From contig NC_090174.1 of NCBI RefSeq assembly GCF_024679245.1, positions 51,047,038 to 51,111,037 of the forward strand: a stretch of 64,000 nt of DNA, read 5' to 3'. Origin of the DNA: Pseudorasbora parva. Taxonomy: Eukaryota > Chordata > Actinopteri > Cypriniformes > Gobionidae. A model generated the notes under the pieces. That model ran no database searches. It was not told where the DNA came from and saw only the letters and a list, made by a program, of their open reading frames with translations. Both the position numbers and the translations under genes were made by a program. How positions within the stretch are numbered: the stretch's first letter is position 1; the number at the start of each line of letters is the position of its first letter. Below, in pieces: positions 1 to 64,000 of the stretch.

Positions 1-9
1 TATATATAT

Positions 10-48
<39 letters not shown>
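1..48. repeat. AT-rich and poly-T low-complexity tract
   Basis: A short TA run is followed by about 37 consecutive T residues (12-48). It is simple sequence and could be the edge of an interspersed element cut by the window. Confidence 0.9.
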
Positions 49-51
<3 letters not shown>

Positions 52-1513
52 AGAACAGTTTTTGATCTTTATTGAATATACCAAAGAGACATTATCCTGA
101 ATTGCCCTTTTGTGGATCACCTTAATCTTACAATTCAAAATCATGTGGCAAAGTTAAGTTTCGTTAGTTTTGTTCTCTCTGTAGACATTTTAAATTATTA
201 ATTGAGATGTCTGTTGAGCTCAAAGACTTGTTTGCGGCTGCATAATAAAGCAGTGTTTACTCCATAGCTTGTCTTCACAATCAGGGTAAATTAAGAAGAA
301 ATGTGTCACATAATCCTCTAAAGGCAGCAGACAAAAAGACTTTTGGCAGGAGGCAGGTTTGACTTTCTATAATAATGGCAAAATTATGGATACAAATCGG
401 CTATGCAAATGTATAATTAAAATATCGGCAAAATCAATCAAACTTTTCACAAATTAAGAAATCTGGTAAAAAATAGGCTGTTTACAAGTATGACTATAAC
501 TTTGTATTTATTTAGTACACTAAACTTAATTTGTCAAGATTTTCAGAATCTTTCTTCCTTATAAGCTGAATGTTACAGTAATTCTCCTGAAGAATAATCA
601 GACATATTTTTGAGAGATAGGCCTGACGTCATGGAAAACAACAGATAAATCAGAATAGTTAGTAGATTATCTGACAAGTTATCTCTCTCCCGCACGGTGA
701 AACAAATGGAATAGTGAGAGACATAGCCTATAAGACTGTGGCATCATCTGTTTTGTGAAATATTTTCTAGCTTTGACATGGTGAACTTTGTTCAGTAGTG
801 GCAAGAAAATGTATTCTCATGCAGCAAAGTTTTACCAGAGTCCTTGAGGAAACGGGGTGAACACTTTGATGAACTATTCAAAGTATTCACTATTCAAAGT
901 AGACTATTCCTTATGCCATTTTTTCTTTAAAAATGGAGTTCTATGCTGACTTTTAAAACATTTCATGCATATCCAGATTTTATTTTATTATTTAAAAGCT
1001 TACATTCTAAACCAAATCGATTACTTATTTCCTGAATTTAGTTTATTAAAAGAGTATGTTTCCTCATTAAAGGACACCAGGCATTAAAAGGTTAATGCTC
1101 CGCCTTTATTTTTATTTAATCTCTTGGGCCCAGCTCATTTTTGTTCTCTGTAGAGGACACTTGTATTTTATACATTTCTCTGATACCACACATGTCACTG
1201 TTTTAAGTGGTGTGTCTTAAAGAGGACATCATGGCCTTTCAGAGACACTAAATTTAGCAGTTTGTTCATGGCAACGTCCTTTCCTGTTTTTAAGAAATAT
1301 CTGGCAATATCAGAAGCATTAGATTTATAACAGGAGGAGGTAGGATACGGAATACATTTCAAATAAACTGGAAAACGTTAAGTGGGCTAAGGGATTTTTG
1401 TTTGTAGTTTCTTTTCTTTGTTTCTTTCGTTTTTGTTTTAATATGTAGAAGTGTGCATACAAAAATAAGCATCAAACGTCCATAAACGTCTTTGTCATTT
1501 TATTTTATTTTAG
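49..1513. other. AT-rich sequence with no gene seen
   Basis: I see no convincing exon or complete transposon here. There are many short A/T runs. It would be intron of an upstream gene if the candidate terminal exon at 1514 is real, otherwise intergenic. Confidence 0.5.
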
Positions 1514-1562
1514 CCTAATCAGAGATGAAGATTATGGAGATGAAGAAGAGCAAAATGCTTAA
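1514..1562 (+). CDS. Possible last coding exon of an unidentified upstream gene
   Basis: A long T-rich tract ends in TTTTAG at 1508-1513. The next bases, read from 1515, give LIRDEDYGDEEEQNA and then TAA at 1560-1562. The acidic tail looks like a protein C-terminus. Overlapping AATAAA signals lie 60-80 bp downstream (1625-1641). Only this frame stays open. No earlier exon is visible in the window and I do not recognise the protein, so this could be chance. If real, the gene ends about 600 bp before the piwil2 first exon in the same orientation. Confidence 0.25.
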
Positions 1563-1869
1563 CCTTAGACCTTCCTGCTAATAGCCTAGCCTATTACAGT
1601 GTGCCTTGTCTAAAGAGAATATAAAATAAAATGTTAATAAAAAGGGATTTGATTTCATGTCTGGCATGCTAAATGTTTGATGGGTCTGACCCATCATGCA
1701 TCTCTGCAAACGACGACATAACCTCGAGCAACAAGAATCGGTTCTTCTGAATCTATTTTAAATTAACCATGGAGTAAGTTAAAGTGATGCCATACTTGAC
1801 GTTTTTTCCTCTGCATTTAACCCATCCAAGTTAGTGCACAGATTAGGAGCAGCGAGTTGCGAGTAGGGG

Positions 1870-1871
<2 letters not shown>

Positions 1872-1919
<48 letters not shown>
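1872..1919. repeat. (CA)n microsatellite
   Basis: About 24 uninterrupted CA dinucleotides lie 5' of the proposed piwil2 first exon. The His/Thr-rich open frame over it is an artefact of the repeat. Confidence 0.97.
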
Positions 1920-1920
<1 letters not shown>

Positions 1921-2159
1921 ATTCACTGCATGTCTTGCTCTTGGTCATTCGACCTCAGGAGTTTCGGTTCTTGGTTACCGACTTTCTAAACATTTGGCCA
2001 CTGCCCTCCAGTTTGAGCATTCAACGATTTATTCGAGTCTTATAACTCAAAAGTGTCCCCGAATGTTAATTTGACTTAAGAATGATTGGTGAATCGTTTA
2101 ACTGAATCGTTGGAAAGACTCTCGAATTGAATACTAAATTACTGAATCATTGTTCAGTT

Positions 2160-2261
2160 GAATCAGTTCAGTCTAACTTTACCTGGGCCGCTACAGTGCG
2201 AGCGGCTGAGCGAGCGAACAGTTGGTTCATTGTCTCACAGTTTAGAAATCGATATTATCAG
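2160..2261 (+). other. piwil2: Proposed untranslated first exon of piwil2
   Basis: A locally GC-richer stretch (GGGCCGCTACAGTGCGAGCG and following) ends in ATCAG followed by GTACGT, a strong donor, at 2261/2262. The next acceptor in phase with the gene is at 2867 (TTTTTGTCAG), 28 bp before the ATG. An untranslated first exon is usual for PIWIL2. The 5' boundary is not determined and I see no TATA box at a sensible distance, so this would be a TATA-less promoter. The rest of 2262-2867 is intron with no other feature seen. Confidence 0.5.
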
Positions 2262-2894
2262 GTACGTTTACGCAAATTGTACTATTTTATGCACGCGCCC
2301 GCCTGATTTGTTTATAGAAATCATCGAATATAATTGCTTTTTGTTAATGCGTTCATCATTCTGTCGAATAATCAGGCCAATTTTACTTCGCGCGCTGTCT
2401 AGTGTAAGTGTTAACGTTAGCCTTGACGTTCAACATAAAAATGCCCCAAAAGTACCATATTCACATAGCTAATGTATGTAACGTTACTTTGCTTGAATTT
2501 GCTAATCAAATTTTAAACGTGAAATAATCTCAGCTATTGTTTTAGATTCTGTCAGGCTGGCACGTGCTCATGTCGATAGGGATAACGTTGACGTTCACAC
2601 GTTGTTTGCACACAAAAAAGACATTAGCCTCGCTTGCAACCATTGCATGTTTATTATATATTGGGTATAACTTACAAAAGCATGTTTCTGTTGTGCCGTA
2701 ATCTTGCGCAGTGTTTTCACATTTTTAGATTAAATCGTACAGATGAACGCATTGAGATGCAAGTTGCTGAAATGATTTATTGCCTTAGATGTCTGCAGTG
2801 CTTTGACAATGTTTAAAATAGACAAGCCAAGAAACCTTCATTGATTTCTGTGCTTTGTTTTTGTCAGTTGCATTGAAGTGCACCCGAGCAAGAA

Positions 2895-42699
<39,805 letters not shown>

Positions 42700-42892
42700 A
42701 TGAGACCCGTTCAGTGTCTGGACCCCAGAACGGGTGGGCTTCGTCTTTGAATCTTTGTCTTTTGTTCTTGCTTTTGTTTTAATAATGTTATTAAGAAGTA
42801 GTGTTCAAAATGTTCTTTGCATATAATCGAAAACGTCTAGAGTGTTTTTCTTTTTGTAACTCTTAGTTATTCACTTTTGTGGAACATTGCAA

Positions 42893-42898
42893 AATAAA
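42893..42898 (+). terminator. piwil2: piwil2 polyadenylation signal
   Basis: AATAAA lies about 195 bp after the stop codon and is followed within 20 bp by the GT-rich stretch TTTGTGTGTCTTTCTC at 42911-42926, as expected for a cleavage site. Confidence 0.85.
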
Positions 42899-42929
42899 GT
42901 GCATGCCACACTTTGTGTGTCTTTCTCAG

Positions 42930-43983
42930 CAGTGATTGCATGAAATGATGCTCAGGTGTGTAGCATGGCAGATTACGAGATGATTTGTTTTCTTATCTTG
43001 AATAAATTCAGTTTACATGAGCTAACAGTTAGCAATACTTCTACACAGCATTTATTCTTACATCATCTTAGTTAATGTTTATTTCAACATTTATTTCAGG
43101 AATAAAGATAAATCCTACACTAAACTATTTGCATCTGCATATAAACAATTGTATTTATTAACTATAACAAAAATGTAAATGCTGAAAAAATACATTGCTT
43201 ATTGATATATCATATTAGCACATTTATTATCTAATGTTAACAAAAGACCTCCTGACTGACAGTCTGAAATTTCAGGGACTTTGCATTATGGGCTCAATGG
43301 AAAATTTGTATTAATAGAGGTATGTTTGTTTCCACTAGATGTCAGTGTTTTCATGATCAAGGTTTCTTTTTTAAACTAGCTAAAAAATGTAATCAGAAAT
43401 GTATGATATAAATACAGATATTTTAGTGCAAACATTAAGTCAAAATGTATTCTAATAACAGCTATATGTAGACTTATCACTTGAATTAATGTCATTGGTA
43501 TGTCTATAAGACTTTCATTGCACTACAAACCTCCATAACCTTTTGCTCAGCAGAAGTTTCACCTAGATCCCCAATTTCATAGGATGCCAGTAACACTTAC
43601 TGTGACAGTAGAATGGTGTCCAACATGTGTGAAGTGTCAGGTGCCCCATGTACCCAAATTGAGATCCAGAACCTCCCTGGGTTGCTCAAAGCCATTTCCT
43701 GTCACTTGCCACTTGCAAGCAATCTAGCACCGTCTGAATGAGGTTTCTAAAGCACACCAACAAATAGGCTATGTATTGAAATTGCAACAAACATTTTATG
43801 TGTAAGATTACAGTTGGATGCCACTCAGTTAATTAGTCATGCAACATGATGAAGAGAACAAATTGGTTTGAACATTTTATGAATTAATAGCATGTCTGAA
43901 TTCCTGTTCTTAAAGGCAGGGTATGCAATTTGGGCAACATTTTTATACTAGTTGAAAGTTTCGTCACATCTTAATAGTGCTAA
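42930..43983. other. Intergenic sequence after piwil2, nothing recognised
   Basis: AT-rich, without exon-like frames, paired inverted ends or tandem repeats that I can see. Confidence 0.5.
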
Positions 43984-44960
43984 AGGTGCAGTGTATAGTA
44001 TTTATGAGGATCTATTGACAGAAAATGAATATAATATACATAACTATGTCTTCAGTGTTGTATAAAGACCTTACATAATGTACCGTTATGTTTTTATTAC
44101 CGTAGAATGAGCCATTTCTATCTACATACACCGTGGTTCCCTTACAGTGAAATCACCATTTTGAGCCGTCATGTTTCTATAGTAGCCCTACCAAGCCTGC
44201 AGTCTCCTTCTCAGATACTGAAGCTTTTGCGTCTCGATCGCCCCCCGGTGACCAGTCCCAGTAAAGCCGCCCCTCTGTTTTCTAATGGACGCGAGGCAAA
44301 CTAAACAATAATATTCTAATATTTTTTCCCCAAAGTTAGTTTATTTCATTGAAGGCAGTTATCATCACGATGATTTAATTTCAAGTGTTCGTTTTTAAAA
44401 TAATTTTAATTTTAGTTAGTTATCTGATGCTTTAAAAACGGGGGGTGTAACGTCTTCTCTGAATGAAGTTGTCACTGAGGCACTAACAGACTTTTTTGAA
44501 TTTTTGGGAGCAGATTGGTGCTTTAGCTTTAATTTCTACATTTCCATAACTGTTTATTTCACACCAACATAATTAATTGTTCTGCATTTGCGAGAGTGTG
44601 GGCGGGCTTTTGATATCGCGACTGTACTTCCTGCTCTACTTACTGCTCTCTACTGCGCAACTCCGGTCCTGAAATCGCTACTGCGCAGACTCGGTCCCAA
44701 GATGTCAGCGCCGTACACCCCGCCTGAAAGCTTCAAATATGGTAAGCTTTAACGGATGATGTCGAGTTGTCCATATTTTTTTACGGTCTATGAGCCCTAC
44801 ACGGACAAACTGCTAGTTACTCTGCTCTCAGCGATGACAACATTTTTGTCCTCTGTCGGCCACTGTAGCTTCTCTGTGCTTCAAAAGGGAGGGGTGAATG
44901 TTAGGTGATTGGAATTCACAACCTCACCACTAGATGCTGCTAAAATTTCACACTGCACCT
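43984..44960. mobile_element. TTAA-type miniature element, AGGTGCAGTGT family, carrying an insertion
   Basis: Inverted ends AGGTGCAGTGTATAGT and TTTCACACTGCACCT. The right flank is TTAA (44961-44964) and the left is CTAA (43980-43983), one base off. The body is interrupted at 44191-44791 by another repeat, with TAGCCCTA on the left and GAGCCCTA on the right, a near-perfect 8-bp duplication. Confidence 0.75.
44191..44791. mobile_element. Inserted repeat, copy A of an inverted pair
   Basis: Starts CCAAGCCTGCAGTCTCC and contains AGTGTTCGTTTTTAAAATAA, AACGGGGGGTGTAACG and TTTTGATATCGCGACTGTAC. The same sequence occurs in reverse at 53665-54249. Flanking 8-mers suggest a hAT-like insertion, but no clear terminal inverted repeat is present. 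Confidence 0.7.
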
Positions 44961-44964
44961 TTAA

Positions 44965-45480
44965 GTGGTCTAAATGTATCTATATGTATATATTTCTTTC
45001 TGTGAAATCCGAATGCAATGATACAATGTCCTACCTGCCTGTCAACACATTTATTTCCTATACCTCTGCACCCTGCTCACACAGGCATCACGTCATCAGC
45101 ACATTTCATGCTATGCAGAGTTAGACAGATGTCAGTCACGAGCACTGCCTGAGATTTCCATATAGGATCATCATTTTATCAGTAGTAATTCATCCAAAAA
45201 GAGACCAAGCTTGTCTATCCACTTTTGGAATTGATCTTTGTCAATGTTGACCACTGTGGACTGGACAGTTGGAATAAACAAGTACAATTTAACCATGAGG
45301 AACAACTTTGGTACAAATACGCTTACACTTGAAAGGAGCCACTCTTGAGCCATTTTTTTGAGAATCTCAGCAGATTCATCAGTTAATATCCTAATATTGT
45401 TGCTTGCTGAATATTCAGACATCCTACTTATTTTACGCACGGATTTGAAATACTATATAATAGGACAGTGCATGATCAGA

Positions 45481-45533
<53 letters not shown>

Positions 45534-46060
45534 AATACATTAAAAAAAATGTAAACATATTTAACCAAAATTATGAAAATCTTCAATTCTGAAACGCAAA
45601 GTTTGACCACAGAACGCATCTTCTCGATTCGAAATTCTCATGTACAATATTTAAAATGTAAAACATATTACGTCTTTTGAAATAGATTTGGGACAGATTT
45701 TGCTCTCTTCCTGTTGATTTAAAATAAAATAGATAGGCCTAATATTAAATATGGAACACTGTCCAGCTTTTGACATTATGAACTGAAAACGCGAGATTCC
45801 CCACGTGCACCATCTGTGACCAGCTTCCCCCCGAGTGCATTCAAAATCATCATCTTTTAACTACAACTAACTAACTAAACGGTAGGAGCGTTGAACTGCT
45901 CACGCACAACCTCGACTCAAAGTATACGTATAACCCAAACTCTCTTGACCTTTGTTTGGATGGCACTGGTGTAAATCGGATTCTCTACAACAAAAGGAGG
46001 AGGAAATAGGCAAAATGTAAATATTGCAATCATAAATATTAAATTAGGCTCCGAAGTTAC
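44965..46060. other. Intergenic sequence upstream of the proposed slc39a14 promoter
   Basis: AT-rich. A (CA)n tract lies at 45484-45530. The 89-codon minus-strand frame at 45171-45440 resembles no family I know and is probably chance. Confidence 0.45.
45484..45530. repeat. (CA)n microsatellite
   Basis: About 23 CA units in the piwil2-slc39a14 interval. Confidence 0.95.
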
Positions 46061-46099
46061 TCCAATGAGATATGCTTATCTAATTAATATTAATGATTT

Positions 46100-46377
46100 T
46101 ACGGTATCGCCTTCCAATGGCGAAGGTTTGGGATGCTGAATATTAAGTAGAATTCGTAATTTCGCGGGGCGGCGCTCACTAATGACGCCATCTACCCCCG
46201 CCCTGTGTGTTGGTTCCACGCTGCTGTCTTGTGAATGGGTCAGGACTACAAAAAAAAAAAATCCATCCGGCCTCTCGTTTTTTAACGGGTTGGTACACCC
46301 CCGTGTCCCTCTGTACATTCGGGACCGTCGGATAACGGACCTGTCACGCGCCTACATATCAAGGAATCTTAAAATTG
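46100..46377 (+). promoter_or_regulatory. slc39a14: Proposed promoter and untranslated exon of slc39a14
   Basis: A locally GC- and CpG-rich stretch in AT-rich surroundings (TTTCGCGGGGCGGCGCTCAC, TACCCCCGCCCTG, GGGACCGTCGGATAACGG) ends in AAATTG followed by GTGAGC, a good donor, at 46377. No coding frame fits. By position and orientation it is the natural candidate for the first, untranslated exon of slc39a14, which would make its first intron 13.5 kb. Transcript data would be needed to be sure. Confidence 0.4.
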
Positions 46378-46379
46378 GT

Positions 46380-49300
46380 GAGCGGCATCTTTTTTGTAAT
46401 TTACGTTACTTTGCTATCTGGCTAACCATTAACCACGTCAAGGAGGTTTGCTGCCTCTACTGAGACTCGTGAGATCCGTGCGAGGATAAATCGTGTTATA
46501 AGCAATGCGTTATTACGGGTATTAGTGGATGTGAGCGTGTCTGACGCTGTAAATACACACAGGTTTGTTGATGGCCTGTTGTTAGCATAGATGATGTGAT
46601 TGTTTATCATAATACGCAGAAGTATGAGTAACGTTATGTATGAGTATCATCAGTACTTTTCTCTTATAATTTGAGGTCGTTGCAGTTGACTGCCCATGGC
46701 CAACCACAATTCTGAGAGCGCTTAGTCTTTTCCACTGGTCTTATTACTAGTCCTGGTGATTATTATGAATATCACTATTATATAAGAACAGGCAGTGGGT
46801 AGTAAACTTGATCTATTTGTTGTCGTCTTAAATCGCCAAAGCGTTTTTTGTTTTCTGTGAAGTTTGATCTAATGGGATACTTTTGAAAGTTAGTAAGCTT
46901 TAGCAGCTCCAGCTGGTCGGGGATTTGTTTTTGTTCTTCTCACACGCTGTATGGATATGAAGTGTTGTTAGCAAAACAATTATTATTATTATTATTATTG
47001 AATCTTTATCTTTACTTGTCCAGGCTGTGGTTGTGATGATGATAATGTAATTAATTTTATTCTGTCCATTAACTGTGGAGTTGTTAAGCATTATTGTAAT
47101 AATACAGTGTGTGATATTATTACATAGCTTGTGCTATAATGGATATATAAACAAGGTAAAGAGTAGCAATAATGCAGATATAAAGTGAAACAGATACAAT
47201 TGCTAAGTTAACGAACATTTATTTAACATTATATTTAAGTTGATATAGAACAGGGTGAACAATGGTAATATAATGCAGATATAAAACATTTTAATGGTGG
47301 CAAATGAGACTGATAAAATTGCTAAGTTAATGAACATTTTCTTTGAACAAGTCACACAAATATGAAAAAAGCAACTGCCTTTATCAGTTGTTGAAGGTGT
47401 AAAGATTTTCAACATGTGACATTTTACTTCCGTTGGCTGATTAATTCACCTTAATAATAATAATAATATACATATATATTTACTTATCAAAATGACTTTC
47501 ATAAATATTTGTTTAAGTATTACTAATATATTAAGTATATTATTATTAGTATTAATATTCATTCAGATTTCTTCTTGTCACAGTTTGTAATTATAATAAA
47601 CATTTTAAGTAAATATCATGTTATTTTTGTAACTAAAATGTTTTACTTAAATTATTGTCGCCTAGAAATAGCTCTTTTTGAGAGTCTATAAATTATTCTA
47701 AAATGATTACAAAATGATTTTAACATCTCTACATAGATATATAGATAAGCTCACAGGCCAAAAAGGTGGGGAATCCGTGTCAATAAAACATAGTATATAA
47801 TACATTTTAAATAAATAAATACTTTTGATTTATATTGAAATGTAACCGAGATTTTGTACTTTTGTCGCTGTTCTCTGATATAAATATGAAGATTACAGTA
47901 ATCATCAGGGTTGGTTGCTTTGACTATCTTCAGTGGCCAAAAAAATTCTCACTAAATCCTTAGGGGGGGTTGTCGGGTTTGACGTATTGTGGAAAGCAGC
48001 AGAACTGCTTGTTATCCATTTTCCAGCTTAGTGGTTAGGCAAAGGTTTAATTAATGTTGGATGTTGATGCCTGTTTGTTGGTGGTAATTATTTTTGAGGA
48101 TGCCCCCACTAACTGAAGAGAAGTGTTCTCTGGCATTACGTCGTTTTCTTTAATGACAGGTCTGATGATTTAATCACAGTGCCTCTGTTAACCTCATTGT
48201 CTCCTGTATAAAGGGGCTTTGATCACTGAGACCCTAGGCATTTGAAAAGTCCTGGACTGTATGTATCAATGGAACCAGCTGTTCAGAACTAAACAAGAAC
48301 TTCTGTATCAAGTAGATGAGCAACAGGTAAAGTTATTGTTTTTTTTAAAACATTGGTTTTGCTTGAATATGCGAGTTAGTGACTATTCCAGAGCTTTTAA
48401 TATTTGCTCCTGCTGTCTTGAATGAGGCCAGAAGCTGTCAGTCTACAGAATGATTCTTAGTCTTGCCAACAACAGCGTTCAAGAGAAGTTGTCAACTTCT
48501 CAAGTTGTCAACAGTCAGCAAATCGACTTTAACAAAGTCATAGCTCTCAAATTTCTTATAACCTTGAAGAGAGTTTGTTCTGCATGTCTTGCTGTACTTG
48601 CATTTCTGCGTTACAGTAAATTCTGATTGCATTGTGTCAGTGTGTCTAAAGAATTGTGGCTTCTTGTTACCAGAGTTTAAGAACAATCTTCCTTATAAAC
48701 TGCATGTCCATAGCATACATATGTGGGACAAGTAATGTGCTAAAGTGAGTGCCTAATTGGTGTTTTCTAATCTTAATGGGATAGTTCTCCCAAAAATGAT
48801 AGATATTTTGAAAACGAAAGCCCCAGTGTTACCTCAAAATATCTTCTGTGACAGAATTTTCAATTTTGATTGAACTACCCCTCTAACAATGTGGATATAT
48901 TGTGCAATCATCATTACCAAGTTGTATAAAGGTGTGAGAGTTAAAGTGTTAGTAATAAACAGCCAGCAGGCTTGTGTGTAAGTCGTCTGTAATGCTAATC
49001 CAACCCAGCACTGCCTTCATGTGTTACTTAAACTGCTTTTCTCATATTTGGCTGGATTGGGTTGTTTTTGGAGTAAAAAGTATTATTATGTAGCTTGTAT
49101 TGAAAGGCATATTACACAGCACACCCTTCCTGAACTTTGAAAAGCTTTTCCAGTGCTTTCCTTAGAGAGCGTTCCCTCTCTGTCACCTTTCCGTCGATTG
49201 TTTTCCCTGTTGTCTTTTCCTGGAAGTTCTGTGTATTCTTAGTGTCTGCTTGACAACAGGTGTCTAGTTGTTGATGACAACCTCTCTTGTTTTTTTTCCC

Positions 49301-49720
49301 CCGGAGTCATGCTATAAAACATGCCACGTCAGCGGAGTGAAGGTGTCTATAAAGTGGAAAGTTTTGCTCTCTTTTCTACTACTGTGCAGGTTAGTCTGCA
49401 TTCCTAATCAGGAGACATTTCAGGTGAAATGTGAGTTTAAGAAGTCTCTGGCTTAAGTCATTTTAACAGTTGTGGTGCCATTTCTCTCTGAACTAAATAA
49501 TTTCAAGATTTTAGGAATGACATGAATTAACAGTATAACAATAGTGTTTTTTATATTAAAAGAATATAAAAAAATGCAGTAAGCGATTCATGAGAGCCGA
49601 TGTTGAAGTGTATGGGGGTCGATTTATTGCATTATTCCAAACAAATATATTCCACAAATAAATGTAAAGAGATTCATAAAAAATAAATAAATTTCCAAAT
49701 CATTAGAATGAGATCCACAA
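46380..49720. other. Probable slc39a14 first intron, mostly plain sequence
   Basis: AT-rich with an ATT trinucleotide run near 46980. A short fold-back repeat at 48778-48887 (GATAGTTCTCCCAAAAATGA on the left and TTGATTGAACTACCCCTCTA on the right) is a diverged, compact member of the AGTTCACC family. Nothing else recognised. Confidence 0.5.
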
Positions 49721-49980
49721 ATACACTCCTGAACAAAATCTTAAGACCAGGGATTCATTGCAAGTTTTACACATTGCGCACTTGTGGATCATAACCGGGT
49801 TGTAAGTGCTGCTTCAAAATGCCAAAAGAAGAAACAGGAGCAAGAGACAAAAAATAGAGAGTAGGCAATTTATTGAAAACTGCATTAGTTTGTTCATCAG
49901 CTGATCAAAAGTTTAAGACCATAGCCCAAAATAAACGCACAACAGTACTAAAAGTGTCAAAAAAGGACTCAAAAAAGGAC

Positions 49981-50469
49981 TCAGTAGTGAGTAGCCCCAC
50001 CGTTCTTGTTGATCAATTCAAAAACTCGTTTTGGCACGCTTGATGCGACTGTTTCCAGGAGGCTGGTGGGAAAGTTGCTCCATGTGGTGAAGATGGCTTC
50101 ACGAAGGGCATCCACGGTCTGGAACTGACGTCCATTTTTGTGAACTTCCCTTGCCATCCATCCCCAAATGTTCTCAATGGGATTTAGATCAGGGGAACAC
50201 GCAGGATGGTCCAAAAGAGCAACATTATTCTCCTGGTAGAAGTCCTCCGTCAGGCGGGCTTTGTGAATTGCAGCGTTGTCCTGTTGAAAGACCCAGTCAT
50301 TACCGCACAGACGGAGGCCCTCGGTCAAGAGGGATGCCCGCTGCAACAGATCCACACAGCCAGTCGCCGTTTGACGCCCCTGCACAAAATGAGGCTCCAT
50401 TTTCCCATTGAAGGAAAAAGCACCCCAGATCATGATGGAGCCTCTTCCACTGTGCCGCGTAGAAAACAT
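49981..50469 (-). pseudogene. Tc1-like transposase, catalytic part (DD34E)
   Basis: 162-codon frame with [31 protein letters not shown] (second Asp) and [14 protein letters not shown] (Glu, spacing 34). It ends [12 protein letters not shown]. The N-terminal helix-turn-helix parts lie at 50605-50838 (RPKKILPALNRRIRRVVRED, a GRPKK-type hinge) and 50813-51064 in other frames, so the gene carries frameshifts. Confidence 0.88.
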
Positions 50470-50604
50470 CTCAGGTGGGATCTCCTTGTCATGCCAATAA
50501 CGTTGGAAGCCATCAGGACCGTCCAGGTTAAGTTTTTTCTCATCAGAGAATAAAACTTTCTTCCACTTTTCAATGTCCCATGTTTGGTGCTCCCTTGCAA
50601 ATTC

Positions 50605-50838
50605 TTAACGGGCAAGTTTGTGTCGTGGGAGGAGACGTGGCCTTTGAAGACGTTTTTTGTTCTTGAAGCCCTTCTCTAGCAGATGACATCTTCTGGTTAT
50701 TGGGCTGCAGTCAGCACCAGTAAGGGCCTTAATTTGGGTTGAGGATCGACCTGTGTCTTCACGGACAACCCGTCGGATCCTGCGGTTCAGTGCAGGTAAA
50801 ATCTTTTTGGGTCTACCACTTGACTTTTTTTGTCCCAT
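50605..50838 (-). pseudogene. Tc1-like transposase, DNA-binding fragment
   Basis: Contains SSGRPKKILPALNRRIRRVV, the GRPR-like hinge and second helix-turn-helix, then ALTGADCSPITRRCHLL. It belongs with the catalytic fragment at 49981-50469 but is out of frame with it. Confidence 0.75.
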
Positions 50839-51239
50839 AACTCTCAGGATTTTTTAAGAAATGTCTTACTGCGTCCAACCTCTGCAGCAATGGCGTGTTG
50901 TGAAAGGCCTTGCTTGTGCAGCTCAACAATCCTACCACGTTCAAGCAGTATGACTGCTTGAAGGACAATGCCATGAAAGCCATATTTTTGTGCAGATTTG
51001 ACCTTTTTCTGGCTATGGTCTTAAACTTTTGATCAGCTGATGAACAAACTAATGCAGTTTTCAATAAATTGCCTACTCTCTATTTTTTGTCTCTTGCTCC
51101 TGTTTCTTCTTTTGGCATTTTGAAGCAGCACTTACAACCCGGTTATGATCCACAAGTGCGAAATGTGTAAAACTTGCAATGAATCCCCTGGTCTTAAGAT
51201 TTTGTTCAGGAGTGTATATGCAATATGTGCATTGACTTC

Positions 51240-52120
51240 AACTAGGCTTTACAGTCGCATTTTATTCTGGGGAGAGATAAAGAATAATAATAATAAATAA
51301 TAATAGATTTTATTTATAATGCACTTTTCATTCCGAAGAATCTCAAAGTGCAACAAAGGGGGGGGGGGGGGGGGATAACAACAAAAAATGAATAACAAGT
51401 AAAAATATAGAATACTACAAACAATCAACCAACACAGAAAACAGAACAGAAACAGAGCTGATGGTGAACAGAAACAGAGCTGATGGTGAACAGAAACAGA
51501 GCTGATGGTGAACAGAAACAGAGCTGATGGTGAACAGAAAACAGCTGATGGTGGAAGTCTCTGTTAGCTCCGCAGCACACTGTGGTCCACTCCATGTTTC
51601 AGATTTCTCCCAGCGGCAGTGTCCCGACGACATCGCCGAGGCACGACAGCTGAAGACCAGATGATGGGTCTTCTTCACGATGATTCAAACGATGGGGATC
51701 GCTGCAGCACCATGCAGGAGGCAGAACATTCCTCCGGGCACTTCTGTGGACACACCGGGGCCGGCGCAGATGTCCAAGCCGCTCCACGGTCGCAATGCAG
51801 GACGGAACAGCCGGCGCAGCCGAGAAGCAGAACATCCCAACATCATGCCGGACGCCGATTACGATGGCCCAGATGACGCTAGCCCGGTGCAAACTTCAGC
51901 CACCATGCAGCCCAAGCCCAAGGGAGACCACCAGTGAGCACCCGCGGCGAGAAACATCAAATGTCCTCCCAACCAGAAACCAACCGCAGCAATTCAAACG
52001 TAACTTAAACATTAGAGAAGCGGTGGAAAACGACGAAACGACGAACAACGTTCTCTCAACGACCTCTCAGTGGCTGCCAGCAATCAGCAACAGTCCCAAT
52101 TGTAGCTCTGACTGTTAGAC
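51240..52120. repeat. GC-rich unresolved repeat with G-run and 22-bp tandem repeat
   Basis: Starts with AATAATAATAAATAATAATA, then TTTTATTTATAATGCACTTT and CTCAAAGTGCAACAAAGG, a tail common in fish repeats. A run of 17 G lies at 51358-51374. Five tandem copies of a 22-bp unit (GAACAGAAACAGAGCTGATG plus GT) lie at 51444-51553. From 51600 to 52060 the sequence is GC-rich and open in several frames on both strands, but none resembles a known protein. It may be the 3' part of a retroelement. Confidence 0.5.
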
Positions 52121-53380
52121 TAGTCACAAACATAAGGACATAAAATAAAATGTAAATCTAATAGTACATTAACATGATTTGTTGTGGGTGGAGAAGCGGC
52201 GAACAGACAACGCCAGCGTCCTCTCCCCAGCGTCCTCTCCCCCAAAGAAGAGACAACATTAATCTTCATTTGGGTCACGAGAGTACGACATAGGATTTTA
52301 CAGCGTTGAGTGTTGTTGCCAATCACGTGCATTTCTATTGAAAATAATAACCAATCATATGGTTAATTGACCATGAATGAGAATCCTCTCAGTATCGATC
52401 AAAACAAGTTTTATTCAGTCTCAAAACGTTGAATTACTTTTAGTGCAAGTTTACTTTTTACACGAATCTTCCCATTATATGTACAAAACCTCTCATCATT
52501 ATAAACAAAGCACAGACACTGTTTTAAATAAAGATTTATTATGAAGTTTAGTCAGATCTTTTGTTAGGCTTTGTAATGTTCCATACAATTAGCCTATATA
52601 TTTAACATTCCAGTACAAAAAAAGTAACAAAAGTAGATATTTTAATTATATAAATTTGATTAACTATAAAAATGAATTCAAAATAGAGGGGAAAAAGGCT
52701 AATGAGCCAATAAGTGTTACTCATCCGCCATCTACTGGCATAGTGTTTTTTTAATTTTTTTTATTATTTTGTTTACGTCGTCAAAGGGTACGGTTACTTC
52801 AGCGATTAGCATATGGCTTTGTATCAGTAGAAACCCTGGAGTATATTCAAATGATTGTGCTTTCCCCCCTCATATCCCCCTGAGACAGGAGATTTATGCA
52901 TATTATTTCTGGAAAATTTCCTCGTGACGCAAATAGACGATATTTGCGTCACGAGAGGAATGTTTGCCCAGAGGCTAAAGACTACAGCCAGCAGAGGGAG
53001 CCATTTCCGCATGTTTTCAGATAGAGATCACACTCACAGCTCAGCTCAGCTACAGTCATTTATATAAACGGATGCTAAGCAATGTTAGTGTTTTAACTTC
53101 TCAAATTAATTTCTATGAAAGTTAAGCTTCCAAAGGCATGAACTGAAAACGCGTTGTAAATGTATGCCGCGAATGTGGTCGCGATTACCTAAGATCTCAT
53201 CACGAGAGCTCATCAGCTCATTTATGACATTAAATGTAATCTGACTCCCGCTGCGTTAGTGCTGTGAGACTCACGCGGCGACTCAATCGTTATATTGAAC
53301 AGACACGTTCAGTATTTATTTGTACTTTATAAACTCAGTCACAGTAATCCAGTAGGTGGCTTTGGGAATGGCCTCCCAGG
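52121..53380. other. Probable slc39a14 intron sequence with one perfect hairpin
   Basis: A perfect 15-bp hairpin lies at 52921-52955: CTCGTGACGCAAATA, loop GACGA, then TATTTGCGTCACGAG. Otherwise there is no recognised feature. Confidence 0.5.
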
Positions 53381-53388
53381 GCAGCAAA

Positions 53389-53407
53389 GCATTCTGGGAA
53401 TTGTAGT
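53389..53407 (-). promoter_or_regulatory. ZNF143/THAP11-type motif
   Basis: The minus strand reads ACTACAATTCCCAGAATGC, which matches the long-known SBS2-type ACTACAATTCCCAGAATGC element of vertebrate promoters bound by ZNF143/THAP11 complexes. Here it is not beside a recognised promoter, so its role is unknown. It could mark an alternative promoter or lie in a repeat. Confidence 0.6.
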
Positions 53408-53446
53408 CTTTCATCCCCATGAGACAATTTCACATTTCTACTACCG

Positions 53447-53577
53447 TTCATGTGCTTCTCATTTACATCTGAGCTTGTGTCCTTCACTCGTTCATGTCCT
53501 TCTCATTTACATCTGAGCGCGTGTCCTTCACTCGTTCATGTCCTTCTCATTTACATCTGAACGCGTCCCTTTGACGC
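53447..53577. repeat. 44-bp tandem repeat, three copies
   Basis: The unit TTCATGTCCTTCTCATTTAC plus ATCTGAGCGCGTGTCCTTCACTCG, with small changes, is repeated three times; the last copy is partial. Confidence 0.85.
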
Positions 53578-53664
53578 ACAATACAGCGGGGTTGAACGTT
53601 TATATGGTTGTTGGGCAGAGTATTCTTGAGTGCATTATAAAAAAGTATTCATTGTTAATAAATT

Positions 53665-54249
53665 ATTATTTACGATATTTTGAAGCATGCCCACGATAAC
53701 AATATGCAGTAACTATTTCGGGACCGGAGTTGCGCAGTAGAGCGCAGGGAGTAGAGCAGGAAGTACAGCTGCGATATCAAAAGCCTGCCCACACTCTCAC
53801 AGATGCAGAACAATTAATTATGTTGGTGTGAAATAAACAGTTATAGAAATGTAGAAATTAAAGCTAAAGCTCTAATCTGCTCCCAAAAATTTGGCTGGCT
53901 GTAGAAAAAAGTCTGTTAGTGCCTCAGTGACAACTTCACTCAGAGAAGCCGTCAGTCTCAGCTGTCAATTATGACGTCACACCCCCCGTTTTTATAGCAT
54001 CAAATAACTAACTCAAACTAAACTTATTTTAAAAACGAACACTTAAAATGAAATCATCGTGATGATAACTGCCTTCAGTGACATAAACTAACTTTGGGGA
54101 AAAAATATTTGAATTGTAATTTTATTATTTAGTTTGCCTCGCGTCCATTAGAAAACACAGAGGGGTGGCTATACTGGGACCGGGGGGAGGGGGGGGGGCA
54201 ATCGAGGTGCGAAAGCTTCAGTAAATGAGAGGGAGACTGCAGGCTTGGT
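53665..54249. mobile_element. Inserted repeat, copy B of an inverted pair
   Basis: Reverse-orientation copy of 44191-44745. Matching landmarks are CAAAAGCCTGCCCACACTCT, ACACCCCCCGTTTTTATAGC and GGAGACTGCAGGCTTGG at its right end. The copies have diverged by scattered substitutions and small indels. Adjoining sequence differs, so this is a separate insertion. Confidence 0.7.
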
Positions 54250-56535
54250 CTGGAGCTGGTGTGCGGCTGGTAACTACAACCAACTCTTGCTTGCTACTCT
54301 TGTGTGCTGTATGATTTTTTTTCCCGTCCTTGTCTTTTGTTCATCATTTTTGTTTTATTTTTAAGCATTGGGGGGATGATAACAGGACATCCCTCTTGCA
54401 TTGCATGTTCAGGCATTTTGGGGATGGAGCAGTTAAGGGAGTGTTGTGTTTGTTTAGGTTGATTCCAAATATTAAATGTTTTTTAGAAATCGCTTGCTTC
54501 ATTTTTAACTTGGATTATTAAATGATGTTAATAGGTCGTGTTTTTTGTTTTGTTATCTAAACTATTAATATCTATTAATTTTGCATTTCAATTCATGTTA
54601 AATACACTGTATCTTACCACAGGTCCTTTGGAAATGAGCAAGACCTACCATGCTAATTCTAAATGATAATACACTTGCATTGTTTCAGACATGATGCAGG
54701 GGCAATAGCTATACAATCTCACTTTAGACTGAATGCCAGACATTCTTCTGTATGACTTATCTTGTCTCATGAAATAGCAGCAGTCCACAAGGACCTTTTC
54801 TGGCAGGGTCATTATAACCCCATGCCATTATCTGAGATACAATACTGCTGCTGGAAATCATATCAGTGCATTGTTGTGATGGTGTTGAGATGTGATGGCT
54901 TCTTTCAGTAAACACATATAAATGCTGGTTTTAGGTGAGCTGAGGATTAACTTTTTGTATCAGCGAAAAGATAACGATATGTAAATTATTCTGTAGACCA
55001 TATGGCCAAATCAAAATTCACTGCTAATGTGCAAGTAGGGTTGTCAAAATTACCAGTACTTTATTTAGGGAAATTAAATGTACTTTCAGAGTTCGATTGC
55101 CTGCCCTGGACCGAAGCCAAATTTGATTACTTCCACTGCCCCTGCTGGTCTGTGTTCATGTTATATTATTTGGGTCTGAACTGGGGTGCATTTGTGTCAT
55201 CAAAGCAGCAGCTGTTTAACCCTTTGCTTGGTAACGACTGCTAGCGAGAAGGTGGGAAAGGGCATGCCTTGCTCACTTCACTTATATATTTTTGTTTTTA
55301 AACCATTGGCTGTGTTACCAAAGCTTCAGTACGTAATGGCACTTGCGTGTATCTGCTGAGAATGTGCTGCAAATGCTCTAAAGAATGCTGAAGACGAGCA
55401 GAAATTATACAGATCTCTGCTTGCAGTATGTCAGGAAAATGAGTGAAACACTCACAAACTTTTTTAAAAAAAATCAAATCAGACGTCATTAATAGCAGTT
55501 CACTTTTAGTACCGCGATTTTAGTACAGTTGTGTTCTGATCAGCAGCGAACCGTACTGGAATTCACATGAAACGAACCTCAGACCATCTTTTAAAGCGGA
55601 CTCGGCTACAGTTTGCGGGTGCGCATCCGAGTTCGGAAGACCGCGTTCACATCGTCCAAACGAACCGAACTCTGACGTCAGTTGAGCCCGGGTTTGAAAA
55701 TATGATGATACCAGCATTTCTGCAGTGCCAGTAGTACTGAGTAATGTGTTTCTTTGGTATCAGCTGCTTTTAAATGCCAAAGATTTCTGTTTACAATGTG
55801 TTTTTGAATCGTTGATCACTGTAGCCAATCACAAACATATCTATTGAGCATGTGCAGTGTCTCAGAATGCATTCAACACCGCTCATAACACTGGAGTTTT
55901 AATTCACCGTGATCTTTGGAGTTCTGCATGTTCTCAAATCCTTTTATTATTACCAACAAGTGTAAATGCGATGTAAATAAATGATTCATTGTGCAGAGTA
56001 GACAGCCTTTTACTTGTTTTGCTGGAGTGTAGATCTCAAATGATTTGACAGCTTTAGTGATTATAAACAAAGAGCTCTTTGCTTACTTTCTGCTTGTAAG
56101 TTAACCCATATACAGTTTGGAAAAAAAGTTTTGTTTTTCATGCTGCTCAATACACTACAAAATTTTTAGCTTTACAACTGTATTTATATGTGTCATTGAA
56201 TCTGAAACTGCAATAATTGACAGTGATATAACCATAGCAACAGACAAAACAATCTGATATTGTCATTAATTTCTCACCCTCACGTTTCAAACCTATAATC
56301 TTTAGTTTATCTTCGGAACACGAACAAATATATTTCTGATGGAATCTGAGAGCTTTAATGTTTTTCGGGTAAATCTAATTGTTTTCAGGTACAGACATTG
56401 AATAACCAAATATAAAATAGCACTGCATCTTCACTGTAATGAAATATAATTAATTAATAAATACAATTTAACTGTTAAAGCTGCAAAAGTAATTTTTCTC
56501 TTTTATTGCTTGATTAATATTAGTGGCAAACAGCT
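54250..56535. other. Intron sequence with no clear feature
   Basis: AT-rich. The stretch 55500-55700 (GCGAACCGTACTGGAATTC, AACCGAACTCTGACGTCAG) looks like a degenerate miniature element, but I could not pair its ends. Confidence 0.45.
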
Positions 56536-56777
56536 TTAAAGGGTTAGTTCACTTAAAAATAAAAAATTCTGTCATTAATTACTTACCCTCATGTCGTTCG
56601 ACACCCGTAAGACCTCCGTTCATCTTCAGACACAAATGAAGATATTTTTGTTAAAATCCGATGGCTCAGAAAGGTCTTTATTTGACACTAATGTCATTTC
56701 CTCTCTCAAGACCCATAAAAGGCACTACAGTGGCTCTACAATAATTTTATGGAGCGATGAAAATTTGTTTTTGTGCG

Positions 56778-56954
56778 TGTAACAGAGGCCAGCTAGTAGT
56801 AGTTGCTTTGCGAGTAAACCTCACTCCTCTGACCTCAAGAGACGCTCTAGTGACTGACGCTAGAGGTTGCAGCCTTTAGCCTCCTTGTTAGAGCGTCCAA
56901 CTCTCATGCCGGCAGACCCGGGTTCGAGTCCCGGTCCGAACAGTAGGGGTTACA
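56778..56954 (+). repeat. 5' LTR of the miniature element
   Basis: 177 bp, TG...CA. In order: TAAACCTCACTCCT at 56815-56828, which is complementary to the interior; a stem-loop CTCTAGTG/CGCTAGAG at 56845-56865; the tRNA-like segment 56877-56942; and the end GTAGGGGTTACA. Confidence 0.82.
56877..56942 (+). other. tRNA-Glu(CUC)-like segment in the 5' LTR
   Basis: Spacing from the D arm on is canonical: A-box-like TAGCCTCCTTGTTAGAGCG, a 7-nt anticodon loop CTCTCAT (U33, CUC, A37), a 5-nt variable region, then the T arm CCGGG-TTCGAGT-CCCGG with B box GGTTCGAGTCC (56921-56931). The loop and T arm closely match tRNA-Glu(CUC). The anticodon stem and 5' acceptor strand do not pair well, so it is a derived promoter-type relic and not a working tRNA gene. 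Confidence 0.7.
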
Positions 56955-56955
56955 T

Positions 56956-56973
56956 TGGTGCCGTGACCCGGAT
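56956..56973 (+). promoter_or_regulatory. Primer binding site (tRNA-His type)
   Basis: TGGTGCCGTGACCCGGAT starts two bases after the 5' LTR. Its complement ends ...CACGGCACCA, which is the acceptor end of tRNA-His plus CCA. From memory of vertebrate tRNA-His it matches at 17 of 18 positions. It would prime minus-strand cDNA synthesis. Confidence 0.75.
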
Positions 56974-56997
56974 AGGAGTGAGGTTTAGGGGGGTGAG
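56974..56997 (+). other. Interior remainder with purine-rich tract
   Basis: AGGAGTGAGGTTTAGGGGGG then TGAG lies directly before the 3' LTR, in the position of a polypurine tract. Its first 14 bases are the exact complement of LTR positions 56815-56828. Confidence 0.6.
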
Positions 56998-57174
56998 TGT
57001 AACAGAGGCCAGCTAGTAGTAGTTGCTGTGCGAGTAAACCTCACTCCTCTGACCTCAAGAGACGCTCTAGCGACTGACGCTAGAGGTTGCAGCCTTTAGC
57101 CTCCTTGTTAGAGCGTCCAACTCTCATGCCGGCAGACCCGGGTTCGAGTCCCGGTCCGAACAGTAGGGGTTACA
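56998..57174 (+). repeat. 3' LTR of the miniature element
   Basis: 177 bp, identical to the 5' LTR except two substitutions. Its stem-loop CTCTAGCG-ACTGA-CGCTAGAG (57065-57085) is perfectly paired. tRNA-like segment at 57097-57162, B box at 57141-57151. Confidence 0.82.
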
Positions 57175-57689
57175 TGCGCAAAAAAATAAATAAATAACAA
57201 TATATATATAGTGATGGGCCGATTTCAAAACAAAGTTTCGAACCATTATGAATCAGCATATCGATTCATGATTCTGATCGTGTGTCAAACCGCCAAACTG
57301 CTGAAATCACGTGACTTTGGATGATCAGAATCATGAATCGATACACTGATTCATAATGGTTTGAACCTTTGTTTTGAAATCGGCCCATCACTATATAAGT
57401 CATTATTTAGTTGTTGTTTTTTTGTGCACAAAAACTATTCTTGTCACTTCATAAAATTATTGTATAGCCACTGACTTTGTAAAGATGTCTTTAGTGCCTT
57501 TTATGGGTCTGGAGAGAGGAAATGACATTGGTGTCAATGAAGGCCTTTCTGAGACATCGGATTTCAACACAAATATCTTCATTTGTGTCTGAAGATGAAC
57601 AGAGGTCTTACGGGTGTCGAACGACATTAGGGCAAGTAATTATTGACAGAAATTTCATTGATTTATGGGTGAACTAACCCTTTAAGGCT

Positions 57690-59914
57690 GCTGTCATTTT
57701 GAGATGAATGCCCAGTTCTTAATTTTTTTATAACTGACTGTGTTTATAAGGGTACTTGAGACGGGCATTTTGACTTTTGCATGCACGTATCCGGTCAAGC
57801 TCAAAAGATTTTTGAATTCGGTGTTTACGTGCTGTCTGTTTGCACACAGAAAACAATGCACAAGTTCCAGTCTTCCTGTGTTTAATGCTTAAACTGACAG
57901 GATTTTAAAACACAATAAACTTCCACTCTCTAATGGTTAAACTTTGCAATTAATCCACGAATCGTTTGCATTCCGACCGAGACGGAACTGATCAATTACG
58001 ATCCCTACACTTGATATCCCACATCCTGCGATGTGACTATATTGATGCTAAAACGATATATCATGCAGCCCTAGATTTCACACAATGTTGTCAAAGGTGT
58101 CTGCTGTACTACAGCAGCACACCTTGCTTTTTGGAGACCGTCATAAATTATCAATAAGCCATCAAGGATCACATTTCCTCTGTCTCTCCAAACCATGCGC
58201 TTAAGCATAGTCAGCATACCCCAACCAACATCAGCATGGTGCGGTTAACCTCTCCTTTTGTCGCACCCTGCTGTTTTTGATAAACATTCTCATGCACATT
58301 TACACACACACACAGTAATATACACCCTTTTCATGAGTCAGGATTGCCTCATGTGTCATGCTGAAGAATAAATATTGGATCAGATACATTTCATAAAATA
58401 CAAAATAAAAAACCATTATTTACTTCCTCTTACTCATATTGGTGGCAATCAGTATTGGCCTTAGTCAACAGGTTTTACTTCTCTTTCACAAGCACACATT
58501 TGACTGCTCTTTAAAGATGTTCATTGTCTTTGCTCTTTGTTTTCTTTGCTCCACAGTCAGCCAAGGACCTGGCTTGTTAAGGTTAAGCAAGCTTAGTCGT
58601 GGCTGATTTTTTGAGTGCCATTTCTCGAAGGTCCTTTGTGAAGATTTAATGGTACTTGATTATTGTATATTGAGTTTAGTTGTTTTGTTTTTTACCAAAA
58701 TTTACCCTGGTGCAAAGGAGTCATGGGCCACGTACAAACTGTAAAGATTCAGGAGCGGAAACCGCATTTGAATATGGGAGAGAATCCCTCATAATCGTTT
58801 TGTGTCTGTAATTTTACAAAAATAATATTACAGTGACCAAAGACTTATGCGAAGTGCCTGTGTGTTCACTTAATTTTTTCCTTATAATAGCTGAACCAAC
58901 TTTAAATACTTAAAATAAAGAGTAAGGCATCATTCGGATCTTTCAGAACTGTAAAGAGTTTACTTGTATTTTTATTTTATTTAAAATCACAATAAAAACA
59001 GAGCATTGCACTTTTGTAAAATAAAGAAAACTAACAAGATGCCCCTTTCTGCCCTCTCGTTTTCCTTTCCATGAACTTGTTTATGCTGCGCGTCATAAAA
59101 AAATGAACCGAAACGCAGCATACCGTATAGCCTAAAGATGTCCATATTTGTTTTCCAGGGGTTTAGATAATGTGCAGATAAAGGCATAAACAACATTTAT
59201 ATGAGTGAAATATATTTCACAAATAGATAAATTGTGAACTTGATATATAATACAACATTTACATTTACTTTAGGCAAGGCAAGTTAAGCTATAGCACATT
59301 TCATACACAATGGTAATGAAAAATGCTTTATACAGAAAAGGAATTCAAATATTTATAAGAAATAAAAAATAAGTTCCTCTATCTTTAGATTCATTTCAAT
59401 TAAGCCTGGATCATGTCATGTTTATCAAAAAATATTTAATTGGATGTAATGTTTTTTTATTTTATTTTTATTATTAGTTTCAACAACTCTTGGCTGAAAC
59501 ATGTTGGTAGCTAAAATTTTGGAAGAATCCTCACTAATATAATTTGCTTTATGGTGGTTACTTTGCTTGATAGCTGCTCTGTAAATCTCAAAGATAATTT
59601 TCATAATCTGGCTCCCCATCTACAACAGGACCCTTAGGGACCTGTTCAGAAGGGGCCCCTTTGGGGCCAATTAACTAATGTTTGTGAGTCACATCATGTA
59701 AGAAGTTCATTCATTTACAACTGTTTTTTGTGGTTTAAAAAGATCTATATGTATATGTGTGTATATGTATGTATATTTAATATGTATAATCTTAATATGG
59801 GTGATACTATGGGTTTCTCTGAAAGATAACCTTCATGATGGCCATCTGTGATGTAATTCTTATTCATTTACCTTGTTTTCTCAGCATTACCCCTCTTTCT
59901 ATTTGTCTACGCAG
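57690..59914. other. slc39a14 intron, nothing firmly recognised
   Basis: AT-rich intron sequence directly upstream of the first coding exon. No paired inverted ends or exon-like frames seen. Confidence 0.5.
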
Positions 59915-59939
59915 TGCTCAACGTGTTGCTGGTAGAGTC

Positions 59940-60209
59940 ATGACCCTGAGACAAGCCAATGGCTGCATACAGCTGACCTTGACCATTAGCCTGACCCTGA
60001 CTCTAGGCCTGCTGCAATGGCCAGTAGGAGATGTTAGTGGTCAGGATGAACTTTCTCCTACTCAAGTCCTTCAGGAACTACTAACACGCTATGGTGACAA
60101 CACCAGCATCTCTGTCCCTCAGCTCCGACGACTACTCATGCGGTTAAATGGAGGGCAGAGTGGAGACCATGATGCACAACCACAGCCCACCAAAACCAAT
60201 GGATCAAAG
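59940..60209 (+). CDS. slc39a14: slc39a14 coding exon 1 (residues 1-90)
   Basis: The acceptor is most likely TTTGTCTACGCAG ending at 59914, with ATG as the first in the exon. An alternative CAG at 59884 would only lengthen the 5' UTR or add an upstream in-frame stretch. A hydrophobic signal peptide (IQLTLTISLTLTLGLLQW) is followed by LSPTQVLQELLTRYGDNTSI and LRRLLMRLNGG, matching the RYGEGDSLT...LKALLNHL region of ZIP14. N-glycosylation sequons NTS and NGS. Donor AAAG/GTGAGT, phase 0. Confidence 0.88.
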
Positions 60210-60785
60210 GTGAGTCAAAACGGTTACAGAAAATGTTACAGGATTTAGTCTTTAAATATATATATTTGTTTCCCAGAGAGCATTTTCACACGTCTAACTG
60301 GCTTTTGGAACTTCAGTGAATCTGAGTTGCTTTTTTCTTGCACACACAAATGCATGCATATTTTTGAATTTTGTTCAATGTACAATGTATTTTAATATGA
60401 AAATCAAGTGTATGGAAAATACTAGGCATTCGCCTGCCTATGCAAAAAATATATATATATCTCAATTTCCCACCCTCTTTTTAATGTTTTTTAAATAATT
60501 TTTTTTATACTTATAGTGAAGTGAACATTATATATCAAAAATGGACATTAGCCTAAAACTGTTTCCAGATTGTAACCCTCTTTAATGCAAGTTAAAAAAA
60601 AAGGTTTGCAAGGGATGTTTGAAATACTTTTAAAGCTCAGTGTCAGCCCTGATTCACTCCTAACACAAAAGAGTTTGATCTTCTCAGAGTGGTTCATAAG
60701 AGATAACCGAGGTCTAATCCTCTGCCACATCAACTGTCACAACACCAGTCAGTGAACTTGCACAGAGTAGCTCTCACTGTTTGTT

Positions 60786-60871
<86 letters not shown>

Positions 60872-61783
60872 ATAAATGTAGATATAAATCTGTATTTATA
60901 TTATATCAACTGATTTATGTTGACAGTTTTCATATATATGAAAACTGTCAACATAAATCAGTTGATATAATATAAGTATATAATATATAATATAGTGTTT
61001 TTTGTAGGCAATAAACTGTAATAAATTTAAAAGACAATATCCGTTTGCATTGAACATTTTTAAACTAAAGTTAAAAAAGTGAAATCGCATGCAACCACCT
61101 CTTTAAAACCTATTCTAGTAGGCCCCAAAACCAAAATCAAGACTTTTGAAAATTAGCATATAATTTTCCCGTTTAATGAATGACAAATGTAATGACTTAT
61201 GTTTTAAATATTTTGTCTTTTATATACTAAATTTAAGTTAATTGTCATGACAGAATATGTTTTTAATTTTAATTTTCATATTTTAATCTCATGTTTATAT
61301 GCCGATAATTTTGGGGTTTTAAAAATTATTTCCACTTCAGTTTAATGTTTTTCCAATTATGGTTTTTCTTTTTTCCATAAAAGTAATTAAAGTAATTAAA
61401 TAAAGTAATTAAAAGATGTCTTCGAGATTTTTGGACTCTAATCCTTATAGATTTTTCTGTATGACCTTGACATGTTACGTTTTGACCTCAAGTTCAAGTC
61501 TTGGTTTCTGTCCTTTGCTGTGACAGCTCCAACACAAACTTTGCATTCTGTAATTCAAGCTTCTCCTTTGTGATCAGTAATTGAGCCCTCTGTCCTGTCC
61601 TCTGCTCTCAGTGCTTGGCTGCAGACACTCTGGCAGCGTATGGGATGAGCGAACAGTCCCGTATAGATGAACGAGGTCTGCAGGAGATCTGCCCTACCAT
61701 GATACAGCAGCTGGATTCGCAAGCATGCAAGACCCAACATGACCAAGAGTCCGAGCCCAGCCCCAGACCCACTGACGCCGAGG
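59940..61783 (+). CDS. slc39a14: slc39a14 (ZIP14), 5' part: first two coding exons
   Basis: ZIP14 is a plasma- and endosomal-membrane importer of zinc, manganese and non-transferrin iron, of the LIV-1 ZIP subfamily. Coding exons 59940-60209 (90 codons) and 61612-61783 (57 codons plus one base) encode the signal peptide and extracellular domain. SEQSRI..LQEICPTMIQQLDSQAC is the ZIP14-type block (human SEQSRI..LQEFCPTILQQLDSRAC, from memory). Transmembrane helices and the HEXPHEXGD-type motif lie beyond the window. Same orientation and neighbour as in human (PIWIL2 then SLC39A14). Confidence 0.9.
60792..60867. repeat. (TA)n microsatellite
   Basis: About 38 uninterrupted TA units, self-complementary, immediately followed by the palindrome at 60896-60975. 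Confidence 0.95.
60896..60975. repeat. Perfect 80-bp palindrome
   Basis: The left 40 bases (starting TTATATTATATCAACTGATT) and right 40 bases (ending AATCAGTTGATATAATATAA) are exact reverse complements with no spacer. The centre is CATAT/ATATG. I checked it base by base across both arms. It may be a small palindromic DNA element or the result of a replication fold-back. Confidence 0.95.
61612..61783 (+). CDS. slc39a14: slc39a14 coding exon 2 (residues 91-148)
   Basis: Acceptor CTGCTCTCAG ends at 61611; donor GAGG/GTAAGA at 61783, phase 1. Encodes CLAADTLAAYGMSEQSRIDE, RGLQEICPTMIQQLDSQACK and an acidic/proline tail. The paired cysteines (ICP and QAC) are conserved in the LIV-1 ectodomain. 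The next exon is not in the window. Confidence 0.9.
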
Positions 61784-62608
61784 GTAAGACTGACTATCCA
61801 TTGAGAGACTATGGATAATATTATTGGTGATGACAAATCTTTTTTTTTGTATCATTTTACCACAATTCACTACATGACCAAAAGTATATGTACATCGATG
61901 TTTTATAGTTTTAGCTATTTCTACTAGTAACAAATATGAAAAATCAGTCACACCGGCGTGCAATCTCCTTAAACAAACATTTTAAAGTCGATTTAAGAAT
62001 GATTAAGTCCATTTATAGGCCATAAAGGCTTTAACGCCCCCACCTGAACTTAATTGAACATGCACGCCATGGTTTTCAAAAGAAATTAATTTGAAAACAT
62101 ATTTGTGTGCCGTGTGAGTGTCAACTTTTTTTTTTTTTTTTGGGTCTGTGATTGAATCCAGAGGTTGCTGGCATCTGAAATACACAAGCTAGCCATTTTA
62201 AAAGTCAAGATGTCTTATTTTGGCCAAATACATATGCAAGATTTGTAGACTGTGACTGCCATGACACTTATTAACAGATCTTGTAATGTTTTCTCTAAAG
62301 CGTCATGTGTTGCACGTCTCCGGGTAATATGTTTGTGTTTATCAATATAGATGAACAACATCTTGGCATATTTATTGCAGACTAGTCTAGTTGTATCTAG
62401 TTTATATCTGTTGTACACTGTAGACAATCTTTGACTTGGCCATCATAATAGGCTTCCAGGAAAAATACATCATCATCAGGATCAGCTGATTTAGTGTGAA
62501 CTCTGACTGAGAGGGTTGGAAAAGTGCAGGTGTTCTTGTGTTGAGCCTTGATCTCCAGTTAAAGTGTGATAAGAACAGTCAACTCTTTGAACCCTGAAAA
62601 ACAGAAAC
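61784..62608. other. slc39a14 intron, nothing recognised
   Basis: Plain AT-rich sequence with a poly-T near 62127. No exon resembling the first transmembrane part of ZIP14 is present here or to the right edge. Confidence 0.5.
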
Positions 62609-63929
62609 TAGGGCTGCACGATTATGACAAAAATCATAATTGTATTCCCTTGAAATTGTAATTGGGATTAATAAATGCCATTTACATGATCACAATTTAA
62701 ATCACAATTTACATTGAATGATGATTTGAAAAGCTTTATACCATTGTCTCAATCCACTTTATGCCATCTTTTTTAAATAGGTTGAGAGATCCAAAACGGC
62801 GGGTGCTATTTTGCGTGCATTCTACCAGTCAGCGTACGCTTTCGTCACTGGTAGTTCCTGGGTTAATCCTTATTTATACTTTTTTTTGGCTTTGCAGAGT
62901 GAGCCTCGTCTGTTTGATGGTTATTGATCAGATGATCAGATATATTTTAAAGGTCCCGTTCTTCGCGATTCCATCTTTCAAACTTTAGTTAGTGTGTAAT
63001 GTTGCTGTTAGAGCATAAATAATACCTGTAAAATTATAAAGCTCAAAGTTCAATGCCAAGCGAGATATTTTATTTAACATAAGTTCCCTTTCAAAGCCTA
63101 CAGCGAATGTCCGGTTTGGACTACAGCAGGAAGTGCAGGGATGTAATGACGTCACTAGAACCATTTGTTGACTAACCCTCCGCCCACAAGAAGACGCAAA
63201 ATAGGGGGCGTGGTCTTGTTGCTCTCCCACGTGGAACAGAGCGTGCATTCAGCGCTTGCATCTCCCCGTTATGGTAAGAGACGGGACCTTTCCGGGCAAA
63301 GTGCGCTAAGCTGCTGTCCAATCACAGCACGGGAAGTGCTGGCCCAATCAGAACTCGTTACGTGTTTCTGATGGAGGGACTTCATAGAACAAGGAAATCA
63401 TCAGGCCGTTTTTATGATAGAGGAAACGGATAAGTAAATTGTGTGAAAAATACTGTTTTTTTACATGCGAAACATGAACTCGTGTTATATTGCACACTGT
63501 AAACATAATCAAAGCTTCGAAAACACGTGAAGAACGGGACCTTTAAGTAATTGTAAAATGGTTCATTGGCCAAAAACTTTCAGCTAACCTTATTTCACGA
63601 ATGATATCATCAGCACATGGGAAAGTGTCAACACCTCACCAAACGACGCATTCGCCGTTGTGCTGTTCTTTGAAATGACAGAAGGCAACTCGGAGTAATT
63701 GTTCCATAAACCGGAATCAGGAAACAGTGGTGAGAAGAAATACACACTAGACTAGATCCTCCTCTAAAGTAGTCAAGATTCGCCTCTCACAACGTAGCAT
63801 GCTCTAAACACACCTCTAAAGCATGCAGAATCACTTAAGTGGATGTTTTTTTTTTTATTATCTTTGAATGATTACATAATCGTGGCATCCGTAATTGCGA
63901 TTAGAAATTTGATTAATTGTGCAGCCCTA
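62609..63929. mobile_element. hAT-like element, TAGGGCTGCACGATTA ends, with nested TTAA element
   Basis: The ends TAGGGCTGCACGATTATGA and ATTAATTGTGCAGCCCTA are inverted repeats. Flanking 8-mers ACAGAAAC (62601-62608) and ATAGAAAC (63930-63937) agree at 7 of 8 sites. Subterminal sequence has AATTGTAATTGGGATTA and complements. Interrupted at 62951-63542 by a TTAA element. Confidence 0.8.
62951..63542. mobile_element. Nested TTAA-flanked miniature element, AGGTCCCGTTCTTC family
   Basis: AGGTCCCGTTCTTCGCG on the left and GTGAAGAACGGGACCT on the right are inverted, with TTAA on both outer sides (62947-62950 and 63543-63546). Length 592 bp. No coding. Confidence 0.82.
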
Positions 63930-64000
63930 ATAGAAACGTTAATTAGGAAAAGGTCTCCACATAGTCGCCCCATTCTGTGTGTCAGTCATGACCGTTAAAA

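Follow-up and report, generated by a model that had tools for sequence, protein, structure and literature searches.

The window, as we call the whole analysed stretch of 64,000 nt, contains a 397-bp element that lacks open reading frames of 150 or more amino acids and consists of two 177-bp direct repeats (56778-56954 and 56998-57174) separated by a 43-bp interior (56955-56997). The repeats have TG...CA termini and differ from each other only at LTR positions 31 and 74, and a TGCG target duplication flanks the element on either side. The evidence supports its identification as a TRIM, a miniature LTR retrotransposon, in this case with LTRs that contain a tRNA-like segment. The features are as follows (LTR and interior positions in parentheses, with the basis of each assignment).

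56774-56777, unstranded: left 4-bp target duplication TGCG (sequence, empty-site alignment, locus comparison)
56778-56954, plus strand: 5' LTR, 177 bp (repeat alignment)
56815-56828, plus strand: U3 segment in the 5' LTR (LTR 38-51) that is the complement of interior 20-33 (together with adjoining positions, the best-conserved stretch of the LTR)
56841-56897, plus strand: predicted hairpin of the 5' LTR (LTR 64-120), with the A-box-like sequence in its 3' arm (fold of the 3' LTR copy; little covariation)
56877-56888, plus strand: A-box-like sequence (LTR 100-111), imperfect (sequence; region 98-112 conserved at 0.869 versus a mean of 0.781)
56921-56931, plus strand: B box GGTTCGAGTCC, exact (LTR 144-154; motif scan)
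56955-56997, plus strand: interior, 43 bp (repeat alignment, locus comparison)
56956-56973, plus strand: putative tRNA-His primer-binding site (17/18 against reference tRNA-His; genome stretch at C23:15278024)
56974-56987, plus strand: interior 20-33, complementary to U3; the first base is private to the window copy (G in 52 of 53 interiors)
56987-56997, plus strand: purine-rich tract preceding the 3' LTR (sequence)
56998-57174, plus strand: 3' LTR, 177 bp (repeat alignment)
57035-57048, plus strand: U3 segment in the 3' LTR, the complement of interior 20-33, from which it is separated by 47 nt (complement search)
57097-57108, plus strand: A-box-like sequence of the 3' LTR (sequence; conservation)
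57141-57151, plus strand: B box of the 3' LTR, exact (motif scan)
57175-57178, unstranded: right 4-bp target duplication TGCG (sequence, empty-site alignment, locus comparison)

The insertion lies within an arm of a host foldback repeat (56531-56776 versus 57426-57690). When the TRIM and one TGCG were deleted in silico, the flank aligned through the insertion point with the opposite arm (...GTTTTTGTGCGCAAAAAAA... versus ...GTTTTTGTGCACAAAAAAA...), with a single substitution at the junction. The opposite arm is an independent view of the empty site. The foldback repeat itself is long (56531-57690), with arms about 82% alike, and encloses a second palindromic element (57205-57397) with 75-nt arms that are 95% complementary. 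The window holds no second copy of the LTR or the interior, the other BLAST matches spanning only 11-22 bases.

Elsewhere in the window, three minus-strand open frames (9721-10302, 29813-30352 and 49981-50469) match DDE_3 (PF13358) and are presumably fragments of Tc1/mariner-like transposases. A 189-aa Arg/Gly-rich frame on the plus strand (2895-3464) has no match in Pfam or PDB; to us it resembles the start of a Piwi-type protein.

The tRNAs used for comparison throughout were a set of reference sequences not taken from database entries. Against this set, the primer-binding site TGGTGCCGTGACCCGGAT matches 17 of the 18 bases at the 3' end of human tRNA-His, and the next best tRNAs match 14/18. 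The sequence TGGTGCCGTGACCCGGATTCGAACCG, that is, the 18-base primer site extended by TCGAACCG, is found elsewhere in the genome, at C23:15278024. We take this stretch to be the complement of the 3' end of the host's own tRNA-His with its CCA, in which case the primer match would be 18/18. The purine tract AGGGGGGTGAG adjoins the 3' LTR on its 5' side. The architecture that the earlier note had described from this locus, namely, two 177-bp TG...CA repeats that differ at two positions, a tRNA-His-type primer site and a purine tract within a 43-bp interior, and a TGCG duplication whose removal with the element restores the host sequence, was confirmed by the repeat alignment, the primer comparison and the opposite foldback arm, respectively.

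Copies of the element were sought in the genome (1,228,657,085 bases in 79 contigs). The LTR-interior junction was detected in 734 places with up to two mismatches, compared to none for a reversed-pattern control. Window-like LTR 3' ends (22 bases, up to two mismatches) are present in 701 places and window-like LTR-interior junctions (26 bases, up to two mismatches) in 370; the resulting ratio of about 1.9, which is rough because the two patterns differ in length, does not suggest a predominance of solo LTRs. Searches of other collections yielded no matches among viral contigs (three exact patterns), genome contigs (one pattern), plasmids or phages.

For locus comparison, the best 40 of 2334 candidates were used (39 fetched loci and the window); being the best matches to the window, these 40 loci are biased toward young copies. 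Exact 4-bp duplications outside the outermost LTRs are found in 32 of the 40 loci, the window included, compared to 29 of 1560 swapped pairs. Of the other eight loci, L028, L031, L034 and L038 agree in 3/4 bases; the rest are L035 (microsatellite), L041 and L045 (both with a cut end) and L020 (inside a longer array). The left 4-mers favor Y-W-W-R, with C or T in position 1 in 34/40 loci and G or A in position 4 in 36/40; symmetric target preferences of this kind are typical of integrases. Three or more tandem LTRs with a period of 220 bp are present in 11 of the 40 loci (in L041, the third LTR is cut at position 142), and eight of these 11 arrays have exact duplications.

The median LTR divergence is 0.017 within loci (65 pairs) versus 0.045 between loci (4121 pairs), and nine of the 40 loci carry an identical LTR pair. 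In only 20/40 loci, however, does the closest within-locus pair equal or beat every pair involving an outside LTR (strictly closer in 16). This blurs the picture: many copies are nearly alike, and there may be exchange between them. Recent activity, previously proposed from the low divergence of the two window LTRs alone, is borne out by the loci with identical LTRs; the outcome that had been named as contrary to an LTR retrotransposon, copies in tandem only and devoid of interiors or duplications, was not what we found, given the presence of interiors and the exact duplications in most loci.

Beyond these close relatives, diverged copies retain the interior while LTR identity drops. In one array of about 93-bp units (L103, C14:41.05 Mb), the 'LTR' has shrunk to about 50 bp and lost its tRNA-like part, whereas in another (L106, C18:11.95 Mb) the units measure about 120 bp and the LTRs are different and short (about 77 bp). 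We read both as satellites in formation. The existence of many diverged subfamilies with the same interior implies that the lineage is not new in this genome. Two further observations concern individual copies: in L112 (C5:6155513-6156982), the tandem LTR-interior array has a period of 205 bp instead of the usual 220, and in L065, a UnaL2 LINE 3' element (RF00436, 59.8 bits; positions 633-687, minus strand) adjoins a TRIM copy.

Conservation was measured on 28 divergent full-size copies. Of 158 copies, 136 were kept and grouped into 52 clusters, from which this set was drawn after exclusion of every L106 copy, of copies whose LTR contains an interior-like motif and of those with identity below 68%. 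The mean column conservation in the set is 0.781. The A-box-like region (LTR 98-112) reaches 0.869, and the B box, at 0.789, is at the LTR average.

The B box GGTTCGAGTCC is exact in both LTRs, as had been reported in the earlier note, and has no further exact match within the window. The A-box-like sequence at LTR 100-111 is imperfect. The box motifs TAGCC and GGTTC are present; the YGG of box A is missing at the expected spacing in the window LTR, and a consensus A-box scan placed the LTR 100-111 site outside the top three, behind other places. With ARAGORN, no tRNA was called under default, intron or 90% settings; when the threshold was lowered to 80% and introns were allowed, the program called 110 tRNAs across the window, and we regard the two that overlap the TRIM (Arg and Met, with introns) as noise. 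An Rfam search of 56700-57260 with E-values up to 10 gave no tRNA row (one below 7.1 bits might be masked by the clan rule), the tRNA-related rows being 17-nt T-arm matches, mascRNA (14.8 bits) and beta_tmRNA (7.1 bits). In 20 loci with TRIM copies, no tRNA reached the Rfam gathering score. Identity as a tRNA gene was accordingly rejected.

Similarity to tRNA is nevertheless measurable. The best score of the segment against the reference tRNAs was 44, compared to a maximum of 32 in 300 letter shuffles, the likeness residing mostly in the T arm; the score of the 5' part alone, without the T arm, was equalled by 12% of 500 shuffles. The best score is shared by Gly-GCC and Glu-CTC. In a comparison of the 28 divergent copies with 14 reference tRNAs, the top-scoring tRNA was Lys-TTT alone in seven copies, Gly-CCC in six and Glu-CTC in one, the rest falling to others or ties, and a tRNA-Glu identity was rejected on this count. 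Because the similarity beats shuffling but the best tRNAs are mixed, the label 'tRNA-like' stands and 'tRNA-Glu' falls. Thus, of the 66-bp tRNA segment with an anticodon loop that had been proposed for each LTR, the tRNA-like character holds, whereas a recognizable tRNA and the assignment to tRNA-Glu(CUC) do not: the tRNA-like part of these TRIMs contains no recognizable tRNA gene, and its derivation from a Glu tRNA is not clear.

LTR positions 64-120 are predicted to form a 57-nt hairpin (z of -5.2, for a stretch picked after the fold was seen); for the fold of the whole LTR, z is -2.5, and 2 of 200 shuffles are equally good. Across the 28 copies, 84.0% of the hairpin cells pair, compared to 82.7% on average and at most 84.3% in shuffles, and there are 12 double-change cells, compared to 8.7 on average and at most 16. 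The hairpin is strong in the window sequence and weak as a conserved structure. Separately, the minus strand at 57054-57093, the complement of LTR 57-96 in the 3' LTR and hence of the 5' arm of the hairpin, resembles the D arm of the reference tRNA-Lys with a score of 33, which none of 500 letter shuffles matched. It is as though two tRNA 5' halves lay in opposite orientations within the LTR.

The best-conserved part of the LTR lies in U3: the stretch 38-51 has a conservation of 0.885, and the six best of the 164 14-column windows start at positions 36-41. In the window copy, this stretch is complementary over 14 nt to interior positions 20-33, directly after the primer-binding site. Among 3000 shuffles, none reached 14, and the maximum was 12 (in one shuffle), although these shuffles overstate the significance somewhat because the complement was noticed before testing. 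Across the family, the complement comprises 13 Watson-Crick pairs and one G.U, since the window base at interior position 20 is private. At least 12 of the 14 pairs are kept in 19 of the 28 copies; L071, L122 and L125 score low partly through interiors shifted by insertions or deletions. In an alignment of 98 distinct rows, 87% of the cells pair, compared to 39-54% when the segments are slid against each other. However, segments from the same copy do not pair better than swapped ones (0.853 versus 0.860 in the 28 copies; 7.19 versus 7.50 for own and cross pairing in 52 copies with LTR identity below 70%), and the L103 and L106 arrays keep the interior without the full U3 complement. On these two counts we do not accept the pairing as a proven structure; the U3:interior complement is a case of conservation without covariation.

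Elements of this kind have a published counterpart, so that the statement in the earlier note that no such family was known to its author does not hold for the literature, whereas its view of the element as the tRNA counterpart of Cassandra in a fish does. Kojima (2024) described Helenus, TRIMs with tRNA-derived sequence in the LTRs, introducing them as 'the twin brother of Cassandra' (PMC10886601). According to the available text of that paper, animal Helenus elements generate 4-bp duplications and have primer sites like those of Gypsy elements, the vertebrate ones being primed by tRNA-His, tRNA-Leu or tRNA-Lys; most Helenus LTRs contain TRGCY and YGG in box A and GGTTC in box B; and the fish families are aligned to human tRNA-Val in a figure legend (PMC10886601). 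The zebrafish family LTR-11_DR is represented by 5575 LTRs and 2618 interiors and forms tandem arrays, and relatives are reported from Cypriniformes, a catfish and milkfish (PMC10886601). A search of the full-text literature on LTR-11_DR, and on Helenus TRIMs since 2024, returned nothing beyond this paper in the portions accessible.

The features tested agree with Helenus, the incomplete A box aside, so the window TRIM is genuine and already explained in kind. With a probability of roughly 85%, we conclude that it is a young Helenus-type (TRIMp3) copy, most likely a relative of LTR-11_DR, with a life cycle presumably driven by Pol III and tRNA-His.

From the promoter-like boxes, we infer that the TRIM is transcribed by Pol III; in the available text of PMC10886601, Pol III transcription is unvalidated for Helenus as well, and the accessible part of a paper on zebrafish tRNA expression is silent on such transcripts (PMC11417395). 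The 397 bp of the TRIM contain no TATA, no AATAAA or ATTAAA, and no T run longer than three. TTTT is missing from 92 LTRs and 53 interiors, and is present in 11 of the 52 cluster representatives, decayed and misaligned copies among them. Past the LTR, the first TTTT lies at 4-343 nt (median 82) in 38 of the 40 loci; the fetched stretch past the LTR has none in the other two. Given the lack of a T4 terminator in the LTRs and interiors, a Pol III transcript would extend to a flanking T run.

In the proposed cycle, Pol III would recognize the 5' LTR by its A-box-like and B-box sequences, initiate near LTR 85-95, and copy the remainder of this LTR, the interior, the entire 3' LTR and then flanking DNA. 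Such read-through, a consequence of the missing TTTT, would define R as the segment from the start point to the LTR end, and the transcript would retain a usable R. tRNA-His would prime at the primer-binding site, minus-strand DNA would jump to the 3' LTR, and the purine tract would prime the plus strand, with reverse transcriptase and integrase supplied by an autonomous LTR element primed by the same tRNA.

The foremost alternative is that the tRNA-like part is a passive relic, for example, of a SINE insertion, with the B box as a remnant, and that the TRIM is transcribed by Pol II from U3 or neighboring genes. The failure of ARAGORN (at strict settings) and Rfam to call a tRNA would be expected of a relic, as would the average conservation of the B box in divergent copies (0.789 versus 0.781) and the lack of a T4 terminator in the TRIM, the 92 LTRs and the 53 interiors. 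However, the TRIM offers neither a TATA nor an AATAAA or ATTAAA signal for Pol II, the A-box-like region is one of the better conserved portions of the LTR (0.869), the B box of the window copy is exact, and boxes A and B are conserved across the Helenus families described in the available text of PMC10886601. We therefore regard a passive relic as unlikely and favor Pol III transcription from the LTR boxes.

The dependence of TRIMs on an autonomous partner is named as an unknown in PMC10886601, so far as its text was available. An autonomous element sharing both the ends and the primer site of the TRIM had been suggested as something to look for. The primer-site pattern BCATTGG... occurs in 38 places, of which 30 were fetched; 28 of these run into a Helenus-type interior, and two (L085 and L099) have no such interior after the primer site but carry Helenus LTR sequence upstream. 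The T-form of the site occurs once, in what is itself a Helenus copy. A primer site without a Helenus-like continuation was found in 39 places (26-letter matches), and two of these, L129 (C7:27.749 Mb) and L130 (C19:38.673 Mb), share the continuation CATAGATC and a gag-like element, being identical over at least 686 bases, up to the end of the shorter fetched stretch. The gag-like open frame has 479 codons, with the first ATG about 210 bases past the start of the primer site. It has no Pfam match at the cut-off (the best is PNMA, E = 0.035, 14 bits versus 25) and shows weak similarity to retroviral and Ty3 nucleocapsid sequences in PDB (E = 0.02-0.1). With a further junction pattern (up to three mismatches), 735 places were obtained, close to the count established before, and the 100 listed included no new partner. 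The clear likeness of the gag-like element to the TRIM is limited to the first 19 nt of the interior, that is, the primer site. Judging by this shared stretch, the gag-like element is a candidate partner that appears to use the same primer, and sharing of a primer site can arise independently.

It is improbable that the window TRIM is a newly arisen, unrelated element that is Helenus-like by convergence. The likeness to LTR-11_DR is one of description, not of letters, and Kojima argued for multiple origins of Helenus (PMC10886601, available text), but the primer tRNA, the duplication length, the tandem arrays and the conserved interior all agree with the LTR-11_DR relatives described there, and the genome contains many diverged subfamilies with the same interior. 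Even though 11 of the 40 loci have three or more LTRs at a 220-bp period and L103 and L106 are satellite-like, we reject as exceedingly improbable that the element is a two-unit tandem tRNA-SINE or satellite array and no LTR retrotransposon at all, because exact duplications bound 32/40 loci (29/1560 swapped pairs), including 8/11 arrays, a primer site and a purine tract lie at the LTR borders, the empty site is seen, and LTR 3' ends number 701 versus 370 junctions (rough ratio 1.9).

Returning to the Helenus-type TRIM, its U3:interior complement invites comparison with Ty1, in which the 14-nt CYC5:CYC3 complement is required for efficient reverse transcription, according to the portions of PMC5454406 and PMC4974528 available. 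Both are perfect 14-nt complements between a segment past the primer-binding site and one near the 3' end. In contrast to CYC5:CYC3, the complement described here belongs to an unrelated element, its partners are 47 nt apart in the RNA, and it lacks covariation. By this analogy, one might suppose that the RNA of fish Helenus elements has a built-in cyclisation or stem element, in which the 13-14 nt after the primer-binding site pair with U3 of the 3' LTR, so that the purine tract and the first part of U3 come to lie beside the primer site. Together with Pol III read-through past an LTR lacking a terminator, this could allow an element with an interior of just 43 bp to be used by the machinery of an autonomous element with unrelated LTRs; we put this forward as a speculative and rather doubtful proposal. 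If functional, the complement would represent a minimal signal that gives a 397-bp non-coding element access to the machinery of LTR retrotransposons. The accessible text of PMC10886601 makes no mention of the U3:interior complement, the missing terminator or the candidate partner, and these features may be new, the literature on the complement having been searched via Ty1 cyclisation.

Among the known TRIMs, plant Cassandra likewise carries sequence derived from a Pol III gene in the LTRs (PMC10886601, available text). Its LTRs contain 5S rRNA sequence and its transcript ends in the 5S part of the 3' LTR, whereas the window TRIM lacks a T4 terminator. The bivalve biv-TRIM is, like the present element, an animal TRIM with solo and tandem forms; unlike the clear tRNA-His site of the window TRIM, a canonical primer-binding site is not identifiable there, as far as the available text of PMC6934838 goes. 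The closest correspondence is with the LTR-11_DR group of Helenus, compared by description, not sequence: within the available account, there is no difference in kind, apart from the incomplete box A of the window copy. Both are TRIMs below 1000 bp with a tRNA-like LTR segment carrying box A and B motifs, a primer-binding site and a purine tract, and both generate 4-bp duplications, form tandem arrays, have a strongly conserved interior and have been recently active in cyprinids, with tRNA-His among the vertebrate primers. The present analysis thus confirms, in a further genome, that TRIMs of the Helenus type with a tRNA promoter are abundant and recently active.
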